Shown here: positions 1 to 64,000 of the stretch, in pieces
How the letters are laid out: every line of letters starts with the position of its first letter
Position numbering within the stretch: the stretch's first letter is position 1
DNA from: Gracilibacillus salinarum
GTDB lineage: Bacteria; Bacillota; Bacilli; Bacillales; Amphibacillaceae
NCBI RefSeq assembly: GCF_022919575.1
Contig: NZ_CP095071.1
Coordinates: forward strand, 558,001-622,000
Length of the DNA: 64,000 nucleotides
Reading direction: 5' to 3'
Position numbers and translations under genes: made by a program
Notes under the pieces: generated by a model
The model's database searches: none
Seen by the model: the letters and a program-made list of their open reading frames with translations, nothing else
What the model was told of the DNA's origin: nothing

Positions 1-32
1 TATGAAACAAGTGCTTTATCCCCTAGTACCAC

Positions 33-77
33 AAAAAAAGCAGCAAAGGTTACACGATAACCTTGCTGCTTTTTTTC
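33..77 (-). terminator. Rho-independent terminator overlapping the end of nth
   Basis: A long hairpin (GCAGCAAGGTTA pairing with a near-perfect TAACCTTTGCTGC) is followed on the minus strand by a run of seven T. The stop codon of nth (50-52) and its last codons lie inside the stem, so the terminator and coding end share sequence. It would close the dnaD-nth transcript. Confidence 0.85.
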
Positions 78-712
78 ATTCTTTTCTGACCTTCCCGGCA
101 TAAATCTAATAATGGACAGATCTCACATTGTGGACTTTTTGCTTTACAATGATACCGACCGAAAAAAATCATTCGATGATGCGTATCGCTCCACTCTTCT
201 TTTGGTATTTTCCGCATCAGTGTTTTCTCCACCTCTAACACACTGTCTTTCCAACGACAAATTCCTAGCCGCTTAGAAACACGCTCTACATGAGTATCAA
301 CAGCAATGGTCGGTTCACCAAAAGCAACAGAAGCTACTACATTTGCTGTCTTCCTACCCACTCCTGCTAAACCTTCGAGTTCTTCTTTTGTATGAGGGAC
401 AACACCATTGTATTTTTCTATTAATGTTTCGCACAGCTTACGAATGTTCTTTGATTTGTTGCGATATAAACCAATGGAACGAATATCTGACTGCAATTCT
501 TCTAAGCTAACAGCCAAGTAATCCTCGGGTGTTTTGTATTTCTGAAATAGATCTTTTGTTACTTTATTTACTAAGGCATCTGTACATTGAGCAGATAGTA
601 AAACAGCTATTACTAATTCAAATGGATTTTCATGTGTCAACTCACATTCAGCATCAGGAAACATATTCTCTAATTCCTTCCGCACAATTGCTATTTCTTT
701 CATTGTTAACAT
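50..712 (-). CDS. nth: Endonuclease III (DNA glycosylase/AP lyase)
   Basis: This 220-residue protein should excise oxidised pyrimidines and nick the abasic site in base-excision repair. The helix-hairpin-helix is visible as LAGVGRKTANVV (around residues 113-124) with the catalytic lysine in GRKTAN. The catalytic aspartate is in AVDTHVERV, and the C-terminal 4Fe-4S ligands fit C-x6-C-x2-C-x5-C (CKAKSPQC...C...C). The start is set by AGAGGAG eight bases upstream, which overlaps the dnaD stop. Only 5 bp separate it from dnaD, so the two are co-transcribed as in B. subtilis. The length is typical of the family. Confidence 0.96.
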   Translation of the reverse strand: MLTMKEIAIVRKELENMFPDAECELTHENPFELVIAVLLSAQCTDALVNKVTKDLFQKYKTPEDYLAVSLEELQSDIRSIGLYRNKSKNIRKLCETLIEKYNGVVPHTKEELEGLAGVGRKTANVVASVAFGEPTIAVDTHVERVSKRLGICRWKDSVLEVEKTLMRKIPKEEWSDTHHRMIFFGRYHCKAKSPQCEICPLLDLCREGQKRMKKSSKVIV

Positions 713-717
713 GTATC

Positions 718-1395
718 TTACTCCTCTAACCAGTTATAATAAAGGGATTTATCATATGAATGGGATTTTTTTGCTGTTGTATTCGTTTGGTTTTGATGGA
801 ACGACCTGCTCGTCTGTTGAGCCTGTTGGGGAGATTTGATTCCTTTCTTGTGCCACTCCATTAAAATCCGATCAATATATTTAAAATTGATCTTCCCCAT
901 TAATACCGCTTCTCGTAAGGCAGCATATATTAATGACATATCATGCTTGTCCTCATCAAGCCAATTGTTAATCATCTCAATTTCAAACGGAGAAAGTGGT
1001 CTGCCAAATTCACGTTCAAACTTTTGAAAGACCTCTCCTACTTTATCTTCCGTTTGTTTTCTCGGTTTTTCTTCTGGTTGATACAGTTTTTCCCATAGTG
1101 GCTCAAATGAATACGTTTCTTTTATAATCTGCTCGTCTTCCTTGTCTTCTTCAATCGTAAGAAAGCCCTTTTGTATCAGCTGACGTAACAGGTTGGAACA
1201 TGCCTCGCTACTGATCGTTAGCTGTCTGGACAGTTCTTCTGGTGTAGGAAAATTATTTCCACGCCGTTGTGCGGTATAGATTTGTAAAATAATTGCAAGT
1301 TGTGTTTCGTTCATACCTAACTGTGCAAATCGTTCAATCAAAAGAGCTGGAAGATTGACCTGGTCAAATAATATTGTCTGCATTTTTTCGCGCAT
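718..1395 (-). CDS. dnaD: DNA replication initiation protein DnaD
   Basis: DnaD remodels DNA at the origin and helps recruit the helicase loader during replication initiation and restart. The N-terminal winged-helix domain spans roughly residues 1-110, with FPTPEELSRQLTIS as the helix-turn-helix part. The C-terminal DnaB/DnaD domain contains PLSPFEIEMINNW and the conserved YIDRILMEW. It ends in YYNWLEE, the family signature tail. The chosen ATG at 1395 has an AGGTGGTGAT ribosome site; a GTG five codons earlier is possible but lies within that site. It lies between asnS and nth, the Bacillaceae order. Residues about 195-220 are a polar low-complexity linker. Confidence 0.94.
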   Translation of the reverse strand: MREKMQTILFDQVNLPALLIERFAQLGMNETQLAIILQIYTAQRRGNNFPTPEELSRQLTISSEACSNLLRQLIQKGFLTIEEDKEDEQIIKETYSFEPLWEKLYQPEEKPRKQTEDKVGEVFQKFEREFGRPLSPFEIEMINNWLDEDKHDMSLIYAALREAVLMGKINFKYIDRILMEWHKKGIKSPQQAQQTSRSFHQNQTNTTAKKSHSYDKSLYYNWLEE

Positions 1396-1467
1396 AATTC
1401 TAATCACCACCTTCTATCATTGTGAACATCGGACCTGTGTAATAAGACTGTCCTAAGCTGTAAAATA

Positions 1468-1504
1468 CGATAATCCTTTGCACAACGAATGCAAAGGATT
1501 ATCG
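1468..1504 (-). terminator. Hairpin between asnS and dnaD
   Basis: A perfect 15-bp stem (left arm 1468-1482, right arm 1490-1504) with a 7-base loop lies just after the asnS stop on the minus strand. The following T tract is short (TATTTT), so it could be a weak terminator or an attenuating/processing hairpin that limits read-through into dnaD-nth. Confidence 0.6.
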
Positions 1505-1509
1505 TTCCA

Positions 1510-2802
1510 TTACGGATATAAACGATTTAATAATCGAGGGAATGGAATCGTCTCACGGACGTGCTCTACTCCACTAATCCAGGCTACTGTTCGTTCTAGA
1601 CCTAAACCAAAGCCAGCGTGCGGAACACTTCCGTATTTTCTTAATTCAAGATACCACTGATAAGCATCACCAGCTAGGTTATGCTCCTGGTATCGTTGTT
1701 CCATTAATGTCAAGTCGTCGATTCTTGCCGAACCACCAATGATTTCTCCATATCCTTCTGGTGCGATTAAATCTGCACATAGTACGACATCATCACGCTC
1801 AGGATCTGGTTTCATATAGAAAGCTTTAATGTCTTTTGGATAATGTGTAATAAACACTGGCTGATCAAAGCTTTCAGCAATTGCTGTTTCATGAGGTGCA
1901 CCGAAGTCTTCTCCCCACTCTACGTCAGTAAAACCTTTCTCTTTCAGCATTTCGATTGCTTTATCATAAGTAATGCGTGGAAATGGCGCTTTTATCTTCT
2001 TTAACGCATCGATATCACGTTCTAATGTTGTTAGTTCTAATTGGCAATGTTCTAATACTTGCTCAATCACATAGGAGACATAGTTTTCTTGGATTTCCAG
2101 ACTTTCTTCGTGTGTAACAAAAGCCATTTCTGGTTCAATCATCCAGAATTCAATCAAATGGCGACGAGTTTTTGATTTTTCGGCACGGAATGTAGGACCG
2201 AATGAAAATACCCGTCCTAAAGCCATAGCTGCAGCTTCCATGTATAGTTGACCACTTTGGGATAAATATGCCTCTTCTTCAAAGTATTTTGTATGGAACA
2301 ATTCTGTCGTTCCTTCTGCTGCTGCCCCCGTTAAAATAGGTGGATCAATCTTCACAAAGTCTTCTTTTTGAAAGAATTGATAGGTTGATTGAATGATTTG
2401 ATTTCTAATTTTCATAATCGCATGCTGTTTCTTCGAACGTAACCACAGATGACGATGGTCCATTAAGAACTCTGTTCCATGTTCCTTTGGTGTAATCGGA
2501 TAATCAGATGCTTCATGGATCACTTCTAATTCTTTGACTTGCATTTCGTAGCCAAAAGGTGAACGTGTATCCTCTACTATCGTACCTGTAACGTACAAAG
2601 ATGTTTCCTGTGTCATTGATTTTGCTAATTGAAACGTTTCCTCTGTTACATCCGCTTTTACGACAACACCTTGTATAAAACCTGTACCGTCACGAAGTTG
2701 TAAAAATGCGATTTTTCCGCTGGAACGTTTATTAGCTAGCCATGCTCCAATTGTCACTTCCTGATTTACATTGGCCGCTGCCTTATTTATCGTTGTTTTC
2801 AT
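1510..2802 (-). CDS. asnS: Asparaginyl-tRNA synthetase
   Basis: This 430-residue class IIb synthetase charges tRNA-Asn. The N-terminal OB-fold anticodon-binding domain covers about residues 1-100 ([20 protein letters not shown]). The catalytic core follows, with the class II motif 2 [12 protein letters not shown] and motif 3 [15 protein letters not shown] near the C-terminus. The length matches B. subtilis AsnS. GTGGAGG lies upstream of the ATG. It follows aspB, whose product makes aspartate, in the standard Bacillaceae order. Confidence 0.97.
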
Positions 2803-2825
2803 GTTATTGCCTCCACTATCTATAC

Positions 2826-4006
2826 TTATCTGTGATTCTCTACAAAACGTTTAATACGGTTTGCAGCTTCTTCTAGTTGTTCTAATGAAATGGCGTAAGA
2901 AAGACGGACATTATCCGGTGCACCGAATCCAGATCCGGGAACCAATGCTACTTTTTCCTCTTCCAATAATGCTGTAACCCATTCATCTACTGTTTCGAAT
3001 CCGTTCATTTCTACTGCTTTTTTAACATTTGGGAATAAGTAGAATGCACCCTTAGGTTTGACACAATCAATTCCTGGAATGGCTACCAGCCAGTCATACA
3101 GTTTCTCTAAACGATCTGCAAAAGCTTCTCTCATCACATCCACTGGCTGTTGATCACCTGTATATGCAGCCTCTGCTGCTACTTGTGCGATTGATGTCGG
3201 ATTAGAAGTAGAATGAGATGCCAAGTTCGTCATCGCTTTAATTATTGCTTTGTTCCCTACTGCATACCCGATTCTCCAGCCTGTCATAGAGTGAGATTTG
3301 GAAACACCGTTAATGACAACAGTTTGTTCTTTTAACTGGGGAGAAAGCTCAGCAATGGACACATGCTTCGTAGATGTATACGTTAATTTTTCATAGATTT
3401 CATCTGAAACAATTAAAATATTATGCTTCAAACAAACTTCTCCTAGTGCTTCTAATTCTTCCTTATCATACATAACCCCTGTTGGATTACTCGGGAGTTG
3501 ATGATTACAGCTTTTGTTTTGGCTGTAATTGCATTTTCTAACTGTTCTGGTGTTAATTTAAATTCATTTTCTTCTTGAGCATCCACAAATACTGGTTTTC
3601 CCTCTGCTAATTTAATCTGTTCCGGATAGCTTACCCAGTATGGAGCGGGAACAATAACTTCATCCCCTTTGTTTAACAGTACTTGAAATAATGTATACAG
3701 ACCATGTTTCGCACCAATGGTAACAATGATTTGATCGAGGTCATATGCCAAGCCCTGATCATCTTGCATTTTATTCTGAATTGCTTTTTTTAATTCTACC
3801 GTACCACCTGATGGTGTATATTTGGTAAATCCGTCATACATTGATTTAGATGCAGCGTCCAAAATATGTTCAGGTGTATTGAAATCGGGCTCACCTGCAC
3901 CTAGGGCAATTACATCATGACCTGCCTGTTTTAATTCTTTTGCTTTCGCTGTGATGGCTAGTGTTGTTGATGGGGTTAAAGTTTGTACTCTGTTTGCTAA
4001 ATCCAT
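2826..4006 (-). pseudogene. aspB: Aspartate aminotransferase, interrupted by a one-base frameshift
   Basis: This would be a fold-type I PLP aminotransferase making aspartate from oxaloacetate and glutamate. The N-terminal part (4006 to about 3495) includes the start MDLANRVQTL and reads to AVIIN. The remainder, in another frame, carries the PLP-lysine motif SKSHSMTGWRIGY and the C-terminal domain. At 3493-3495 a run of three G (plus strand) replaces the four needed to encode the family sequence NSPSNPTG; restoring one base gives a 393-residue protein, the B. subtilis AspB length. No other lesion is seen in either half. The break is thus either a recent mutation or a homopolymer sequencing error. 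The ribosome site is AAAGGTGA before the ATG. Confidence 0.9.
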
Positions 4007-4024
4007 ATTTATTTAATCACCTTT

Positions 4025-4558
4025 CTAATATTGAAATGATGGGGTTAAAGTTAATCGATAATGTGTTTTATCTTCTAATAAGACATGTTCATAAACTAAA
4101 CGATCTGACGTATCCATATATTTAATTTCCAAAATAGGCATTTCTTCATCGATGCCAAATGTAGATCCTAAATACTCGCATTCATTGCAACGATCACGCC
4201 ATTCCGTTAAAAGTTCCTTCTCTGAGTAAAATGATTCTTCATTATACAAATGGTTATCCCACTGACCGTCCTCTGTCTGGAAAACATATGCTAAAGTGTC
4301 CTGCTGTTGATCGTCTTCCCCTTCTAACACGTAGTATAATTGGTCACCATGATATCTTTCCATACTATGTATTTGGTCAAGCGAGGTATTAGCTAATGTA
4401 TATTGACGTACTTCATCAAATTGATTTGTTTTACTTTCGATTACATCTTGATACAGTGAGACAAAATAATAAATGGCGATCAAAGCAACAATGACAATAA
4501 GTGCCACAATGAGCCACCATTTATTAGGTCCGATAAATGGTAAAGATTGCTTTTTCAT
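4025..4558 (-). CDS. ypmB: YpmB/TseB family cell-envelope protein (DUF5590)
   Basis: This 177-residue protein has a short cytoplasmic N-terminus and one membrane segment at about residues 14-34 (KWWLIVALIVIVALIAIYYF), followed by an extracellular domain of two PepSY-like/DUF5590 repeats. B. subtilis YpmB (TseB) is linked to cell-wall elongation through a class A/B penicillin-binding protein; that role is inferred here from family and position. It begins inside the end of ypmA (35 bp overlap) with a GCGAGGA ribosome site, and aspB follows within 20 bp, as in B. subtilis. Two cysteines (RCNEC) sit in the extracellular part. Confidence 0.85.
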   Translation of the reverse strand: MKKQSLPFIGPNKWWLIVALIVIVALIAIYYFVSLYQDVIESKTNQFDEVRQYTLANTSLDQIHSMERYHGDQLYYVLEGEDDQQQDTLAYVFQTEDGQWDNHLYNEESFYSEKELLTEWRDRCNECEYLGSTFGIDEEMPILEIKYMDTSDRLVYEHVLLEDKTHYRLTLTPSFQY

Positions 4559-4697
4559 GGTTATCCTCGCTTAATGTTAATCCAAACATCAAATTATCCT
4601 CTTTTAGCGTTCGATTCAAGCTGTCCACTATTTTATATAAATCATCAGCATGATCAATTTGCACTGTCGATAATGTTGTAATTTTTGATTGGCTCAT
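4524..4697 (-). CDS. ypmA: YpmA family small protein
   Basis: This 57-residue protein (from MSQSKITTL) matches the small uncharacterised YpmA family that always sits before ypmB. The start is fixed by GGAGGTG seven bases before the ATG at 4697; the longer upstream reading has no ribosome site and an unlikely composition. It has no membrane segment, and its predicted fold is a small alpha/beta unit with the conserved core ADDLYKIVDSLNRTLK. Function is unknown. It is translationally overlapped with ypmB. Confidence 0.8.
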   Translation of the reverse strand: MSQSKITTLSTVQIDHADDLYKIVDSLNRTLKEDNLMFGLTLSEDNHEKAIFTIYRT

Positions 4698-4845
4698 ATG
4701 GTAACACCTCCAGTAATAAAAATCATGTATGTGGGATGTAATCTGTACAGAGATGGTAAGAGAATTCTTTTCTTTCTTTATTTTGATGCAGATGCCGTAA
4801 TTTTTCAACTGAAAACTAAGCAGATTTTGAATTATATTTACGGAT

Positions 4846-5673
4846 TTAACGGTGTAAGGAACTTACAGAGCTGTTTTCTGTTAGAATTTCGTAATCATCC
4901 TTGTTTAAACGGACAAAAACCGTTCCAGATTGCTTTAAGAAATAAACATCGATCCATGTTGCATTAAGACGTTCAATCAGGGATTCATTAATTTTGTGTG
5001 TCTGACTCGGGAAAATAATGCCCATATATGGATCTATTTGTTCCAAAAAGCGTTGCGAAGGTGAGTTTCCACTTCCAAATGCTGCAACTTTTAAGATATC
5101 GACGTTAACTGTCTGATTCATTAATTTACGCTCAATGGCAGTGTCCTTATCATTTAAAAACAATATAGACTCTTGTCCGTACTCCATTAAGAAAGAGATG
5201 TCACCATCTTTTGTTTCATCTAATGTACGGAAAGCCAAATCACTCCACAATTTAAAATGGTCATCTAGTTTCCACTTCTGTACCGTCACGTCTTCTTCTA
5301 AAGATTGTACATTCATATTAGGTGGTAGAATGACATTCTCAACTTGGTAATGCTCGATAAAATACAGCAAATTTCCTGTATATTCCTCAGATTGATTCGT
5401 AATGATAATGGTCTCAATTTTGTCTACTTGCAACTTGGACAAATTTTCAAACAACGTTTTTTGACTTTTTTTGGATGCCGTATTGACTAATATATGTTCA
5501 CCTTGGTAATTGGTTAATAAACTTGCCTCTCCGTGAGGCACATTGAAAAATACCATGTCGATTTGATTTGCACTCATTTGCGGTATTTCAACATCCGGAA
5601 TGGCAGAGACTTGAGAGAACACAGCCAGAGTTATAACGTATAAAATTATGCTGCATATTAGCCGAATTTTCAT
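4846..5673 (-). CDS. Secreted, catalytically degenerate metallo-beta-lactamase-fold protein (ComEC-C-like)
   Basis: This 275-residue protein starts with a signal peptide or N-terminal anchor (residues 1-25, likely cleaved after VSA). The rest resembles the metallo-hydrolase domain of ComEC-type proteins. FFNVPHGEASLL stands where family members have FxDVGQGD, and HILVNTASKK stands where they have ILIDTG. TIIITNQSEEYTGN stands where the metal-binding THPHxDHxGG motif belongs. All metal ligands of that motif are gone, so it is probably a non-enzymatic binding protein. The gene lies between dinG and ypmA, where B. subtilis has nothing comparable. The ribosome site is modest (AGAGGTAGG, 11 bases upstream). 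Confidence 0.6.
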   Translation of the reverse strand: MKIRLICSIILYVITLAVFSQVSAIPDVEIPQMSANQIDMVFFNVPHGEASLLTNYQGEHILVNTASKKSQKTLFENLSKLQVDKIETIIITNQSEEYTGNLLYFIEHYQVENVILPPNMNVQSLEEDVTVQKWKLDDHFKLWSDLAFRTLDETKDGDISFLMEYGQESILFLNDKDTAIERKLMNQTVNVDILKVAAFGSGNSPSQRFLEQIDPYMGIIFPSQTHKINESLIERLNATWIDVYFLKQSGTVFVRLNKDDYEILTENSSVSSLHR

Positions 5674-5738
5674 TGGAGAACCAACCTACCTCTTCGATGA
5701 TTTGTACTACATAGGTTCTCACAAAATGGTTTAGTTTA

Positions 5739-8375
5739 TCATAACCATTTCCTGACTCGGTTTAACAATTTTTCAAAGTGATCATAATGAACTGGAATTT
5801 CAGGAATCGATCCCATAAATGTTCTGCCATATCGCTTCGTCATTAATCGGTCATCCATTACAAAAATAACTCCACGATCTGATTTTTTGCGGATTAATCT
5901 CCCGAACCCTTGTTTAAATTGAAGTACTGCCTGAGGCAGCGCGATTTCCATAAAAGGGTTAATTCCTTTGGCCTGGTAATAATTCGCCTTTTTCTTATAT
6001 ACCGGATCTTGTGGTGATTGAAATGGTAATTTGACAATCATTAGACATGACAGGTCTTCACCAGGTATATCAATACCTTGCCAGTATGCATTAGTGCCGA
6101 GCAGAATGGATTTATCAAATCCTTGAAATTGTTTGATCAGTCTGTTTCTGCTTCCAGAAGTAACACCTTGACCAATGATCATATAATCCGACAAATAATC
6201 TGATTCTTTTAGTAAATAATAACTTTTGCGTAACATATCATAAGAGGTAAACAGAACAAGCATTCTGCCACTCGACTGTTCAGCAAGAGAAATAATCGCT
6301 TCATTGACAGCATAAATAAAATCATCATTACGCGGGTATTGGATAGCGGGTAAATCATCAGGTATTAATAGCTCGACATTATGTTTATAATCAAAATGGT
6401 GCTCCACCATATATTCTTTTGCAGATAACGTGCTCATGCCTAATTTATTGCGTATATATTGAAAAGACTTATTCATGGTTAAAGTTGCACTAATTAAAAT
6501 GATTGCTTCTTTTCTGTTAAATAATTGGTCGTGAAGAAGCGTTTGAACAGAAAAAGGTTCCTGGTGAACAAAAACCGCATTCTCTGCTCCATTCTGATCA
6601 ATTTCCAGCCATGTAACCGATGCGTTGTCTTCAACTGCTAATAAACGTTGGAGGGTTTGTTTTATCTGTCCCAATTGATTTTGTTCTTCCTCATCAATCT
6701 GTTCCAGACGTTCACCTAAATATGCGAGCATCATGACTGTTCGATCAACGCTATCCTTTGTTTGTTCATTTGGTTCCCATACTGCTTTAAATCTGCCAAT
6801 TTCAGTAACAGATTTTTGTTTCTGGTTCTCGTTTTTTACTAATTGAAACAGCTGTCGAAATAAAATGTCTGCTTCGTATTTCACATGCTCGATTCTCGTT
6901 AGCATATCACTTAGATTGCCGTAATTTTTTTCGAGCAGCTGTAAGTACGATGTTAATTCGAAATAACTCAATGATAGACCCGAATGGTTTGTCGCCACTT
7001 GTTCCAGTTGATGGGCTTCATCTACAATTAATCGCTGGTAATTTGGTAATAAAGGACGTTCAGTCTTGCTGTCAATTGTTAATAAAGCATGATTGGTGAC
7101 GATGATTAATGCAGATTTGGCCTTATTGAGCATTCTTCGATAAAAACAATATTCTTTCCATGGAGCAGCTGTTCGTTCATGATTTACAATAATCTGATGG
7201 TAGATAGGTTGTTTATCAACGGCAAACTGAATTTCGTCCAGATCCCCTGTCGTTGTCTCTGTCAACCAAACTAAGATCATCGATTTGAACAGAACATCCT
7301 GGTACGAAAAATAACTGGAATCATGATAATATTGCTCGAACTTCTGCAGACTTAAATAATGATTTTTTCCTTTTACAATGGCTACTGGCAGTTGAAGCTG
7401 AAGTTTGTTTAAATCCTTTTCTATTAATTGTGATTGCAGGTTCGTGTTCGTTGTACTTATGACAACACGTTGATTGTGATGCAATGCTTCATAGACAGCA
7501 GGTATTAAATAGGCGATTGTCTTGCCCAGTCCAGTCTCCGCTTCAATCAATGCATGTTCATGTGAACGAAAGTGATCATAGATTTTTTCGCTGATAAATT
7601 GTTGAGAGGGTCTTTTTTCATATTCAGTGAATAGTGAAGCTAATTGCCCCTCCCTACCGTACATCTTCTCCAGAAACTCGCCATAAGTATCATCAATTCC
7701 GTCTTCATGCTGTTCAGATGAAACAGTACTTTTCAAAGCAAAACCCTGATAAATATCAATATCACTTCGCTGTACCGGCGAATCAAGCAATTCTCCTAAT
7801 TGATCCATATTTGAGCGGAGGCGCCTCGAAAGGTAACGTAATTGTTCTTTTACCACCAGTGGTAAGGATCGCAATTTATGCAACAGTATAATGAACAAAT
7901 CTGCTGTCACTAAAGCGTCAGATATCGCACGGTGCGGGTTCTCATGACTTATTAACAAATATTCTGCCAGTTCGTTTAGTTTATAACTTGAAGCCTTAGG
8001 TAACAGAATCCTTGCAAGTTCAACCGTATCCATAACTTTGGGTTTGATTGGTGAATGACCATTCCGTTCTAATTCTTCATTCAAAAATGTAAGGTCGAAA
8101 TATACATTATGAGCTACAAAAATTGCATCATCAAACATATGTATAAAGTCTGCTACAACTTCAGAAAAAACTGGTTTTGTTGCTACATCTTCATCTGTGA
8201 TCGAAGTTAGTTGTGATATGAAAGCGGGAATCGGCTTCTCCGGATTGATCAGTTGACTATACTGTGATGTAATTTGGTTATTTTCGATTAAAACAATAGC
8301 TATTTCTATGATTCGATCGCCTTTGGCTGCTGATTGTCCTGTTGTTTCCACATCTAATACGACATATTTTTGCAA
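5739..8375 (-). CDS. dinG: DinG-family helicase with N-terminal 3'-5' exonuclease domain
   Basis: The N-terminal DEDDh exonuclease (about residues 1-170) shows VVLDVETTG, FVAHNVYFDLTFL and HRAISDALVT. An XPD/DinG-type superfamily 2 helicase follows, with Walker A AETGLGKT, the DEAH box LIVDEAHQL and C-terminal motif QGFGRLIRKK. The cysteine cluster of E. coli DinG is not evident, as in other Bacillus DinG. A TTG at 8375 gives MQKYVVLDVETTG and has GGAG nine bases upstream; the nearest ATG (8384) directly abuts that GGAG, so TTG is preferred. The gene is about 878 residues. It probably acts in DNA repair or processing of nucleic-acid structures. Confidence 0.92.
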   Translation of the reverse strand: MQKYVVLDVETTGQSAAKGDRIIEIAIVLIENNQITSQYSQLINPEKPIPAFISQLTSITDEDVATKPVFSEVVADFIHMFDDAIFVAHNVYFDLTFLNEELERNGHSPIKPKVMDTVELARILLPKASSYKLNELAEYLLISHENPHRAISDALVTADLFIILLHKLRSLPLVVKEQLRYLSRRLRSNMDQLGELLDSPVQRSDIDIYQGFALKSTVSSEQHEDGIDDTYGEFLEKMYGREGQLASLFTEYEKRPSQQFISEKIYDHFRSHEHALIEAETGLGKTIAYLIPAVYEALHHNQRVVISTTNTNLQSQLIEKDLNKLQLQLPVAIVKGKNHYLSLQKFEQYYHDSSYFSYQDVLFKSMILVWLTETTTGDLDEIQFAVDKQPIYHQIIVNHERTAAPWKEYCFYRRMLNKAKSALIIVTNHALLTIDSKTERPLLPNYQRLIVDEAHQLEQVATNHSGLSLSYFELTSYLQLLEKNYGNLSDMLTRIEHVKYEADILFRQLFQLVKNENQKQKSVTEIGRFKAVWEPNEQTKDSVDRTVMMLAYLGERLEQIDEEEQNQLGQIKQTLQRLLAVEDNASVTWLEIDQNGAENAVFVHQEPFSVQTLLHDQLFNRKEAIILISATLTMNKSFQYIRNKLGMSTLSAKEYMVEHHFDYKHNVELLIPDDLPAIQYPRNDDFIYAVNEAIISLAEQSSGRMLVLFTSYDMLRKSYYLLKESDYLSDYMIIGQGVTSGSRNRLIKQFQGFDKSILLGTNAYWQGIDIPGEDLSCLMIVKLPFQSPQDPVYKKKANYYQAKGINPFMEIALPQAVLQFKQGFGRLIRKKSDRGVIFVMDDRLMTKRYGRTFMGSIPEIPVHYDHFEKLLNRVRKWL

Positions 8376-8433
8376 AACGATCATCTCCGATACTAAAAAT
8401 TCCAATTCAATCCGGCACACCTCTATATAAAAG

Positions 8434-8461
8434 AAACTCTTACCTAAAGGGATAAGAGTTT
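8434..8461 (-). terminator. Terminator after panD
   Basis: A 9-bp perfect stem (AAACTCTTA with TAAGAGTTT, loop of 10) is followed by CTTTTA on the minus strand, just downstream of the panD stop. It would end the ypjD-to-panD transcript before dinG. The T tract is short, so termination may be partial. Confidence 0.6.
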
Positions 8462-8468
8462 TCCGGTG

Positions 8469-8852
8469 CTATACGCGAGTTAATGGTGGTTCTTGATCTA
8501 ACATTTCCTGAATATTATTATTGTCATCCATCACGGCAACTTTCGGCCTGAAGTTCGATAATTCCTCTTCTGAGAAAATACCATAGGAAACAATAATAAT
8601 AATATCTTCCGGTTGCACCAGTCGAGCAGCCGCACCATTTAAACACACTACCTTACTTCCTCTTTCACCTGCAATTACATAAGTCTCTATACGTGCTCCA
8701 TTATTATTATTTACAATTTGCACTTTTTCGTGTGGTAAAATACCAACTTGATCGATAATATCCGCATCAATGGTAATACTGCCAACATATTGCAAGTTCG
8801 CTTCGGTCACGCGTGCGCGATGAATTTTTGATTTCATCATAGTACGAAACAT
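8469..8852 (-). CDS. panD: Aspartate 1-decarboxylase
   Basis: This pyruvoyl enzyme converts L-aspartate to beta-alanine for pantothenate and CoA synthesis. The self-cleavage site YVGS falls exactly at Gly24-Ser25, confirming the start MFRTMMKSK. Other family marks are [11 protein letters not shown] and [10 protein letters not shown]. The length of 127 residues is that of B. subtilis PanD. It is the last gene of the panB-panC-panD set, 11 bp after panC, and needs self-processing after translation to become active. Confidence 0.97.
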
Positions 8853-8863
8853 ATAAGTTCCTC

Positions 8864-9736
8864 CTAAACACTAGCTTTAGGCAATGTTCTTTGTAAATCG
8901 ACAATTACATTATCGATCAATCTTGCTTTCGAAAACTGAACAGCTAAAGCAATAATGACTTGTTGATTTAGTTGTTCAGTTTCGGTTAACGAGGGAAAAG
9001 CTAATATCTCTACATAATCTATTCGGCCACTTGTATTAGCGTAAATATAGTTTTTTACTTTCTCTCTTATCATATCAGTATTTCTTTCACCGTCAATAAT
9101 TAATTGTTTTCCAACTTGTAAAGATTTGTATAAATGAACCGCTTCATCCCGTTCTTGTTCGGAAAGATAGACATTCCTGCTGCTTTTTGCTAATCCATCA
9201 ATTTCCCTTACAGTAGGAACCGCGATTATCGTTGTATCAAAATTAAAATCATCAACTAATCCTTCAACAACGGCCACTTGTTGTGCATCTTTTAAACCAA
9301 AGAAAGCAAAGTCTGCCTTCGTAAGATGAAACAGTTTGGTCAGAACCGTCGCTACCCCGTCAAAATGACCAGGTCTGCTTCTTCCGCAGAGTACATCTGT
9401 CCGATTGTGGACCGATACCGTCACTGTCGAACGGACTGGATACATTTCTTCCACGGTTGGCAGGAATAAATAATCCACTCCATGCGCTTCTGCCATCTCT
9501 AAATCTCGTTCTTCATTGCGTGGGTAGCGCTCAAAATCCTCATTTGGACCAAATTGCAATGGATTGACGAAAATACTCGCAATTAGTACTTCGGCATATT
9601 TTTTACTTTCGTCCATTAGTGTAGTATGTCCTTCATGTAAAAAACCCATAGTAGGTACAAAACCGATTGATTGCTGTTGTTGTTTAAGCTCTTTTGTAAT
9701 AGAAGTCAATTCGTTAACAGTTCGTATTACTTTCAC
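8864..9736 (-). CDS. panC: Pantoate-beta-alanine ligase (pantothenate synthetase)
   Basis: This enzyme joins pantoate (from PanB) and beta-alanine (from PanD) using ATP. It is a class I nucleotidyltransferase-fold protein. The HIGH-type motif is HEGH within [15 protein letters not shown], and the KMSKS-like region is [10 protein letters not shown]. The conserved [14 protein letters not shown] stretch is intact. It is 290 residues, the usual length, and begins only 4 bp after panB. Confidence 0.97.
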
Positions 9737-9740
9737 AATG

Positions 9741-10577
9741 TTATTCCTCCAGGTTCAATTCCTTTACTAGTTGATCGTCCATCTTAAATGAATGAGTATC
9801 ATCAGGATACTGTCTATCCTTTACTTCTTGATGGTATTGTGCCAGTGCATCCGTGACTATAGGACTTATTTCACTATATACCTTAACGAATGACGGCTTA
9901 AAATCAACACCATACTGTACGATATCATGGTAAACCAGAACCTGACCATCACAGTCTTTTCCTGCCCCAATACCAATTGTTGGAATGGATAGCCCTTGAC
10001 TAATATGCTTAGCTAGTTGATCAGGTACACATTCTAATACAACTGCAACCGCTCCATTCTGCTCTAACTGCTTAGCATCATTGATTAATTTTTCGGCCGT
10101 TTGTTTATCTTTCCCTTGAATTCGATAGCCGCCTAACACATGGACAGACTGTGGCGTTAAACCAAGATGCCCGACAACTGGAACTCCAGCTTCAGTGAGA
10201 TGTTGAATTAGCTGCAGTGTATGCACAGAGGCCCCTTCTACTTTTATTGCTTGAGCATTGGTATGTTGCATGATCAGTTGTGCATTTTCTAATGCTTTCT
10301 CAACGGATATGTGGTAAGACATAAAAGGCATATCAATAACAGTAAAAGTATCGGGTGCCCCTCTGCGAACCGCTTTACCATGATGAATCATATCTTCAAC
10401 AGTGACTTGAATGGTTGAATCATAACCTAGTACAACCATTCCCAATGAATCACCTACAAGAATCATATCAATGCCTGCAGCTTCTGCAGTTTTTGCAGAA
10501 GGATAATCATAAGCTGTCACCATCGAAATTTTTTCACTGTTATGCTTCATTTTTTGCAACTGTAACGTGTTTTTCAT
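9741..10577 (-). CDS. panB: 3-methyl-2-oxobutanoate hydroxymethyltransferase
   Basis: This is the first committed step to pantothenate: it adds a hydroxymethyl group from methylene-tetrahydrofolate to ketoisovalerate. The TIM-barrel signature [19 protein letters not shown] and metal-binding region [15 protein letters not shown] are clear, as is KVEGA around residue 113. The protein is 278 residues, full length. It lies 12 bp downstream of birA in the same transcript. Confidence 0.97.
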
Positions 10578-10589
10578 TATTACACTTCC

Positions 10590-11567
10590 TTACCATGTAA
10601 TATCTGCACTGTAAATACGTTCATCGTCTCCATTTCGTTTTGTAACGATTAACGCACCGTCATCATAAATTCCTTTAATTTCAGCGTCATACTCTTCTTG
10701 AAACGTTTTGACATGAACCAACTCATGCAATTTATATGCATGCTTCAACCATTTTTGTTTAATTGGTTCAAAACCAGTTTCAAAATATAATTCATAAGCT
10801 TTTTCAAAATCATGCAGTAATTGTTGGATTAATGTCAGCTTATCCCAATTATTATCGGATTCCATTCGTAATGATGTAGATCGTTTATTAATCTCAGATG
10901 GAAGTTGTTCCATCGATTGATTGACATTGATCCCAAACCCGATAATTAAGTATTGAATCGATTCTAATTCAGCTTGCATCTCCGTTAAAATGCCAGATAT
11001 TTTTTTCCCATTAATAAACAGATCATTTGGCCATTTGATTTGAATATCAAGTCCAGTATGCCTCTCTAATGATTCTACTAAGGTAACTGCAACAAACAAA
11101 GTAATCTGTGAAGCTTGGTGTGGAGGAATATCCGGGCGCAAAATCAAGCTCATCCAAATACCGCCATCGTTATCTGAATGCCATGTGCGGTCCATTCGAC
11201 CGCGACCACGCAACTGGTTGTTTGTAGTAATAACGGTTCCATGTGCCGCGCCTTTTCTTGCTAAATCATGTGCAATATCTTGTGTAGATGTCATCGACTC
11301 TTGAAACTCAATTTGCTTTCCGAGCCAATTTGTTTTTAATCCCCACTTGATCGTGCTCTCATTCAAATTGTCGGGCTTTTTTATTAAACGATAGCCTTTC
11401 TTTGGTGCTGATTCAAATTGATAGCCATCTTTCTTCAGTTCATTCATATGTTTCCAGATAGCAGTACGGGAAATTTGTAAGCGTTCCGAAAGCATTTGTC
11501 CGGAAATATAATTATCACCTTGTTCTGCTAATATGGAAATTAGTTGATAACGTTTACTGGAAATCAT
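10590..11567 (-). CDS. birA: Bifunctional biotin-protein ligase and biotin operon repressor
   Basis: This class II biotin ligase attaches biotin to carboxylases and represses biotin genes. The N-terminal winged helix (about residues 1-65) contains LSERLQISRTAIWKHMNEL. The ligase core has GRGRMDRTWHS (biotin/ATP loop) and IKWPNDLFINGKKISGIL. The small SH3-like C-terminal domain ends YSADITW. It overlaps cca by 14 bp and is followed by panB. Placement with cca and panBCD follows the B. subtilis order. Confidence 0.96.
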   Translation of the reverse strand: MISSKRYQLISILAEQGDNYISGQMLSERLQISRTAIWKHMNELKKDGYQFESAPKKGYRLIKKPDNLNESTIKWGLKTNWLGKQIEFQESMTSTQDIAHDLARKGAAHGTVITTNNQLRGRGRMDRTWHSDNDGGIWMSLILRPDIPPHQASQITLFVAVTLVESLERHTGLDIQIKWPNDLFINGKKISGILTEMQAELESIQYLIIGFGINVNQSMEQLPSEINKRSTSLRMESDNNWDKLTLIQQLLHDFEKAYELYFETGFEPIKQKWLKHAYKLHELVHVKTFQEEYDAEIKGIYDDGALIVTKRNGDDERIYSADITW

Positions 11568-12744
11568 TATTTTGCAACCACTCTCTTATATCAGTTTTGT
11601 TATTATGCACCTCTTGCTCGACAACAGCTTTTTCAACCGCAGACAATATCTCCTGAATCCAAGCGCCTTTTTGCCTATTAGGGAATAAGGCAATAATGTC
11701 TTTCCCGTTCACAGCGAGCTCTGATCGACTTACAATGGGAAGACTTTCTTTCTGCTGTCGCAAATAAGAAACAGACCATTGCTGCTGGTGATACACCTGG
11801 AAGAGAAATTGAAAGTCAGTGAGTAAATGATTTTCTAGTTGATAGACAATCCAACTTAGCGAATTCGCCGGGTAAGAAACGACACTTTTATACAGTGTCT
11901 CACTATCCCTTTTTATCTGATTAGAAAATTTCCATTCTCTTTTCCAGGTAGAAATGGAAACCGTTTGGTCCTGTAAGTGCATATATGCGACAAAAGCAGC
12001 TATACTCGTAAATGATTGATCTAATCCTTTCATTACTTGTCGTATCCCATTGTGCCCCGCCATAACCGGGAGGTATTTTATAAGGCCGGAATCAACTAGA
12101 CTTTGATTCGCTTGTGGGAAATGACTACCAGTAATGGTTTTGCCCCATTCGACAGCAATACGCTCAACAGCTATTTTGGATAACCACTTCCGATGCCTCA
12201 TGATTGCTTGAATAGCCGCTTGATCAATTAAAAATCCTAGCTGACTTTGAAACCTGATTGCACGCATCATGCGCAATGGATCTTCTAGAAAGCGTTGATT
12301 CGGATCGCCAACCGTGCGGATTAATTTACACTCCATGTCCTTTATTCCGGCAAATGGGTCAATTAGCTGGAAGGAGGAGTCCATCGCGATCGCATTCATT
12401 GTAAAATCTCTCCGAGCCAGATCTTCTTTCAAATCAGAAACAAATTGTACCTGATCGGGTCGTCGAAAATCACTGTATTTACCTTCTGTACGAAATGTTG
12501 TCACTTCAAAAGAAGTTTGCTGAAATCGAACAGTAACCGTTCCGTGCTGTAAACCCGTTGGAATTACTTTAGGGAAAATTTGTTGAATATCTTCAGGTAG
12601 AGCAGATGTCGTAATATCGATGTCATCTACTTGCCGTTTAAGTAATGCATCGCGTACAGCACCTCCGACAATATAGGCTCGGTAATGGTGGGCTTCTAAT
12701 TTTTTTATAACTTTTTGTGCTAATAGAAATAACGGATCTGTCAT
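11554..12744 (-). CDS. cca: CCA-adding tRNA nucleotidyltransferase
   Basis: This class II nucleotidyltransferase builds or repairs the 3' CCA of tRNAs. The active site is seen in YIVGGAVRDALLKRQVDDID (G-G and DxD motifs near residue 22-40), followed by RRDFTMNAIAMD and the nucleotide-selecting EDPLRMMRAIRF. The ATG at 12744 with AGGTGA five bases before it is preferred over the in-frame GTG three codons upstream. It begins one base after the bshA stop, implying translational coupling. The length (396) matches the B. subtilis enzyme. Confidence 0.95.
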   Translation of the reverse strand: MTDPLFLLAQKVIKKLEAHHYRAYIVGGAVRDALLKRQVDDIDITTSALPEDIQQIFPKVIPTGLQHGTVTVRFQQTSFEVTTFRTEGKYSDFRRPDQVQFVSDLKEDLARRDFTMNAIAMDSSFQLIDPFAGIKDMECKLIRTVGDPNQRFLEDPLRMMRAIRFQSQLGFLIDQAAIQAIMRHRKWLSKIAVERIAVEWGKTITGSHFPQANQSLVDSGLIKYLPVMAGHNGIRQVMKGLDQSFTSIAAFVAYMHLQDQTVSISTWKREWKFSNQIKRDSETLYKSVVSYPANSLSWIVYQLENHLLTDFQFLFQVYHQQQWSVSYLRQQKESLPIVSRSELAVNGKDIIALFPNRQKGAWIQEILSAVEKAVVEQEVHNNKTDIREWLQNNDFQ

Positions 12745-12745
12745 T

Positions 12746-13870
12746 TTATTCACCTAATACTTGATAATATAAGCTTTCATATTGTTTTCTGATTTCTTCC
12801 GATGAAAAACAATTTGTTACCCTATTGATCGCATTCTTCGAAAATCGTTGCCATTTCTGCTTGTTTTGTAACAATTCTAATATTCTTGATGCAAAAGCAT
12901 CTGTATCCCCTAATTCTTCAATAAAACCTGTTTCGCCGTCAGCGATCACTTCAGGAATGCCACCGATATTCGAACCGACACATGGTACACCACAAGCCAT
13001 TGCCTCAAGCAGTACTAGGCCGAAGCTTTCTTTCTCTGATAACAGTAATTTGATATCAGCGATCGAAAGTAATTCCGGGATATTCTTTTGTTTTCCGAGA
13101 AAGTGCACCACATTTTCTAATCCTAACGCACGAACCAGATCATAAATCCTTCCATATTCCGGACCATCTCCAATGAGCAATAGGTGTGATTTTTCTTTTT
13201 CATGGACTTTTTGGAAGGTATGAATCACATCTTCCAATCGCTTTACTTTACGGAAGTTAGAGATATGGATTAGCACTTTATCCGTTTCTCCAATTCCATA
13301 TTTTTGTTTTAAATGGTGACGTTGATTTGGAACATATTCAAGCTCGTTTACAAAGTTATAAATAACATGTAACGGGCTCTTAACTCCAAGCATTTCTTTC
13401 GTTTGCCCAACGAGACTTTCACTTACGGCCGTAGCAGCATCTGACTGTTCAATACCAAATTGGATCATTTTCTTCAAGCTATGATCGATACCAAGTACGG
13501 TAATATCCGTACCATGCAAGGTTGTTACAATTTTGACAGGGTGCTTTGCCATTTGTTTTGCTAAAATAGCGCAAATAGCATGTGGCACTGCATAATGTGC
13601 ATGAATGATATCTAACTGTTCTGTATCAATTACCTCTGCAATTTTTGTTGCCAGCGCTAAATCGTAAGGTGGATATTGAAAAACTGGATAATGATTTAAC
13701 TCCACTTCATGGAAAAAAATATTCGGATAAAAAGAGTCCAGTCTAAAGGGTATACTAGATGTTATGAAATGGATTTCGTGACCTTGTTTGGCTAACATTT
13801 TCCCAAGTTCAGTCGCAATAATTCCAGATCCACCGACAGATGGATAGCATGTAATTCCGATTTTAAGCAT
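12746..13870 (-). CDS. bshA: N-acetyl-alpha-D-glucosaminyl L-malate synthase (bacillithiol pathway)
   Basis: This GT4 glycosyltransferase makes GlcNAc-malate, the first step of bacillithiol synthesis. The nucleotide-sugar acceptor loop [20 protein letters not shown] is near the N-terminus, and the donor site [20 protein letters not shown] is near residue 280. The start at 13870 has AGGTGGG seven bases upstream. It sits between mgsA and cca. The deacetylase gene bshB1, which lies between mgsA and bshA in B. subtilis, is absent. YpdA near 52.5 kb also points to bacillithiol use, so another BshB-type deacetylase is presumably elsewhere. Confidence 0.95.
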
Positions 13871-13894
13871 ATGGCAACCCACCTCTTATAATTT

Positions 13895-14290
13895 TTAATC
13901 TTGTAATTTACGCCAATCGAAGAAACCGGCATCTAGTGCTCTTATCATGACTTCTGCCCCACCAAGATTCGTTACTAACGGGATCTGATAGACATCGCTA
14001 AGGCGCATCAATGCACTAATATCTGGCTCATGTGGCTGAGCAGTTAAAGGATCTCGGAAGAAAATAACCAAGTCCATTTCATTATCGGCAATTCTTGCTC
14101 CAATCTGCTGATCACCACCTAATGGACCTGATTGAAAGCGATGAATTTCCAGTCCCGTAGCATCACTGATTCTCTTTCCTGTAGTTCCGGTAGCAAATAA
14201 TGTATGCTGTTTTAAAATTTCTGTATAAGCAATTGTAAAATTCACAATATCTTGTTTCTTTTTATCATGTGCGATTAAGGCAATTTTCAA
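13895..14290 (-). CDS. mgsA: Methylglyoxal synthase
   Basis: This enzyme converts dihydroxyacetone phosphate to methylglyoxal and phosphate, a bypass of lower glycolysis. The catalytic and phosphate-binding segments are [24 protein letters not shown] and [19 protein letters not shown]. The start is TTG, with GGGGGAG six bases upstream. The 131 residues are a complete protein. It lies 12 bp after dapB and before bshA. Bacillithiol helps detoxify methylglyoxal in bacilli, which may explain the pairing with bshA. Confidence 0.95.
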
Positions 14291-14302
14291 GGTGATCTCC
14301 CC

Positions 14303-15103
14303 CTATTCTAAAATGTTCTCCAATCCATAAACAAGCAGATCCAACTTCATGACATGATCAATGGCAAGCTTCACACCTGTCATGAAAGATTCACGATGAA
14401 AGGAATCATGTTTAATGGTTAAGTTCTCACCCGCTGAACCAAATACAACTTCCTGATGTGCTACAAGACCAGGTAACCGCATACTGTGAATTTTCATGCC
14501 ATCCACATCTGCTCCTCGTGCTCCCTGAATCGTTTCTTTCTCATCAGGATGTCCTTGCGTTTTGGATTCCCTCTCTTCTTGAATCAATTGCGCTGTCTTC
14601 ACTGCTGTTCCAGAAGGAGCATCTAATTTACGATCGTGATGCTTTTCGATAATTTCAACATCCGGAAAGTATTTCGCTGCCCATTTGGCAAACTGCATCA
14701 TTAATACAGCCCCTAAAGCAAAGTTAGGTGCGATAATGACACCGATTCCTTTCTCTTCTGCCAAATCCGTTAATTCTTGAAGTTGTTCGTCACTAAATCC
14801 TGTTGTTCCTACAACAGGTCTGATTCCGTATTGAATTGCTGTTTTTGTATGTAAATAGCCAAATTCCGGTGTCGTAAGATCAACTAACACATCGGCTTCA
14901 ACCGCTTGAAAACATTGCTCAATATCTGTGTAAATGTCTACATCGAAATTGGGTAAATCTTCGAATTCATTAATTTTCTTACCTTCAAATTTATGATCTA
15001 AGCAAGCAACTAATTCTAAATCATCCTGTTTTTCGATCATACGTAATGCTTCACTGCCCATTTTTCCACGTGGGCCGGCAACAATAACTTTTACTTTACT
15101 CAT
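14303..15103 (-). CDS. dapB: 4-hydroxy-tetrahydrodipicolinate reductase
   Basis: DapB reduces hydroxy-tetrahydrodipicolinate on the route to diaminopimelate and lysine; its pathway also feeds spore dipicolinate. The Rossmann motif is [15 protein letters not shown] at the N-terminus, the catalytic region is [15 protein letters not shown], and the C-terminal part has [18 protein letters not shown] lies six bases before the ATG at 15103, so the longer upstream reading is not used. It overlaps the end of ypjD by 8 bp. Confidence 0.96.
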
Positions 15104-15446
15104 TGTGATCCTCCTGACTGTTTTTCCTTGTCCAACGATTTTCATCTCGTGTTTCGATTTTATTCATTGTACGTTCAAATGCTTTATCCAAGCTGATTCC
15201 CTGTGAGTTAGCAAAGCAAATGATGACGAACAGCAAATCTCCTAATTCTGCTTCAATCGAATTGTCTTTCTCGCTATCCTTCTTTGTTTTTTCACCATAC
15301 TGGTGATTGACTTCACGGGCTAATTCACCTACTTCTTCGGTAAATCGAGCCATCAAACTTAATGGTGAAAAATAACCTTCTTTGTATTGGGATATATATT
15401 GGTCGACTCGTTGCTGCATGTTCTCCATACTTTCTTTATTATACAT
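15096..15446 (-). CDS. ypjD: MazG-type nucleotide pyrophosphohydrolase YpjD
   Basis: This 116-residue all-alpha NTP pyrophosphatase shows the metal-binding pair [10 protein letters not shown] and [16 protein letters not shown]. It probably hydrolyses a (modified) nucleoside triphosphate in house-cleaning; the substrate cannot be read from sequence. GGAGG is seven bases before the ATG. It is the first gene of the ypjD-dapB-mgsA-bshA-cca-birA-panBCD run, and a strong terminator separates it from yugP upstream. Confidence 0.9.
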
Positions 15447-15471
15447 TCAACAACCTCCATTGTTAAATAAA

Positions 15472-15497
15472 AAGACAGATGTTTAAACATCTGTCTT
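15472..15497 (-). terminator. Terminator between yugP and ypjD
   Basis: A perfect 11-bp stem (AAGACAGATGT with its complement, 4-base loop TTAA) is followed by TTTTATTTAA on the minus strand, 16 bp after the yugP stop. It is a clear rho-independent terminator for yugP. Confidence 0.85.
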
Positions 15498-15512
15498 CCA
15501 TCATAAAAAAAC

Positions 15513-16190
15513 TTATTCATCGCTCGCAAGGAAAAACATGGATGCAAAGCGAATTAACTCCGCTACAGCAACCAATGCTGCTGCAACATATGTTAACGCG
15601 GCAGCATTTAATACTTTTTTCGTTTGACGTTCTTCATTATTGCGAATAATACCAGTAGAAACTAATTGGTTCATTGCCCGATTAGAAGCATCGAACTCAA
15701 CTGGAAGTGTTACGAGTTGGAATAATACTGCGAATGACATAAAAATAACCCCAACAAGTACTAAGTTCATTGCCCCTAATAAGATTCCTGCGATGATAAA
15801 AATAAAGGACATCTTATCACCAAGTCCTGCTATTGGCACTAATGTATGGCGAAAACGTAAGAACGCATATGATTCAGCGTCTTGAATCGCATGTCCTACC
15901 TCATGCGCAGCAATCGCAGATGCAGCAGCAGAGTAACCATGATAGTTATCGCTCGATAATCGTACGACCTTCTTACGAGGGTCATAGTGATCAGACAACG
16001 TACCTTTTGTTTCTTCAATTCTGACATCAAACAACCCATTATCATCTAATATTTTACGGGCTACCTCTGCACCAGTCATCCTATTTGCATTCATTACTTT
16101 TGAATATTTCTTGTAAGTGTTCTTTACTTTGGATTGAGCCCAAAGTGGTACAGCAATTAATAAAACCAGATATATTAAATACCCTAGCAT
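15513..16190 (-). CDS. yugP: YugP-like zinc metallopeptidase, membrane anchored
   Basis: This 225-residue protein belongs to the Zn_peptidase_2 family. It has an N-terminal membrane segment (residues 2-19), the zinc motif AAHEVGHAIQD around residue 115, and further hydrophobic segments at about residues 130-175 and 195-215. Its target is unknown. GGAGGATTGTAC precedes the ATG at 16190, ruling out the longer reading. It has its own promoter and terminator, so it forms a single-gene unit. In B. subtilis yugP lies elsewhere, so its position here is a local difference in gene order. Confidence 0.9.
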   Translation of the reverse strand: MLGYLIYLVLLIAVPLWAQSKVKNTYKKYSKVMNANRMTGAEVARKILDDNGLFDVRIEETKGTLSDHYDPRKKVVRLSSDNYHGYSAAASAIAAHEVGHAIQDAESYAFLRFRHTLVPIAGLGDKMSFIFIIAGILLGAMNLVLVGVIFMSFAVLFQLVTLPVEFDASNRAMNQLVSTGIIRNNEERQTKKVLNAAALTYVAAALVAVAELIRFASMFFLASDE

Positions 16191-16227
16191 GTACAATCCT
16201 CCATCATAGTATTCATTTATACCGTTA

Positions 16228-16256
16228 ATTTTAGTCAAAATCCGACAAAGTGTCAA
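16228..16256 (-). promoter_or_regulatory. Sigma-A promoter of yugP
   Basis: TTGACA (16251-16256, minus strand) is separated by exactly 17 bases from TAAAAT (16228-16233), about 40 bases before the yugP start. It lies immediately next to a family-2 repeat. Confidence 0.8.
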
Positions 16257-16261
16257 TTGTA

Positions 16262-16404
16262 ATGATTATCACGGCGCTAACGCCCCAGCTTCAAGATGCG
16301 ATAAATAAGAAGCTAAGTGGGGGTAAACGGACGATAACTCCCTGATAAGTTCCGCTAGCAATCAGTCGGAGAAAGCAAACCCACTGATTGAAGTCTCACT
16401 TTAT
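16262..16404 (-). repeat. Family-2 stem-loop repeat, copy 1
   Basis: This element reads on the minus strand from ATAAAGTGAG, overlapping the ypjB stop, to GGCGTTAGCGCCGTGAT. It has a CAATCAGT/ACTGATTG hairpin and a second, larger hairpin whose arms are CCCCACTTAGCTTC and GAAGCTGGGG, ending in a small GGCG/CGCC loop. It shares ATCAGG, GTTATCGTCCGTTTA and GTTAGCGCC with copies near 53.1 and 59.0 kb. It is more GC-rich than its surroundings and has no coding capacity. Confidence 0.75.
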
Positions 16405-17117
16405 ACTGCTTCTCCTCTATATTTTGCCCATGCTACATAAGATAAACTAAGGAAAATAAAACCGAATACGATAAAAATTAACCATTTTGTATATTCTGCA
16501 TTTGCATGATTCATCGTATCACTATTGAGCTGGGAAATGTGTGAGAAGGTCTCCTCTAGTTCTTTTTCATTAGATTGCTCTTGATTATTCGTCAACAAAG
16601 AGATAGATGCTTGGTAATCCTGATACTGCTCATCATCAAGGTGCAATTTGGCTACTGGAGAAATTACTTGTACGTAGTATGCAATTTCTTCGATATCCTC
16701 TGTACTAACAGATTCTTTCGCTAGAATTCGCTCCATTTTTTTATCTAATTCTTGCTTCCACGTTGTCCAGAGTGGAGCATTTTCGTTTTGAATGGCATCC
16801 CACAAAATTAAGATTTGTTGTGCCGCCATTCTTTTTTCGCTATAACTTGCTGACTCGTCTTGTAAAACCTCTGTTCCACTTTCCAAATATTGCTGCATGA
16901 CTGCTTCATATTCATTCTTTTCACTAGCAGCAGTTTCCAGTATCGTTGATTTATTATTCTCCATTAATTGCAGTGCAACATCATATCGCTGTTCCTGTAC
17001 CAGCCTTTCGAATGTATACATATATCGCGCATCTTGCTGCGCCAATACATTACTATGAACAAATGCTTGTATTATCATTAATGAGAAAAAAAACACGATC
17101 ATCAAGCGAATATGCAC
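16401..17117 (-). CDS. ypjB: YpjB-like sporulation-associated membrane protein
   Basis: This 238-residue protein has an N-terminal signal or anchor (HIRLMIVFFFSLMIIQAF), a mainly helical extracytoplasmic domain, and one C-terminal membrane segment (WLIFIVFGFIFLSLSYVAWA) followed by KYRGE. It is recognised as YpjB by this topology and by its place next to ypjA and qcrABC. The start is probably GTG at 17117, with GAAGGGG five bases upstream. Molecular function is unknown. Confidence 0.75.
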   Translation of the reverse strand: MHIRLMIVFFFSLMIIQAFVHSNVLAQQDARYMYTFERLVQEQRYDVALQLMENNKSTILETAASEKNEYEAVMQQYLESGTEVLQDESASYSEKRMAAQQILILWDAIQNENAPLWTTWKQELDKKMERILAKESVSTEDIEEIAYYVQVISPVAKLHLDDEQYQDYQASISLLTNNQEQSNEKELEETFSHISQLNSDTMNHANAEYTKWLIFIVFGFIFLSLSYVAWAKYRGEAV

Positions 17118-17194
17118 AGCTACCCCTTCTTCCATCTTTCTTTTTAAAAATGTATGATGGAGTGCGAATAGATATGCAACCGTTTTGTTTAAAG

Positions 17195-17785
17195 CTATCT
17201 AGCCAGTTTGTAATTTTGTCCTTTACGATGAACAGACCAATAGTAAACAGTTAAAATGGTAACAACAGATAGCCAAAACGTGAAATAGCCAATATGTGTT
17301 TGGTAGTCAGATAAACTGCCATAAACAGGCATCATCCCATAAACATAATCAATCATTTCGTTATGGAGCAACCAAATTCCGGCAATGGTTAAATGGACTA
17401 ATCTTATTTTATATAGTGGTGCATACAGAAATGCCTGAATAGCCATAGCGCCATGAGATGCAATCAACATATATCCTTGCCAGCTTAAATCACCTGTAAC
17501 GATTAATGTCAAAATGTTCATAATCACTGCCCATATCCCATATTTCACTAAAGTGGTAAAGGCGAGTGCTTCAATCAGCGGGACATTTTTTCCCTTCAAA
17601 ATAAAAAACAAGAAAATAGTGAAGAATAAACTTGCTGTCGGACTGTCAGGAACAAATAACAGGAATGGAATAGGTGTATCTGCCAGCTGATTTCCGTACC
17701 AAAAGTATCCATAGATTGTACCAAATAAATTAACAATGAATAACAAAGCTATCATATTTGGATGAAACAAAAATTTTCTCATCAT
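17195..17785 (-). CDS. ypjA: YpjA family membrane protein (DUF1405)
   Basis: This 196-residue integral membrane protein has about five to six hydrophobic segments (for example MIALLFIVNLFGTIYGYFWY and FFTIFLFFILKG). It matches the uncharacterised DUF1405/YpjA family that follows qcrC in many bacilli. A role connected with the cytochrome chain has been assumed only from location. No catalytic motif is visible. A terminator after qcrC separates it from the qcr operon. Confidence 0.78.
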   Translation of the reverse strand: MMRKFLFHPNMIALLFIVNLFGTIYGYFWYGNQLADTPIPFLLFVPDSPTASLFFTIFLFFILKGKNVPLIEALAFTTLVKYGIWAVIMNILTLIVTGDLSWQGYMLIASHGAMAIQAFLYAPLYKIRLVHLTIAGIWLLHNEMIDYVYGMMPVYGSLSDYQTHIGYFTFWLSVVTILTVYYWSVHRKGQNYKLAR

Positions 17786-17879
17786 CTTTTTCCCCTAACA
17801 TTTGCTAGTTAAAATAAGAACATCAATTATGTAACATGAATCTTTGAAACGTGTATTACTTTCGATTTATACCGTGATA

Positions 17880-17914
17880 AAAACCCTCGCCCGATATGTG
17901 AGAGCGAGGGTTTT
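17880..17914 (-). terminator. Terminator of the qcrABC operon
   Basis: An 11-bp perfect stem (AAAACCCTCGC with GCGAGGGTTTT, 13-base loop) is followed by a T run on the minus strand, 11 bp after the qcrC stop. It is a strong rho-independent terminator. Confidence 0.9.
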
Positions 17915-17924
17915 CGAATATGTG

Positions 17925-18719
17925 TTAATCACCTTCTGCAGCCTGTTCGTTAACAGACACGATAAATTCAGCAAGTTGCTGTAATTCTTCGTCAGAACCT
18001 GCAAACTGGTCTGCTGGCATAGTTCCTATACCATTAACAGCAATGTCTTTGATTTCGTCAACACCGTGCTCCGTTCCAATTAAGGAAGGAGCTGCAGCGC
18101 CACCTGATAAATCATCACCATGACACTGAATACAACTGTTGGCTTGATAAACCTCATAACCGGGATCAGACTGATCAATTTCTACAGCATTTTCCTCCGG
18201 TAACTCAGGTTTATTATTTTCTGCTTTTGCTTCCCAATCAACGTGATGAGCAGCTTCAAATGTTAGCCAGAAGATTGCCACAATACTTAGCAGCATTAAT
18301 CCTGTTGAAATGGGGCGCTTATGTGGACGACGTTCTTTTCCACGGTCTAAGAAAGGTGCTAAAAATAAGGCACCAAAAGCAAGACCCGGAATAACAACGG
18401 AACCTAAGACGTTGAAAGCACCACTTGCAAATTTGTATTTCAATAATTGATATAAGAATAAGAAGTACCAGTCCGGTAATGGTACATATGCTGTATCTGT
18501 TGGATCAGCCAACTTCTCTAATGGAGCAGGGTGCGCGATTGTTAAACATAAGAAACCAACTAAGAATACCGCACCAACTAACCATTCTTTAAGCAGGAAG
18601 TTCGGCCAAAAAGCCTCTGTTCTACCAGGATACTCTGAATAATCTTTTGGAATAAACTTCGGTTTGTCAGCACGCACACGTGAATCGCCAACAAACTTCA
18701 TCCCTTTACCTCGTTTCAA
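17925..18719 (-). CDS. qcrC: Menaquinol:cytochrome c reductase, cytochrome b/c subunit
   Basis: QcrC fuses a subunit IV-like part (three membrane segments, PDWYFLFLYQLLKYKF near residue 80) to a C-terminal extracellular cytochrome c domain. The covalent haem site is CIQCH at about residue 199, with the likely axial methionine in GTMPADQ. It is 264 residues, close to the B. subtilis protein. It works with QcrA and QcrB to pass electrons from menaquinol to cytochrome c. Export and ligation of haem need the Ccs system, of which resC lies at the window end. Confidence 0.96.
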   Translation of the reverse strand: MKRGKGMKFVGDSRVRADKPKFIPKDYSEYPGRTEAFWPNFLLKEWLVGAVFLVGFLCLTIAHPAPLEKLADPTDTAYVPLPDWYFLFLYQLLKYKFASGAFNVLGSVVIPGLAFGALFLAPFLDRGKERRPHKRPISTGLMLLSIVAIFWLTFEAAHHVDWEAKAENNKPELPEENAVEIDQSDPGYEVYQANSCIQCHGDDLSGGAAAPSLIGTEHGVDEIKDIAVNGIGTMPADQFAGSDEELQQLAEFIVSVNEQAAEGD

Positions 18720-18746
18720 CGCTATCCCTCCTTATCTGTCTAAATT

Positions 18747-19421
18747 CTACAATGGACCAGAAATACCTTGTTTTCGGATCATTATAAAGTGCACAGCCAT
18801 CAATACAAATAAAGCAGCTGGCAAGAAAAATACATGAATGGCAAAGAATCTTGCGAGTGTTTGTGCACCGACAATGGATGGATCACCATTTAAAAGCGTT
18901 TTAGCAAATTCACCGATAAAAGGAACCCCTTCCACAATTTGAAGCGTAACAACTGTTGCAAAATAAGCTTTGTTATCCCATGGTAATAAGTAACCGGTTA
19001 AACCTAGAGCAAGCATAACGAAGAAAATCAATACTCCTACCATCCAGTTTAACTCACGTGGCTTCTTATAAGCCCCTTGGAAGAAAACACGCAACGTATG
19101 TAAAAATAACATTACTATAACTACACTAGCTCCCCAGTGGTGCATTCCTCGTACAATCTGGCCATGCGCCACCTCTGTTTGTAAATAATAAACAGAACGC
19201 CATGCATTTTCAATATCAGGAACATAGTACATCGTCAAGAACATACCTGATAAGATTTGAATTACTGTAACAAAGAAAGTTAACCCGCCAAAACAATATA
19301 CAAAAGCTGAAAAGTGATGTGCAGGGTTTACATGCTCCGGTACTTCGTGGTCTGCTATGTCACGCCAGATCGGAGTAATATCTACACGTTCATCAATCCA
19401 GTCATAAACTTTCTGTAACAT
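18747..19421 (-). CDS. qcrB: Menaquinol:cytochrome c reductase, cytochrome b6 subunit
   Basis: This 224-residue protein has four membrane helices and the b6-type haem ligands in VRGMHHWGAS, FLHTLRV and FAIHVFFLP. Cys43 (FVYCFGG) is at the position of covalent haem attachment in the b6f-like enzymes. The quinol-site region is GYLLPWDNKAYF. It starts directly after the qcrA stop, so synthesis of the two is coupled. It is the membrane core of the bc complex. Confidence 0.97.
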   Translation of the reverse strand: MLQKVYDWIDERVDITPIWRDIADHEVPEHVNPAHHFSAFVYCFGGLTFFVTVIQILSGMFLTMYYVPDIENAWRSVYYLQTEVAHGQIVRGMHHWGASVVIVMLFLHTLRVFFQGAYKKPRELNWMVGVLIFFVMLALGLTGYLLPWDNKAYFATVVTLQIVEGVPFIGEFAKTLLNGDPSIVGAQTLARFFAIHVFFLPAALFVLMAVHFIMIRKQGISGPL

Positions 19422-19949
19422 CTAATTTGCTCCTCCTTCCTGGACAGGATTTGGAACTGTATCTCCAAGATATAAAGTTCCTTCTTTTACTTCCATTTGG
19501 AATGTATCAAGTGCTGCATTTGGTGGTGTATCTGGTACATTCAAACCACTCTTGTAATAACGTCCACCATGACATGGACAGTAAAATTCTTCCGGAAAAT
19601 CTGGATTACTATTCCAGTTAACCGCACAACCTAAGTGTTTACAAGTTGGTGATAATGCAACAATTTCATCATTTTCATCCCTATAAACCCAGGCACTATG
19701 AGTTACGTTTGATGTATACCACGCATCAACTTGCTCGATCGTCCAATCGAAACGCTGTGGTTCATTCGTTAATTCGGATACATCCACTACTGCATGCATT
19801 TCTTCACTACTTGAAGCTTGCAATACTGGATCAATCGCAAAACGTACCATAGGTGCAAGCATACCTGCAGCCATAAATCCCCCAACACCTGTTAACGTAT
19901 AATTTAAAAATTGGCGACGGGACACTTGTTGCTTTTTCTCTGCCATCAT
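19422..19949 (-). CDS. qcrA: Menaquinol:cytochrome c reductase, Rieske iron-sulfur subunit
   Basis: QcrA carries the 2Fe-2S cluster that takes the first electron from menaquinol. The cluster boxes are CKHLGC (residue about 107) and CPCHGG (about 129). The N-terminus has a twin-arginine type signal anchor, SRRQFLNY, before the hydrophobic TGVGGFMAAGMLAP. Two consecutive ATG codons follow GGGGGG; the second (19946) has the better spacing. The length is 174-175 residues, full. Confidence 0.96.
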   Translation of the reverse strand: MMAEKKQQVSRRQFLNYTLTGVGGFMAAGMLAPMVRFAIDPVLQASSSEEMHAVVDVSELTNEPQRFDWTIEQVDAWYTSNVTHSAWVYRDENDEIVALSPTCKHLGCAVNWNSNPDFPEEFYCPCHGGRYYKSGLNVPDTPPNAALDTFQMEVKEGTLYLGDTVPNPVQEGGAN

Positions 19950-20014
19950 TTACCCCCCTCTACACATATTCCGACATCATGGATCATTATCTCTTATATT
20001 ACTAGGACATTACT

Positions 20015-20043
20015 ATGATAGCGCAAACTTTTGCTAGGGTCAA
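20015..20043 (-). promoter_or_regulatory. Sigma-A promoter of qcrABC
   Basis: TTGACC (20038-20043, minus strand) and TATCAT (20015-20020) are separated by 17 bases. The site is about 65 bases upstream of the qcrA start and is the only good match in that gap. Confidence 0.7.
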
Positions 20044-20086
20044 TATAATCTCTTCTATAATATCTATTATTTTCTATTCAAATTAG

Positions 20087-20548
20087 TTATTTCCAATAAC
20101 TTTCAATTAATTCACTTAGCTGATCTGTCTGATCAGAAATCGCTTTTTGAGCTTGTTCTGACTTAAAATCTTCTATCATAGGAGCAGTTATCCAGACAAA
20201 ACTGCCTGCAAGTTCTCTTTCATATCGCTTCCAATTTACATCATACGATAATAGAAAAATATGTTGGAAGTGACCATCAGAAAGATGGCTTGTCCACTGA
20301 TTTACACGATCACATTCAGTTTGAAAATCTGTTCCCCGTAAATATGTATAAGCGGGACTTAACATTATTCTGCCCGTATAATTTCGTTCTAATTCATCAG
20401 ATATGATTTGTAATGATGTTTTTTGATTAGCTAATTTACGTGCCTCGGATGAATTAGCTAACTCAACTGGAATTAAAGGGATACATAATGTATCAATAAA
20501 TTCTTTAGATTGATAAAAAGTTTCTAAATCTGCACTAGTCCATTTCAT
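20087..20548 (-). CDS. ypiF: YpiF family protein (DUF2487)
   Basis: This 153-residue soluble protein begins MKWTSADLETFY. AAGGAGG before the ATG at 20548 fixes the start. It matches the uncharacterised YpiF family by position between ypiB and qcrA and by length. The C-terminal half is charged and helical. Function is unknown. Confidence 0.8.
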   Translation of the reverse strand: MKWTSADLETFYQSKEFIDTLCIPLIPVELANSSEARKLANQKTSLQIISDELERNYTGRIMLSPAYTYLRGTDFQTECDRVNQWTSHLSDGHFQHIFLLSYDVNWKRYERELAGSFVWITAPMIEDFKSEQAQKAISDQTDQLSELIESYWK

Positions 20549-20591
20549 TGTCTCATCCTCCTTCGTTAGTATCATGCTAACCACAAAAAGA

Positions 20592-20624
20592 AACGGAATT
20601 TACCTCTCTTAAAGGTCTTCCGTT
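20592..20624 (-). terminator. Terminator after ypiB
   Basis: On the minus strand an ACGGAA/TTCCGT outer stem with inner ACCT/AGGT pairing is followed by TTCTTTTT. It separates ypiA-ypiB from ypiF. Confidence 0.7.
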
Positions 20625-20631
20625 CTTCAAG

Positions 20632-21195
20632 CTACTCACTCTTAATAATATAGGAGGTTTCTAATTTTTTCAATTGCTCTGAATAATACACAAAAAGCTC
20701 CTGATTCTTTTCATCTAAAGCTTCATTGATTTGTTGCAGTAACATTTCTTTTTTGTACTCATATAATGAATGTTGTAGCCATTCATCCGCCATTCTTTTA
20801 TCACTTTTGGTCAGGAAATAATCATCCGGAATGAATGGATTATCTTCTAACACTTTCATGTAAGGAATACTCTGCTTCGAATCTTTGAAATTGAGCTGGA
20901 TATAAATTGGCTCTTGTGCATGCAACCGAATGTCATGAAATGATTTATCAGCATCTGTAGTCACGATATGCTTTTTGTAAAATCGAAACGCAATTTCTTT
21001 GGAGCAATGCGTGGAAATGATCATCGCTCGCGGACAAAACCTAGCTTCCAATACAAAATGTACATGTTCCAGCAATTGGTCATGGTTTAACAAATAATTA
21101 AGAATCCAGACACTTTCTCTTTTTTTGAGTTGAAAATTGCCGAGAAACCACTGAATAAAAGATTTCTTATCCTCTACTTTAATTGACGTTTCCAA
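20632..21195 (-). CDS. ypiB: YpiB family protein (UPF0302)
   Basis: This 187-residue cytoplasmic protein has the UPF0302 core (VHFVLEARFCPRAMIISTHC) and a C-terminal IDEAL-like region rich in Glu and Lys (INEALDEKNQELFVYYSEQL). The start is TTG, with GGGGAGGG nine bases upstream. It lies 22 bp after ypiA. Its biochemical role is not established. Confidence 0.85.
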   Translation of the reverse strand: METSIKVEDKKSFIQWFLGNFQLKKRESVWILNYLLNHDQLLEHVHFVLEARFCPRAMIISTHCSKEIAFRFYKKHIVTTDADKSFHDIRLHAQEPIYIQLNFKDSKQSIPYMKVLEDNPFIPDDYFLTKSDKRMADEWLQHSLYEYKKEMLLQQINEALDEKNQELFVYYSEQLKKLETSYIIKSE

Positions 21196-21217
21196 GGTTT
21201 ACATCCCTCCCCCCATA

Positions 21218-22492
21218 CTAAAAGAGAGTATCATCACTTTGTTCTTTCAAACGCTCTACATATTGACCGATATCGAAATCTGAAGGATCGATTGATAAAT
21301 ATGCTTCGAACACTTCGATAGCGGAGTGAATCCTCCCTTCTTCCACAAGGAAATAGCCATAATTTTTAAGGAAATCAATATCTCCTTTCATTTTATTGTA
21401 TGCATTCTGGTAAGCATTTAATGCCTGTTTATACGCTTCTTCTTCATAATAGGCTTTCGCAAGCTCCCAGCCAAATATACCATCTAATTGTTCGATATCA
21501 ACTTCAGCGGTCAACAGTTCAGTAATTTCAGCAAACATTTCCTGCTTTTTATATGACTCAACTAAAAACAATAATGCTTCTTGGTATTCATTATCTAATG
21601 ATATTGCTTTTTTGACCATCTCAAATGCTTTTTGATTATCACCTGATTTTAAAGTGATTCTTCCAGCGTGAAACCACATTTCTTTATTAAACGGATCCAT
21701 ATCTACACCTTGATTTGCTGTCTGATATGCTTCATCTAGCAGTCCTTCTTCTTCATATGCTTTCGTAAGGTACAGGTATACAGATGGGTATTCTAATTCC
21801 TTTTCTAACAGCTGCTCCCAAATTTGAATAGCTATTTCATAACGTTCTGATTTAAATGCAAGAAAGCCGTATCGGAACAAGGTTTCAGGATCATCTGATT
21901 CTATCGTCTGGTAATATTCCAGTGATTCTTCAAATTCTCCATTTAAGGCATAGGCTTCTGCTAAACGGCTGGCAATATTAACACCTGCAAATTCATCGGT
22001 TGTTCGTTTTAATTTTTCGTAGTATATCGTTGATTTATGGTATTCGCCTGAAGAAAAAAGTAATTCGCCTAAGGCAAAATCGATGATTGGTTCTTCTGGT
22101 GCGATAGTTTTCGCTGCTAACAGTTTTTGTTCTGCAACTTCAAAAAGCCCCTGTGCCTGATAAAGATCAGCTAACTGAACTAAGGCTTGCAAATAATTTG
22201 TGTCATTTTCTTCTACTTCATTTAATAATTCAATAGCTGATTCATCCTGTTCATCATCGATCATAATATCGGCTAATAGAAGTTTTGCTTCACTGTTGTT
22301 GTCATCCGTCAGCAGCATATTTTCTAATAGGTTTTTAGCAAGATCGTGATTTCCTAGTTCAATGAAAATTTGGCATATATCTATTTTTGTATCTGCATCA
22401 GCAGAAGCAGCTGTTTCATTGAGTAACGTCAACGCTTCAGCAACTTCACCTGCTTGAATCATTTCTATTGCTTGTTCTATCGTATTATTCAA
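21218..22492 (-). CDS. ypiA: Tetratricopeptide-repeat protein YpiA
   Basis: This acidic protein of about 424 residues is built almost entirely of TPR helical hairpins (for example YESALI-like repeats with YxxxLxxxG spacing). It is probably a protein-protein interaction scaffold; no partner can be named. The TTG at 22492 has AAAGG nine bases upstream, whereas the TTG at 22501 abuts the ribosome site. It is the first gene of ypiA-ypiB. The upstream 1 kb is filled by a family-1 repeat. Confidence 0.85.
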   Translation of the reverse strand: MNNTIEQAIEMIQAGEVAEALTLLNETAASADADTKIDICQIFIELGNHDLAKNLLENMLLTDDNNSEAKLLLADIMIDDEQDESAIELLNEVEENDTNYLQALVQLADLYQAQGLFEVAEQKLLAAKTIAPEEPIIDFALGELLFSSGEYHKSTIYYEKLKRTTDEFAGVNIASRLAEAYALNGEFEESLEYYQTIESDDPETLFRYGFLAFKSERYEIAIQIWEQLLEKELEYPSVYLYLTKAYEEEGLLDEAYQTANQGVDMDPFNKEMWFHAGRITLKSGDNQKAFEMVKKAISLDNEYQEALLFLVESYKKQEMFAEITELLTAEVDIEQLDGIFGWELAKAYYEEEAYKQALNAYQNAYNKMKGDIDFLKNYGYFLVEEGRIHSAIEVFEAYLSIDPSDFDIGQYVERLKEQSDDTLF

Positions 22493-22761
22493 TCCATTCA
22501 ACCTTTCTCATTACTACTTCTCTTTCATCTTATCGAATTCAAGCCATTCGAGCAACTAGAAAACTTATTCGATTTTATACAAACAAGAATAATACAGTTA
22601 ACTTGACATAATTCATGTACGGTAAGGCCTTTTATCGACCAGTTCAGTACTAAAACAAATCCCAACCGGAGTCAACGCTATTGTTCATACGCTGCAGCTT
22701 ATTTAAGCAATTTATTGTACTGAGATATATTGATTAGAAAAACCGGGTATAAACCACCCGA

Positions 22762-23490
22762 TCCTAATTGACCTCATTAATATACAACTCCCTATAATAT
22801 GGATTATGTCAACTAAGGCTATATGGCAAAACGGTCATTTTGAAATATTTTATCTGCGTTGCAAAGCTCCGGAAATAGGCTCCGTGTCCTGTGGGTCGGC
22901 GGTCTGCAAGGCTACTACTTGAAATAACATCTTTGCTGCCTTGTGCCGAGGAAGCTCTCTTCGAAGCGGTACTTGCAGACGCAGGCACAAATGAAGTGGA
23001 TCTTCAGCTCGCGCTGAGGCATGAGGAGTCTCCGCCTATTTCCTACGCTTTAGGGAAGTGCTACAATGTATAGAACAGCTAAAAGCAGTGGTTCTACGCA
23101 TTATGTTATTCAAAAGCTGATATTTATGATGTGATCAATATGCTAGCAATTTCAAAAGTTGTAGAGCAAATATCTTAGCGTAGGCCAACCACGTAGACTC
23201 CCGCGGGACAGGCAGGTGCTGGAGAGCCACAACGTCTGCACCTGCGTCTACTAGTAAAGCTTCGACGTAGGCTTCCTCGGTGCAAGGCAGCAGAGAAGTA
23301 TTTCGGGTAGTAGCCTAGCTTCAGCCGTGCCCCGCAGGAGTGGTTGACCGAAGCGGTATCCCAGCATATTAAATATCTCAACATGAGTGCTTGGCTAGCA
23401 ATGGCTAGTTGGCATAATCCATATTATAGGGACCTATCTTCCTATTCAGCATGATTACTTCTACGACTGTACTTATATGCTTTCTTTGCT
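22762..23490 (+). repeat. Family-1 two-module repeat, copy A (long/long cassettes)
   Basis: The core runs 22791-23430 between terminal inverted repeats (left CCTATAATATGGATTATG, right its complement). The left flank carries a TTGACC-N19-TATAAT signal (22768-22798). Module 1 has a basal stem GGAAATAGGC/GCCTATTTCC (22871-22880 with 23034-23043). Module 2 has a basal stem CCAACCAC/GTGGTTG (23185-23192 with 23340-23346). Both modules carry the long apical cassette, in opposite orientation (about 22912-23005 and 23225-23315). The right flank (23431-23490) is a shared outer arm. No credible gene is present. The stretch 22502-22761 shows nothing else recognisable apart from a weak resemblance to a repeat end at 22607-22630. 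Confidence 0.9.
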
Positions 23491-23505
23491 TACGAGTAAG
23501 GCATA

Positions 23506-23538
23506 AAAGATCCATGTTCGTTGTGAACATGGATCTTT
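23506..23538 (-). terminator. Terminator of aroA
   Basis: A 14-bp perfect stem (AAAGATCCATGTTC with its complement, loop of 5) is followed by TTTTA on the minus strand, 7 bp after the aroA stop. It closes the aromatic-pathway transcript. Confidence 0.85.
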
Positions 23539-23544
23539 ATATTC

Positions 23545-24843
23545 TTATTGACCTTCATTTAATAGCTTGTGTAAGTCCTCAAAGAAGGTTGGATAGGAGA
23601 TGTTAATGCATTCGTCGTCGTGTAATTCTACTTTATCATCTATTAGTAAGGAGGCGATTGCAATCATCATACCAATTCGATGGTCGCCAAATGATTCTGT
23701 TACACCACCATTTAAGGATGTGCCACCTTCGATTACCATCCCATCAGTGGTCGGGGTAATAGACGCACCTAATTTCGTTAACGTCTTAACCACAGAATCA
23801 ATTCGATCTGTTTCTTTAAAACGCAATTCTTCCGCATCTTTTATAACCGTTTGCCCTTTTGCCTGGGTTGCTAACAGGGCAATGATTGGAATTTCATCAA
23901 TAATACGTGGAATGATATCTCCTTCAATAACAGCTGCTTTTGGCTCTGAAGAGTGAACTGTGATATCACCGATTGGTTCACCACCTATATTCTTCTTCTC
24001 TTTCACGCTAATTGAAACACCCATCAGTTCTAATACATCAATTATACCAGTTCTTGTCGGGTTCAATCCGACATTTTCTATCGTAATTTCACTGTCAGGC
24101 GCAATTGCTGCTGCAACTAAGAAGAAGGCAGCTGAAGATATATCGCCTGGTACTTCAATTTCGCAACCTCTTAACGTTTGATTACCTCGGACAGTGACCT
24201 TATTTCCTTCTACTGTTAAATCAGCACCAAATGCTTTTAACATATTTTCTGTATGATCTCTTGTTTTGGTTTCCTCTACAACGATTGTTTCTCCATCTGT
24301 CAGGAGTCCTGCAAGTAAAACACCTGATTTTACTTGAGCGCTTTTGACAGCAGGATAAAACGTAATAGGACTTAAACCGCCACCACGGACCGACATCGGT
24401 AATAAACGACCATTGTTACGCCCATCAATTTTTGCTCCCATCTCACGTAGTGGGTCAGCTATACGATCCATTGGTCTCTTAGATAGGGAAGCATCACCAT
24501 ATAGTGTATAGTGATGAGGTAACCCAGCTAGAATGCCCATCAGTAAGCGGGCAGTAGTACCGGAATTACCGAGATTAATCGGTTCTACCGGTTCTTTTAG
24601 TCCTTCAAATCCAGCCGATTCAATCCTAACTGTATGTTGCTCACGTTGAATAGCTACGCCCATCGATTGGAATGCACCTATAGTTGACAGACAATCTTCC
24701 CCTACCAGGAAGTTGGTGATGGTCGTTTTCCCTTCAGCTAATGCACCAAACATTACCGCGCGATGTGATATAGATTTGTCACCAGGTACGCGAATTTTTC
24801 CAGACAATTTCTGATTTTGAAAAGCTAACACTTTATGAGACAA
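23545..24843 (-). CDS. aroA: 3-phosphoshikimate 1-carboxyvinyltransferase (EPSP synthase)
   Basis: This enzyme joins PEP and shikimate-3-phosphate, the sixth shikimate step. The two signatures are GDKSISHRAVMFGAL near residue 20 and LRFKETDRI near residue 340. LNLGNSGTTARLL-type and FGDHRIGMM residues are intact. The start is TTG with AGAGGTG upstream. The 432-residue length is normal. In B. subtilis this gene is called aroE. It is the last gene of the cluster. Confidence 0.97.
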   Translation of the reverse strand: MSHKVLAFQNQKLSGKIRVPGDKSISHRAVMFGALAEGKTTITNFLVGEDCLSTIGAFQSMGVAIQREQHTVRIESAGFEGLKEPVEPINLGNSGTTARLLMGILAGLPHHYTLYGDASLSKRPMDRIADPLREMGAKIDGRNNGRLLPMSVRGGGLSPITFYPAVKSAQVKSGVLLAGLLTDGETIVVEETKTRDHTENMLKAFGADLTVEGNKVTVRGNQTLRGCEIEVPGDISSAAFFLVAAAIAPDSEITIENVGLNPTRTGIIDVLELMGVSISVKEKKNIGGEPIGDITVHSSEPKAAVIEGDIIPRIIDEIPIIALLATQAKGQTVIKDAEELRFKETDRIDSVVKTLTKLGASITPTTDGMVIEGGTSLNGGVTESFGDHRIGMMIAIASLLIDDKVELHDDECINISYPTFFEDLHKLLNEGQ

Positions 24844-24855
24844 ATTACACCTCTC

Positions 24856-25956
24856 CTATTCTTCAATAACCGTATCATATTGATTTTTTGTTAGAATTGC
24901 CTGACTAAGCTCCTGATCATTTTTATTTTGGAAGCTTAATCTCAGAACACCAGTAATTCCTTCTCTAATTTCAAGGATTTCAATATTATTAATACTAATA
25001 TCATGCTTGGCCAACAACTCAATTACCTTTAGCAATGCACCTGGTTGATCAAAAATATCTACATATATATCATAGTATGAAAGTAAGGCACCTTGCTTTC
25101 TGCTGTCTAACCCATCGCGATAATCTCTTGCCTGTTCGAGATAGTTCTGAATTTGTGTTTTTTCACCATTATCAATCAAGTTTTTTAATTCTTTCATTTC
25201 TTCAATCCAGTCACCGAGTAACCGGCTCATCTTTGAACGATTTTGAAAAAATATATCTCTCCACATTAACGGATTGCTCGAGGCAATTCTGGTAATATCA
25301 CGAAAACCACCAGCGGCAAGCTTAGGAATATACGGATGCGTTTTTTGCCAATTTTTTGCCTGGTGAACGAGTGAAGATGCAATTAAGTGGGGAAAATGAG
25401 AAATAACACTTGTCATCTCATCATGTTCTTCGGGTTCCAGAATTAAAAATTTACATTTTGTCGGTGCCAATAATGCTTGTAGCACATCAAGATCCTGATC
25501 AGTACTGCTTTCTGTTGGAGAAAGTACGTAAATGGCGTTCTCAAATAAATGCTTTTTGGCCGCCTGGACACCTCTTTTATGAGAACCGGCCATGGGATGT
25601 CCGCCAATAAATGAAATGTTTTCAGATTCAATTTGATTTGCTGCTTCCATTATTGGTCCTTTAACAGACCCGACATCGGTCATAATGATGTGATGATCGA
25701 ATGATAACTGATTTAATTGGTGAATGAGATCAACAGTCACTGAAACAGGTGCTGCAAATATACAAATATCTGCCTGGACAACCGCCTCTTTAAAATCGTC
25801 AAACACATCATCTAGCATTTTATTCATTTTGGCATACTCTAATGTGGTTTGATTTGTATCATAGCCTAACAATGTTAGACCTTCCGTTTCTTTTAAATTT
25901 AAAGCGAGCGAGCCTCCGATAAGACCCAGGCCCGCAATTAAAACCGTTTGTTTCAC
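24856..25956 (-). CDS. tyrA: Prephenate dehydrogenase with C-terminal ACT domain
   Basis: TyrA oxidises prephenate to 4-hydroxyphenylpyruvate for tyrosine. The Rossmann motif IAGLGLIGGSLAL starts the protein, and HPMAGSHKRG with SHFPHLIASSLV marks the catalytic domain. Residues about 295-366 form an ACT domain (FDQPGALLKVIELLAKHDI), expected to bind tyrosine for feedback control. The start is GTG with AAAGGAG seven bases upstream. It lies between hisC and aroA. Confidence 0.96.
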   Translation of the reverse strand: MKQTVLIAGLGLIGGSLALNLKETEGLTLLGYDTNQTTLEYAKMNKMLDDVFDDFKEAVVQADICIFAAPVSVTVDLIHQLNQLSFDHHIIMTDVGSVKGPIMEAANQIESENISFIGGHPMAGSHKRGVQAAKKHLFENAIYVLSPTESSTDQDLDVLQALLAPTKCKFLILEPEEHDEMTSVISHFPHLIASSLVHQAKNWQKTHPYIPKLAAGGFRDITRIASSNPLMWRDIFFQNRSKMSRLLGDWIEEMKELKNLIDNGEKTQIQNYLEQARDYRDGLDSRKQGALLSYYDIYVDIFDQPGALLKVIELLAKHDISINNIEILEIREGITGVLRLSFQNKNDQELSQAILTKNQYDTVIEE

Positions 25957-25969
25957 GATTATTCTCCTT

Positions 25970-27058
25970 TTATAATGTTGCTAAAAATTCTTTCAAGTGC
26001 TGTTCTAATTCTTCCATTTGTTCCGAAGAACCGATTGTAATACGAACACCGTTTGGATGGCCTAATGCCTCACCTGAACGTACGATAAAACCTTTTGTTA
26101 ATAAATATTCAAACAGTGCATCCCCTGATGATGGTAATTTCACAAAAAGAAAATTCGCCTCAGAGTCATAGTAACTCAAGTTCAAATTAGAACAAGCTTT
26201 CATAAATGAGTGTTTGTTTCGTAAATTTTCTTCATATGTATGAACTAGAAATGTTTCATCTTCTAATGCACAACGAGCTGCAATTTGCGAAACAGATGTT
26301 GTATTAAACGGGCCTCTGGTAATATTGAGATTTGTTGCAATTTCTTCAGAAGAGACACCATAGCCAACGCGAAGGTTTGCTAATCCGTACGCCTTTGAAA
26401 AGGTACGTAAAATTACTAAGTTTGGATAATCGTCTAGAAGATTGATGCTGTTTGGATTGTTGTCTGATTCAATATATTCATAGTATGCCTCATCCAATAC
26501 AACCATTACATCTGTTGGACAATTAGTTAAGAATGTTACTAATTGCTCGCGATTAATTAATGAACCTGTTGGATTGTTTGGTGAACATAACCAGACTACT
26601 TTTGTTTGACTATCTATTTTCGAGAGCATCCTATCTAAATCATGGTAACCATCTACTAACGGTACTTCCACAATATCTGCTCCTTGAATTACTGCATTAT
26701 GCTTATATTGAGGAAAAGTCGGTGTAGCCATAACTGTATTGGTACCAGGTTCTAAATAGCTTCGACAAATCAAATCAACTACTTCATCAGAGCCGCAGCC
26801 GAATGTAAGTTGCTTTTCATTAACTTGCAATTTGCCGGCCAAGGATGTTCGAAGTTCTGTAGCATAACCATCAGGGTAAATTTCTAAATGATCAATAATG
26901 GTAGGTATTAGTTCTTTTACGTTTGGCGAATAGCCAAAGGGGTTCTCATTAGAAGCTAGTTTTGTTATCTTGGTTAAACCATATTCTTTTTTTACATCCT
27001 CGATTTGTTTTCCAGGTGTGTAAGGTGTCATTTGTTTAAATACTTGTTTTGCTTGCAC
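25970..27058 (-). CDS. hisC: Histidinol-phosphate aminotransferase
   Basis: This PLP enzyme of fold type I serves histidine synthesis and, in bacilli, also the last step to tyrosine and phenylalanine. The PLP lysine is in RTFSKAYGLANLRVGYG, with ASNENPFGYSP at the N-terminus and LCSPNNPTGSLI in the middle. It is 362 residues, complete. The start is GTG with AAAGGAG upstream. It follows aroH directly; the trp operon that separates aroH and hisC in B. subtilis is absent. Confidence 0.96.
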   Translation of the reverse strand: MQAKQVFKQMTPYTPGKQIEDVKKEYGLTKITKLASNENPFGYSPNVKELIPTIIDHLEIYPDGYATELRTSLAGKLQVNEKQLTFGCGSDEVVDLICRSYLEPGTNTVMATPTFPQYKHNAVIQGADIVEVPLVDGYHDLDRMLSKIDSQTKVVWLCSPNNPTGSLINREQLVTFLTNCPTDVMVVLDEAYYEYIESDNNPNSINLLDDYPNLVILRTFSKAYGLANLRVGYGVSSEEIATNLNITRGPFNTTSVSQIAARCALEDETFLVHTYEENLRNKHSFMKACSNLNLSYYDSEANFLFVKLPSSGDALFEYLLTKGFIVRSGEALGHPNGVRITIGSSEQMEELEQHLKEFLATL

Positions 27059-27062
27059 TGGT

Positions 27063-27449
27063 TTATCTCCTTTCTTTTGTATGATTGCTCTCTACAAGGT
27101 CTGGTCTTAATTTTACAGCATCGTTCAAATAAACATGTTCTACTTCTTGCTGCGCCTTATTTGTATTCACTGTCATCATTACACGAATACATTTTGGCAA
27201 ACTGCCTGGAACTTCAATTTCAGGCATGCACATGACAGGTACATATTTCCAACCTTCTAAAAGCCTTAGTGCTTTAGCAGGAAAAGTTGCATTTAGATCC
27301 GTTGTTACAGAGATTAAAACCTGTGCAATGGTTTCAGGATCTATCTCATTTTGGGAGGCCATTTCTTCAATCAATTGTTTCGTAGATTGAATTATTTCAT
27401 CTGCGTCATTATGCTCTACCGTTACGGCTCCTCGTATTCCTCTTATCAT
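27063..27449 (-). CDS. aroH: Monofunctional chorismate mutase, AroH type
   Basis: AroH rearranges chorismate to prephenate. The 128-residue protein has RGIRGAVTVEHND at the N-terminus and the active-site regions TTDLNATFPAKALR and CIRVMMTVNT. It overlaps the aroB stop (GTGATG), so the start may be the GTG at 27452 or the ATG at 27449. It supplies TyrA, which is two genes downstream. Confidence 0.95.
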   Translation of the reverse strand: MIRGIRGAVTVEHNDADEIIQSTKQLIEEMASQNEIDPETIAQVLISVTTDLNATFPAKALRLLEGWKYVPVMCMPEIEVPGSLPKCIRVMMTVNTNKAQQEVEHVYLNDAVKLRPDLVESNHTKERR

Positions 27450-28525
27450 CACGAACCCAACTCTCTCAAGAATTTTTCCAGTAGCCCTGTCAATTCTCCA
27501 TCATCCACGTTCATAGCTATCGGGTTGCCGATTTCTTTCAATAGGACCATTTGTACTTGGGCATTTTCTGATTTTTTATCTTTCTTCATTCGATTAATCA
27601 AATCATCCACTGACAGAGGCGGTAAAGTAAGTGGATAGTTATTGCTAGACAGCCATTGGAACAACTCATTAAAAGGTAGATTACTAGCCAGTTTATCTTC
27701 GCTCACTCTAATTGCAAATAGCATGCCAATTGCAACAGCCTCTCCATGGGTAATTCGCCCATATCCTAACTCTGATTCAATAGCGTGTCCCAGCGTATGA
27801 CCGAAATTCAAAAACTTCCGAATATTTGATTCTTTCTCGTCTTGTTCCACAATGCTCGCCTTTACAGCGATACCTTTCTGAATATGATCAGACAATATCT
27901 GTGGCTGGAGTGCTTTGGTTAAATCAATTTTCAGAATATCGGACAAATAATCCTCATTACTGATAAAACCATGTTTCACAACTTCTGCATAACCAGATCG
28001 TATTTCTTTTTCAGGTAGCGAATGCAGTGTATCAATATCATACAGTACAGCTTGTGGCGGATAGAAGCTGCCAATTAAATTCTTTCCTTCAGGATGATTA
28101 ATCGCCACTTTTCCACCAACACTGCTATCATGGGCTAGAATAGTAGTAGGAACTTGAATAAAGTCGATACCACGCATGTATGTTGATGCTACAAACCCTG
28201 CCAAATCACCAATCATTCCGCCACCTAATGCTATTATTAATGACTTGCGATCCAGTTGATAATTAATGGCATCTGTCAATAACTGATAGTATTGGTTAAT
28301 ACTCTTAGAAGACTCTCCTGCAGGGACCACACTGACATGGACCTTAGTAACAGCAGATAAGTGGCGAACCACTTTATCTGCATATAAGGAATGGACTTCT
28401 GCGTCTGTTATCACTAGAATATTTTTATACTTTCGAGGCAAGTATTGATCAATATGATTAATAATATCTTTACCAACTACCACATCATATTGATTAGTAC
28501 TCGTTTTGATCGTCTGTTTATGCAT
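27449..28525 (-). CDS. aroB: 3-dehydroquinate synthase
   Basis: AroB uses NAD and a divalent metal to cyclise DAHP to 3-dehydroquinate. The NAD-binding GGGMIGDLAGFVAST and metal-binding histidines in NFGHTLGHAIE and HGEAVAIGM are intact. The ATG at 28525 overlaps the aroC stop as TAATG and has AGGTG six bases upstream, so it is chosen over the ATG three codons earlier. It is 358 residues, normal. Confidence 0.96.
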   Translation of the reverse strand: MHKQTIKTSTNQYDVVVGKDIINHIDQYLPRKYKNILVITDAEVHSLYADKVVRHLSAVTKVHVSVVPAGESSKSINQYYQLLTDAINYQLDRKSLIIALGGGMIGDLAGFVASTYMRGIDFIQVPTTILAHDSSVGGKVAINHPEGKNLIGSFYPPQAVLYDIDTLHSLPEKEIRSGYAEVVKHGFISNEDYLSDILKIDLTKALQPQILSDHIQKGIAVKASIVEQDEKESNIRKFLNFGHTLGHAIESELGYGRITHGEAVAIGMLFAIRVSEDKLASNLPFNELFQWLSSNNYPLTLPPLSVDDLINRMKKDKKSENAQVQMVLLKEIGNPIAMNVDDGELTGLLEKFLRELGS

Positions 28526-29691
28526 TAGAAGCACCTGATTTCCTCACGGTATTGATCAATCGCTTCTTTTAATTTAGGGAACTGATCATTTGGGAACTGT
28601 TCTAATATTGCTTTAGCAACTTCGAATGCTACGACATGCTCCATAACAACTGCAGCAGCAGGTACAGCACAAGAATCAGATCGCTCAATACTTGCATTGA
28701 AAGGTTCTTTTGATTCAATATCGACACTTTGCAATGGTTTATATAAGGTCGGAATTGGTTTCATCACACCTTTGACAATTACTGGCATTCCTGTAGTCAT
28801 ACCACCTTCAAAACCGCCAAGACGATTGGTTCTTCTGTAGAAACCTCGTTCTTCAGACCATAATATTTCATCATGAACGTCACTTCCGTTTTTACGAGCT
28901 GCTTCAAAACCTATTCCAAATTCTACCCCTTTGAATGCATTAATGCTTTGTACAGCACCAGCTATACGCCCATCAAGCTTACGATCATAATGGACATAGG
29001 AACCAAGTCCAGCCGGAAGTCCTTCTATCGACACTTCACAAACACCACCGATAGAATCTCCTTCTTTCTTCGCAATATCGATTGCATCCATCATTTGCTT
29101 GCCGACTGTTTCATCTAAGCAACGAACTGGCGATTCTTCAGAAATTTTAATCTTTTCTTTTATGGATAATTCAGGCTTTTCAGCTGCTTTGATACCGGCG
29201 ATTTCTTTCACATAGCCGACAATTTCAATATCCAAGTGTTTTAACAATGTTTTAGCTACTGCACCAGCAGCAACACGTGCAGTTGTCTCACGTGCTGATG
29301 AACGCTCCAGTATATTACGCATATCACGATGGCCGTATTTTAATGCACCATTCAAATCAGCATGACCAGGACGCGCCCTAGTTACTACGCGGCGAATCTT
29401 TTGGTCCTCTTCTACAGGATCTTCACCCATTACATCGATCCAATGCTTAAAATCATCATTATGCACTACTAGAGCAATTGGTGAGCCTAGCGTGTAGCCG
29501 TGGCGCACTCCTCCAACAATATCTACTAAATCTTTCTCTATCTGCATTCGCTTCCCTCTTCCATGCCCTTTCTGACGGCGAAGTAGAGAGTGATTTATAT
29601 CATCTTGTGTCAATGGCATCCGTGCCGGTAAACCTTCTATAATTGTAGTTTGCTGCTTACCATGTGATTCACCTGCTGTTAAATAACGCAT
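28525..29691 (-). CDS. aroC: Chorismate synthase
   Basis: This FMN-dependent enzyme forms chorismate from EPSP. The family signatures are [17 protein letters not shown] at the N-terminus, [17 protein letters not shown] in the middle, and [16 protein letters not shown] further on. The length is 388 residues, as in B. subtilis (where it is called aroF). AAGGGGG precedes the ATG. It opens the aroC-aroB-aroH-hisC-tyrA-aroA series and supplies menaquinone and aromatic amino acid branches. Confidence 0.97.
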
Positions 29692-29771
29692 GATTATCCC
29701 CCTTAATAATTATTTTTGTATTAATATACCATAGCGAAACGGTACTGTGTGTAAATTTTCTGATTTTTTTG

Positions 29772-30545
29772 TCAATTATTTTTTTTGTAAAAAAAAGTGT
29801 CGAATACTTCTAATCCATATTGATCTGGTGAAAAAATTTGCTCTGTACTTCCAACAAAAAAGATTCCATCCTTTGCCAGCGCACGACTAAATTGTTGATA
29901 AACTGTACGCTTTGCCTCTTCAGTAAAGTAGATCAATACGTTGCGACATACGATGAGATCGACTTGAGCTGGATACGTATCTGCTAATAGATTATGTTGT
30001 TGGAAACGTATGGTTTCCTTTAATTTTTCATCGATCTTATATGTATCCCCTTCTTGATGAAAATATTGCTTTTTCATATCGGGCGGTACTTCTTGTAACG
30101 CTCTTTCCTTATAAATACCTTGTTTAGCTCTTGCCAGAACATTCTGATCAATATCTGTTGCAATGATCTCAATGTCAGATGCTTGCCAGAATTGATTGGC
30201 GATTATCGCTAGTGTATAAGGTTCTTCGCCTGTAGAACAAGCAGCACTCCAAATTCTAATGCCATTCTTCTTTTTGGAAAGCGCAGGAAAGATTTGTTTC
30301 TCCAACACTTCCCATCGAGAAGGATTTCGAAAAAATTCGGAAACATTGATCGTCACTTTATCAAGAAACTCATTCATTACTTGCTGATCAGTATTGATCA
30401 CTTGAAAAAAGTCATGAAATGAATGGAATCCTAACTTATTACGCAAAGATGTTAATCGCCTTTTCATTTGAGCTTCTTTGTATAAAGATAAATCAAGGCC
30501 TGTTTTTTTGTAAACTTGACTAGTAAAGGCTTGATAATCTGACAT
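29772..30545 (-). CDS. cheR: Chemotaxis protein methyltransferase CheR
   Basis: CheR methylates glutamates of chemoreceptors using S-adenosylmethionine. The N-terminal helical domain (about residues 1-75) precedes the SAM-binding core with WSAACSTGEEPYTLAI and IATDIDQNVLARAK, and DLIVCRNVLIYF near the end. It is 257 residues, full length. AAGGGAG lies before the ATG. It sits between ndk and aroC as in B. subtilis, indicating a motile organism. Confidence 0.95.
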   Translation of the reverse strand: MSDYQAFTSQVYKKTGLDLSLYKEAQMKRRLTSLRNKLGFHSFHDFFQVINTDQQVMNEFLDKVTINVSEFFRNPSRWEVLEKQIFPALSKKKNGIRIWSAACSTGEEPYTLAIIANQFWQASDIEIIATDIDQNVLARAKQGIYKERALQEVPPDMKKQYFHQEGDTYKIDEKLKETIRFQQHNLLADTYPAQVDLIVCRNVLIYFTEEAKRTVYQQFSRALAKDGIFFVGSTEQIFSPDQYGLEVFDTFFYKKNN

Positions 30546-30575
30546 CTTCCGTCTCCCTTAATCGCTTTTTTCTAA

Positions 30576-31022
30576 TTATGACAACCAGTTATCTATATCT
30601 TTCGTATAATTCTGAATTTCTTCAGGGGCAAAAAATAACTGTATTTCCCGCTCTGCACTTTCTAACGAATCAGAACCATGAATGATATTTCGATGTGTCA
30701 CCATACCAAAATCACCGCGGATCGTCCCGACAGCAGCTGCTTGAGGATTTGTTTTCCCCATCATTGTTCTAGAAGTTTCGATAACATTCTCTCCTTGCCA
30801 GACCATTGCAAATACTGGTCCTGAAGTGATGAAAGATACTAAATCTCCAAAGAATGGTTTATCTTTATGCTCTGCATAATGGTTCTTTGCTGTAGCTTCT
30901 GGAATTGTCATAAGCTTAGCTGCTAGTAGTTTAAATCCTTTTTGTTCAAATCTTTTTACAATTTCACCAATTAGATTTCGTTGTACTGCATCTGGTTTTA
31001 TCATCAAAAACGTTTTTTCCAT
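30576..31022 (-). CDS. ndk: Nucleoside diphosphate kinase
   Basis: Ndk balances nucleoside triphosphate pools by phosphotransfer through a histidine. The phospho-histidine is in [13 protein letters not shown], and the N-terminal [15 protein letters not shown] is typical. The length is 148 residues, complete. It lies between hepT and cheR in a tight run of minus-strand genes. Confidence 0.97.
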
Positions 31023-31034
31023 GTTATCACCTCA

Positions 31035-32006
31035 TTATAATTTTCTGTTGCCTATATAATTTGCAATTTTAGCTAACGCATCTTTAGCCTGATTGGCTGG
31101 TAATAATTCTAAAGAATCATACGCTTTTCTAAGATAGAGATCACTTACAGTTCTTGCTTGTGAAATCGCGTCTGATTTTGCAATCTGCTCAATAATTGGA
31201 CGCATTCGTTCCGGATTTACTTCCTGCCTGTTTTCGAAAGCTTTTTCTAAATCCTTTTTTATGTAATTATTCTCTAATGCATACAGAACTGGCAACGTTA
31301 TATTTCCTTGAATCAAGTCACTGCCTGCAGGTTTACCCAGTTCCTTCTCTGATGCTGTAAAATCCAATATATCATCAATGATTTGATATGACATGCCCAT
31401 GTAATATCCGTAACGGAATAAAGCTTTCTCTGTATGATCATCTGTATTTGCCACAATGGCTCCTAACTGACAACTTGATGATATTAACAGTGCTGTTTTA
31501 CGTTTGATTCTTCGTAAGTATGTTCGTAAATCTTGTTGAAGGTTATATTTGTCTTTAATTTGTTCAATCTCGCCAACGGTAAGCTCCATCATTGTTTTTG
31601 CTAAAATTTGATGTGCCCTGGGCTTATCAATATCAGTAAATTGCTGGAGAGCTTTAGCAAATATGTAATCACCTGTTAGCATCGCAACTTGATTATCCCA
31701 ATTTGCTTTTACAGTCGGTTTTCCTCTTCTCATATTGGAATCGTCAATCACATCATCATGCACCAGCGAAGCCATGTGAATTAACTCTAGTGAACTAGCT
31801 ACATTCTTTATATGATTCAGATTGTATTCTCCGAATTTAGAGGCTAATACTACAAATACCGGCCTTAATCGCTTACCGCCAGCTTTCAATAATTGAATAG
31901 AGGCTTCATGCAGAACAGGCTGATCTGCGTAAACCGTTTTTTCAAGCGCATCTTCAATTTCGGATAAATCTTTTTTGATAAATGCATATGTCTTTGCAAG
32001 CTTCAT
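31035..32006 (-). CDS. hepT: Heptaprenyl diphosphate synthase component II
   Basis: HepT is the catalytic subunit of the two-part synthase that makes the C35 side chain of menaquinone-7. The two aspartate-rich motifs are DDVIDDSNMRRG (first, near residue 84) and QIIDDILDF (second). GGKRLRP at the N-terminal side binds the substrate diphosphate. It needs component I (HepS), encoded two genes upstream. It is 323 residues. Confidence 0.96.
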   Translation of the reverse strand: MKLAKTYAFIKKDLSEIEDALEKTVYADQPVLHEASIQLLKAGGKRLRPVFVVLASKFGEYNLNHIKNVASSLELIHMASLVHDDVIDDSNMRRGKPTVKANWDNQVAMLTGDYIFAKALQQFTDIDKPRAHQILAKTMMELTVGEIEQIKDKYNLQQDLRTYLRRIKRKTALLISSSCQLGAIVANTDDHTEKALFRYGYYMGMSYQIIDDILDFTASEKELGKPAGSDLIQGNITLPVLYALENNYIKKDLEKAFENRQEVNPERMRPIIEQIAKSDAISQARTVSDLYLRKAYDSLELLPANQAKDALAKIANYIGNRKL

Positions 32007-32018
32007 ATCATGTCACCT

Positions 32019-32735
32019 TTATTTCTTCCCTTGTTTTTCACCTAGATGCACGGCTGCCACGCCACCTGTATAACTTTTGTACTGTACATTGATAAGCCCT
32101 GCATCTTCAAATAGTCTTTTCAGCGGCTCTTTATCAGGAAAATCTTTAGCAGATTCATGCAACCAGACGTACTCTTGATAGCTTTTTGCGAAAATCTTCC
32201 CAAATAAAGGCATAATATTTTTAAAATAGAAATAGTAGATTTTACGAAATAAAGTCCCGGTGGGCTGAGAAGTTTCTAGACAAACCACTGTTCCCCCTGG
32301 CTTTACTACGCGGTGCATTTCTTTCAAAGTTTGTAAATAATCGGGGACATTTCGCAACCCGAAACCGATGGTAACATAATCAAAATAATTATCTTCAAAT
32401 GGCAAATCCATCGCATTGCCATGTACAAACTCCACATTATCGAAAGAATGCTGCTGCTTTCTATCCTCAGCTACCGACAGCATATTTTGGCTGAAATCAA
32501 GACCAACCACTTCACCGTCATCTCCAACTGCCTCTGACAATGCAAATGACCAGTCACCTGTCCCGCAGCAAACATCCAATGCTTTTTCCCCATTTTCAAC
32601 TTGCATCTTTTTCATTACATCATACCGCCACTTTTTATGACGTTGAAACGAGATGATGGAGTTCATATGATCATAATTACTATAGATTTTTTCAAATACC
32701 TGATGTACTTTTTCTTCTTTTGATTGTTTCGTCAT
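32019..32735 (-). CDS. menG: Demethylmenaquinone methyltransferase
   Basis: MenG (UbiE family) carries out the last methylation in menaquinone synthesis. The SAM site is [14 protein letters not shown], followed by [11 protein letters not shown] and the C-terminal signature [13 protein letters not shown]. The ATG at 32735 overlaps the hepS stop as ATGA and has an AAGGATT ribosome site. It is 238 residues. The hepS-menG-hepT order is the conserved menaquinone unit. Confidence 0.96.
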
Positions 32736-33508
32736 TGTGATAATCCTTCTTCCAGTACCATATTCCAATTGTTCTCTGATCTAAGCTGAAACAAATCAAG
32801 ATCTTTAGGAATAACAGCTTGCTCTTTATTAGCAGCAAGTGTATCTAATTCATAAGAGACCTTTGAGATATATTGTTTCAATGCTTTAGCAAGCTGCATG
32901 TTATCATGTATTGTATCAATATTTTCTTTTGCCAGACGATGAAAGAAAGTGTTACCCCTTTTTTGGAGTGAGACAAGTTCAAACTCGAGACGCTTGAGAA
33001 TAATCCATTTGCTTAGATAACGGTTATTCTCTAATTTATTTACATAATGCGCCACTTTATCAATCAGAACACATTCAATTACTTGATAGTCCGACATAAA
33101 ATGATTAAAGTCACGATACTTACTGTAATAGAACGTCATCTTCGCCTGTGTCATTTCATTGATTCCATCGGCAAGAAGGCGAATAAAGCTGATGTTATCA
33201 ATATTAGCTAGAAGATGATAATAGATGCCAGAATAGTAATCACCGGCGAGTACAGTTAGCTGCTGTTCCATTACATTTCCATCGTTAAAATGAACATTGA
33301 TTTGATCATGCGTGTTTAAAGCAATCTGCACGAGCATTGTAGTTCGGACTAATTCATCCTGGTTTGGTTTATCTTTCACGAGAGTGTCGATAGCGACAAT
33401 TTTATGTATATCTAGTTCAGGACGATGCAGATGTTTGCTCAAAAAACTTTGATGGATGGTCTGATGTATTAAATTTGTATAGTATTTTATCGTTTCTGTA
33501 TATGTCAT
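32732..33508 (-). CDS. hepS: Heptaprenyl diphosphate synthase component I
   Basis: HepS is the non-catalytic partner that sets product length with HepT. It is a 258-residue helical protein, recognised by [31 protein letters not shown] and its place before menG and hepT. The ATG at 33508 with GGTGAG before it is preferred over the in-frame GTG three codons earlier, which overlaps that ribosome site. Sequence conservation in this family is low, but the context is decisive. Confidence 0.9.
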
Positions 33509-33647
33509 TATACTCACCGCAATTCTTCAAAATCCTATTCTATTTTAACATAGTATAACATAAGTTTACATCATCCTGACCAGATTAAACTTGTTACGAT
33601 TAGTGGGAAGGATTTTTTAGAGAGGTCAATTGATTAAGAGGTATGAA

Positions 33648-33672
33648 AAAAGGGTGCGCTATGCACCCTTTT
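33648..33672 (-). terminator. Terminator of hbs
   Basis: A perfect 10-bp stem (AAAAGGGTGC with GCACCCTTTT, 5-base loop) runs into TT on the minus strand, about 25 bp after the hbs stop. The highly expressed HU gene thus forms its own unit. Confidence 0.85.
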
Positions 33673-33695
33673 TATTGCCCATATGTAATACCATA

Positions 33696-33968
33696 TTATT
33701 TTACGATATCTTTAAGGGCTTTACCTGGTTTAAAAGCAGGCACTTTGCTTGCTGGAATTTCGATTTCATCCCCAGTTTGTGGATTACGCCCTTTACGTGC
33801 AGCACGCTCGCGTACTTCAAAATTACCAAAACCAATTAGTTGTACTTTTTCGCTATCTTTTAGTGAATCCATGATAGATTCAAAAACTGCATCTACAGCT
33901 TTTGTTGCATCTTTTTTAGAAAGTTCACTTTTTTCAGCAACTGCATTGATTAGATCTGTTTTGTTCAT
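33696..33968 (-). CDS. hbs: HU-family DNA-binding protein
   Basis: This 90-residue histone-like protein bends and compacts DNA. The HU signature [20 protein letters not shown] lies in the beta-arm region, and [20 protein letters not shown] is the N-terminal helix. GGGAGGAGGTG before the ATG at 33968 is a very strong ribosome site. In B. subtilis mtrA and mtrB follow between hbs and hepS; both are absent here. Confidence 0.97.
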
Positions 33969-34057
33969 GATATTCACCTCCTCCCAATGTAAGCTATAAA
34001 TTTTTAACAAATGGAATATTTATAGCTAATTGCCATCTTTAAATGATGACAAGGCTT

Positions 34058-34086
34058 ATCATAACTGAGATTTAAAGATAATTCAA
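34058..34086 (-). promoter_or_regulatory. Sigma-A promoter of hbs
   Basis: TTGAAT (34081-34086, minus strand) is 17 bases from TATGAT (34058-34063). This leaves an untranslated leader of roughly 80 bases before hbs. Confidence 0.7.
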
Positions 34087-34437
34087 CAATTTATAGCCAT
34101 TCAGCAAGAAAAAAATAATATTTTGTCTTTTTCTTGTTAAGTTAACATGAATGTTATCACATGTAATTTCACGATGCAAGTGTTTTCAAACGTTGATATA
34201 CTAATATTTTGAATATCTTTCCTGTTCTATTACCTATTATTGACAGATAACGAACCGAGTATACTACAAAATCATTGGAATAAGCACTATCTCTAGCTTT
34301 ATTTTGCGTATTCTGCTGGAAGAACAACAATTTGGTTGCATATTAAATAAGTGGTTCAATCCATTTTACGATTAGTTCATTCTGCATTTTCACCCCACTT
34401 CTTTTTTGCTGACCTTCTATATTTCCCGCTCTTCAAC
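34087..34437. other. Gene-free AT-rich stretch upstream of hbs
   Basis: No reading frame with a ribosome site, no clear repeat and no strong hairpin was seen here. The part nearest hbs may hold further promoter elements. The rest is featureless AT-rich sequence. Confidence 0.5.
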
Positions 34438-34441
34438 AAAA

Positions 34442-34472
34442 AAAGAAACGCGATTTAACATCGCATTTCTTT
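34442..34472 (-). terminator. Terminator-like hairpin without an adjacent gene
   Basis: On the minus strand GCGAT/ATCGC plus GAAA/TTTC arms (one mismatch between them) are followed by seven T. The nearest upstream gene on that strand (spoIVA) already has its own terminator at 34672-34706. This hairpin would therefore end a transcript arising in the 200 bp between, where a family-1 fragment lies. Confidence 0.65.
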
Positions 34473-34569
34473 CATTAGCAAATATGAGATATATACAAAA
34501 TTTTGTAATAACTGCTTTGTTTCTAGATCATCAGCGCGTGCTATCGTTTTTTTATGAATAAAGAAAACA

Positions 34570-34660
34570 TGTAAGTACAATCATAAAAGTAATCATACTG
34601 AATAGGAAGATAGGTTCTGATAATATGGATTAAGCACATATTTCATTTCAAAATTACCAC
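34570..34660 (-). repeat. Family-1 repeat fragment F (solo end)
   Basis: On the minus strand this reads ATCCATATTATCAGAACC, then TATCTTCCTATTCAGTATG and TGATTGTACTTACATG. It matches the right terminal repeat and outer arm of copy A. GGTAATTTTGAAATG just inside the end also occurs in copy D. Both stem-loop modules are missing, so it is a deletion remnant. Confidence 0.75.
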
Positions 34661-34671
34661 ATTGACATACA

Positions 34672-34706
34672 AAAAAAGCGTAATGTCAATACATTAACGC
34701 TTTTTT
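34672..34706 (-). terminator. Terminator of spoIVA
   Basis: AAGCGTTAATGT pairs with ACATTACGCTT (one bulge) and is followed by seven T on the minus strand, 9 bp past the spoIVA stop. Confidence 0.85.
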
Positions 34707-34714
34707 CAATATAG

Positions 34715-36193
34715 TTATAGTATGATGGCGATTAGACCGCCTGACCCTTCATTGATGATGCGCTCTAAGGTTTCTTTCAATTTAAATCTGGCATTTTCCG
34801 GCATTAATGACAGTTTAGCCTGGATTCCTTCTCTTACAATAGAGCTTAAAGAGCGTCCAAAAATATCAGATTGCCAGATAGAAAGTGGGTCTTCTTCAAA
34901 GTCTTGCATGAGGTAGCGAACTAACTCCTCACTTTGTTTTTCAGTACCGATAATTGGTGCAAACTCTGACTCCACATCCACTTTGATCATGTGAATGGAA
35001 GGTGCAACAGCTTTTAATCTAACACCGAAACGAGGTCCTTGACGGATAATTTCAGGCTCTTCTAATGCCATGTCCGATAAAGCAGGTGCAGCTACTCCGT
35101 ACCCTGTTTGCTTCACCATTTTTAATGCATCGGATATTTGGTCATATTCACGTTTCGCATTGGTAAACTCTTGCATAAGCTGAAGCAGGTGGTCTTTCCC
35201 ACGTATCTCTTCGCCTACAATTTCTTTTAATACCTGGTCATATAACTCATCCGGTGCATGAAGGTCGATATCTGCAACCCCTTCACCCATTTCAATTCCC
35301 GCTAAAGAGGCTTGTTGAATGTAATCAAATTGATCAAATTGACCAATCACATGGTCTACATCACGCAAACGCCTAATGTCTTTAACAGTCTCTTCAATCG
35401 CAAGCTGATAATTTTTACGAAGCCAATGTGACTCGTCAAGCACTAATACCCAGCTAGGTAAATTAACGTTCACTTCAAGTACTGGAAACTCATATAAAAC
35501 CTCACGCAGAACATTATTCACGTCATGCTCTGACATGCTTTCAACACTCATAGATAATACTGGTATATCATGCTTCTCAGATAGTTCTTGTCTTAATAAT
35601 TCCGTTTCCTGATTATAAGGTTGCACAGAGTTGATGATCATGATGAAAGGTTTTCCAACTTCTTTTAGTTCGTCCACCACACGATTTTCTGCCTCTTCAT
35701 AATCTTCACGAGGAATCTCACCGATTGAGCCATCTGTTGTGACCACAATTCCCATAGTAGAGTGTTCCTGGATGACTTTACGTGTTCCGATTTCCGCAGC
35801 ATCATGAAAAGGAATTGGTTCTTCATACCAAGGTGTATGAATCATTCTTGGACCATTCTCATCTTCGAATCCTTGTGCACTGTTTACCGTATACCCTACA
35901 CAATCTACTAATCGGACATTTACCTCTAATCCTTCTTCTACTGTTAAAGATACTGCTTGATTTGGAACAAATTTTGGCTCTGTAGTCATAATCGTCTTTC
36001 CTGCAGCGCTTTGAGGTAGCTCATCTTGTGCTCTAAGTCTATCACTTTCATTCGCGATATTAGGCAAGACCGTCTTTTCCATGAACTTCTTAATAAATGT
36101 CGACTTCCCTGTTCGAACTGCACCTACGACTCCTAAATAAATATCACCATTCGTGCGCTTTGAAATATCCTTGAAGATATCTACCCTTTCCAA
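34715..36193 (-). CDS. spoIVA: Stage IV sporulation protein A (spore coat morphogenetic ATPase)
   Basis: SpoIVA polymerises on the forespore surface with ATP hydrolysis and forms the base of the spore coat. Walker A is GAVRTGKSTFIKKF near residue 25, and the switch-like DCVGYTVNSA follows. The C-terminal end NEGSGGLIAIIL is the localisation tail of the family. The TTG start at 36193 with GGGAGGGG upstream gives 492 residues, exactly the B. subtilis length; the longer ATG reading adds an unrelated tail. A sigma-E type promoter lies upstream. Confidence 0.97.
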   Translation of the reverse strand: MERVDIFKDISKRTNGDIYLGVVGAVRTGKSTFIKKFMEKTVLPNIANESDRLRAQDELPQSAAGKTIMTTEPKFVPNQAVSLTVEEGLEVNVRLVDCVGYTVNSAQGFEDENGPRMIHTPWYEEPIPFHDAAEIGTRKVIQEHSTMGIVVTTDGSIGEIPREDYEEAENRVVDELKEVGKPFIMIINSVQPYNQETELLRQELSEKHDIPVLSMSVESMSEHDVNNVLREVLYEFPVLEVNVNLPSWVLVLDESHWLRKNYQLAIEETVKDIRRLRDVDHVIGQFDQFDYIQQASLAGIEMGEGVADIDLHAPDELYDQVLKEIVGEEIRGKDHLLQLMQEFTNAKREYDQISDALKMVKQTGYGVAAPALSDMALEEPEIIRQGPRFGVRLKAVAPSIHMIKVDVESEFAPIIGTEKQSEELVRYLMQDFEEDPLSIWQSDIFGRSLSSIVREGIQAKLSLMPENARFKLKETLERIINEGSGGLIAIIL

Positions 36194-36249
36194 ATGATCC
36201 CCTCCCGATCTGTTCGACCTCATCATTCATTCGAATCTTTGACAATTCT

Positions 36250-36279
36250 ATTCTATGATGTTGTCCTACTATTTTATGC
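36250..36279 (-). promoter_or_regulatory. Sigma-E promoter of spoIVA
   Basis: On the minus strand GCATAAA (36273-36279) is 15 bases from CATAGAAT (36250-36257). This matches the mother-cell sigma-E pattern at 5 of 7 and 7 of 8 positions. It lies about 57 bases before the TTG start, and spoIVA is known to be sigma-E dependent in B. subtilis. Confidence 0.6.
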
Positions 36280-36507
36280 AAAATATTCGCATAATAAATA
36301 AACTTTCATGGAATATACGTCAACTCAGTTATCCAGTACTAATGACAAGTTATGATAGGGGATCAATGAATATGCCTATTTATTAAAAACTTGGCCAATT
36401 CATTATGACTGATATACGATACAAGGAGTAACGATGAAATCGACTATCTTTTTTAATATAGACCAAGCTTTGCCCGGCGGGATAATCAACAGCAGTATGT
36501 AAAAGCT

Positions 36508-36660
36508 ACCTAATAACGTCGTTTATGTTAGTTTGCTAGGAGGTCATTTTGTATTAATTCTTATGCTTTGATACCGATTCGGTCAACCACATCACTAGGA
36601 TAGGAGCTCTACAACCCCTGAAAGATCAAACATATAGAGAGCATATGCCAAAATTTTTAT
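36508..36660 (+). repeat. Family-1 repeat remnant (decayed, inverted)
   Basis: A degenerate end (CTACCTAATAACGTCGTTTA) is followed by GGTCATTTTG, then GATACCGATTCGGTCAACCA, then TAGGATAGGAGCTCTACAACC. These match the reverse complement of the right half of copies A-C in order, with the apical cassette and left module deleted. It sits directly left of full copy B, so the site has been used at least twice. The bases 36280-36507 show nothing recognisable. Confidence 0.65.
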
Positions 36661-36720
36661 ACTCCATACACTTTCAGTTTCACTACGTCGAACTTCTTCG
36701 TCACTAAAATTTTGACCGGT

Positions 36721-37346
36721 CCTAATTGACATAAATTATATACAACTACCTATAATGTGGATTATGTAAACAAAGGCTGTATTGCAAAATAGTCATTTTG
36801 ATATTTTTTATCTGCTTAGCAAAGCTCCGGAAATAGGCTCCGCGTCCTGTGGGCACGGCTTCAGCTAATTTAGGAAAGAAAATTCTTTTCTTTCCTAAAT
36901 GGATCTTCAGCTCGCGCTGATTCCACGGGAGTCTCCGCCTATTTCCTACGCTTTAGGGAAGTGCTACAACTAATGGAACAGCTAAAAGCAGTGGTTCTAG
37001 GCATTATGTTAATCATTCAATACCTGTTATATAGGGATGAGTGATCAATATGTTATATCTTAAAAAGGTTGTAGAGTACCAATTTTAGCGTAGGCCAACC
37101 ACGTAGACTCCCGCGGGACAGGCAGGCGCTGAAGATCCACAACGTCTGCACCTGCGTCTACTAGTAATGCTTCGAAGTTGGCTTCCTCGGTGCAAGGCAG
37201 CAAAGAAGTAACGCAAGTAGTAGCCTAGCTTCAGCCGTACCCCGCAGGACGCGGAGTGGTTGGACGGAGCGGTATCCAAGCACATTGAATATCTCAATAT
37301 GGCTGCTTGGCTAGCGATGGCTAGTTAACATAATCCACATTATAGG
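36721..37346 (+). repeat. Family-1 two-module repeat, copy B (short/long cassettes)
   Basis: The core runs 36749-37346 between terminal inverted repeats that both carry the same private change (ATGTGG instead of ATATGG). The left flank has TTGACA-N19-TATAAT (36726-36756). Module 1 holds the short apical hairpin, a perfect 15-bp stem with a 3-base loop at 36868-36900. Module 2 holds the long cassette, with basal stem CCAACCAC/GTGGTTGG. It lies between spoIVA and yphF. The left half shares TCCTAATTGAC and ACAACT with copies A and C. Confidence 0.9.
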
Positions 37347-37472
37347 AACTCATATTCATCTTTTTTTCGTGGGAAATTGCAGAACGTTGCGTCGTTTATG
37401 GACACCCGTGTGGTCTTAGCTGTTTATGTTAGAAAACTGAACGAAAAGTTAAGACGCTTTCTCACTTCACAA

Positions 37473-37504
37473 AAAAACTTACCCAAATTGGATAAGTTTT
37501 TCTC
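37473..37504 (-). terminator. Terminator of yphF
   Basis: AAAACTTA and TAAGTTTT pair around an inner CCA/TGG stem, and a seven-T run follows on the minus strand, a few bases past the yphF stop. Confidence 0.8.
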
Positions 37505-37509
37505 ATTGA

Positions 37510-38238
37510 TTACCAACCTTCTTCCAGATCAGTTGCGAAAGCTGGTTCTCCTTCTTTTATTGTATAGGGAATACTGTATGCAGGTACAACCGGATAATCT
37601 TTTATTAAGATAGGACGAATATCATCTCCATTCTTATATTGATGATCTTTACTTTGGAGAGCTTGATAAAGATCAATCCGGTAATCAATCAGTAATTCAC
37701 CTTCTGCAGTAATATATACAGGTAAAGTATTTTTTGAATAAGGACTGTGTACTTGCGGTTTAGCATCCAAGTTTAGTTTCTCATAGTCCAATTCATAAAT
37801 ACCTTCTGCTACTTTCTCACCGAATGGAGGATATGTATGATCACTGCGATAGATAAAAAGTCGTTGTTGAATGGTACGGATCTCATCTGTTAAATGTAAA
37901 TCAATCACTTTAACAGTAGGGTTGTCTTCCACATCAACAAGTACATATTGATAACTTCCACCGTTTTCAAATGCAGTAGCAGGAATCGATTGAATAAGTG
38001 CTCGTTGTTTTAACATACTGAAATCGATCACATATTTTTGATATAATGGCGTGTCATTTTCTTTTGTTTGAATGGGTAATAACCCTCCAGTTTGTTCCGC
38101 ATATTGATCAATTGCTTGTTGTACAGTTTCGAGCTGGTTATCATTTGAAATCTGATTTTCACTTAAATTTTCTTCCGGGTACATACAACCAGTCAGAAAA
38201 ATAACACTCACTATTAGTGCTGTGATTTTATGTAACAT
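37510..38238 (-). CDS. yphF: YphF-like lipoprotein
   Basis: This 242-residue protein has a lipoprotein signal: a hydrophobic stretch ALIVSVIFLTGC with the lipid-modified cysteine at about residue 18. It is thus anchored outside the membrane. The mature part is mixed alpha/beta, with DQYAEQTGGLLPI and LPVYITAEGELLIDYRID segments also found in other YphF proteins. Function is unknown. It follows yphE and precedes spoIVA as in B. subtilis. AAGGAGG lies 14 bases before the chosen ATG, which is long, so a slightly earlier start cannot be excluded. Confidence 0.8.
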   Translation of the reverse strand: MLHKITALIVSVIFLTGCMYPEENLSENQISNDNQLETVQQAIDQYAEQTGGLLPIQTKENDTPLYQKYVIDFSMLKQRALIQSIPATAFENGGSYQYVLVDVEDNPTVKVIDLHLTDEIRTIQQRLFIYRSDHTYPPFGEKVAEGIYELDYEKLNLDAKPQVHSPYSKNTLPVYITAEGELLIDYRIDLYQALQSKDHQYKNGDDIRPILIKDYPVVPAYSIPYTIKEGEPAFATDLEEGW

Positions 38239-38260
38239 TACGTCTATCTCATCCTCCTTA

Positions 38261-38461
38261 TTAGGCACCCGTAGGTCCACTTAAAACAACTAAGGCAATA
38301 ATGATCCCACCAAAGAATAAGCAAACGTATGCAATAACTGCTACAATGATGGATAGCATACCTTTCAATTTATACCTGCTCAACAATATTAACACTATTG
38401 CAAGAATGAGTGCACCCATTCCTCCAAAGGAGATCCACATTTTCATTAATGAAGCTGACAA
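38261..38461 (-). CDS. yphE: YphE-like small membrane protein (DUF2768)
   Basis: This small protein of about 66 residues has two membrane helices (MGALILAIVLILLS and IIVAVIAYVCLFFGGIIIAL) joined by RYKLKG. I favour a TTG at 38461, preceded by AGAGAGG, because family members begin shortly before LMKMW. An ATG at 38485 would add eight residues but has no ribosome site. Function is unknown. It precedes yphF. Confidence 0.75.
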   Translation of the reverse strand: MSASLMKMWISFGGMGALILAIVLILLSRYKLKGMLSIIVAVIAYVCLFFGGIIIALVVLSGPTGA

Positions 38462-38601
38462 CTGGTTTTCATCCTCTCTTGGCATAATTCGATAAAGATT
38501 CGCTACATATTATAACATAGTTTTCAAAGAGAGATAACTAAATGTTAACAGTATGGCAAACTTGTATTATCTAGGCTTATCCCACGAATACACAACAAAA
38601 A

Positions 38602-38634
38602 AACCGAAGCAGTAGGGGAAGATCTACTCCGGTT
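38602..38634 (-). terminator. Terminator of the SpoVIF-like gene
   Basis: AACCG/CGGTT and AGTAG/CTACT stems with a small internal asymmetry are followed by seven T on the minus strand. It lies about 100 bp past the stop at 38736. The intervening 38635-38735 shows no feature. Confidence 0.75.
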
Positions 38635-38735
38635 AATGACTAAATAAATACCCATTATCACCCTGAAAGTGAATGCTTGTGCGGTTTATTGTATGCGAAG
38701 CAATATTACCTTGCATCCTCATGTGCCTATGAATA

Positions 38736-38996
38736 CTAATTTTTAAATAATTTACTTAAAGTACCCATGTCCTTAGGCATATTATTATTGATAATCGCCT
38801 TAACAATTTTATCTTCTTTTTGTTTAGAAACAGGTTTACCTGAGAGGCGAGCCAATTGCTTCACTAATTTTCTCACTGTTTTTTCATCAGAAAAATCAGC
38901 ACTTTGAACCGATTGGGCCACTTTCATGATTTGATCCGGTTGAATATTGGATTTTTTCTGAATTTGATCGAACATATTTTGTTTAAAGTCACTCAA
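38736..38996 (-). CDS. Stage VI sporulation protein F family
   Basis: This 86-residue protein resembles the SpoVIF/YjcC family, which is needed for late spore maturation and coat assembly. The diagnostic segments are MFDQIQKKSNIQPDQI, FSDEKTVRKLVKQLARLSGK and KIVKAIINNNMP. The start is TTG with AGGAGGAG five bases upstream. It is placed after gpsA, where a short homologue occurs in many bacilli. It has no membrane segment. Confidence 0.85.
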   Translation of the reverse strand: MSDFKQNMFDQIQKKSNIQPDQIMKVAQSVQSADFSDEKTVRKLVKQLARLSGKPVSKQKEDKIVKAIINNNMPKDMGTLSKLFKN

Positions 38997-39054
38997 AATA
39001 ACTCCTCCTAACTACTATAGTCATTCCTATAGTATGCAAGGAGGAGTTAAACAG

Positions 39055-40095
39055 TTAATCCTTATCTCGATTAAATAGAATGTCAGAAATATCGTCAATT
39101 TCTGTTGTGCGATCTCTTGCCATTAAATCATCTACTACTTTTTTAGGTGATTTATTTTGATGAATGACGTCATATATACCTGTCGTGATCGGCATTTCTA
39201 TCTGCTCTTCCCTAGCTAACTGAGTCACTGCGTCTGTTGTACGAATTCCCTCTACGACCATTCCCATCTTACTGAGAACATCTTCTAATGCATTTCCTTG
39301 GCCAAGTAAGTTACCTGCTCGCCAGTTTCTACTGTGAGAGCTTGTACACGTTACTATGAGATCACCAACACCCGTTAATCCAATAAAAGTCAACGGATTC
39401 GCACCCTTTACAGAAGCCAAGCGAGTGATTTCAGCAAGTCCTCTTGTAATTAATGCTGCTTTGGCATTATCTCCATAACCAAGCCCGTCGGAAATTCCAG
39501 CACCTAAAGCAATAATATTCTTTAGAGCGCCTCCTAATTCTACTCCGATTACATCTGTACTCGTGTACACTCTGAAATATTGATTCATAAATAAATCTTG
39601 TGTGAACGCTGCTAACGATTCATCTTCAGAAGCAGCCGTTACAGTAGTAGGGTGTTTTAAGCTTACTTCCTCAGCGTGGCTCGGGCCTGACAGTACAACT
39701 ACGTCCTGATATTGAGTACGATTCAATTCTTCATCAATCATTTCAGAAATACGGTAATGACTGTCAGGTTCGATGCCCTTACTAGCATGAATCAGAACAA
39801 CCTGGTGATGAAGAACCTGCTTTAATCGTTGACATGTCTCTCGAATGGCTTTGGTTGGTACCACTAATACAATAGCCTCTACATCTTTAATAGCCATTGT
39901 TAAATCATCATGAATTGATAAAGAAGGTGGCAATGGAATGTCAGGAAGATATTTCGCATTCTTTCCCTCTTGTTCCATTCTTTGCTTTTGTTCCGTATTA
40001 TGTGTCCATATTCTAACATCATGATTATTCTCACATAATACCATTGCTAAAGCTGTTCCCCAGCTGCCTGCTCCAAGTACAGCTACTTTTGACAT
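39055..40095 (-). CDS. gpsA: NAD(P)H-dependent glycerol-3-phosphate dehydrogenase
   Basis: GpsA makes sn-glycerol-3-phosphate for phospholipids. The Rossmann motif is VAVLGAGSWGTALAMVL at the N-terminus, and the catalytic-lysine region is GGALKNIIALGAGISDGLG. The ATG at 40095 with AGAGGTGATC upstream is chosen. It is 346 residues and follows der by 11 bp. PlsC, which uses the product of its pathway, is encoded near 45.6 kb. Confidence 0.96.
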   Translation of the reverse strand: MSKVAVLGAGSWGTALAMVLCENNHDVRIWTHNTEQKQRMEQEGKNAKYLPDIPLPPSLSIHDDLTMAIKDVEAIVLVVPTKAIRETCQRLKQVLHHQVVLIHASKGIEPDSHYRISEMIDEELNRTQYQDVVVLSGPSHAEEVSLKHPTTVTAASEDESLAAFTQDLFMNQYFRVYTSTDVIGVELGGALKNIIALGAGISDGLGYGDNAKAALITRGLAEITRLASVKGANPLTFIGLTGVGDLIVTCTSSHSRNWRAGNLLGQGNALEDVLSKMGMVVEGIRTTDAVTQLAREEQIEMPITTGIYDVIHQNKSPKKVVDDLMARDRTTEIDDISDILFNRDKD

Positions 40096-40106
40096 GCTGA
40101 TCACCT

Positions 40107-41417
40107 CTAACTACGTTTTCTCGCATATATTTTAATCGGTGTACCTTCAAAGCCGAACGCTTCACGAATCTGATTCTCAAGGAATCGTTCATACGAAAAA
40201 TGCATAAGCTCTGGATCATTCACGAATACCACAAATGTCGGTGGTTTTACAGCGACCTGTGTCGCATAAAGAACCTTCAATTTCTTTCCGTGTTTAGATG
40301 GTGCTGGGTTAATCGCAAGTGCATCCATGATGACATCATTTAATACATTTGTTTCCACCCGTTTTGTATGGTTTTCGCTTGCTTGAATAACTTTCGGTAA
40401 TAACGTGTGAATCCGTTTTTTTGTTTTCGCTGATAAATAAATGATAGGAGCATAATCTAAAAATTGAAAATGCGCTCGTACTTGCTCTTCAAATTCTTTA
40501 ATTGCCTGATCATGTTGGAGGATCGTATCCCATTTATTTACAACAATGACGACTGCCTTACCAGCGTCATGAGCATAGCCTGCAATTTTTTTATCTTGTT
40601 CAATTATACCTGATTCAGCATCAATTAATGTCAAAACAACATCAGACCGTTCGATCGCCTTCAATGCACGAAGAATGCTGTATTTTTCGGTAGTTTCATA
40701 GATTTTTCCACGCTTGCGCATTCCGGCTGTATCAATGATCACAAACTCTCGTTCATCTTTTTCAAAATTTGTATCGATCGCATCCCTTGTCGTACCAGCA
40801 ATATCACTGACAATGACACGTTCTTCATTTAGAAGTGCATTAACTAAAGATGACTTCCCGACATTCGGTCTTCCGATCAAGCTGAAATGAATAATATCAT
40901 CATCCACTATTTCATTTTCGCGTTCTGGAAATAAATGAACAACACTATCTAATAAATCACCTAGACCTAGACCATGAGTTCCTGAAATCGGATATGGTTC
41001 TCCAAATCCTAATGCATAGAATTCATAAATCTGCTCACGCATATCAGGGTTATCTACTTTATTTACTGCCAGTACCACTGGTTTATTTGATTTATACAAT
41101 ATTTTGGCAACTTCCTCGTCGGCAGCTGTAATCCCTTCTCTTCCATTGACAAGAAAAATGATTACATCAGCTTCACGAATTGCAACTTCTGCTTGTTCAC
41201 GCATTTGTATTAATAATGGTTCATCACCTATTTCAATACCGCCTGTATCAATTAAACGAAAAGTGGAGTTAAGCCACTCTGCTTTGGCGTATATCCGATC
41301 CCGTGTTACCCCAGGGATATCTTCAACAATGGAAATTCTCTCGCCTACCAATCGATTAAAGATGGTAGACTTCCCTACATTCGGCCTTCCTACAATTGCT
41401 ACTACAGAATTTCTCAT
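40107..41417 (-). CDS. der: Ribosome-associated GTPase Der (EngA)
   Basis: Der has two tandem GTPase domains and acts in 50S subunit assembly. The P-loops are [15 protein letters not shown] (residue about 8) and [16 protein letters not shown] (about 180), with the G4 motifs NKVD and NKWD. The C-terminal KH-like domain starts near residue 350. It is 436 residues, as in B. subtilis. Confidence 0.97.
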
Positions 41418-41554
41418 GAAGGCACATCCTTCCTACTAATTAATTTTCTGCTATATTTGTGTAAATTATCACTTTACTAAATTACCATAACTGCACCGAT
41501 GAAGACAAGTTTATTCCTTTTAGTTTACATAATAATATTATCGTCTACTTTAGA

Positions 41555-41740
41555 TTAATGTTTGACAATAATATAAATTTCATCACTTAATGCGTGACTA
41601 ATTCCATCTAATATCGCTTCCAGGTTGGCGGCAACTTTATCCATCTCTTCTTTCGTCTCACAAATGAAAATGGATGCTCCTGCTGTTACCTTTCTGGCAT
41701 CAGTTGTAATAGTCGCTAATATCGCTTTCTCTAACACCAT
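41555..41740 (-). CDS. Small partner protein of the YIEGIA membrane protein
   Basis: This 61-residue protein has the core TTDARKVTAGASIFICETKE and a C-terminal DEIYIIVKH. Proteins of this type are annotated as the capping subunit of the complex with the YIEGIA protein; here its ATG overlaps the stop of that gene as TAATG, which supports a shared complex. B. subtilis has a similarly placed small gene (ypzI, as I recall). It has no membrane segment. A sporulation role is inferred only from the partner. Confidence 0.7.
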   Translation of the reverse strand: MVLEKAILATITTDARKVTAGASIFICETKEEMDKVAANLEAILDGISHALSDEIYIIVKH

Positions 41741-42630
41741 TATGCACCACTCCTTTTATCAGCACTGGATTCAGACGGCATACGTATAGCATTCTCGAGA
41801 ACGGGGACAGATTGTAATACTTTTATAGCCTTCTTCTCATTTTTTTCTTGAGGTAATATAAAAATCCCTATTCTGCCATCATCTAAATCTCTCTTTATTA
41901 ACGGAACCAATGCAGGCGTACCAGAATCTCGCACCACTCCTAATGAAACGGAAATGTCATGTAAAATAGCTTGCCTTTGCCCAAGATTAGCGATGGTGGA
42001 ACGGACGTCGAAGTTTTTTGGTTTCATTATGAATCCCATTCCGTATTTTAATATTTCCTCCTGCCGTTCTGGTAACCCTATATTCATAATATAAATATTG
42101 TCTACATATAAACCTGCTCCATCAAAAGAAACGTGTGAGCGTTCAATATCGACAATATCCTTCATTGTAGACCCACTCATATATTTGTGAATAAGCAAAT
42201 AACAAATAAATGCCACAATAACGGCTGCGTATATATTTAAAGCAATATAAGTTAATGTTGATAGCAGAGACGTGAAAATAACTAAATAATTTCGGCTTTC
42301 AAATGCTATAGCAATACCTTCTATATATGTCTTCCCTCTTGGCACTAATTCATAACTATCCATTTCTGCCAGTGTATTCCGCTCCATATTGCGAACCTCT
42401 CGAAATTGGGATGCAGCAATGGTTAGAAAAGTAACTGCAGTATATTCTTTCTCTAATATTGCAGGAACCGCCACAGCACCTAAATTAGCAGCGATAAAAC
42501 CTAATGCTAAATGAATAATTTTACCGTGTAAATAGGTAGGATATTGTCTGTAATCCGTTTTTAACATCACCATTCTAGCAATCGTTCCAACAATAACACC
42601 GAATAGTATTGGATATATGAATTGATTCAC
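41740..42630 (-). CDS. YIEGIA-family membrane protein (SeaA/YphB-like)
   Basis: This protein of about 296 residues has several membrane segments in its N-terminal two thirds and a soluble C-terminal domain. The family motif YIEGIA occurs in PRGKTYIEGIAIAFESRN near residue 105. The start is most likely the GTG at 42630, which overlaps the yphA stop as GTGA and has AGAGGTGG five bases upstream. The B. subtilis counterpart (yphB/seaA) is associated with the spore envelope. It probably forms a complex with the small downstream product. Confidence 0.8.
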   Translation of the reverse strand: MNQFIYPILFGVIVGTIARMVMLKTDYRQYPTYLHGKIIHLALGFIAANLGAVAVPAILEKEYTAVTFLTIAASQFREVRNMERNTLAEMDSYELVPRGKTYIEGIAIAFESRNYLVIFTSLLSTLTYIALNIYAAVIVAFICYLLIHKYMSGSTMKDIVDIERSHVSFDGAGLYVDNIYIMNIGLPERQEEILKYGMGFIMKPKNFDVRSTIANLGQRQAILHDISVSLGVVRDSGTPALVPLIKRDLDDGRIGIFILPQEKNEKKAIKVLQSVPVLENAIRMPSESSADKRSGA

Positions 42631-43226
42631 GTATTCCACCTCTTCTTGTATTCCAGTGATTTGATAAAGCTTTCGATCTTAATCATTAAATATTCCCAGC
42701 AAGATTGAATAGCGATAATAAACAGAATGGAAAAGATTATTGTAAAGTAAATGTCATAATTAACTGTATATTGTAAGTGATAACTGGTACAGATAATCAG
42801 ATAAAAGAATTGTCCAAAGCTACTCCCCGCTATGATAATCGTGATTTGCTCATCTTTGTTCTTTGTGAATAGATGAATCAGTAGAAATCCGCTAATAATG
42901 GCGATCATAATAAAAGTATTTTCATCGAGAACAGGACTAGTAATACGCCAAATAAAGTAAACCGCATAGATATAACTTATAAAAAGAATAAGTAAATATT
43001 TTTTCAGTGGAAATTTAGTCAGGATTATCATCACCGCTGCGTAGATGAGCAAAAATAAAAACAAGCCATTAACGGGTAAATCTCCTATTATTAGTTTAAT
43101 TGGTAAAAGAATTAAAGACAGATATAGTAAGACCAAATATTTTAACCGGTCTTTGCTCTTAGCCATAAAAAAAGTAACAAAACACCATAATATCCAACAT
43201 AAATACACTGTTATATACAAATACAT
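42627..43226 (-). CDS. yphA: YphA-like membrane protein
   Basis: This 199-residue integral membrane protein has about six hydrophobic segments (for example LYLSLILLPIKLIIG and FIMIAIISGFLLIHLF). It matches YphA by length and by its position before the YIEGIA gene. The ATG at 43226 with AAAGGTGAT upstream is preferred over the GTG three codons earlier. Function is unknown. The pair is translationally coupled. Confidence 0.78.
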   Translation of the reverse strand: MYLYITVYLCWILWCFVTFFMAKSKDRLKYLVLLYLSLILLPIKLIIGDLPVNGLFLFLLIYAAVMIILTKFPLKKYLLILFISYIYAVYFIWRITSPVLDENTFIMIAIISGFLLIHLFTKNKDEQITIIIAGSSFGQFFYLIICTSYHLQYTVNYDIYFTIIFSILFIIAIQSCWEYLMIKIESFIKSLEYKKRWNT

Positions 43227-43286
43227 CCGCATCACCTTTAACAGTATGTACGAAAAACATTAACTTTAGACGAGAAAAATAAGAAA

Positions 43287-43308
43287 AACCGGGAAAGTTC
43301 TCCCGGTT
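43287..43308 (-). terminator. Terminator between copy C and yphA
   Basis: AACCGGGA pairs with TCCCGGTT (6-base loop) and is followed by TTTTTCTTATTTTT on the minus strand. Since ypfD upstream already has its own terminator at 44048-44073, this one would stop a transcript that begins inside the family-1 repeat region. Confidence 0.75.
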
Positions 43309-43319
43309 ATAACTAAAAA

Positions 43320-43409
43320 AATATTATAGGAACCTATTTCCTATTCAGCATGATTACTTCTACTACTGTCCTTATGGCCGTTTTTGCTTATAAGAAAAAA
43401 CGGCCATAA
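43320..43409. repeat. Family-1 outer arm fragment with hairpin
   Basis: ATATTATAGGAACC starts a truncated terminal repeat, followed by the outer arm (CCTATTCAGCATGATTAC) seen right of copy A. It ends in a 14-bp perfect hairpin (43372-43385 with 43396-43409, TTATGGCCGTTTTT and complement). This fragment directly precedes copy C, so two family-1 ends lie side by side. Confidence 0.75.
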
Positions 43410-43414
43410 CACGC

Positions 43415-44040
43415 CCGGTCCTAATTGACTTAATCAATAAACAACTTCCTATAATATGGATTATGTTAACAAAGGCTTTATGGCAAAACGGTCATTTTGA
43501 AATATTTTATCTGCGTTGCATAGCTCCGGAAATAGGCTCCGCGTCCTGTGGGCACGGCTTCAGCTAATTTATGAAAGAAAATTCTTTTCTTTCATAAATG
43601 GATCTTCAGCTCGCGCTGATTCCACGGGAGTCTCCGCCTATTTCCTACGCTTATGGGAAGTACTACAACGATTGGAACAGCTAGAAGCAGTGGTGCTTAG
43701 CAATGTATTTCATCAATTATGGTGTAAATCTTGCAGATAGTGCTTCATATCCTAGCTGTCGCATAAATTGTGGAGCTATACATCAGCGGAGGCCAACCAC
43801 GGAGACTCCCGCGGGATTGTGCAGGTGCTGGAGATCCACTTTGTGAAGCGTTCTTCTTCACAAAGTTAGCTCCAGCCGTGCCCCGCAGGACGCGGAGTGG
43901 TTGGACGGAGCGGTATCATACCACACATAATTTTTCAAAATGACCACTAAGCTGCTAGTTTACATAATCCATATTATAGGAACTAAAATTCATGTTCAAT
44001 GTGATTACTGCTGTGACTGTACTTATATACTTTCTTTACT
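43415..44040 (+). repeat. Family-1 two-module repeat, copy C (short/short cassettes)
   Basis: The core is 43448-43980 between terminal inverted repeats, with TTGACT-N19-TATAAT at 43425-43455. Module 1 has basal stem GGAAATAGGC/GCCTATTTCC and a short hairpin at 43567-43599. Module 2 has basal stem CCAACCAC/GTGGTTGG and a short hairpin at 43838-43866. The outer arm on the right (43981-44040) matches the arm of copy A. Both modules contain the CCCGCGGG or CCACGGG type inner stems. It separates ypfD from yphA. Confidence 0.9.
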
Positions 44041-44047
44041 CATAAAG

Positions 44048-44073
44048 AAGGCCCATGTAGGAACATGGACCTT
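44048..44073 (-). terminator. Terminator of ypfD
   Basis: AAGG and CCATGT arms pair with ACATGG and CCTT (one mismatch between, 4-base loop), followed by CTTTAT on the minus strand, 10 bp past the ypfD stop. Confidence 0.65.
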
Positions 44074-44082
44074 TACTTTCTA

Positions 44083-45228
44083 TTAATCATTTTTATATTT
44101 ATCTAATTTATCGCCAATCATATCACCAAGCTGGAAGCCGGATTGTTCTTCATCCGCTTCAAATTGTTTGATCTCTTGTTGGCTTTTTTCTTCTTCAATT
44201 TCTTTGATACTTAAAGAAATACGTTTATCGGATTCGCTGACATCAAGTATTTTGACTTGTACAGTCTGACCAACTTCTAGTACCTCACCAGGCGTTCCGA
44301 TATGCTCTGTAGAAATTTGTGAAATATGAACAAGACCTTCCACACCCGGAAGTACTTCTACAAAAGCACCGAAATTCACTAGGCGTTTTACGGTACCTTC
44401 TACAACATCATTGATCGCTACTTTTTCCTCAATATTATCCCATGGACCTGGTAAAGTTGCTTTGTGCGATAACGAAACGCGTTCGTTTTCCTTATCTACT
44501 GACAATACTTTCACATTAAGTGAGTCCCCTTCTGAAACTACGTCAGAAGCTTTGTCTACATGGGTATGAGCGAGTTGTGATATATGTACAAGACCGTCTA
44601 AACCACCGATATCAACAAATACTCCAAAGTCTGTAATTCGTTGTACAGTTCCCTCTATTTCTTGTCCTTCAGCAAGCGTATCTAAAAGAGACTGTTTTTT
44701 ATTTTGATCTTCTTCTTCAATCACTGCACGGTGAGATAAGATGATTCGATTTTGTTCTTTATCCAACTCTACGATTTTTAGAGCAAGAGATTTATCTTGA
44801 TAATCAGAAAAATCCTCCACGTAGTGTGTTTCTACTAATGATGCAGGTATAAATCCTCTTATCCCTACATCAACAACTAGTCCACCTTTTACAATATCAC
44901 GAACTGTTGCTTCAATGATTTCATTATTCTCAAACTTTGCTTGCAAGTCTTCCCAAGCTTTTTCAGCAATAACTGCTTTTTTAGATAGTACTACCTCTTC
45001 TTCTTCCACTTTCTTCACTTGCAATTCCAGTTCATCACCTTCACTTACTGCATCACTTGCAGTCTCGATTCGCAGTGGAGAAAGTTCACTAATCGGTACT
45101 ATACCTTCAACTTTATATCCAATATCGACTAGGACGTGTTTCTCTTCTACCTTAACTACTTTTCCCCGTACAATATTACCTACGGAAAGCTCGTTAATTT
45201 CTGAAATTTCTTGATTCATTTCATCCAT
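44083..45228 (-). CDS. ypfD: S1-domain RNA-binding protein YpfD (ribosomal protein S1 homologue)
   Basis: This 381-residue protein consists of four S1 RNA-binding domains (about residues 17-85, 103-168, 189-257 and 274-343), each with a VxxGxVxxI/LxxxGxFV-type pattern such as VQRITDFGVFVDIGGLDGLV. The tail is acidic. The ATG at 45228 has GGAGG eight bases upstream. It follows plsC and cmk as in related genomes. It is shorter than E. coli S1 (six domains), which is normal for low-GC Gram-positives. Confidence 0.94.
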   Translation of the reverse strand: MDEMNQEISEINELSVGNIVRGKVVKVEEKHVLVDIGYKVEGIVPISELSPLRIETASDAVSEGDELELQVKKVEEEEVVLSKKAVIAEKAWEDLQAKFENNEIIEATVRDIVKGGLVVDVGIRGFIPASLVETHYVEDFSDYQDKSLALKIVELDKEQNRIILSHRAVIEEEDQNKKQSLLDTLAEGQEIEGTVQRITDFGVFVDIGGLDGLVHISQLAHTHVDKASDVVSEGDSLNVKVLSVDKENERVSLSHKATLPGPWDNIEEKVAINDVVEGTVKRLVNFGAFVEVLPGVEGLVHISQISTEHIGTPGEVLEVGQTVQVKILDVSESDKRISLSIKEIEEEKSQQEIKQFEADEEQSGFQLGDMIGDKLDKYKND

Positions 45229-45327
45229 GACAAAGACCTCCTTCGATTTCCAACACAAAACAATAAAATGTGCTTTTTTCTAACTTCTAATATTTAGCGT
45301 GATTTGTCAAGTTATTATAATCAAAAC

Positions 45328-45906
45328 TTAATGATTTTCTTTGATTTTTTTAATTTCTTCCATGATTGCATCTGTTACTTCCTGAGCCGAAGATTTGTTC
45401 GATCTCATCGTTTCCATTTCCACTGGTTTTCCATACACGACTTTTAAAGGGGCTTTGCTTTTATATTGCCCGATAATCGCACACGGTACAATCGTAGCTT
45501 TAGAGCGTAAAGCGAAAAAACCAGCACCTGCAAGGCCGCGTTTTATTTCCCCTGTCTTACTTCTTGTACCCTCCGGAAACAATCCTAAAACATGTCCATC
45601 TTTTAGAACTTCTAATCCTCTTCGTAATGCATTTCGGTCACTCATGCCACGTTTGATCGGAAAGGCATTTACATGGCGTAATATAAATCCAAAGACCTTG
45701 TTATCAAACAACTCTTCTTTTGCCATGAAATGAATCGGTCTAGGACTCGTTATACCAACAATTGGGGGATCATAGTTAGAGATATGATTGGAACAAATGA
45801 TTACGGGTCCTTCTGTTGGAATGTTCTCCGTCCCATAGCTTTGTACTTTATACTTCGGTTTTAGAAATATTTTTACTACTGTTTTAGCAAATTGATAAAA
45901 GCTCAT
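45328..45906 (-). CDS. plsC: 1-acyl-sn-glycerol-3-phosphate acyltransferase
   Basis: PlsC makes phosphatidic acid from lysophosphatidic acid. The HX4D motif is [14 protein letters not shown] (residue about 36), and the glycerophosphate-binding motif is [12 protein letters not shown]. The N-terminus is weakly hydrophobic for membrane contact. It overlaps cmk as ATGA (45903-45906). B. subtilis lacks a plsC here, but many other bacilli have cmk-plsC-ypfD. Confidence 0.93.
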
Positions 45907-46583
45907 TCGTCATTCCCCATTTTCTGTTGTACTATTGATAAGATTTGATCTGCAACATTTTCAATGGATAATGATGTCGTATCAATTTCTATGGCATCTG
46001 CCGCTTTTTTTAATGGAGACACTTCTCGTTCAGAATCCATCTTATCCCGTTGTTCGATGTCGGATTTAATTTGTTCTAAATCAGAATGGAAGCCTTTCTG
46101 CTGATTCTCTTCATGTCTTCGTTGTGCCCTTTCCTTCACGCTGGCTACCAAAAATATCTTCACTTCTGCATCTGGAATAACATGGGTACCGATATCTCTG
46201 CCATCCATTACGACTCCACGCTTTTCTGCCAGTTTCCTCTGACGTAACACCATCTCTTCTCTTACTTGCGCAATAGTAGCGACAGCTGATACGTTATTCG
46301 TAACCACATCTGATCGGATATCATCTGTCACATTCTCTTGATCAAGATATACTTGCTGGTCCGGATCAATATCGATGGTGATTTTATGCAAATGGTTTAC
46401 TACTTGTGTATGATTACTTGCATCTATTTTATGTTTTAGTACAGAGTAGGTTAATGACCTGTACATAGCGCCTGTATCAATATAAACGTAGCCGAGATGC
46501 TTAGCTACAATCTTTGCTACGGTACTTTTGCCCGCAGCCGCAGGTCCATCTATCGCGATGGCCAATTTTTTGTTATCATTCAT
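45903..46583 (-). CDS. cmk: Cytidylate kinase
   Basis: Cmk phosphorylates CMP and dCMP. The P-loop is [15 protein letters not shown] at the N-terminus, with [12 protein letters not shown] and [15 protein letters not shown] (CMP binding) following. GGAAGAAAAGC precedes the ATG. The length is 226 residues, full. It forms an operon with plsC. Confidence 0.97.
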
Positions 46584-46598
46584 GCTTTTCTTCCTTCC

Positions 46599-47255
46599 CT
46601 ACTGAATAAATCCTTTACGGCGATTCTCTAGTTGTTTGATGAAACAGTACCGGATAATATGCTGTTGATCCTTCTTATCAATTTCAACAAATTTCACCGA
46701 CACTATGTTGTTATTTTCACTAATGTTATGTATACGAATAGCCGTTCCAATAAGATGAAGATATTCCATCTCATTATCTAAAGGTAATACTAACATAATA
46801 TCTAACATTTCGCCTTCATTTATGTCCACATTTTTTTTGATTAAGACAGATAAACCACCACCGCTTATATCATGAGTGACCGATGTAAACGGAGCAAATG
46901 AGGGTTCCTGATTCCGACTGCGCACAGATATGTCGAGCATGGCTTCTATCCTTACAAATTCACGACGTTGAATCTTTTTCAAATGTTCTTTGTCAAAATT
47001 CATTATTAAAGTCGGAATATTATTGATTTTAGCTTTTCCGATAATTTGAGATGGAAAACTAAACAAAGAATAATTTTCAGTAAAAAATGCCTGAAATTCA
47101 CTACCAACTGGAAATAGCTGTGTCCTATTTGTTTGCACATCAATCGGATAATCAATGTACAGTTTATCTAGCTTGTGTTCAATTACACGGCATTTATATG
47201 TTTTGCTTTTATCTTTCGCTTGTTCAAGTTGTATAAAGGAACCAATTCTAACCAA
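46599..47255 (-). CDS. ypfA: PilZ-domain c-di-GMP receptor YpfA (flagellar brake)
   Basis: This 218-residue protein has an N-terminal YcgR-like domain (about 1-95) and a C-terminal PilZ domain. The c-di-GMP binding residues are RREFVRIEA and DISGGGLSV. In B. subtilis this protein (YpfA, also called DgrA or MotI) disengages the flagellar motor when c-di-GMP is bound. The start is TTG with AGAGG seven bases upstream. A terminator lies just upstream, so it begins its own transcript with cmk downstream. Confidence 0.92.
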   Translation of the reverse strand: MVRIGSFIQLEQAKDKSKTYKCRVIEHKLDKLYIDYPIDVQTNRTQLFPVGSEFQAFFTENYSLFSFPSQIIGKAKINNIPTLIMNFDKEHLKKIQRREFVRIEAMLDISVRSRNQEPSFAPFTSVTHDISGGGLSVLIKKNVDINEGEMLDIMLVLPLDNEMEYLHLIGTAIRIHNISENNNIVSVKFVEIDKKDQQHIIRYCFIKQLENRRKGFIQ

Positions 47256-47327
47256 TTTATTACCTCTTTCTATGTATAATTAAAAAACTGTAAATTGAGA
47301 ATAATCCTTTATCCCTATTATCGCAAA

Positions 47328-47361
47328 AAAAGGAAAGAAGGAAAAGACCTTCTTTCCTTTT
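47328..47361 (-). terminator. Terminator upstream of ypfA
   Basis: A 14-bp perfect stem (AAAAGGAAAGAAGG and complement, 6-base loop) is followed by TTT on the minus strand. Because ypeB has its own terminator at 47733-47768, this one would stop transcripts started inside repeat copy D. Confidence 0.8.
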
Positions 47362-47371
47362 AATCAGTCAA

Positions 47372-47728
47372 GAAGTATAAAAATGCAGTCACAGCAGTAA
47401 TCCTATTGAACATGGACTCGAGTTCTTATAATATGGATTATGTAAACTGCTTAGCGGTATGGTAATTTTGAAATGTTTTGTACTGAAAAGCTAAAATAGG
47501 ATTAGAAAAATTGGGAAAGCAGAGCTCTTGGAATTGCCCCACGCCCTGTGGATGCGCTTTCATTTAGGCTACTACGTGAACTACTTCTTCGCTGCCTTCT
47601 GCTATCCAAATGAAATTCATCAGTATTATCAAAATATCAGATAGATTCATCTTACATCATCCTAATTATAAGAACCTGTCTTCCTAATCAGCATGAATAC
47701 TATCATGACTGTACTTATGCTTTCTATA
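47372..47728. repeat. Family-1 repeat, copy D (decayed)
   Basis: The outer arm occurs at both edges in opposite orientation (47372-47424 and 47672-47728). The left terminal repeat (TTATAATATGGATTATG) is good; the right one is degenerate. Inside, only a rest of module 1 remains: CGCCCTGTGG and a piece of the long cassette (GGCTACTACGTGAACTAC, then CGCTGCCTTCTGC). Module 2 is gone. It lies between ypeB and ypfA. Confidence 0.75.
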
Positions 47729-47732
47729 TAAA

Positions 47733-47768
47733 AAACGGCACTCGCTAAATACTAGGCGAATGCCGTTT
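47733..47768 (-). terminator. Terminator of ypeB
   Basis: AAACGGCA/TGCCGTTT plus TCGC/GCGA stems (one mismatch between, 10-base loop) are followed by TTTT on the minus strand, directly after the ypeB stop. Confidence 0.85.
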
Positions 47769-47772
47769 ATTT

Positions 47773-49107
47773 CTAATATTTTATTTCCGCTTGTTTTAAT
47801 TTATCTACTCTCACTTCATTACCATTGTCTGCATTAATAAAGATCCGATATGTGTCTTGATTTAACGTACCTAAAAATACATAGGTGAGAACTTCCTCTC
47901 CCATATCATCTTCAATTATCGCGAGGTGGTTTTCCTGAATCTCCAAATTAGGATTTACTTTATCCCTGGCTTCTTCTTCTGTTATCGCTGGATCTGCAAT
48001 ATCCCGTTCATGATAATTCTCCAAATAATCTTTCGCTACAAACCCTAGAACATCACCGTTATCTAAGGCAACCTTTACTTGAAGAGCATCCGGGTATATC
48101 CAGACGTTATTTACATTTGGAACGAATTGAAATACACCGACATTGTCATATTGATTACTCTCAACCATAGCAACCTCATTGGCAAGGTCTAATTTAGATA
48201 CATAATCTTTTGCAATATTCATTGCTTCGTGCAAACTGATTTTTACGTCAGTCACTTCACGGTTAATCATGAGACTGGCTGGATAACCGCCCTGCTGTGT
48301 AATATCTATATATCCAGTACGTTCCGACTCTTTGAAGGAACCACTGAACATGGGGACATTTGCTCCTTTGCCGGTAGCAGCAATGGTTAATTCTGTTTCA
48401 TCCTCTAATTCCAGGAAGTCCTTCATTTTTTGTTTTGCTTCTTCTTCCGTTATTTTCGATTCACCGAGTATCGAAAATCCGTCTTTATCACTGGAAGTTC
48501 CCATCAAACTTGCATTTAACTTGCCTTCTTCAAAGCCTTCAACAGTTTTTTCGACTGTTTTAAAACCATCAATTATGGTATTATCCGCCTGCTCATCATT
48601 ATTTACTAACGCAAGCTGTACATCCATCCATCTGAGATTATCATTCAATACCATATTTTGTACTTTTCTCAATTCTGATTCAATCTCTCCTGACATTTCA
48701 TAAAGAGATTCTAATGTACCAACCTCATCATCTGACAGTGGCTCACTTTCTAAATCCCGAATAGAGGTACGATAACTAAAATTCCCCATTTGGGAAAGAA
48801 ATTCTTCCGTTTTGTTAAACGGCATCAAAGTTAGAGGTAATTGCCCAACATCATTATGTGCCATGGAAGTTAATCTCCAAATCTCTGCTAACTGAGGAGA
48901 TAATTGTTCTCTTGTATTCATCGCTAACGTCGAACCGATTTTATCATGAAGCAAGTCCAAATTATAGGTTAGATCATGAAATGAACGTTGATAAGTATTT
49001 TCCGCCTGTATTAGTACAGCATTTTTTTCTTGATGTTCTTGATATCCCCAAACAGAGACACCAATAATCCCTATACTTAATACGGTAATAAATAGCCATC
49101 TAAACAT
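47773..49107 (-). CDS. ypeB: Germination protein YpeB
   Basis: YpeB is needed to place and stabilise the cortex hydrolase SleB in the spore. The 444-residue protein has an N-terminal signal anchor (residues 1-22), a helical N-domain, and C-terminal PepSY-type repeats (EEEAKQKMKDFLEL, LHEAMNIAKDYVSKL, ITEEEARDKVNP). The ATG at 49107 with GGAGGTG upstream is chosen. It lies 19 bp after sleB and so is co-expressed with it in the forespore. Confidence 0.95.
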   Translation of the reverse strand: MFRWLFITVLSIGIIGVSVWGYQEHQEKNAVLIQAENTYQRSFHDLTYNLDLLHDKIGSTLAMNTREQLSPQLAEIWRLTSMAHNDVGQLPLTLMPFNKTEEFLSQMGNFSYRTSIRDLESEPLSDDEVGTLESLYEMSGEIESELRKVQNMVLNDNLRWMDVQLALVNNDEQADNTIIDGFKTVEKTVEGFEEGKLNASLMGTSSDKDGFSILGESKITEEEAKQKMKDFLELEDETELTIAATGKGANVPMFSGSFKESERTGYIDITQQGGYPASLMINREVTDVKISLHEAMNIAKDYVSKLDLANEVAMVESNQYDNVGVFQFVPNVNNVWIYPDALQVKVALDNGDVLGFVAKDYLENYHERDIADPAITEEEARDKVNPNLEIQENHLAIIEDDMGEEVLTYVFLGTLNQDTYRIFINADNGNEVRVDKLKQAEIKY

Positions 49108-49126
49108 GTTTTTCACCTCCGAAAAA

Positions 49127-50065
49127 TTACATGCAGAATACGTGTTTTCCAATACGTTTTATTTGTGGTCTTGACCAGATCCAAGCTGAAGTCGCAGTGT
49201 CCGGATTAAAGTAGTAGATTGCTTCACCTGTTGGATCCCATCCGTTAATGGCATCAAGGACCGCTTTTTTTGCTTGTTCATTAGGCGTTAGCCATATTTG
49301 TCCGTCACTTACAGCCGTAAATGCTCTTGGTTCAAAAATCACACCTGAAACCGTGTTAGGGAAACTTGGACTTTCCACACGATTTAGTATAACGGAAGCA
49401 ACTGCAACCTGACCTTCATACGGTTCTCCTCTTGCTTCACCATAAACAGCGTTCGCCATGATTTGAATATCATTCTGGGAAAATCCTTGGGGCATATTGA
49501 CTGCACTCGGCTCAAGGTCTTCATCAGTCGTTTCATTCGCATCCTGTTGTTGATCAGCAGACCCTTCAGAGCCACTAGTTCCTCCCCCAGTGCCACCTGA
49601 ATCACCAGATCCACCATCTCCTCCACCAGTACCACCAGAGCTTCCAGAACCTGATGACGTATTGTTATTATTAGGTTTGGTCTGTTTATCATTATCGACA
49701 CTGCCATAATGAGTGAAATCATTTCCCTGTCTGAGTTGTTCATAGACATAGTTTCTGTCAAATTCACTTGCATCCACTAATTTTTGTTTAGTAGTTGCAC
49801 CTGCTAGACCATCAATTTCCATTCCGAATTCATATTGAAAATTTCGTAGTGCCCAGTACGTACCCCAACCAAATACACCATCAATTTTGCCATTATAAAA
49901 AGCTAAATATTGTAGTCTTGCCTGTAGTTCAATTACGTCGTCACCTGTTGAGCCTTGTTGAATGACTTGGTTCGTAAAAGCATCCAGTTGATCTTTCTCT
50001 GAATTAATGAAACCAAACGAACCAATGGTAAGTATGAAAAGACATATTAGTATTTTATTTTTCAT
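49127..50065 (-). CDS. sleB: Spore cortex-lytic enzyme SleB
   Basis: SleB degrades spore cortex peptidoglycan at germination. The 312-residue protein has a signal peptide (about 1-25) and a peptidoglycan-binding domain (VIELQARLQYLAFYNGKIDG). A glycine/serine-rich linker of about 40 residues follows (around 130-170). The C-terminal Hydrolase_2 domain has NAVYGEARGEPYEGQVAVAS with the catalytic glutamate. The linker is longer and more repetitive than expected for the family. The ATG at 50065 with GGAGGG upstream is used. Confidence 0.95.
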   Translation of the reverse strand: MKNKILICLFILTIGSFGFINSEKDQLDAFTNQVIQQGSTGDDVIELQARLQYLAFYNGKIDGVFGWGTYWALRNFQYEFGMEIDGLAGATTKQKLVDASEFDRNYVYEQLRQGNDFTHYGSVDNDKQTKPNNNNTSSGSGSSGGTGGGDGGSGDSGGTGGGTSGSEGSADQQQDANETTDEDLEPSAVNMPQGFSQNDIQIMANAVYGEARGEPYEGQVAVASVILNRVESPSFPNTVSGVIFEPRAFTAVSDGQIWLTPNEQAKKAVLDAINGWDPTGEAIYYFNPDTATSAWIWSRPQIKRIGKHVFCM

Positions 50066-50150
50066 TTTCGTTGACCCTCCATAACTAGTCAAAATGGATT
50101 GATGATATGGATAGCTTTTAATAAAAAAGAAAATTTATTCATAAAAAAAA

Positions 50151-50171
50151 GAAGTCTCTTTTAAAGACTTC
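50151..50171 (-). terminator. Terminator of prsW
   Basis: A 7-bp stem (GAAGTCT/AGACTTC) is followed by eight T on the minus strand, directly after the prsW stop. Confidence 0.75.
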
Positions 50172-50172
50172 C

Positions 50173-50832
50173 TCAATTTATCTGGTGTTGCGTTATTTCA
50201 TTTGCAATTTTTACTTTTCTGAGTCCTAACAGCCAAAGCAATACCATAAATGGCATTAAACCGTAAATCCATCGTTTCTGAATCGTTTCTAAGATGAAAT
50301 CGTATGTGCCATGGAGAAATGCTGGAATCAGAAATGCTATTAATATGAGTATAGGTGTATAACGCTTTGCAAACTTCGCTCTTCCTAGATAATAACCCAT
50401 GATTACACCAAACAAAGCATGGGATGATACTGGAAATAAGGCACGGCCAATAGCAAATTCAATTCCGTGTGCAAACAGATATAATATATTTTCTACCGTT
50501 GCAAAACCTAAACTAATCGCTGTACCATAGACAATACCGTCATAAACGGTATCAAACTTTGAATATTTATACGTAGTAAACATGAAAATAAACCATTTGA
50601 AAAATTCTTCAAATAAGCCGTATATTAAATAGGATTGAAAGAAAGGCGTTTGCCCTATTCCTTCTTCCTGAAATGCATATTGAATAAACATAATTGGAAA
50701 TACTAATAGTGCTCCATATATAAATGTTCTTAAAATTGCATAAACCGGTTCTAATTCGTATTTATCTTTTAAATAAAAAAACGACATTAATGCAAAAGCC
50801 GGTGCAATTGAAACGGAAATAAGAGCAAACAT
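50173..50832 (-). CDS. prsW: Site-1 membrane protease PrsW
   Basis: PrsW begins regulated intramembrane proteolysis of the anti-sigma factor RsiW in B. subtilis. The 219-residue membrane protein has the catalytic glutamates in LFEEFFKWFIF and conserved histidines in SSHALFGVIMG and FLHGTYDF. The ATG at 50832 with AGGTGA before it is preferred. It precedes sleB, as in B. subtilis. Its target in this organism is not visible here; RsiX at 59 kb is not a known substrate. Confidence 0.94.
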   Translation of the reverse strand: MFALISVSIAPAFALMSFFYLKDKYELEPVYAILRTFIYGALLVFPIMFIQYAFQEEGIGQTPFFQSYLIYGLFEEFFKWFIFMFTTYKYSKFDTVYDGIVYGTAISLGFATVENILYLFAHGIEFAIGRALFPVSSHALFGVIMGYYLGRAKFAKRYTPILILIAFLIPAFLHGTYDFILETIQKRWIYGLMPFMVLLWLLGLRKVKIANEITQHQIN

Positions 50833-50917
50833 ACTTGTCACCTACTTTCTATCTCCTATTAATTATGCCATAATATTTAATGTATTTGTTAAAAGAATCA
50901 AAAAAGGAAGATGGAAA

Positions 50918-51880
50918 ATGAAAAAAACATTAGTAATTCATACAGGTGGCACAATCTCTATGAAAGAAAATCCCGATGGCAGTGTCGTAGAAACCGATTC
51001 ACACCCGCTTTCCAGTGAAGATTTATTAAAATCACATTCCATCGAGGAGGAGAATGTCTTTCATCTGCCATCACCGCATGTTACACCAGCACATATGCTG
51101 ACTTTAGCCAACTATATGAAAGAAAAAGTAAGTAGTGGTAAGTATGCAGGAATTGTTGTCACACATGGAACCGATACTTTGGAAGAAACAGCCTACTTTG
51201 TTGATCTTTGTGTCAACACTGCGATTCCAATTGTTTTTACTGGTGCGATGAGATCAAGCAATGAGCTCGGATCTGATGGCTTATATAATTTAATATGTGC
51301 TATACGTGTCGCATCACACCGTAAATCCATACAACGCGGTGTGCTTGTAGTTATGAATGACGAGATACATACTGCACAATATGTAACAAAGACATCCACC
51401 AGTAACGTAGCGACGTTCCAGAGTCCTCAGTTTGGTCCTGTCGGGATGGTAACGAAACAAGATGTCTATTATTATCAGAAGACGTATCACGAAGAAATTT
51501 TTGATATTTCAGCTTTAAGTAAAAATGTACTGTTACTGAAAGCATATGCTGGCATGCCCAAAGAATTAATCGAAATGATGGATCCTGCTAAGACGGATGG
51601 ACTAATTATTGAAGCTTTAGGGCAAGGTAATGTGCCGCCATCGATAGTCCCTGCTATCCAGCATTTATTACAGCATAATGTAACAGTACTGCTGGTTTCC
51701 AGATGTTATAAAGGCATCGTACAACCAACCTATCAATACGAAGGTGGTGGACGTACTTTACTTGACGAGGGAGTTATTTTTGCTAATCATTTAAATGGCC
51801 CCAAAGCCAGGCTCAAGCTGATGCTGCTACTTGAGAATGATGCATCACATCAAGAAATGATCAATGCATTTAAAGACTAA
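50918..51880 (+). CDS. ansA: L-asparaginase
   Basis: This enzyme hydrolyses asparagine to aspartate and ammonia. The two threonine-containing active-site motifs are HTGGTISM (residue about 8) and THGTDTLEETAYF (about 85). The product is 320 residues with no signal peptide, so it is cytoplasmic. AAAAAGGAAGATG precedes the ATG. It is transcribed alone on the plus strand, between prsW and ypdA, and appears to be a local insertion relative to the B. subtilis order. Confidence 0.93.
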   Translation: MKKTLVIHTGGTISMKENPDGSVVETDSHPLSSEDLLKSHSIEEENVFHLPSPHVTPAHMLTLANYMKEKVSSGKYAGIVVTHGTDTLEETAYFVDLCVNTAIPIVFTGAMRSSNELGSDGLYNLICAIRVASHRKSIQRGVLVVMNDEIHTAQYVTKTSTSNVATFQSPQFGPVGMVTKQDVYYYQKTYHEEIFDISALSKNVLLLKAYAGMPKELIEMMDPAKTDGLIIEALGQGNVPPSIVPAIQHLLQHNVTVLLVSRCYKGIVQPTYQYEGGGRTLLDEGVIFANHLNGPKARLKLMLLLENDASHQEMINAFKD

Positions 51881-51889
51881 ATATCTGCA

Positions 51890-51924
51890 AATCCCCACGG
51901 CAAACAAAACGTTACGTGGGGATT
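51890..51924 (+). terminator. Terminator of ansA
   Basis: A 10-bp perfect stem (AATCCCCACG/CGTGGGGATT) lies 10 bp past the ansA stop. The following T tract is weak (GTTACT). Confidence 0.6.
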
Positions 51925-51971
51925 GTTACTCTAACATATAGTTGGTTTATGAATGCTCTCAGAAAAGACAG

Positions 51972-52958
51972 TTATTTTCTCTTTTCTTTTTCCTCAATTG
52001 ATTTCGCTATTAATCCTCCATGAAAGCGACCATTTTCAATGAAGATGCCATTGTTGTCAAATCCAGCAGCAATAACACCCGCAATATAAATATTTTCCAC
52101 ATTTGTTTCCATAGTAGACGTATGATACACGGGTTTGCCTGTATCTGTTTCAATCGAAATACCTGCTTTTTCCAGGAATGGATGATTTGGTTGGTAACCA
52201 GTCATCGCAAAAACAAAATCATTATCTATTTGCTTTTTTTCCTCATCAACGTGATACGTAATGTGGTGGTCAGAAATTTCTTCCACTTCAGCATTGAACT
52301 CCATCGTAATTTTTTCATGGTTCACTAGTGATGCAAACTCTGGTAATATCCATGGCTTAACACTTTTGGAATATTCACTACCTCGGTATAACACGGTGAC
52401 ATTCGCACCTGCTTTGTGCAGCTCAATTGTTGCATCTACTGCCGAATTCTTTCCGCCAATCACGACAACATTTTGCTGGTAAAATGGGTGAGCTTCTTTA
52501 AAATAATGGTGTACTTTAGGAAGCTCTTCCCCTTTAATACCTAAGTAATTTGGTTGCCCATAATAACCAGTTGCAATAACACAATAGGTTGCCTGATAGG
52601 TTTTCTTTTCGTGATATTGATTCGAAGTTGTTATTTCAAATCGATCGTTGTGATGCTGGATTGCGATGACTTCTTCAAAGCTGTTAATTCGCAGTTTTTT
52701 TCTTATCGCAACGGTACGGTAATATGCCAAGGCCTGATTACGTACCGGCTTGTTTTTTTCGGTGACAAATGCCACATCGCCAATTTCCAATTTTTCACTG
52801 GAACTAAAAAACGTTTGATGAGTTGGATATTGATAAATTGCATCCACAATATTGCCTTTTTCAATCAGCAATGGGTCTATTCCAATATTTTGCAGTTCAA
52901 TTGCTGCAGACATGCCGCATGGTCCTGCACCGATAACAATAGCTTTTTCCTGTTGCAT
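51972..52958 (-). CDS. ypdA: Bacillithiol disulfide reductase YpdA (Bdr)
   Basis: This FAD/NADPH-dependent reductase recycles bacillithiol disulfide. FAD binding is seen in IVIGAGPCGMSAAIEL, NADPH binding in VVIGGKNSAVDATIEL, and a second FAD segment in NIYIAGVIAAGF. The cysteine in GPCGM is the conserved one of the family. The ATG at 52958 with AAGGAG upstream is used, giving 328 residues. With bshA at 13 kb it shows that the cell uses bacillithiol. Confidence 0.93.
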   Translation of the reverse strand: MQQEKAIVIGAGPCGMSAAIELQNIGIDPLLIEKGNIVDAIYQYPTHQTFFSSSEKLEIGDVAFVTEKNKPVRNQALAYYRTVAIRKKLRINSFEEVIAIQHHNDRFEITTSNQYHEKKTYQATYCVIATGYYGQPNYLGIKGEELPKVHHYFKEAHPFYQQNVVVIGGKNSAVDATIELHKAGANVTVLYRGSEYSKSVKPWILPEFASLVNHEKITMEFNAEVEEISDHHITYHVDEEKKQIDNDFVFAMTGYQPNHPFLEKAGISIETDTGKPVYHTSTMETNVENIYIAGVIAAGFDNNGIFIENGRFHGGLIAKSIEEKEKRK

Positions 52959-53040
52959 GGTTTGATTACACTCCTTCAATTCTACACCCAAATCTTAATA
53001 AAAGATTTTATTATGTATGATTCCCTTTGTATAGCACGAT

Positions 53041-53155
53041 ATAAAGTAAGGCTATGATCAGGATGTTCGCGTCTGTTTACTCCCATTTAGCTTCTTTGTG
53101 ATATTCGAAGCTTCAACTGGGAGTCTTACAGACGGTTAGCACCGATATCAAGGGA
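53041..53155 (+). repeat. Family-2 stem-loop repeat, copy 2
   Basis: This best-formed copy starts ATAAAGTAAGGCT and ends GGTTAGCACCGATATC. Three nested stems are perfect: CGTCTGT/ACAGACG (53070-53076 with 53128-53134), ACTCCCA/TGGGAGT (53079-53085 with 53118-53124) and AGCTTC/GAAGCT (53089-53094 with 53107-53112). It lies in the gap between ypdA and cotJA. Apart from it and the cotJ promoter, the 412-bp gap shows nothing. Confidence 0.8.
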
Positions 53156-53295
53156 AACATTTACCCAAACATATCTTAACACGTTTATCCAAAGAACGAT
53201 AACTAGCTTGTTTATAAAAACGAAATTAGTTGGATGTCTATAGTATACACAATCGCAAACGCAAATGTGAAATCATTCCTATTTAATGAATTTCG

Positions 53296-53325
53296 TCATA
53301 GGACAACTTCCATTATCCATAAACT
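53296..53325 (+). promoter_or_regulatory. Sigma-E promoter of cotJABC
   Basis: TCATAGG (53296-53302) is 15 bases from CATAAACT (53318-53325). This fits the sigma-E pattern at 5 of 7 and 7 of 8 positions, about 45 bases before the cotJA start. The cotJ operon is sigma-E controlled in B. subtilis. Confidence 0.65.
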
Positions 53326-53370
53326 AATTTTGAAGTGCAAATATGAATTTTATGGAAAGGAGTTTGAACT

Positions 53371-53595
53371 GTGTCATTTACAACAACAAAATGCTATTCG
53401 CCGTATGTAAGCAAGTTCGATCCTTGTAAGCCAATTAAAACAAAATGTTATTCTACGCCGCCGAATTTATATATCGGATTCCAACCGAAAAATGCAGAGC
53501 AATTCCCAACAGCAAGAGATGCACTTTTTGCCGGAACGCTGTGGCCTTGTTTGTATGATGATTATCCGCCAAGAAAGGAGCGTAGTGATACATGA
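53371..53595 (+). CDS. cotJA: Spore coat-associated protein CotJA
   Basis: This 74-residue small coat protein is rich in proline, tyrosine and cysteine ([16 protein letters not shown]). It has the family end [18 protein letters not shown]. The start is GTG with AAAGGAG eight bases upstream. It overlaps cotJB by ATGA. It is required with CotJC for assembly into the spore coat. Confidence 0.93.
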
Positions 53596-53861
53596 CCGAA
53601 CCCCGACCAATGCCTGACAGCTATTATCAACAATTAGAACAGATTCAGGCGATTGATTTTGTCCTGGTGGAATTAACCCTGTATCTGGACACCCACCCTG
53701 ATGACGTTGATGCGATTAATCAATTTAATCAAGCGGCTTTTCAGAGTCGACAATTAAAGAATAAGTTCGAAGAAGAATTTGGTCCGTTAATGCAATACGG
53801 TCAAAGCTATTCCGGTTATCCATGGAATTGGAAAGAAGCACCTTGGCCATGGCAAGTATAA
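53592..53861 (+). CDS. cotJB: Spore coat peptide assembly protein CotJB
   Basis: This 89-residue protein has a central helical part ([20 protein letters not shown]) and ends with [12 protein letters not shown], the family signature. AGAAAGGAG lies before the ATG, inside cotJA. It is the middle gene of the operon and overlaps cotJA by four bases. Confidence 0.94.
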
Positions 53862-53882
53862 GAAGGGAGGAATGAATTCGGA

Positions 53883-54452
53883 ATGTGGTATTACGAGAAG
53901 AAATTACAATATCCAGTAAAAGTTAGTAAGTGTAATCCCATGCTAGCTAAATATTTAACAGAACAATATGGTGGTGCTGACGGTGAATTGTCTGCTGCAT
54001 TACGCTATTTAAATCAACGATACACGATTCCAGACAAGGTAGTAGGTCTGTTAAATGATATTGGTACCGAAGAATTTGCCCATCTTGAAATGATTGCTAC
54101 CATGATTTATAAACTGACAAAAGACGCTACACCAGAAGAATTAGAGGCTGCTGGGCTGGGTGCGCATTTCGTCAATCATGATCATGCTCTCTATTACCAA
54201 AATGCTGCTGGATCGCCATGGACCGCAACTTATATCCAGGCAAAAGGAGACCCAATAGCCGATTTATATGAAGATATAGCGGCTGAAGAAAAGGCGCGTG
54301 CCACTTACCAATGGATTATTGATATTTCAGATGACCCATTTATTAATGATTCCTTGAAGTTTTTACGCGAGCGGGAAATTGTCCATTCGCAACGATTCCA
54401 TGAAGCTGTGGAAATTTTGAAAGAAGAACGAGATCGAAAAAAAATATTTTAA
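53883..54452 (+). CDS. cotJC: Spore coat manganese catalase-like protein CotJC
   Basis: CotJC is a ferritin-fold manganese catalase family protein in the spore coat. The metal-binding glutamates and histidines are in EEFAHLEMIATMIY, DIAAEEKARATYQWI and REIVHSQRFHEAV. It is 189 residues, the B. subtilis length, and ends DRKKIF. AGGGAGG lies 12 bases before the ATG. It is the last gene of cotJABC. Confidence 0.96.
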   Translation: MWYYEKKLQYPVKVSKCNPMLAKYLTEQYGGADGELSAALRYLNQRYTIPDKVVGLLNDIGTEEFAHLEMIATMIYKLTKDATPEELEAAGLGAHFVNHDHALYYQNAAGSPWTATYIQAKGDPIADLYEDIAAEEKARATYQWIIDISDDPFINDSLKFLREREIVHSQRFHEAVEILKEERDRKKIF

Positions 54453-54492
54453 AAAATACCCCGTCTCATTCATGGAGATGGGGATATTTTTG
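54452..54492. terminator. Bidirectional terminator between cotJC and ypbE
   Basis: AAAATACCCCgTCTC pairs with GAGAtGGGGaTATTTTT, directly after the cotJC stop and 17 bp before the ypbE stop. A-rich and T-rich flanks allow it to work on both strands for the two converging units. Confidence 0.85.
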
Positions 54493-54508
54493 CTTATTTA
54501 CTAAACAG

Positions 54509-55009
54509 TTACTGTCGAATTCTTTCTATATCGGGTATTGTAATTTCTTGACCTACAATCAATGTACGTTTTTCAATCTCATTCGCTTCGATAATTAAAT
54601 CAACATATTCGCTCGTACCGTAATATTGTTCAGAAATAGAAAATAAACTGTCCATCTTTCTGACAACATGTGTAACTATGTCAGCTTCTTGGTATAGCTG
54701 TTCATTACCAGATGACGATCTGCTTTTTACCGTTACTTCTTCAACCCCATGATCTACCTCTTCTTGTACGGCTTTCGATAAATATTCCTCTCCCCAGTAT
54801 CGCATCGTCCATAGTAAAACAATGATTGCAATAAATAAAATAACCATAAAACGAATTAAAGGAAAGGAGATTTTCCATTTTGATGTTTGTTTTTTATTTT
54901 TGTGGACCTCACTTCTGGGTGGCAGCCTATCGTTTTCGTGTTCTTGCTGACGTTCTACCCGGTCCCTTAGTGATGCAGCCTGGTCTTCAGTGACATGTTC
55001 ATCGTGCAT
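54509..55009 (-). CDS. ypbE: LysM-domain membrane protein YpbE
   Basis: This 166-residue protein has a charged cytoplasmic N-terminus (about 1-48), one membrane segment (PLIRFMVILFIAIIVLLWTM) and an extracellular C-terminal LysM domain (VVRKMDSLFSISEQYYGT) that should bind peptidoglycan. GGGAGG lies seven bases before the ATG. It overlaps ypbD by 11 bp. It is shorter than the B. subtilis protein, mostly in the linker before LysM. Confidence 0.85.
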   Translation of the reverse strand: MHDEHVTEDQAASLRDRVERQQEHENDRLPPRSEVHKNKKQTSKWKISFPLIRFMVILFIAIIVLLWTMRYWGEEYLSKAVQEEVDHGVEEVTVKSRSSSGNEQLYQEADIVTHVVRKMDSLFSISEQYYGTSEYVDLIIEANEIEKRTLIVGQEITIPDIERIRQ

Positions 55010-55586
55010 GCTGAAACCTCCCTGTCCGAATTAACAGTGCTAAAAATAAATCGACCAAAAAATGTAATGCGATAACGGTCGTTAAGTTGCCTGTCCACTG
55101 ATAAACAAGCCCAATCCAAAAACTTAACATGACGACAGCAATAAATAAAAAAGGTTTCGATAAATATCTAGTGTGAACAAATGCAAAGATAATACTTGCT
55201 ATCCATAGTCCAAATTGGGTTTGTAGAATTCCACGAAATAACCATTCTTCTACCAAGGCTATACAGAAACAAAGAACAATAATTTCGATGTAGGAACCTT
55301 GATTAAATATTTTTTCGTTAATTCCCCCATCATCCCACCATCTTTTTGGAAAAATATACATCGTTACTATATCTATACCCACAATAATTATGGCAGAAAA
55401 CAGACTATAGAAGAAAATTTGAAACCACGACCAAGAAAACAGCTCCAAAAATGGATCAAATCCTTTGAAAAAGATAAATGTTAATCCAATGGCAAGTATT
55501 AGTAAAATCCCCTGCGATAACCAAACTTGCTGTTTCAATTGCTTACTCGAGAGTCTTCTAATCAGTTGTGCTTGACTGTTTTTCAT
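54999..55586 (-). CDS. ypbD: CPBP-family intramembrane protease YpbD
   Basis: This 195-residue membrane protein belongs to the Abi/CAAX-protease-like family. The glutamates and arginine are in LVEEWLFRGILQTQFG, with the other catalytic residues in FAFVHTRYL and IALHFLVDL. It has about six membrane segments. Its substrate is unknown. CAAGGAG precedes the ATG at 55586, which lies inside the end of recQ. Confidence 0.88.
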   Translation of the reverse strand: MKNSQAQLIRRLSSKQLKQQVWLSQGILLILAIGLTFIFFKGFDPFLELFSWSWFQIFFYSLFSAIIIVGIDIVTMYIFPKRWWDDGGINEKIFNQGSYIEIIVLCFCIALVEEWLFRGILQTQFGLWIASIIFAFVHTRYLSKPFLFIAVVMLSFWIGLVYQWTGNLTTVIALHFLVDLFLALLIRTGRFQHAR

Positions 55587-57108
55587 TTTTCTCTCCTTGA
55601 TATAATAAATCACTCAACAGTTGCTGCCATTCCTGAACGCGCTCCTCCCTTGTCATCTCTTCAGGTTGCCAATGCTCCCATTTGAAATCACAATAGCTGC
55701 AGCACATAAATGATGGATCTTGTACGTGATTTTGGAAATGACGGAACAATGTATCCCTTCGACATTTATCAATGTAAATCCATTGGAGCATTTCAGACAA
55801 CTTTTGTTCTTTGTATGCCATTCTTGCTGTCATCGTACTTTCTAATGCATCTAATACATCCTGATGCGAGATAGCATTAATTTGCCAGGAAGCATGTTTT
55901 AATAATCCTAATCTTTCCAATTGATATTGAAAGAATCGCCACTGGCTTTCTACTCCATTTGCACTCAGCAAGAAAGATTGTCTTACTTCTTCCACCGTCG
56001 GTTCTGTTTGGTAAATTATTTCCAGTTGCTGTTGAATCAATGATAAAGTTGGAAGTTCTGATTCTATTAATCGTCTGGGAATAAACGCATCACTTTCATG
56101 AAACAATGTAAGACTTACCACTTCCTGTCCTTCTCTTCCCGCTCTTCCTATTTCCTGGATAAAAGATTCAATTTGACTTGGAATATGGTAATGAATAACA
56201 AGTTGAATATCTTTCTTGTTAATCCCCATCCCGAATGCATTTGTACAACAAACAATGTCGATTTGATTGTTCATAAATTGTTGCTGAATTAAAAGACGAT
56301 CCTGATTATCCAAGCCCCCATGGTAAAAAGCGATATTACGATCTTTAACGGCTGATTGCAAGTAGGCTGCAACCTTTGCTGTTTCTTCTCTGCTGGAGAA
56401 ATAAACTAAAGTTGGAACTCGGTACGTACTAACTAATTCGCGTATACGTTCCTGTTTTTCATGTAATTGTGTGACGGACTCTACCACTAATGATATATTT
56501 GCTTTATCCATTGGGTATATGAAAGTACGCACTTGTTTCAATTGTAAAATGGTAAGAATGTCACGTTGGACATCTGGTGTTGCTGTAGCCGTTAATGCCA
56601 GTAGTGGTGGACTTCCCAATGCTTGGTGAATGTCTGTAATCCTTAAATAATCTGGTCGGAATTCATGACCCCATTGCGAAATACAATGTGCTTCATCAAT
56701 TACAAACAAATGAATGTTCAGTTTTTTTATGGCACGGATGATTCGGTTAATCTGCAACATTTCAGGTGATAGATAAATTAATTGATAACTGCTGATTCTT
56801 TTCAGGATCGATTCTTTTTCCTGATACGTCAACATACTGTTTAAGGCTGCAACTTTTTTAAACCCATTTGCTTTTATCTGTTTTACTTGATCTTCCATCA
56901 ATGAAAGTAACGGAGAAACAACGATAACGGTACCATCCAACATCATGGCAGGCAGTTGATAACAGATTGATTTTCCCGTTCCTGTGGGCAGAACAGCAAA
57001 TACATGTTCCTTGTTTAATACAGCCTCAATAATCGGTTTTTGTCCTTCTCGAAATGAGTTGTATCCAAAGTAATCGTGTAAATGCTGTTCAAGTTGCTGA
57101 TCAGACAC
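55558..57108 (-). CDS. recQ: RecQ-type ATP-dependent DNA helicase
   Basis: This helicase acts in recombination and replication-fork repair. Walker A is VLPTGTGKSICYQLP, the DEAH box is VIDEAHCISQWGHEF, and motif VI is IQEIGRAGREGQ. The zinc-binding cysteines near residue 445-475 are in DKCRRDT and MCCSYCD. There is no HRDC domain, so it is the short form (516 residues, the B. subtilis RecS type). The GTG start with AAGGGGG upstream overlaps the ypbB stop. Confidence 0.93.
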   Translation of the reverse strand: MSDQQLEQHLHDYFGYNSFREGQKPIIEAVLNKEHVFAVLPTGTGKSICYQLPAMMLDGTVIVVSPLLSLMEDQVKQIKANGFKKVAALNSMLTYQEKESILKRISSYQLIYLSPEMLQINRIIRAIKKLNIHLFVIDEAHCISQWGHEFRPDYLRITDIHQALGSPPLLALTATATPDVQRDILTILQLKQVRTFIYPMDKANISLVVESVTQLHEKQERIRELVSTYRVPTLVYFSSREETAKVAAYLQSAVKDRNIAFYHGGLDNQDRLLIQQQFMNNQIDIVCCTNAFGMGINKKDIQLVIHYHIPSQIESFIQEIGRAGREGQEVVSLTLFHESDAFIPRRLIESELPTLSLIQQQLEIIYQTEPTVEEVRQSFLLSANGVESQWRFFQYQLERLGLLKHASWQINAISHQDVLDALESTMTARMAYKEQKLSEMLQWIYIDKCRRDTLFRHFQNHVQDPSFMCCSYCDFKWEHWQPEEMTREERVQEWQQLLSDLLYQGEKNEKQSSTTD

Positions 57109-58168
57109 CGCTATTCCCCCTTTCCCCTTGTTGCTCCATAGCTAGAACGAGTTTTATTTGAAAATAATTGATAGTAGCAGGCAATTGTACTTTTAAGTCT
57201 TTTAGCTTTTTGGAATTTGTATGATGGATAACGGACCGTATCAGTTGATAGTCGTCATGATTTACATAATGCTGCCATTGAAATTCCTTTGCTGAATAAG
57301 CTATTTCGATAAGGTGATCTTTAATAGTGTTTTCTTTCAAATGCCTGACACTTGATATCTCAGAAATAGATAGACCTTTTTTTACATAATACAACGTTTG
57401 ATTAGCTGAATCACTGACTAAGAGCTGTTTCATACTTACAGGAAAAAGCTGTTTCATTAATGGAGTACTATCGTTTTCGACGATCATATTGCATAATTTA
57501 TGGATGACATTCATTTGAATAACCGATATATCGTGGATAGTCAGTTGATACTTTTCCGCTAACTGATATCTACTTAACCCTATTCTTTGATCAGTTGACA
57601 GACTATCTACAAAGATAGCAGCATGATCCTTAGGGAAAAATTGTAATAATTGATACAAATCTTTAAAAAGCTGATCTAACAACCTTTGAGTTCCATTAGC
57701 TTGATTTTGATGCCAGACTGACTTCACAAACCGCTGTGTGGCTATATCGTCAACTATTGGTATAAACCTTCGTTCTTGCATGTGCAGATGAGTAATTGTC
57801 TGAACGCATAAAATTAGATGTTGGAATAACTTGTCCGCATGCTGTTCGTTTTCTATTCCATTTAATGTAATTAGTGGAGAGTAATGATGCTTTAGTTGCT
57901 TATGTAACGTTATTCCTTTGTCTGTAAGTAATACCGTATCTTTGGCTTCCACTTCAATACATTCCGCTTCTTCTAACCGTTTGACCTCTTCATCAAACAG
58001 TTTCCTCGTTAGTGATTTATATATTCCAAAATAAGTAGTCAAACCAAAAATATTACTGTCCTGAATTGTTTGTGTTGACTTTTTGGCGGTCAATAAATGA
58101 TATACATTATACACCGTTCGTTCACCATTTAGTTTTAACATACAATCCAGCAATATAAATTCAAACAT
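57101..58168 (-). CDS. ypbB: YpbB protein with C-terminal helix-turn-helix
   Basis: This 355-residue protein of unknown role always precedes recQ in bacilli and overlaps it by 8 bp here. The C-terminal third has the HTH_40-type segment YYVKKGLSISEISSVRHL followed by ENTIKDHLIEIAY, as in the C-termini of some RecQ helicases. That suggests it works with the downstream RecQ, perhaps as a separated DNA-binding part. This link is inferred. Confidence 0.85.
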   Translation of the reverse strand: MFEFILLDCMLKLNGERTVYNVYHLLTAKKSTQTIQDSNIFGLTTYFGIYKSLTRKLFDEEVKRLEEAECIEVEAKDTVLLTDKGITLHKQLKHHYSPLITLNGIENEQHADKLFQHLILCVQTITHLHMQERRFIPIVDDIATQRFVKSVWHQNQANGTQRLLDQLFKDLYQLLQFFPKDHAAIFVDSLSTDQRIGLSRYQLAEKYQLTIHDISVIQMNVIHKLCNMIVENDSTPLMKQLFPVSMKQLLVSDSANQTLYYVKKGLSISEISSVRHLKENTIKDHLIEIAYSAKEFQWQHYVNHDDYQLIRSVIHHTNSKKLKDLKVQLPATINYFQIKLVLAMEQQGERGNSGV

Positions 58169-58280
58169 TTTAACACCTCATCTATCTATTATTATTCTAA
58201 CAAGTTTTGTCGAATTTGGGTACTGGGTAATTGTCAGAAATGAAAGGATCTGATAATCTAGACAGAAGAATGAACAATAA

Positions 58281-58520
<240 letters not shown>

Positions 58521-58539
58521 AGGACATTTTTTAATCAGT

Positions 58540-58934
58540 ATAGGACGATATAAGTGCAGTCTGCTGAATAGGAAGATACTTTCTTATAATATGGATTATG
58601 TTAATTAACTGCTTAGTGGTTATTTTGAAATGTTTCAAGTGCATGAATTCAGATTCAGCGCCTGCTTGTCCCGCGGGAGTCTACGTGGTTGGATTACGCT
58701 AGGATAGGGACGCTGCAACTTTTGTAAGAGGTAGCATATTGACGGCTGTATATATCACAGCGATAAAGTGAATAACATAATGTCTAGAACTACTGCTTTT
58801 AGTTGTTCCATACGTTGTAGGACTTCTCCTTAAGCGTAGGAACTATGCGGAGACTCCTCATGCCTCAGCACAAGCTGAAGGTCCACTTTGTCTGTGCCTG
58901 TATCTGCAAGTATTTACATACTACAATTCTTATA
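58540..58934 (-). repeat. Family-1 repeat, copy E (inverted, apical cassettes lost)
   Basis: An outer arm (CTGAATAGGAAGATAC) and terminal repeat (TTATAATATGGATTATG) open the copy. The inner part reads CCCGCGGGAGTCTACGTGGT, then the central spacer (AACTACTGCTTTTAGTTGTT), then AGCGTAGGAACTATGCGGAG. These are the reverse complement of the centre of copies A and B. The apical cassettes and far arms of both modules are gone. The right end is degenerate (about 58914-58934). It follows fer. Confidence 0.8.
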
Positions 58935-58935
58935 C

Positions 58936-58975
58936 AAATGTCCAACGCAGGCTGATCTGCATTGGACATTTTTTA
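58936..58975 (+). terminator. Terminator downstream of fer and repeat copy E
   Basis: AATGTCCAA and GCAG arms pair with CTGC and TTGGACATT (one mismatch between), followed by six T on the plus strand. fer has no nearer terminator, so either fer reads through copy E or copy E is transcribed itself. Confidence 0.8.
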
Positions 58976-58990
58976 TCTGACATATCAATA

Positions 58991-59055
58991 ACATCAGGAA
59001 GTTATCGTCCATTTATCTCCCAGTGTGGTATTACGGACGGTTAGCGCCACGATAA
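58991..59055 (+). repeat. Family-2 stem-loop repeat, copy 3 (overlapping the end of rsiX)
   Basis: ACATCAGGAAGTTATCGTCC, CTCCCA and ACGGACGGTTAGCGCC follow the order of copies 1 and 2. The CGTCC/GGACG stem (59006-59010 with 59035-59039) is kept; the apical AGCTTC hairpin is missing. The last seven codons of rsiX and its stop (59031-59033) lie in this element. Confidence 0.75.
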
Positions 59056-60221
59056 ATCACATTCATTTGCTGGTCAGTCGGTACGGCTTTTGTTAAATTA
59101 TATTTACCCACTTGATCATAACCAATCTGAAAGTGTACGGACTCATATCCAAACGAATTTGCCGTAGCAATAATTGCTTCGACCATATTGACTGTTCTTT
59201 GATTTTGACCAATGTCTTCTGAAAAAACTCTTATTGACAGTGTATTGTCTTTAGATGACTCAATCTCTATTTCCGCATCACTCGGGATAGTCGACGTCAC
59301 ATGGTATTGCTGTTCTGATACTTTCATTTCGTTTAATGCTGCATCGATTGATTCAAACTGCCCTATTTTCGTTGCTGCAAGCCAGGCAGATGCTTGTGAA
59401 TTATATTGATATTGTTTATAGACAGCTGTGCCAGAACCTTTTAACTTATAGGTATCACCAACCATATTAATTTGATCGATAAAATCATTTGTTTGATTAA
59501 AGTGAATCTGGTTAACTTCAGTATCTTGAAACACCCAATTTATGATCTGATCAAATAGCTGTTTGTTTGTATGATCGGGTTCAAGTATAAAATCATCCTG
59601 TACAGACACCTGAACACGTTGTTGCTCCTCGGTAAAGGTCATATGCTGTAAGCCGATATCCTGTAACCCGTTTGCAGCTAAATCTATTTCCCTTACTGAA
59701 TTTTGGAAGGTTATCGGTTCTGTAATGTCCGGTTTTGAAAAAGTAACAGGCACTAAATATTGCGCAGGTGTGGTTATCAGAGCGAATTGCTGAATGTCCT
59801 CTTTTGGCAGTATCTCCAGCTGATATTGAAGACTGCTGTCATTTGCGCTTGTATCTGATTCTCCCGCTTTTTCCATTTCTGCACTTTCTTCAGCATCACG
59901 TCTTTGAATAGAATTTTCCTGACTCTCGAATGTTTCTATTTGAGCTTCATCAGCCGCAGTAGATGAAGAGGATTCTTCGAACTGCGTTATCCTGTCTTTA
60001 TCCTGTGTAAGAAATACCATAAATACAAGCAGGGCACAAGCGGCAGTTGAAATAGCAGGTATCCAAACCCAGCGTTTCTTTCGTTGCTTCTTTTCTTCTT
60101 GTTCTATCATTTTCAGTTGTATTTGCCGGTAAATTTCATTTTTTGAGCGTTCATCTTTTACCTTAGGCATGGAACGTAACTGTTCTTTCAATTGTTCTAC
60201 ATTGTCGTTGTCTTTATTCAT
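59031..60221 (-). CDS. rsiX: Anti-sigma-X factor RsiX-like protein
   Basis: This 396-residue protein should hold sigma-X inactive at the membrane. The cytoplasmic N-terminus (about 1-50) is charged, a single membrane segment covers about residues 51-71 (WVWIPAISTAACALLVFMVF), and the extracellular part is large and acidic with a Ser/Glu-rich linker. The ATG at 60221 has AAGGAGG upstream and overlaps the sigX end by 8 bp. The C-terminal residues GANRP and the stop come from a family-2 repeat. It is similar to RsiX by context and topology; sequence identity looks low. Confidence 0.82.
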   Translation of the reverse strand: MNKDNDNVEQLKEQLRSMPKVKDERSKNEIYRQIQLKMIEQEEKKQRKKRWVWIPAISTAACALLVFMVFLTQDKDRITQFEESSSSTAADEAQIETFESQENSIQRRDAEESAEMEKAGESDTSANDSSLQYQLEILPKEDIQQFALITTPAQYLVPVTFSKPDITEPITFQNSVREIDLAANGLQDIGLQHMTFTEEQQRVQVSVQDDFILEPDHTNKQLFDQIINWVFQDTEVNQIHFNQTNDFIDQINMVGDTYKLKGSGTAVYKQYQYNSQASAWLAATKIGQFESIDAALNEMKVSEQQYHVTSTIPSDAEIEIESSKDNTLSIRVFSEDIGQNQRTVNMVEAIIATANSFGYESVHFQIGYDQVGKYNLTKAVPTDQQMNVIYRGANRP

Positions 60222-60756
60222 GATTAACATCCTCCTTATCACTAGATGTCATCATGCAGGATTGCAATACTTTTAATGCACGATGTTGTGTTGTTTTCAC
60301 TTTACTGGTAGACCACTTTAATATTTCAGCTGTTTCTTTAATAGAGAATTCCTGTATGTACCGAAGAATAACGACCTGCTTCTGGTCCACGGTACATTGA
60401 TCCAAACAATGATAGACTTGATGCATTTCATCATTATGAATAATAGAATCTTCTGGTTCCTGCATGGTTGATGTTAACTTTTCACCATCCTCTTCCCAAT
60501 TAAAAAAATCCTGTATCTTCATGCGTTTCCGCTTCAACTTTCGAAAATAATCAAAGGTTGTATGTCTGGCAATGGAGAAAAGCCACGTTTTTTCGGCACT
60601 GTCCCCGTTAAAACCGGAATAGGCACTGAGCACTTTAATATAAACTTCTTGAATAAGATCTTCCGCTTGTGTTTTATCCTTAACCAGATAGAAGATATAT
60701 TGGAAGAGATCTTGATGGTATTTTTCATAAAGATCCTCAAATGTGGTCTTCATCAT
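60214..60756 (-). CDS. sigX: ECF sigma factor SigX
   Basis: This 180-residue ECF sigma factor has region 2 (FEDLYEKYHQDLFQYIFYLV, DLIQEVYIKVL) and region 4 (LRYIQEFSIKETAEILKWST). In B. subtilis sigma-X controls genes that change the charge of the cell envelope. Two ATGs (60756 and 60753) follow GAGGGGG. A promoter of the sigma-X type lies just upstream, so it is autoregulated. It forms an operon with rsiX. Confidence 0.93.
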   Translation of the reverse strand: MMKTTFEDLYEKYHQDLFQYIFYLVKDKTQAEDLIQEVYIKVLSAYSGFNGDSAEKTWLFSIARHTTFDYFRKLKRKRMKIQDFFNWEEDGEKLTSTMQEPEDSIIHNDEMHQVYHCLDQCTVDQKQVVILRYIQEFSIKETAEILKWSTSKVKTTQHRALKVLQSCMMTSSDKEDVNHE

Positions 60757-60782
60757 GAGACCCCCTCACCGATACTTTATTT

Positions 60783-60809
60783 GTCGAACAAAAGCTAGCA
60801 AAAGTTACA
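60783..60809 (-). promoter_or_regulatory. Sigma-X-type autoregulatory promoter of sigX-rsiX
   Basis: TGTAAC (60804-60809, minus strand) is exactly 17 bases from CGAC (60783-60786), matching the known ECF sigma-X consensus. It lies about 27 bases before the sigX start codon. Confidence 0.85.
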
Positions 60810-60833
60810 AAAACTTATACCTTAAAATAAAAA

Positions 60834-60858
60834 TACCACAGTCCGTTATACTGTGGTA
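60834..60858 (-). terminator. Terminator of the vitamin B12 uptake cassette
   Basis: An 8-bp perfect stem (TACCACAG/CTGTGGTA, 9-base loop) is followed by TTTTTATTTT on the minus strand, just after the S-component stop. Confidence 0.85.
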
Positions 60859-60861
60859 GGT

Positions 60862-61377
60862 TCATTGCTCTATTTTTTCTATATTTTGCTGAAAAACTTT
60901 CCTTAATACGGGGTATAAAATTAACATAAAAAAAACATTACCAATCGCATGCATTAAATCAAATGGTAAACTTGCCAGTTGGTAGGCCAGAAAGCTGCCA
61001 GAGAATGTGAAGGTACCTAAGTTCAGAATCAAGCCATAAAGAAAAGCTGCTAGAACACTAAATCCTGTCAGTGTCACCAAATGGTATTTGGATGGCGTAT
61101 ATCTTCCGATCAATCCTGCTATTAAACCAATAACAGACCAAGCGACTATCTGCCAGACCGTCCAAATACCCATTCCCATAAACAAATTTGTTACATAAGC
61201 CGAAACAATGGCGATAAAAAGGGCAGGAACCACACCAAGCGATGCACCTGCCACAATAATAACTGCGGTAACCGGCTGAACATTCGGCAAGAACTGAAAA
61301 CTAATTCTACCCACGACACAAACAGCTGCCAATAAGGAAATTAGTGTTAATTTATAAGTATTCAACGAATCACTCAA
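60862..61377 (-). CDS. ECF transporter S component, probably cobalamin-specific
   Basis: This 171-residue membrane protein has about six hydrophobic segments (LISLLAAVCVVGRISF, AVIIVAGASLGVVPALFIA) and the ECF S-component pattern. The cobalamin assignment is inferred from the upstream cobalamin riboswitch and the DUF4430 gene it overlaps by 8 bp. It would need the EcfA/EcfT energising module encoded elsewhere. The start is a TTG, with no clear ribosome site, so coupling to the upstream stop is likely. Confidence 0.8.
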   Translation of the reverse strand: MSDSLNTYKLTLISLLAAVCVVGRISFQFLPNVQPVTAVIIVAGASLGVVPALFIAIVSAYVTNLFMGMGIWTVWQIVAWSVIGLIAGLIGRYTPSKYHLVTLTGFSVLAAFLYGLILNLGTFTFSGSFLAYQLASLPFDLMHAIGNVFFMLILYPVLRKVFQQNIEKIEQ

Positions 61378-61750
61378 TTACTTGAAGATCAACGGTAATA
61401 TCATCTTCATCCTGTACTTCGTAATCTGCAATACCTTTACTTACCATTTCTCCGTTTGCTTCATACGTCCAATACTCATTTTTTTCCATATCTTGTTCAT
61501 GTCCATCAATGGAAGTTAAAAAGCCATCATCTGTCACTTCTACTTCATAATGATCCTGCAGGAGGTCTTCTAACGTTGTACCAGCTGTTACCGTGTAAGA
61601 TTCTTCACTAATTATCTTATCCGTAATTTGATCCGTAATCGTTAGCGAAACATTAATTTCTCCTTCTGCTTCATCGCCTCCCGTATTAGCACATGCTGTC
61701 ATCATCAGCGCTAGTATGGTGATCATTAATAGTTGTTTAAATTGTTTCAC
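61370..61750 (-). CDS. DUF4430 lipoprotein, putative vitamin B12-capture protein
   Basis: This 126-residue lipoprotein has its lipid-attachment cysteine in LMMTACANT (residue 20). The mature part is a DUF4430 domain (SYTVTAGTTLEDLLQDHYEV, NEYWTYEANGE), related to the C-terminal domain of transcobalamin and intrinsic factor. It could hold cobalamin on the cell surface and pass it to the S component encoded next. The start is GTG, with GAGGAG eight bases upstream; that ribosome site is inside a hairpin. Confidence 0.8.
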   Translation of the reverse strand: MKQFKQLLMITILALMMTACANTGGDEAEGEINVSLTITDQITDKIISEESYTVTAGTTLEDLLQDHYEVEVTDDGFLTSIDGHEQDMEKNEYWTYEANGEMVSKGIADYEVQDEDDITVDLQVIE

Positions 61751-61759
61751 ACTCTTCTC

Positions 61760-61784
61760 TCCTCAATTTTATACTCGTTGAGGA
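61760..61784 (-). promoter_or_regulatory. Hairpin masking the ribosome site of the DUF4430 gene
   Basis: TCCTCAA (61778-61784, minus-strand reading) pairs with TTGAGGA (61760-61766). The second arm holds the GAGGAG ribosome site. This would be the translational control part of the cobalamin riboswitch upstream. Confidence 0.65.
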
Positions 61785-61861
61785 TCCAAGCATTATGCAA
61801 GTATGTATAGATAACAAACACTACTTTACATGCCTAATCCCCGAAGCATGAATAGATGTCA

Positions 61862-62005
61862 GATGGCAGGTCTCCTGACTTTGTGCTTAATTCTACTTCA
61901 GCACCTTCCCATACATCAAATATTATGTACAGTGGTTGTCGCTGTTTCGTTTGCACTTACAGTTGCGAGGACAGTTCTGGATTTCCACCAGATTCCCTAT
62001 TAAGT
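61862..62005 (-). ncRNA. Cobalamin riboswitch
   Basis: On the minus strand the element starts AATAGGGAATCTGGTGGAAA, then has ACTGTCCTCGCAACTG, a central ACAACCACTG stretch, GGGAAGG, and ends GTCAGGAGACCTGCC. These are the conserved blocks of the adenosylcobalamin/B12 riboswitch in the right order and spacing. It begins 25 bp after the resD stop and controls the DUF4430/S-component genes. There is no clear terminator after it, but a hairpin masks the ribosome site. Confidence 0.95.
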
Positions 62006-62030
62006 ATAGTCACCATCGAACATTCTTCTT

Positions 62031-62750
62031 TTACGGTTTTGTTACTTCGAATTTATAGCCGACACCCCATACTGTTACGATCATTTTTGCAGCTTCTGCA
62101 GATACTTTGTTTAATTTCTCACGAAGTCGTTTCACATGGGTATCGACTGTTCGTAAATCCCCGAAGAATTCATATTTCCATACCTCTTTTAATAAAGCTT
62201 CTCGTTCGAATACTTTATCAGGAGACTTTGCTAGAAATAAAAGTAATTCATATTCTTTTGGTGTTAAACTTACCTCTTGATTGTCTGCTAGCACACGATG
62301 TGCATCATTATCTATGAGTAGATGCTGGAACTCAATCAAGTCTTTTGAGCGAGTTGACTGATTAATAGTAGTTGAAGTAGAGGACCTTCTCAATAACGCT
62401 TTGACGCGCAAAACTACTTCACGTGGACTAAAAGGCTTCACAATATAGTCATCCGTACCAGCTTCAAAGCCGTGAATTCGATTCAGTTCTTCACCTTTTG
62501 CTGTCAACATCATAACTGGTGTAGCCTTATGCAATCTTATTTCTTTACATACCTCTAACCCATCTTTCCCAGGCATCATCAAGTCAAGTAATATCACATC
62601 ATAATCATTCGATAAAGCTAACTTTAATGCTTGTTCGCCGTCTTCTGCTTCTTCTATCTCGTAACCTTCTCGTTCAAGGTACATTTTTAATAAACGACGA
62701 ATTCTTTCCTCATCATCTACCACTAGTATTCTGTTACCTTCTGTTTCCAT
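62031..62750 (-). CDS. resD: Response regulator ResD
   Basis: ResD is an OmpR-type regulator of respiration and anaerobic genes. The receiver domain has VVDDEERIRRLL and the phosphorylated aspartate in ILLDLMMPGKDGLEV, with MLTAKGE and DYIVKPFSPREVV. The C-terminal winged helix has TVDTHVKRLREKL. It is 239 residues. GGGAGG lies before the ATG. It follows resC. Its partner kinase gene resE, normally next to it, is not found; a B12 riboswitch starts instead. Confidence 0.95.
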   Translation of the reverse strand: METEGNRILVVDDEERIRRLLKMYLEREGYEIEEAEDGEQALKLALSNDYDVILLDLMMPGKDGLEVCKEIRLHKATPVMMLTAKGEELNRIHGFEAGTDDYIVKPFSPREVVLRVKALLRRSSTSTTINQSTRSKDLIEFQHLLIDNDAHRVLADNQEVSLTPKEYELLLFLAKSPDKVFEREALLKEVWKYEFFGDLRTVDTHVKRLREKLNKVSAEAAKMIVTVWGVGYKFEVTKP

Positions 62751-62829
62751 CTTTACCTCCCCCCTGTCACTACTTACAGTATATAAGTAAATGACAGATC
62801 TAACAAATGAATGGTCTTCATCTGTTTTG

Positions 62830-64000
62830 TTATGCGTAAGAATGCAAACCAGCTAGCACAAGATTAACCACGATTAAGTTAAACATAATAATAGCAAAAC
62901 CAACCACAGCTAACCATGCAGATCGTTCACCATGCCAACCTCTAGACAAACGCAAGTGCAAGAATATGGCATAAAAGAACCAAGTAATAAGTGCCCAAAC
63001 CTCTTTCGGATCCCAGCCCCAATAACGGTTCCAAGCCTCTTGTGCCCAAATTGACGCGAAAATTAACCCGCCGAGAGTAAAAACAGGAAAACCGATAGTA
63101 ATAGCGCGATAACCGACCTCGTCCAATAATTCTGGATTTGCTTTTTTTAGAAGTGGTTGTATCGCCGCAGCTACTCGTTTCCGTAATATTATTCTAGCCA
63201 ATAAATAGAAGACTAATCCTACTAATAATGACCATACTAACGTGTTAAATTTACGCGGAGCCTCTGATCCATGCATCCATTCAGGTGTTTGCAATAACGC
63301 ATCCATTCGATCTTCTGTTAAAAGCTCCCCGTTTCCAGGTCCGAATAGTGCTGGTAATTGATAATCCAACGTTGTTTCGTTCTCATCAACAACATAGGAA
63401 AAAGAAGCATGATAATCCATTGCTGAAAAAGTAGTAGTAATCAATACAAATCCAAGCGTCGCAAAAATGGAGTACATAATAATTTCAAGCCACTTGGTTC
63501 TTGCCGTAGATTTAGTTTGATCAATCTGTCTAATTAAATAAATAATACCCGCGATAAAACTGACTGCCAGAATCGCTTCTCCTAGTGCAACGGTTGTAAC
63601 ATGGATATAAAGCCAGTGACTCTTCAATGAAGGGACCAATGGCGATATTTCTCTCGGATACATACTTGCATAGGCGATAACGAGTAAAGCGATTGGTAAT
63701 GCAAATAATCCTAGCAAATCAATTCGATAGATAAAGTACAGGATAATAAAAGCCAGGACAAGCATCATACCGAAAAATGTAACAAACTCAAACATATTAC
63801 TAACCGGTGCATGTTTACTTGCTACCCATCGTGTGAAAAAATAACCCATTTGAGCAACAAAACCCAAAATCGTTACTCCAATCGCCAATTTGTTTATGAA
63901 GCGGAATTCTTTTTCTTTTCGCTTATCTCTAATTGTTGCTGCGAATAGTACAGTGGCAATCAAATAAATAACAAACGCACTATATAACAGGCCGCTGCTT
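62830..64000 (-). CDS. resC: Cytochrome c biogenesis protein ResC (CcsA family), 5' end cut off
   Basis: ResC with ResB forms the system II cytochrome c synthase that moves haem outside and joins it to CxxCH. The membrane protein has about eight segments and the tryptophan-rich haem-handling motif [18 protein letters not shown] near its end. Conserved histidines are in HVTTVALGE and [11 protein letters not shown]. The frame is open to the window end with [13 protein letters not shown], so the true start lies a few codons beyond 64000. It serves the cytochrome c domain of QcrC. Confidence 0.93.

Follow-up and report, generated by a model that had tools for sequence, protein, structure and literature searches.

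A non-coding interspersed repeat of Gracilibacillus bounded by inverted dif-like sites, with a core that host Xer recombinases may invert

Results

The stretch of DNA analysed here (hereafter the window; 64,000 nucleotides) comprises bases 558001-622000 of the Gracilibacillus salinarum genome, a single 4,801,263-base contig designated G000. Three of its intergenic regions carry long copies of a repeat, termed A, B and C (Table 1), and next to copy A, at window positions 23545-24843, lies a gene whose product we take to be AroA. A sequence-only reading of the window had described the three copies as sharing the same ends, as being richer in GC than their surroundings, and as lying between genes without encoding a credible protein, and all of these features are borne out. 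Specifically, the copies can be aligned with each other over hundreds of bases, the best pieces being 72-84% identical (E values from 5e-70 to 1e-142). Their GC contents are 0.472 (A), 0.450 (B) and 0.447 (C), compared with 0.376 for the window, and none is overlapped by any open reading frame of at least 100 amino acids in the window. The intergenic position, checked in the window, is also seen when filled and empty sites are compared between G. salinarum and a sister genome (G011; see below). Across 67 elements of 500-660 bp from these two genomes, the longest stop-free frames span 57-128 codons.

Four deletion derivatives had been proposed as well. Those at 34.6, 47.5 and 58.8 kb are clear, whereas the one at 36.6 kb shrinks to a 47-bp remnant (78.7% identity, E value of 2e-5); a further fragment is present at 43.32-43.38 kb. 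The suspicion that the genome might hold very many copies is well founded, in that the inverted-repeat core occurs 247 + 260 times in the G. salinarum genome when up to three mismatches are allowed, versus 0 and 2 times for a reversed-pattern control. A DNA search with copy C gave 458 candidate places, of which a capped set of 40 was scored. By extrapolation, the 4.8-Mb chromosome should carry roughly 250-270 paired elements.

No copy of the element in the window matches an Rfam family at the gathering cut-off. The sole match in the window at this cut-off is a cobalamin riboswitch located elsewhere (61848-62032, minus strand, 109 bits), and eight sub-threshold matches from a permissive search of copy C were taken as noise. 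The exact inverted-repeat pattern likewise had no match in a genome-contig collection from which the source genome or its nearest relatives may be absent.

Table 1. Copies, derivatives and parts of the repeat in the window (window coordinates; G000 denotes the G. salinarum genome)
Feature	Position	Strand	Basis or remark
Copy A, X arm	22736..22786	+	own terminator-like hairpin, reading outward on minus strand
Copy A, left dif-like site	22787..22814	+	XerC arm outside, XerD arm inside; G000:580787-580814(+)
Copy A, two-module core	22815..23406	+	mutual alignments, orientation scoring
Copy A, right dif-like site, inverted	23407..23434	-	end of element e8
Copy A, Y2 arm	23435..23493	-	flank alignment
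Copy B, X arm	36712..36744	+	flank comparison
Copy B, left dif-like site	36745..36772	+	centre TGTGGA, same as right site
Copy B, core	36773..37322	+	mutual alignments, orientation scoring
Copy B, right dif-like site	37323..37350	-	Y arm outside not recognisable
Copy C, X arm	43392..43443	+	flank alignment
Copy C, left dif-like site	43444..43471	+	G000:601444-601471(+)
Copy C, core	43472..43956	+	DNA search, orientation scoring
Copy C, right dif-like site	43957..43984	-	G000:601957-601984(-)
Copy C, Y1 arm	43985..44045	-	flank alignment
Truncated copy: Y2-type arm and one dif-like site	34560..34635	-	alignment; arm type by eye
Module remnant	36544..36590	-	weak alignment, E 2e-5
Y-arm fragment adjoining copy C	43321..43375	+	alignment
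Short derivative, Y-type arms at both sides	47373..47725	.	alignment; by eye
Truncated copy: one dif-like site, Y-like arm, core module	58562..58912	-	alignment

The inverted repeat shared by the copies reads ACTTCCTATAA-TATGGA-TTATGTNAACT, which fits the 11-6-11 layout of a 28-bp dif site, with the XerD arm conserved, as that layout is set out in PMC6449649. Judged by sequence, the ends of the element are two inverted 28-bp dif-like sites, each with its XerC arm outside, a 6-bp centre, and its XerD arm inside. What had been read as plain repeat ends are therefore inverted dif sites flanking a core that is found in either orientation, a feature that the sequence-only reading missed. The chromosome also has a dif of its own, ACTTCCCATAATATATATTATGTAAACT, at position 530032 with the centre TATATA, close to the switch in sign of the GC skew, which occurs from the 20-kb bin beginning at 520 kb to the one beginning at 540 kb. 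An identical dif is found at the matching place in G011.

A strict dif pattern, ACTTCCTANAATATNNATTATGTNAACT, was run with up to three mismatches against 159 genomes of the family. It is matched in 137 of them, and 157 hold between zero and two sites. The two exceptional genomes are G. salinarum with 182 + 186 = 368 sites and G011 with 72 + 70 = 142, and the reversed-pattern control gave 0 in both. A relaxed pattern finds 375 sites in G. salinarum, 221 in G011, and 107 (50 + 57) in a third genome, G007 (controls 0, 1 and 1, the last as 0 + 1), compared with no more than 8 elsewhere, the 8 being in G054, which belongs to another genus. In G. salinarum, dif-like sites occupy every 100-kb bin from 400 to 1660 kb, at 10-24 per 100 kb with 6 in the last 60 kb. 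The other 14 members of the genus have one to four relaxed-pattern sites each, and since all 14 yield at least one match to the copy-C query, related modules evidently exist without dif pairs.

The AroA-like protein beside copy A is up to 79% identical to counterparts in several named Gracilibacillus. Of 18 named loci with an aroA-like gene (12 from Gracilibacillus), four carry modules and none has a dif-like site. Loci L277, L279, L280 and L310, from several named Gracilibacillus species, have family modules downstream of the gene, at about the place of copy A, and by eye the module ends look different from those of the G. salinarum element. In G054, the same kind of GC-rich module lies beside the dif-like sequence ACTTCACATAAGCTGTATTATGTGCAGT (locus L229), and a second, degenerate site is present about 470 bp away.

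The anatomy of the element was derived from the flanks of 23 full-length copies and from 54 copies with both arms. The repeat is larger than had been described, as two conserved arms, X of some 55 bp and Y of some 60 bp, extend outside the inverted repeat. In one reading direction, the order is host terminator, Y arm, dif site, core, inverted dif site, X arm, and host DNA. The X arm contains its own terminator-like hairpin, and the core, mostly 150-650 bp long, is non-coding and partly self-complementary. Terminator-like structures immediately precede the Y end in 38 of the 54 elements (26 when the other strand is scored). They are found within the X arm in 42 elements (3 on the other strand) and past the X end in 5 (7 on the other strand), relative to a background of 50 in 540 random stretches. 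In the 1.66 Mb of the G. salinarum genome scanned, a dif site follows 54 of 56 X arms, 73 of 80 Y1 arms and 55 of 61 Y2 arms, the Y1 and Y2 counts overlapping. Because the arms are nearly always followed by such a site, the dif-like site belongs to the element. In the G. salinarum sample, 72 solo sites occur beside 108 pairs, such that about a quarter of the sampled sites are unpaired. Inspection by eye shows no inverted-repeat relationship between the X and Y ends.

Comparison with G011, which is 88% identical to G. salinarum over a 6.1-kb stretch, gives 75 collinear blocks over about 410 kb when collinear hits alone are chained, and element sites are found that are filled in one genome and empty in the other. 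For example, element e3, at 480 kb in G. salinarum, follows TTTTTTTAT, and its own end is TTTTTTCTTAT. Here the host flank and the X end are both T-tracts, which could hide a target duplication. Several elements (at about 500.2, 532.3, 997 and 1483 kb) adjoin a repeat of a different family, whose end reads GGGCGCTTGCGCCTTTGTTC.

Three long copies contain nested insertions, with open reading frames whose translations we read as a transposase-like protein in e42 (G000:C1:1253283-1255248), presumably a group II intron-type reverse transcriptase in e54 (G000:C1:1440279-1442752), and what we take to be an IS110-like protein in e77 (G000:C1:2318261-2320688). A look for an autonomous partner of the element among the long copies turned up only these nested insertions.

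The orientation of the core was examined in 94 paired elements, each bounded by inverted Xer sites, from 1.66 of the 4.80 Mb of the G. salinarum genome. Of these, 82 had a core whose direction could be assigned and one or both arms recognisable; the other 12, being ambiguous or lacking arms, were left out. Relative to the arms, the core lies one way in 56 elements and is reversed in 26. When orientation is mapped onto a tree of the cores of 63 of the 82 scorable elements, those 500-660 bp long (44 and 19 by orientation), it changes 18 times versus a shuffled mean of 16.5, and is thus random with respect to core relatedness. The nearest pair of cores, e21 (819487) and e30 (1012334), differs by a single base between the dif sites, and the two cores have opposite orientations; two further differences fall in the XerC half-sites. 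The orientation of e21 rests on its Y arm, its X arm having diverged and been scored as unrecognised.

Linkage followed base by base over 164 ends shows that positions up to +2 go with the arm, whereas positions from +23 go with the core end. Between these limits lies a nearly invariant stretch, and the switch in linkage is therefore inside the dif core. Some inward positions keep a weak residual tie to the arm, as is expected from the 56:26 imbalance in orientation. These patterns in the sequences show a core lying in either orientation relative to its arms, with a breakpoint that falls in the dif core.

Strand exchange by a tyrosine recombinase predicts that the two sites of an element should agree in their centres. 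In the listed part of G011 (0.80 of 4.51 Mb), the central hexamers are equal in 16 of 26 elements (shuffle mean 7.3; 0 of 10000 shuffles), with 10 of 12 equal in one region and 6 of 14 in the other, which alone is not significant (mean 4.1; 1626 of 10000). In G011 it is positions 12-14, in the centre, that agree, and the arms contribute little if anything (XerC-arm position 8 has 1 difference versus 3.0 expected). In G007, the centres are equal in 7 of 10 pairs (mean 2.5; 21 of 10000), these pairs having been picked by eye among 73 listed sites. In G. salinarum the excess is small, at 61 of 85 (mean 54.0; 6 of 10000), for a set paired by a slightly stricter rule than the 94 elements. There is also evidence to the contrary, as 27 of 30 G. 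salinarum pairs with a non-standard centre have unequal centres. Moreover, position 23 in the XerD arm agrees within pairs too (37 differences versus 56.6 expected in G. salinarum; 1 versus 5.4 in G007), and the centre agreement is inflated because the copies are not independent and share subfamily history.

Cores and arms can also be compared for common descent. On the core tree, the Y1/Y2 arm subtype changes 11 times versus 11.8 after shuffling (55 rows), and the X1/X2 subtype 12 times versus 10.7 (44 rows), such that neither is linked to the core. Among 64 elements of 450-670 bp, core identity reaches 95% or more in 14 pairs, and in 7 of these the two cores point in opposite directions. The arms of these close-core pairs have median identities of 0.84 (X) and 0.79 (Y), somewhat above the random-pair medians of 0.66 and 0.73 but far below the cores. 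This sequence pattern suggests that cores move between arms. Plain copying of whole elements is disfavoured, as the arms are more diverged than the cores. Elements e1 and e5 have both core and arms in common.

Such reshuffling might instead come from RecA-dependent homologous recombination or gene conversion among hundreds of copies, with the resemblance to dif inherited and inactive. The unlinked subtypes would suit this explanation, and terminal core bases in the close pairs are just 0.69-0.77 alike in an ungapped profile rather than sharply conserved, such that gene conversion may contribute. A flip of the core relative to the arms, however, would need crossovers inside about 20 bp of dif at both sides, a length too short for RecA, and gene conversion does not predict agreement concentrated in a 6-bp centre, as in G011. 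We consider RecA-based reshuffling improbable, while ranking it first among the alternatives.

Two further observations concern the arms. The reversed core is commoner with Y2 (9 of 13) than with Y1 (10 of 42). Of 72 G. salinarum elements with both arms typed, two (L009 and L020) have Y on both sides and none has X on both. The two Y..Y elements may be rare inter-element crossovers or may have decayed arms that were mis-typed. From these counts, surviving crossovers between distant elements are rare.

Discussion

We propose, with good though not full confidence, that the repeat is non-autonomous and interspersed, and that the host recombinases XerC and XerD invert its core and perhaps exchange it. 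In this model, arms X and Y embrace an inverted dif pair (C|D ... D|C), which in turn embraces a non-coding core. Recombination between the two sites of one element by XerC and XerD would invert the core, and occasional recombination with another element might exchange cores between docking sites. More speculatively, the X and Y arms could be the ends of an inserting unit that goes in immediately downstream of an intrinsic terminator and carries a terminator of its own in X. By default, we regard the relationship of the element to its host as parasitism. A bolder version, in which a few hundred docking sites would form a natural network for recombinase-mediated cassette exchange, with host XerC and XerD both flipping and swapping the non-coding core, is offered tentatively, as we think it less probable than not.

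The earlier reading left a choice between a non-autonomous mobile element and an interspersed structured-RNA family. The first is supported by the very high copy number, the absence of a gene, the filled and empty sites in sister genomes and the lack of an Rfam match. The second, as a dispersed family of RNA genes with a cellular function, might draw on the very stable fold (z score of -19.5 as RNA, from 20 shuffles), on the related modules in other genus members and on -35-like and -10-like bases seen by eye around the dif site. A promoter role for the X and Y arms, where the distance from -35-like bases to the TATAAT in dif is 19 and 15 by eye, was set aside. The description of the repeat as a stem-loop is correct insofar as the fold is strong, with a z score of -14.2 as DNA, but much of this follows from the inverted-repeat layout itself. 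Furthermore, a strand-specific structured RNA is disfavoured by ends that are inverted dif sites and by a core found in either orientation: with about a third of scorable cores reversed, transcripts starting in the arms would not all be of one strand. Given also the absence of an Rfam match, a functional RNA family seems distinctly unlikely.

Even less probable, in our judgment, is an independent status of the core as a MITE that inserts either way into a pre-existing X-Y repeat and has terminal inverted repeats resembling dif by chance. The random orientation and the independence of arms and core would be explained, but core-less X-Y targets are almost absent from the 1.66 Mb scanned (a few deletion products are seen), the XerC half-site tracks the arm rather than the core, and 157 of 159 family genomes hold just 0-2 strict-pattern sites.

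G. salinarum encodes XerD, a XerC-like protein at 266 kb, and a XerS-type recombinase beside dif. Proteins matching the first two, and similar to them in length, are encoded in G011 and G007. The gene for the XerS-type protein (G000:C1:528815-529927; L075:8815-9927) lies about 100 bp from the chromosomal dif, and its product scores as the NCBIfam XerS equivalog (402.3 bits; cut-off 267). XerS searches find XerC/XerD-level matches only in G011 and G007 (best E values of 2.0e-22 and 2.4e-20); of all 16 genus members searched besides G. salinarum, 15 have only matches at this level or weaker, and G004 has a 40%-identical relative. Attractive as its place beside dif may be, XerS is a very unlikely enzyme, since G011 and G007 have elements with agreeing centres and XerC/XerD counterparts but no XerS-level match, which leaves XerC and XerD as the best candidates. 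In Bacillus subtilis, the translocases SftA and SpoIIIE are not known as direct activators of CodV and RipX, as far as the account in PMC5357621 goes. Xer activity far from the terminus is therefore possible.

MITE- and REP-type interspersed repeats are short, non-coding, intergenic, rich in hairpins and present in many copies. The element is similar in all of these respects, but no transposase-type terminal repeat was recognised in it; instead, its inverted repeats are recombinase sites and its core apparently flips. Closer in layout are the dif (pdif) modules of Acinetobacter, in which, according to PMC6449649 and PMC12907356, a pair of Xer sites in inverted orientation (C/D and D/C) flanks the DNA. 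According to the same accounts, Acinetobacter chromosomes have additional dif sites with a centre differing from that of the main dif, and PMC6449649 gives their number as usually one to five, with a maximum of 14-15. The G. salinarum element too is bounded by two inverted Xer sites. However, the Acinetobacter modules, as described, carry genes and are often on plasmids, whereas its cargo is non-coding (longest stop-free frames of 57-128 codons in the 67 elements noted above), and its sites number in the hundreds and sit inside a larger interspersed repeat.

A second parallel is the attP of filamentous vibriophages (IMEX), in which, as reported in PMC3089051, two opposed dif-like sites pair in the single strand to form a double-stranded Xer site. 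Similarly, when the core of copy C is folded in silico as single-stranded DNA, its two dif sites are predicted to pair. Unlike these phages, as described there, the element has no phage genes, and it inserts away from the chromosomal dif, largely beside terminators. Finally, XerC/RipX/CodV-type enzymes have been proposed to invert DNA between short inverted repeats in Mollicutes, as PMC3599477 outlines for the Ureaplasma mba locus. These phase-variable inversions, in the portrayal available, concern two named loci, whereas the element is a repeat family. Neither the Acinetobacter modules nor the vibriophage attP, as presented in these sources, is a non-coding interspersed repeat family, and no description of this element was found in the literature within the library searched.

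A different arrangement appears in four genomes of another family of the same order (f44; G452, G490, G509 and G432), which have 28-58 dif-like sites each, with 0-2 in controls. In these genomes (loci L263, L269, L273 and L275), many of the sites face the same way and are spaced 0.4-1.1 kb from each other. Their central hexamers mostly differ, and at several of the loci read an open reading frame separates one site from the next. Such loci resemble arrays of gene cassettes with Xer sites, here in Firmicutes, and are unlike the element in arrangement.

The dif site is held to be a single chromosomal site, with recombination confined to the terminus at division. In G. salinarum, hundreds of dif-like sites, arranged as facing pairs, have evidently recombined, yet the chromosome has the 75 collinear blocks in common with G011 over about 410 kb (collinear hits alone being chained), which raises the question of what restricts Xer recombination to nearby pairs. 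The element makes it testable whether XerC and XerD act away from the terminus in Firmicutes. If they do so here, the element would be a new class of invertible element, in which a repeat family has taken over a housekeeping site.
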